This document shows, piece after piece, positions 1-5,864 of a DNA stretch of 5,864 bases. The DNA lies in assembly GCA_027858355.1 (NCBI GenBank), contig JAQICW010000490.1, positions 1 to 5,864 on the forward strand. Direction: 5' to 3'. A program made the position numbers and the translations under genes. The DNA comes from Desulfobacula sp. (GTDB lineage Bacteria; Desulfobacterota; Desulfobacteria; Desulfobacterales; Desulfobacteraceae). Within the stretch, counting starts at the first letter, position 1. Every line of letters begins with the position of its first letter. The notes beneath the pieces were generated by a model. It was not told the origin of the DNA. It did not search any database and saw only the letters and a list, made by a program, of their open reading frames with translations.

Positions 1-1319
1 ATCTTATTGAGTATAGCATCATCATAAATCCCGTTTTTAATCAGGTCCCTTGCTGCCCTGTCCACGCTCATATTTATAGGACCAAGATTGTGGGTAGTGC
101 CCACGATGAGATTCACCCGGGTAATGAGACCATTTTCATCTGTAGAATAATCATGAATAAGGGTTCCCCTTGGTGCTTCAACGCATCCGACACCCCTTCC
201 TGCGCAGGGTTCAACCTTGGCTCGGATCTCAGGGCTGATGATCCTGGGATTTTTCAGGATTTCAATTGCCCTTTCACAGGTGTAAACCTCCTCAATCCGT
301 CTTGCATAATGATAAAGAAGGGTGGATTGTGCAGGGCGACCATACAGATCGCGGAACTCTTCAAGTTCAGCCTGGGCTCTTGGCGTGGCAATCCGGTCGG
401 CCACATTGATTCTTGCAAGTGTGTTGGATCTGTAGATGCCTTTTGGAGCATCAAGATCCATTGAAAATCCTTCCCCCCAGGATTTTGCATAGGGAAATTT
501 CCCATATGAGAACGGAACCACCTTTTCTGCCAGATGGTCCAGATACTCATCCGGGCAAAACTCCTTATAGCTTCCATCGGGTTTCATTAACCGGATATTG
601 CCGTCATACAGATTTAAAGCACCTTTATTGTCAACCATCCCGATGAAACCCGTGGTAATTTCTCCAAGGCCGGGGTAAGATTCTTCAAATTTTGGGAAAA
701 CCTCTTTTTTGGCATATTCCAGGGCAAAAAGGGCAAAATCTAAAAGTTCCGTCAAATTATCAAGAAATATTTTGCGGTCCTCTATTGAAAGGGGTTTTAC
801 AAAACCGCCCGGCACACCGGCAATAGGGTGAATGGTTTTTTTGGAAAATCTGTCCAGAATCATTTTAGCCCTATGCCGCATCTTGATCACTTTCTGTGCA
901 AGTTCTGGGTTTGCTTTTACAAGCCCCATAATGTTACGAACACTGTAATCATACTCAGGTCCCAGAAAAAAATCAGCCCCGGCAAGGAAGAAAAAATGAA
1001 GCAGCTTGTCCTCAATATGGGCAACCGTCAACATCAGTTCCCTTAAAAGATTTCCGGCAGGTGGGGGAGTGACCTTAAAACATGCATCCACTGCCTTGTT
1101 GGACGCAATATGATGCATCCAGGGGCAAATCCCACAAATTCGACTTACTATCCTCGGAAGTTCTTCTGCCGGCTTGCCTTCAACAAATTTTTCAAACCCT
1201 CTCAGGGATTTAAACGCTACTTTTGTCTCCTGAACATTACCCTGATCATCTAACTGGATATGGATCGAAGCATGTCCTTCTATGCGGGTGATGGGTTGAA
1301 TATTTATTACTTTTCCCAT
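1..1319 (-). CDS. mvhA: Mvh-type (group 3c-like) [NiFe] hydrogenase large subunit, partial (C-terminus beyond window)
   Basis: This is the catalytic subunit of a cytoplasmic [NiFe] hydrogenase, which binds the Ni-Fe(CN)2CO centre and splits or forms H2. 439 complete codons are visible from the ATG at 1319. The N-terminus carries the conserved TRIEGH motif (residues 11-16) and the first nickel-binding motif RICGICP with Cys62 and Cys65, followed by MHH. No signal peptide is seen. Family members are usually about 470 residues, so roughly the last 30-50 residues are missing, including the second CxxC nickel motif and the C-terminal peptide removed by the maturation protease. The ATG lies 1 nt after the stop of the small-subunit gene (TAA-T-ATG), with AAAGGA 11 nt upstream, which indicates translational coupling. 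Assignment to group 3c rather than F420-reducing group 3a is inferred from the adjacent MvhD and MvhG genes and from overall resemblance. Whether the distal CxxC contains selenocysteine cannot be judged here. Confidence 0.93.
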   Translation of the reverse strand, partial: MGKVINIQPITRIEGHASIHIQLDDQGNVQETKVAFKSLRGFEKFVEGKPAEELPRIVSRICGICPWMHHIASNKAVDACFKVTPPPAGNLLRELMLTVAHIEDKLLHFFFLAGADFFLGPEYDYSVRNIMGLVKANPELAQKVIKMRHRAKMILDRFSKKTIHPIAGVPGGFVKPLSIEDRKIFLDNLTELLDFALFALEYAKKEVFPKFEESYPGLGEITTGFIGMVDNKGALNLYDGNIRLMKPDGSYKEFCPDEYLDHLAEKVVPFSYGKFPYAKSWGEGFSMDLDAPKGIYRSNTLARINVADRIATPRAQAELEEFRDLYGRPAQSTLLYHYARRIEEVYTCERAIEILKNPRIISPEIRAKVEPCAGRGVGCVEAPRGTLIHDYSTDENGLITRVNLIVGTTHNLGPINMSVDRAARDLIKNGIYDDAILNK

Positions 1320-1320
1320 A

Positions 1321-2262
1321 TTATTCTGATTCCTTTATCCTGGGTAAAGGGTGCAACAATCCATGTCCCCCGGAAAACCTGAGCATTGACACTGTTTCAG
1401 GCAAAGAAGATATATCAATGCCGTTGGATACAAGGGCATTCAGCATGGCCAACCGCTGGTTGCCTTCCTTTTTTACCGGGCCGTAACATCCCCGGCAGGG
1501 CACCTGGGCCATAATACAACGTGCCTGCTCTGTATCTCCGCCGCATCCATCCCTGGTCACCGGCCCCATGCAGAGAAATCCCTGTTCCAGGAAACATTTA
1601 AATCCTTCTTTTGTATCATCAAAAACCCTCCATTGTGGCAGTTCCAAAGCCCTTTTCAACTCTTTCACCTTACCTTTGCCATCCCTATCCACAGGACAAT
1701 TGCCGCACACTGATTTCTCCGGCAGCAAAAACGACTCTTTTTTCTCAATCGATTGAAGCGCCCTGAAAATATGATCTGGATGAGGCGGACAGCCTGGAAG
1801 ACAGACATCCACACGGATGTGTTCATCAAGGGCAGAGCAGGCAGGCATCAACTCTGGGACTATATCGGACGGAAAACTATCAGCTTTATCCGTCCCAACG
1901 GTATTAAAACAATGCCCAAGCATATCATCATTATGAAAAGAATTTGCAAGGGCTGGAATTCCCCCATGGGTGGCGCAGGTTCCAAAAGCAATAATAAGAT
2001 CACAGGAATCTCTCATGGCTCGGGCAAGCTCAAGATGTTCTTTGGTTTTAATACTCCCGCTGATAAGGCCCACATCAGCTTTGGGCAGTTTGACAGTCTG
2101 CGAATTATTTTTTCCATCGCAATGTTTGCTGTCCATAAGGAGGGGAAGATGAACGATGGAGACAAATTCCAGCAGCGTTAAAAGCTTGTCTCCCATTTCA
2201 AGAATGGAAATCTCACATCCTGAACAAGCATTTAAACTCTCTCCTGCTAGTTTTATGGGCAT
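1321..2262 (-). CDS. mvhG: Mvh-type [NiFe] hydrogenase small (gamma) subunit
   Basis: This 313-residue Fe-S subunit carries electrons away from the NiFe site. Proximal [4Fe-4S] ligands are visible as CSGCE (Cys13, Cys16), GTCATHGG (Cys96) and PGCPPHPD (Cys158). The C-terminal part holds CGNCP (Cys186, Cys189), a Cys at 231, GCGG (Cys240), Cys249 and PCRGCYGP (Cys256, Cys259), the cysteine pattern of MvhG/VhuG proteins with two further clusters. The length matches that family, which lacks a Tat signal, and none is seen, so the protein is cytoplasmic. The ATG at 2262 is preceded by GAGGA about 6 nt upstream. It follows the frhB-like gene after 71 nt and ends 1 nt before the large-subunit gene, as expected for subunits of one complex. 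FrhG or sulfhydrogenase delta subunits are the nearest alternatives. Confidence 0.93.
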   Translation of the reverse strand: MPIKLAGESLNACSGCEISILEMGDKLLTLLEFVSIVHLPLLMDSKHCDGKNNSQTVKLPKADVGLISGSIKTKEHLELARAMRDSCDLIIAFGTCATHGGIPALANSFHNDDMLGHCFNTVGTDKADSFPSDIVPELMPACSALDEHIRVDVCLPGCPPHPDHIFRALQSIEKKESFLLPEKSVCGNCPVDRDGKGKVKELKRALELPQWRVFDDTKEGFKCFLEQGFLCMGPVTRDGCGGDTEQARCIMAQVPCRGCYGPVKKEGNQRLAMLNALVSNGIDISSLPETVSMLRFSGGHGLLHPLPRIKESE

Positions 2263-2279
2263 AGCTTCCTCGCAATAGG

Positions 2280-2305
2280 TTGTTAGTCCTGGTTATTAAT
2301 CCTGG
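2280..2305. repeat. Tandem 13-nt imperfect repeat in the frhB-like/mvhG gap
   Basis: On the minus strand the spacer contains CCAGGATTAATAA and, upstream of it, CCAGGACTAACAA. The two 13-mers are directly adjacent and match at 11 of 13 positions. They occupy part of the only sizeable gap (71 nt) inside the operon, just upstream of the mvhG ribosome binding site. I see no stable hairpin or T-tract here, so it does not look like a terminator. Function is unknown and it may be a simple duplication. Confidence 0.55.
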
Positions 2306-2333
2306 CTGTTATCATGCAGATCCATTAATACGC

Positions 2334-3452
2334 TTACACAGTGACCTGCACTGACTTAGCTTGAAGGCTTCTTCTCTTGTACCGGGCGTTCTTCTTCTTT
2401 GCCGAAGAGGCCTTCCTGACTTCCTGAAGTGCTCTGCTGGCAAACTCAGGATTGTCCTCCACATTAAATTGTTCAATACTTTTAAAATTTCGGCTGTCTG
2501 CCAGAACAGCCCTGCCAAGGGGGGTCCGGATAATGATGGTAGTCCACCCTGCCTCAGCACCGATCCCGCCAAAGGAAATATCGGCAAACTCTGCTGAATA
2601 ATCAGAACAATAGTTACAGGCATACCTTTTCATGGATTCCATTTGCTCAAGTTCCACTGTTTTGATATCCCCTGATTTCAGTGTGATAATGAGCTTGTCC
2701 TTTAGGTTTATCCGGCTGACATCGTCCAATGATATTCCTGCAATATCTGCCAACTTCTGCTGTTCCTTGATCCCAAAGGTAAAATTGCCGGAACAGAAAA
2801 GACCAAATCAAAATTTTATGGAATCCGATGGGATTAGATTTAAAACCTGCATCTTGCGAAGGGATTTAATCTGGCAGGGTGTGCCGACCAGCGCTACCCT
2901 TTTCAGTCCCTTTTTAATCATGGGGTCAAATTCCTCAATGGTTGAAAATGTCATATACTGATCGCTGAACCGTTTCAATCCATGTGAAGTATCAAAAAAA
3001 AGCCCTGTAGATTCCAATATTTCTTCCCGGGGGGTTGCTAAAAAAGGCTGACGTTGATATTTACCCACCGGTCTTGTGACAATGGCACCATCAATTCTGT
3101 TTCGGTCAAACAGATGAAGAAGAAGCCCTGTAACCGCACCTCCGTCCGAGGCCCGATCCATTACTTTGACATCAGATGCCCTGACAACAGTGGTCTCGAT
3201 CACCCTTCCCATGGGCTCACTCCAGGCTGCCTGTCGCTTTGTTTCCTCATCCAGATCTTTAATTTCCGGGCAAATGGAGTAACAAAGGCCGCACTCAATA
3301 CATTTTTCAATGTCTTGATAAACAGGCTTCCCGTTTCTGTCGATTTCCAGTGCACCATAGTTAATGGCTGTACAAAATGCAGCACACCCGCCGCACCGGT
3401 AACATAATCCTGGTTTTTGTACTTCCTGTACAAGATTAAAAAATGTTTTCAT
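2334..3452 (-). CDS. Ferredoxin-FrhB fusion flavoprotein (F420 hydrogenase/dehydrogenase beta-subunit family), interrupted by one in-frame UGA, candidate selenoprotein
   Basis: Read through the TGA at 2810-2808 the product is 372 residues. Residues 17-61 form a two-[4Fe-4S] ferredoxin domain (CX2CX2CX3C at Cys17-27 and Cys51-61). Then come an FrhB N-terminal domain with the SDGGAVTGLL motif (102-111) and GTPCQ (Cys193), and an FrhB C-terminal domain with GLFC (Cys220), CNYC (Cys279, Cys282) and ADISFGG. FrhB proteins bind a flavin and one [4Fe-4S] cluster and pass electrons to or from F420, ferredoxin or a partner subunit; the acceptor here is unknown. The TGA is codon 215, in KF-TGA-FGLFC. 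Both sides are in the same frame and both conform to the family, so this is not a frameshift. A SECIS-like hairpin follows. As I recall the family, the position is usually hydrophobic, so a nonsense mutation is the rival reading; termination there would remove Cys220, Cys279 and Cys282. The start ATG has AAAGGAG 4 nt upstream and lies 11 nt after mvhD. Confidence 0.85.
2754..2801 (-). promoter_or_regulatory. SECIS-like hairpin immediately downstream of the in-frame UGA
   Basis: The mRNA arms are CUUUUCUGUUCC (2801-2790) and GGAACAGCAGAAG (2766-2754). They form 12 pairs with one bulged C (2759) and one G-U pair. The upper 7 pairs (CUGUUCC with GGAACAG) are uninterrupted and start 11 nt after the UGA, the spacing known for the E. 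coli fdhF SECIS. The loop (2789-2767) begins with GG, in line with the G required near the start of bacterial SECIS loops. At 23 nt the loop is longer than typical; inner pairs such as GG with CC could shorten it. A competing fold pairs UUUGGUC (2807-2801) with GAUCAAG (2771-2765). Seen by eye only, with no energy calculation. Confidence 0.5.
2808..2810 (-). other. In-frame UGA codon, candidate selenocysteine recoding site
   Basis: TGA occupies codon 215 of the frhB-like frame. Upstream residues run IPSDSIKF and downstream residues FGLFCSGNF, matching the continuous FrhB strand-cluster segment (compare KLLVGIYC in methanogen FrhB, from memory) with no insertion or deletion. The downstream frame stays open for 157 more codons with conserved cysteines. 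Recoding as selenocysteine is suggested by the hairpin immediately 3' and by a neighbouring [NiFeSe] hydrogenase operon, which implies that the cell makes selenoproteins. Absence of a known Cys counterpart at this position weakens the case. Confidence 0.5.
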
Positions 3453-3463
3453 GGTCTCCTTTC

Positions 3464-3877
3464 TCAGGGATTAACCTTATGCGGGCCAAGTTTCTTTATT
3501 TTCATTGTAAAATCGGTAATCAGCTGAGCAAAAACAGATCCCTCAGCCGAGGAAATCCACTTAAGTTCAAACCGGCATGGGTCTACACCAATATCCTGAA
3601 GAATGATGGATATAACTTCTGCCCGGACCACAGCTTTTGTATTTCCTTCAATATAATGACATTCACCAGGATGACAACCCATGATCATAACACCATCCGC
3701 TCCCTGGGAAAATGCTTCCATCACCAGATCTGGATGAACCATACCTGTGCACATCACCCGTATGGGACGAAGATTTGGAGGATACTGAAGTCTTGCAACC
3801 CCTGCCAGGTCCGCACCAGTATAAGAACACCAATTGCATAAAAAACCTATAATAATCGGTTCAAAACGGGAAGACAT
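3464..3877 (-). CDS. mvhD: MvhD-type hydrogenase delta subunit ([2Fe-2S] electron-transfer protein)
   Basis: This 137-residue protein has the usual length and motifs of MvhD/VhuD: GFLCNWCSYTGADLAG (Cys14, Cys17), RVMCTGMV (Cys43) and GCHPGECHY (Cys68, Cys73). In methanogens MvhD carries a [2Fe-2S] cluster and links the MvhAG hydrogenase, or formate dehydrogenase, to HdrA for flavin-based electron bifurcation. Its presence therefore predicts an HdrA-like partner, which is not in this window. Some methanococcal VhuD proteins contain selenocysteine; this one has Cys at all visible positions. The ATG overlaps the stop of the protease gene by one base (TGATG), with GGGAG about 9 nt upstream, so translation is probably coupled. 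The TGA that ends the gene is followed directly by the ribosome binding site of the frhB-like gene, so it reads as a normal stop. Confidence 0.94.
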   Translation of the reverse strand: MSSRFEPIIIGFLCNWCSYTGADLAGVARLQYPPNLRPIRVMCTGMVHPDLVMEAFSQGADGVMIMGCHPGECHYIEGNTKAVVRAEVISIILQDIGVDPCRFELKWISSAEGSVFAQLITDFTMKIKKLGPHKVNP

Positions 3878-4398
3878 CAGACAGACTCCCTGTTACAGGA
3901 TATAAATTCTGGATCATATACTTTTAGCTTGATTAAATTGCAAAATTTTCGGACTGCTTCTTTGACCGGTTTGCTCAGGCCTGGTTTAACCATCTGTGGG
4001 ATATTGTCAGTCTGTACTGCATAAATCTCAATATCGATCACAGATGCATCCCTTAATTCCTTAAGCATATTAATAGTCGGGAACTGATGGAGAGAGTAAT
4101 CAGCCACCTTATTTTCCGGAATCTGATCTATATCAATGCGAATGATTTCTCCTGGCAAGACGTTAGAATGCTGAACTGCATCAATCAAAATAAGTCTCTT
4201 GGGAATAGGGCTGGAAAGCAGTAAATCAAAAAGAAGCTCCCGGACCGAAGTGCCTGCATCTAAAAGTCCGATATGGTCAGCCAGGATATTTTGTGCCTCA
4301 AGCGATTCGATCACAGCCGGACCAAACCCGTCATCACCCAATAGCGAGTTGCCGCAGCCCACCACCAAAATATCCTTATTAAACAAATCCAGGTACAT
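3877..4398 (-). CDS. [NiFe] hydrogenase maturation endopeptidase (peptidase M52, HycI/FrhD-like)
   Basis: This 173-residue protease cleaves the C-terminal extension of a NiFe large subunit after nickel insertion. The family signature GCGNSLLGDDGFGP lies at residues 14-27. By comparison with E. coli HybD, the nickel-sensing ligands correspond to Asp23 (GDDG), Asp73 (LIDAV) and His104 (SLHQ). It is the first gene of the minus-strand operon, so its likely substrate is the MvhA-type subunit encoded four genes later; acting on HysA is possible but less likely. The ATG at 4398 is chosen because an in-frame TAA sits two codons upstream and the family core begins by residue 10. It has no recognisable Shine-Dalgarno sequence. 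A good one (AAAGGAG, 4455-4449) lies about 50 nt upstream, which is unusual. Confidence 0.92.
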   Translation of the reverse strand: MYLDLFNKDILVVGCGNSLLGDDGFGPAVIESLEAQNILADHIGLLDAGTSVRELLFDLLLSSPIPKRLILIDAVQHSNVLPGEIIRIDIDQIPENKVADYSLHQFPTINMLKELRDASVIDIEIYAVQTDNIPQMVKPGLSKPVKEAVRKFCNLIKLKVYDPEFISCNRESV

Positions 4399-4431
4399 AA
4401 CTTATGACTTTTTGACAACAGGTCTGAATCT

Positions 4432-4449
4432 GATTGTGCAAAAACAATC
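4432..4449. repeat. Inverted repeat GATTGT-N6-ACAATC containing an inverted TTGTGCAAAA element
   Basis: Six bases on each side are exactly complementary around the spacer GCAAAA. It contains TTGTGCAAAA (4434-4443), the inverted counterpart of the element at 4646-4655. It abuts the minus-strand AAAGGAG at 4455-4449, so as DNA it could be an operator and as RNA a small hairpin in the leader of the mvh operon. Confidence 0.4.
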
Positions 4450-4522
4450 TCCTTTCTATATTGTTTTTTTTGCCAAACCATCAAGATAAAATCAATGGTT
4501 TTCTGAGCAAACTTCATCCTAC

Positions 4523-4550
4523 ATTACAATGGTTAAATCCATCTCGTCAA
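4523..4550 (-). promoter_or_regulatory. Candidate sigma-70 promoter of the mvh-type operon
   Basis: On the minus strand a -35 box TTGACG (4550-4545) and a -10 box TGTAAT (4528-4523) are separated by 16 nt, each one mismatch from consensus. A start near 4516 would leave a leader of about 118 nt before the protease ATG. The leader would contain the AAACCAT/ATGGTTT hairpin and one copy of the TTGTGCAAAA element. Confidence 0.45.
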
Positions 4551-4578
4551 CTAATTGTAATTAAAAATATATTTTTTA

Positions 4579-4605
4579 TTGACAAGGGCATTTTAGCATT
4601 ATACT
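4579..4605 (+). promoter_or_regulatory. Candidate distal sigma-70 promoter of hysBA
   Basis: TTGACA (4579-4584, perfect consensus) and TATACT (4600-4605, one mismatch) are separated by 15 nt, slightly short of optimal. The near-palindrome TAATTGTAATTA lies just upstream. A start near 4612 would give a leader of about 138 nt and would place the two TTTKGCACAA copies downstream of the start, a repressor-like position. Confidence 0.35.
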
Positions 4606-4620
4606 TATTTAAAAATCATA

Positions 4621-4655
4621 TTTGGCACAATGTAAGGTTGGCATATTTTGCACAA
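4621..4655 (+). repeat. Pair of direct TTTKGCACAA elements upstream of hysB
   Basis: TTTGGCACAA (4621-4630) and TTTTGCACAA (4646-4655) are direct copies with one mismatch, starting 25 nt apart. The second copy is the exact reverse complement of TTGTGCAAAA at 4434-4443 near the divergent operon. Shared elements in both leaders suggest a common regulator, but its identity is unknown. Confidence 0.5.
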
Positions 4656-4686
4656 GCATAAACCGGCTCTCAATGATAGCTGGAGC

Positions 4687-4695
4687 TGATATAAT
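4687..4695 (+). promoter_or_regulatory. Candidate proximal extended -10 promoter of hysBA
   Basis: TGATATAAT is a perfect extended -10 (TGnTATAAT) with no good -35 box at the expected distance, which is common for activator-dependent or extended -10 promoters. The start would be near 4702, about 48 nt before the hysB GTG. The TATAAT is part of the inverted repeat TATAA-TAG-TTATA (4690-4702). The TTTKGCACAA copies would lie about 52 and 77 nt upstream, typical of activator sites. Confidence 0.4.
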
Positions 4696-4737
4696 AGTTA
4701 TACAGAAGTAATGAGATAATTAGTTTTTAACAGCATC

Positions 4738-4752
4738 AAGGAGGTGCCCGTG
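4738..4752 (+). promoter_or_regulatory. hysB ribosome binding site that fixes the GTG start
   Basis: AAGGAGG (4738-4744) is followed by 5 nt and then GTG (4750-4752). An earlier in-frame GTG at 4744 overlaps the Shine-Dalgarno sequence itself, and the ATG at 4765 is too far away, so 4750 is the best start. Confidence 0.8.
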
Positions 4753-5712
4753 AAAGACAAAGAAATGTTGCTTGATGGCCAACAACAGAAAACAGGGGTT
4801 TCCCGAAGGACTTTTTTGAAAACCGTTACAGGGACAGCTGCTGGAATTGGTATTTCTCAAATATTCAATCCCGCCCTTGTTTTAGCATTGGAAAAGGCCC
4901 TTGAAACCCATCCGGTTCTCTGGATACAGGGGCAAGGCTGCACAGGCTGTTCAGTTTCCCTTTTAAACTGTGTTGATCCATCCATTGCAGATGTACTTCT
5001 CAAAGTTATAAGCCTTCAGTTTATTCCCACAGTAATGGCAAGCGAAGGGGAAACTGCTCTGAACAATCTTTACCACATTGCAGAAAAGTACAAAGGAAAA
5101 TTCTCTTTAGTAGTTGAAGGTGCCATTCCAATGGCCGCAAATGGGAAATACTGTGTTATCGGTGAACTCAACCACAAAGAGATCACCATGGTTGACATGG
5201 TCAAAGATCTTGGTGCAAAAGCAGGAAGCGTTCTGGCAGTAGGAACCTGTGCCTCTTTTGGTGGAATTCCGGCTGCTTCCGGCAGTGAAACCGGTGCAAC
5301 AGGGGTAATGAATTTCTTTCAAACTTATGGCATGAAAACTCCCGGTGTCAATATTCCCGGTTGTCCTTCACATCCGGACTGGATTGTGGGATCCATTGTT
5401 CATCTTTTAACCAAAGGTCTTCCTGAATTGGATAACGATGGCCGCCCCACCATTTTCTTTGGTGATAACATCCATGACAACTGCCCACACCTGGATGAAT
5501 ATGATTCAGGAATCATGTCTGAAAAACTCTCTGATGCAAAAGGCTGCCGTATGGATATTGGGTGTAAAGGTCCGGACACATATGCTGACTGTTATAAACG
5601 AAAATGGAACAGCGGCATGAACTGGTGTGTGGATAATGCAGTCTGCATTGGTTGTGTTGAACCTGGGTTCCCAGATGCATCATCGCCATTCTATGAACCC
5701 GCATACCACTAG
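4750..5712 (+). CDS. hysB: Periplasmic [NiFeSe] hydrogenase small subunit, Tat-exported
   Basis: This 320-residue Fe-S subunit moves electrons from the active site of a periplasmic uptake hydrogenase, probably to c-type cytochromes. A twin-arginine signal (SRRTFLK, residues 18-24) precedes a hydrophobic stretch. Proximal-cluster ligands are GCTGC (Cys64, Cys67), GTC (Cys167) and PGC (Cys205). Distal ligands are His242, Cys245, Cys266 and Cys272. Medial ligands are Cys281, Cys293, Cys299 and Cys302. Cys293, in NWC, stands where standard [NiFe] enzymes have Pro, which turns the [3Fe-4S] cluster into [4Fe-4S] and is the mark of [NiFeSe] enzymes. Length and sequence closely resemble Desulfovibrio HysB as remembered. 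The hysA gene starts 68 nt downstream, the usual B-A order. The GTG start is set by AAGGAGG 5 nt upstream. Confidence 0.95.
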   Translation: MKDKEMLLDGQQQKTGVSRRTFLKTVTGTAAGIGISQIFNPALVLALEKALETHPVLWIQGQGCTGCSVSLLNCVDPSIADVLLKVISLQFIPTVMASEGETALNNLYHIAEKYKGKFSLVVEGAIPMAANGKYCVIGELNHKEITMVDMVKDLGAKAGSVLAVGTCASFGGIPAASGSETGATGVMNFFQTYGMKTPGVNIPGCPSHPDWIVGSIVHLLTKGLPELDNDGRPTIFFGDNIHDNCPHLDEYDSGIMSEKLSDAKGCRMDIGCKGPDTYADCYKRKWNSGMNWCVDNAVCIGCVEPGFPDASSPFYEPAYH

Positions 5713-5772
5713 TATCATAAATATATTAACCATAACGACTTTTAAATCATGCACGCTGTAAACCACAAGCTG

Positions 5773-5790
5773 TTCCGGTCATGGCTGGAA
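5773..5790 (+). promoter_or_regulatory. Hairpin presenting the hysA start codon in its loop
   Basis: TTCCGG (5773-5778) pairs with CTGGAA (5785-5790), giving 6 pairs including one G-U. The 6-nt loop TCATGG contains the ATG. No Shine-Dalgarno sequence is visible upstream of this ATG. It may tie hysA translation to ribosomes finishing hysB, but a 6-bp hairpin can arise by chance. Confidence 0.35.
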
Positions 5791-5864
5791 AAAAAATTAA
5801 GATTGCCATTGATCCTGTAACCAGGATTGAGGGTCACCTTAAAGTCGAAGTCGAAGTAAAAGAT
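5781..5864 (+). CDS. hysA: [NiFeSe] hydrogenase large subunit, N-terminal fragment (window ends)
   Basis: 28 codons are visible, reading into IDPVTRIEGHLKVEVEVKD, the conserved N-terminus of NiFe/NiFeSe hydrogenase large subunits and close to Desulfovibrio HysA. The subunit has no export signal of its own in what is seen, as expected for a protein carried out with Tat-targeted HysB. No alternative ATG, GTG or TTG start lies between the in-frame stop at 5733-5735 and the ATG at 5781. There is no clear ribosome binding site. Identification as the Sec form comes from the adjacent HysB; the Sec codon itself lies near the C-terminus, outside the window. Confidence 0.9.
   Translation, partial: MAGKKIKIAIDPVTRIEGHLKVEVEVKD

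Follow-up and report, generated by a model that had tools for sequence, protein, structure and literature searches.

Probable nonsense mutation or base-calling error in a clade-conserved cysteine codon of a ferredoxin-FrhB flavoprotein gene in Desulfobacula sp.

A ferredoxin-FrhB (Fd-FrhB) flavoprotein gene of Desulfobacula sp. carries a single in-frame TGA at codon 215, a position occupied by cysteine in nearly all of its nearest homologues. We judge it probable, at roughly 0.65, that this TGA arose as an isolated change in a Cys codon conserved across the clade, whether by nonsense mutation in the strain or through a miscalled base in the sequence. This figure, like the weight given in words to each of the two competing readings discussed below, is a judgement and was not computed.

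The hydrogenase locus and its interrupted frame

Profile searches of its genes identified the window (the whole stretch of DNA analysed, comprising the 5,864 nucleotides of contig JAQICW010000490.1) as a hydrogenase locus of a sulfate-reducing bacterium, with the following genes:

3877..4398, minus strand: hydrogenase maturation protease of the HycI/FrhD type, first gene in reading order (profile matches)
3464..3877, minus strand: MvhD/VhuD-like subunit (FlpD, PF02662) in its Cys form, without internal stop (profile match)
2334..3452, minus strand: ferredoxin-FrhB flavoprotein frame of 372 codons with one internal TGA (profile matches; homologues of 372 aa)
1321..2262, minus strand: VhuG/MvhG-like hydrogenase small subunit (profile matches)
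3..1319, minus strand: VhuA/MvhA-like hydrogenase large subunit, its gene cut by the window end (NF041785, 414.7 bits, below the cut-off of 800)
4744..5712, plus strand: NiFeSe hydrogenase small subunit, divergent from the Vhu/Mvh-type operon (NF045520, 520.9 bits, cut-off 470)

The five other window genes checked contain no internal stop, compared with one in the FrhB frame, indicating that the window sequence is not generally poor. The presence of a NiFeSe hydrogenase small-subunit gene suggests, but does not prove, that the host uses selenocysteine (Sec). This small subunit is of the periplasmic type, and a large-subunit gene, as judged by eye, begins at 5781 on the plus strand and is cut by the window end; its Sec codon would fall outside the window. 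The C-terminal Ni-ligand motif (Cys or Sec) of the VhuA-like large subunit also lies beyond the window end. PMC13188914 counts MvhD/VhuD among the selenoprotein families, yet the MvhD/VhuD-like gene of the window contains no TGA and its product has Cys at every such position.

When the TGA is read through, the minus-strand frame extends from 3452 to 2334, running for 372 codons from ATG to TAA with this one internal stop, and it can be divided as follows:

2811..3452, minus strand: residues 1-214, with the 2[4Fe-4S] ferredoxin domain and the first part of the FrhB domain, including Cys193 (domain matches)
2808..2810, minus strand: in-frame TGA, codon 215, at the position of the clade-conserved Cys
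2334..2807, minus strand: residues 216-372 and the stop TAA, with the remaining FrhB domain and Cys220, Cys279 and Cys282 (domain matches, alignment)

The frame read through presents a ferredoxin domain (PF13237) at residues 12-62, followed by PF04422 at residues 89-160 (53.3 bits, cut-off 22) and PF04432 at residues 184-328 (123.4 bits, cut-off 23.3), the latter two placing the protein in the FrhB/FdhB flavoprotein family. Since the PF04432 match runs across the TGA, both sides of it belong to one protein, and the UGA lies in frame inside one conserved coding frame, as is looked for in a selenoprotein. The original prediction, which described a single TGA in an otherwise continuous ferredoxin-FrhB frame with Cys193 before it and Cys220, Cys279 and Cys282 after it, was borne out in these respects: the four cysteines are correctly placed and invariant in a 52-sequence alignment (C220 is Ser in one of the 120 nearest homologues). 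A frameshift was ruled out by the ORF and domain matches, which keep to one frame throughout, and a general reassignment of TGA was ruled out because two window genes, mvhD and hycI, end with it as their ordinary stop codon.

The best solved matches, extending over nearly the whole length of the protein, are FrhB-like F420-reductase subunits, each with a ferredoxin domain at the N-terminus, of two complexes described in PMC11493965: a formylmethanofuran dehydrogenase (8RJA; chain 8rja_E, query 4-357, E 8.7e-49) and an F420-reducing CODH (8RIU; chain 8riu_B, query 7-348, E 3.1e-40). In the available text of that source, the CODH zeta subunit has an N-terminal ferredoxin domain with two [4Fe-4S] clusters and an F420-reductase domain with one [4Fe-4S] cluster and FAD. 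Both subunits differ from the window protein in being archaeal and in having Ala at the position aligned with residue 215. The window protein scores 147.1 bits against the F420-reducing FrhB equivalog TIGR03289, short of the cut-off of 331.5. The most likely role of Fd-FrhB within its operon is to carry electrons between a flavin substrate and the VhuA/VhuG/MvhD subunits.

Without read-through, the frame breaks into an ORF of 214 aa and a second one of 139 aa that begins with TTG. A real but tolerated stop would leave Fd-FrhB in two pieces, an N-terminal one and a C-terminal one started downstream, or would be passed by low-level read-through with a near-cognate tRNA. The TTG-started ORF and the well-preserved protein sequence downstream of the TGA are consistent with this reading, but we consider it very unlikely: the split would separate Cys193 from Cys220, Cys279 and Cys282, all of them conserved; no split form appears among the fragment matches listed; and the use of TGA to end mvhD and hycI makes general recoding improbable.

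Residue 215 and the cluster cysteines in relatives

A homologue search returned 1906 proteins, and residues were counted in the best 120. Cys occupies position 215 in 116 of these 120 nearest homologues, with Ser, Gly, Leu and Tyr found once each, and the nearest of all (P0001, 97% identical over 372 aa) has Cys. The wider BLASTP comparison covered 238 proteins, combining near homologues with the proteins of the fragment search; a residue could be assigned at 215 in 209 of them, 163 having Cys and 46 another residue, chiefly Thr, His or Tyr, and single residues are less certain where the proteins are frame-broken fragments. The distribution in distant Bacillota is quite different. The 25 loci entered gave 21 rows, from which one (L038) was dropped as a match to another motif, and the remaining 20 present Thr (11), Val (5), Ala (2), Ile (1) and Tyr (1), with no Cys. 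Sixteen solved chains were matched, and the four with listed alignments have Ala, Ala, Ile and Thr at this position.

Nearly fixed close to the window protein and absent from its distant relatives, Cys215 can be regarded as a character of the clade. The original prediction was concerned that the homologous residue is not Cys, and this holds for distant FrhB proteins, as none of the 20 Bacillota loci has Cys, but not for the near clade. Close relatives with ordinary sense codons and no Cys, which it had named as evidence against itself, were not what the nearest homologues revealed. TGA215 forms a genuine Cys/TGA pair, the feature usually looked for first in a selenoprotein, with Cys at the UGA position in the 116 near homologues and in none of the 20 distant loci.

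Each of the remaining 12 cysteines in the window protein is conserved in at least 119 of the 120 nearest homologues. Eight of them belong to the ferredoxin domain and the other four coincide with the invariant FrhB cysteines, and on this pattern and the family all 12 appear to be Fe-S cluster ligands. Of the 13 Cys positions, codon 215 alone is left without an apparent ligand role, and a selenol would be chemically plausible there. Residue 215 is predicted from sequence to sit in a strand adjoining the cluster and flavin. In the comparison of P0001-P0120 with loci L018-L036, Cys215 emerges as a Cys peculiar to the near clade that is not an apparent ligand itself and precedes a cluster ligand by five residues.

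Elsewhere in the frame, 38 single-base changes would yield a TGA, and 12 of these fall at Cys codons. A TGA at some Cys codon is therefore not a rare outcome; chance alone, on the other hand, would rarely pick codon 215, given the 38 other possible changes and its standing as the only non-ligand conserved Cys. The protein differs from P0001 at 7 positions before the TGA and 4 after it, and the differences are thus not denser after the stop.

SECIS prediction and searches for a second TGA form

We coded a bacterial SECIS model from the legend of Fig. 2 in PMC13188914, as our own implementation rather than bSECISearch, with an apical loop of 3-9 nt having G in its first two positions, a stem of at least 4 bp, a distance of 16-37 nt between UGA and loop, and a minimum free energy of at most -7.5 kcal/mol; the 16-bp upper limit on the stem was left out. 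All three E. coli controls pass this model (fdhF, -14.2; fdnG, -13.6; fdoG, -13.6). No consensus bacterial SECIS was found after UGA215, the best model-conforming hairpin reaching -5.8 kcal/mol, and allowing loops of up to 14 nt improved the best value to -6.6, which still fails. The hairpin predicted at the site is:

2754..2801, minus strand: predicted hairpin 3' of the UGA, with apical loop CCUU, failing the bacterial SECIS model

When each codon of the window genes was treated as a UGA, 437 of 1736 passed, as did 22 of 58 Cys codons. Because the model is this lenient, passing it would mean little, and UGA215 fails even so. The free fold after the UGA is no more stable than that of shuffled sequences: the 67-nt stretch folds at -13.8 kcal/mol (z -0.48), and 62 of 200 shuffles fold as well or better. 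No known RNA family was identified at the site, the sole match in the window being Xist_exon1 at 459-538, far below its gathering score.

A second TGA-bearing homologue was sought in several collections. The TGA form of the motif was scanned against one genome per species from 84,980 species (contigs of at least 3 kb), and the five stretches that matched are not FrhB genes: their best tblastn E value is 0.17, and PF04432 was detected in none of the five genomes. Of the 120 nearest homologues, 113 are matched by the Cys form of this motif. In the fragment search, none of the best 120 of 126 proteins ends at residue 214; this search is weak for close copies, since clustering at 90% merges them in the database, and the 214-aa piece of the window itself is likewise missing among the matches listed. 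Among the matches listed for 398 Bacillota genomes, all distant relatives, 30 span site 215 and none has an internal stop. None of three stretches from viral contigs encodes an Fd-FrhB relative, the plasmid protein records (86 and 126) all lie below 60% identity, and the nine matches in 21 genomes from the phylum of genome G002 all fall in the ferredoxin part. A UGA form in at least one further homologue was therefore not observed in the genome scan or among the fragments listed.

Readings of the TGA and known selenoproteins

The original prediction read TGA215 as a candidate selenocysteine codon. The Cys/TGA pair, the intact frame and the NiFeSe hydrogenase gene beside the operon speak for this claim; the SECIS model, the missing second TGA homologue and the Cys of a 97%-identical relative speak against it. 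Put in its strongest form, UGA215 would encode Sec in a recently evolved Sec form of Fd-FrhB with a SECIS outside the consensus model. SelB would then deliver Sec-tRNA at a non-consensus SECIS just downstream, and the selenol, five residues before ligand Cys220, might tune the [4Fe-4S]/flavin site or shield it while electrons arrive from the hydrogenase. We consider this reading less likely, though a real possibility. It draws on the conservation of Cys215 as the only non-ligand Cys of Fd-FrhB, the full frame after the TGA with no extra decay relative to P0001, and the nature of the product, a redox flavoprotein encoded in a hydrogenase operon. The available part of the review PMC13188914 also mentions that some real SECIS elements violate the model. 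Against it, a consensus SECIS was not found and the fold is no better than shuffles, P0001 has Cys, no second TGA form emerged from the genome scan or among the fragments and Bacillota matches listed, and position 215 accepts several residues.

The literature bears on the Sec reading in both directions. By its own count, Table 1 of PMC13188914 holds 119 prokaryotic selenoprotein families or subfamilies, and these include FrhA, MvhA/VhuA/VhuU, FrhD/VhuD and HdrA, related subunits that favour the Sec reading; FrhB, in contrast, is absent from the table as given in parts 1 and 2 (of 3) of its section. The selenoprotein subunits FrhA/VhuA/VhuU, FrhD/VhuD and HdrA occur in gene clusters of the same kind as that of the window, in Deltaproteobacteria and methanogens (PMC1794560 and PMC13188914, as far as the available portions go). 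The known hydrogenase and Hdr selenoproteins differ, however, in having Sec in subunits other than FrhB, and the window MvhD has no TGA. The word FrhB is absent from PMC9312934 and PMC11227280, and no title on a Sec FrhB appears among the literature matches listed for FrhB with selenocysteine or selenoprotein. In Desulfobacterota that use Sec, the number of selenoproteins can be as high as 30-40 according to the accessible sections of PMC8318568 and PMC12013277, which favours a Sec codon in this lineage. The former describes a Desulfobacula-like genome with 34 putative selenoproteins, one of which is a "coenzyme F420-reducing hydrogenase" given in the available text without a subunit name; a Sec FrhB may be among the 34.

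The closest parallel for the evidence itself comes from the Sargasso Sea study (PMC1088965, in part), in which 28 open candidates resemble TGA215 in setting one TGA sequence against conserved Cys homologues, and whose authors note that sequencing errors cannot be excluded for such single-sequence candidates. The new families accepted there have stable SECIS-like stem-loops, whereas TGA215 fails the consensus model.

Several lines of evidence lead us to favour a nonsense mutation or a miscall. Replacing Cys by Sec requires a functional SECIS from the outset, for otherwise the gene is simply broken, and the consensus is missed here (-5.8 against -7.5 kcal/mol) while the E. coli controls pass. 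Since P0001, at 97% identity, carries Cys, the TGA is either recent or false, and no second TGA form was found in the genome scan or among the fragments and Bacillota matches listed. Furthermore, position 215 tolerates Ser, Gly, Leu and Tyr in near homologues and Thr, Val, Ala and Ile in distant ones, and only one base is odd, as both a fresh nonsense mutation and a single wrong base would look. What argues against a nonsense mutation or miscall is that the TGA falls at the single conserved Cys without an apparent Fe-S ligand role, which chance would rarely pick, that the other five genes are intact and differences from P0001 do not accumulate after the TGA, and that the lineage can be rich in selenoproteins.

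If the TGA is truly in the DNA, UGA most likely terminates translation, and the product would be a piece of 214 residues that retains the ferredoxin domain but only a portion of the FrhB domain. This piece would lack Cys220, Cys279 and Cys282, three of the four apparent FrhB [4Fe-4S] ligands, and because of this loss it is not expected to assemble the FrhB cluster; the Vhu/Mvh-type hydrogenase subunits could then no longer exchange electrons with the FrhB flavin.

Were Sec to prove true, this would be the first FrhB selenoprotein family, extending the set of Sec-containing hydrogenase components by an electron-transfer subunit of the flavin/Fe-S kind and capturing in progress a Cys-to-Sec conversion between lineages about 97% identical in Fd-FrhB. 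Were it to prove false, the case would illustrate that one sequence with a Cys/TGA pair, however well placed the Cys, is insufficient to name a selenoprotein.

Only one other residue of the Fd-FrhB protein is strongly unusual. Residue 242 (2727-2729, minus strand) is Leu in both the window protein and P0001, whereas the majority residue, found in 115 of the 120 nearest homologues, is Trp.
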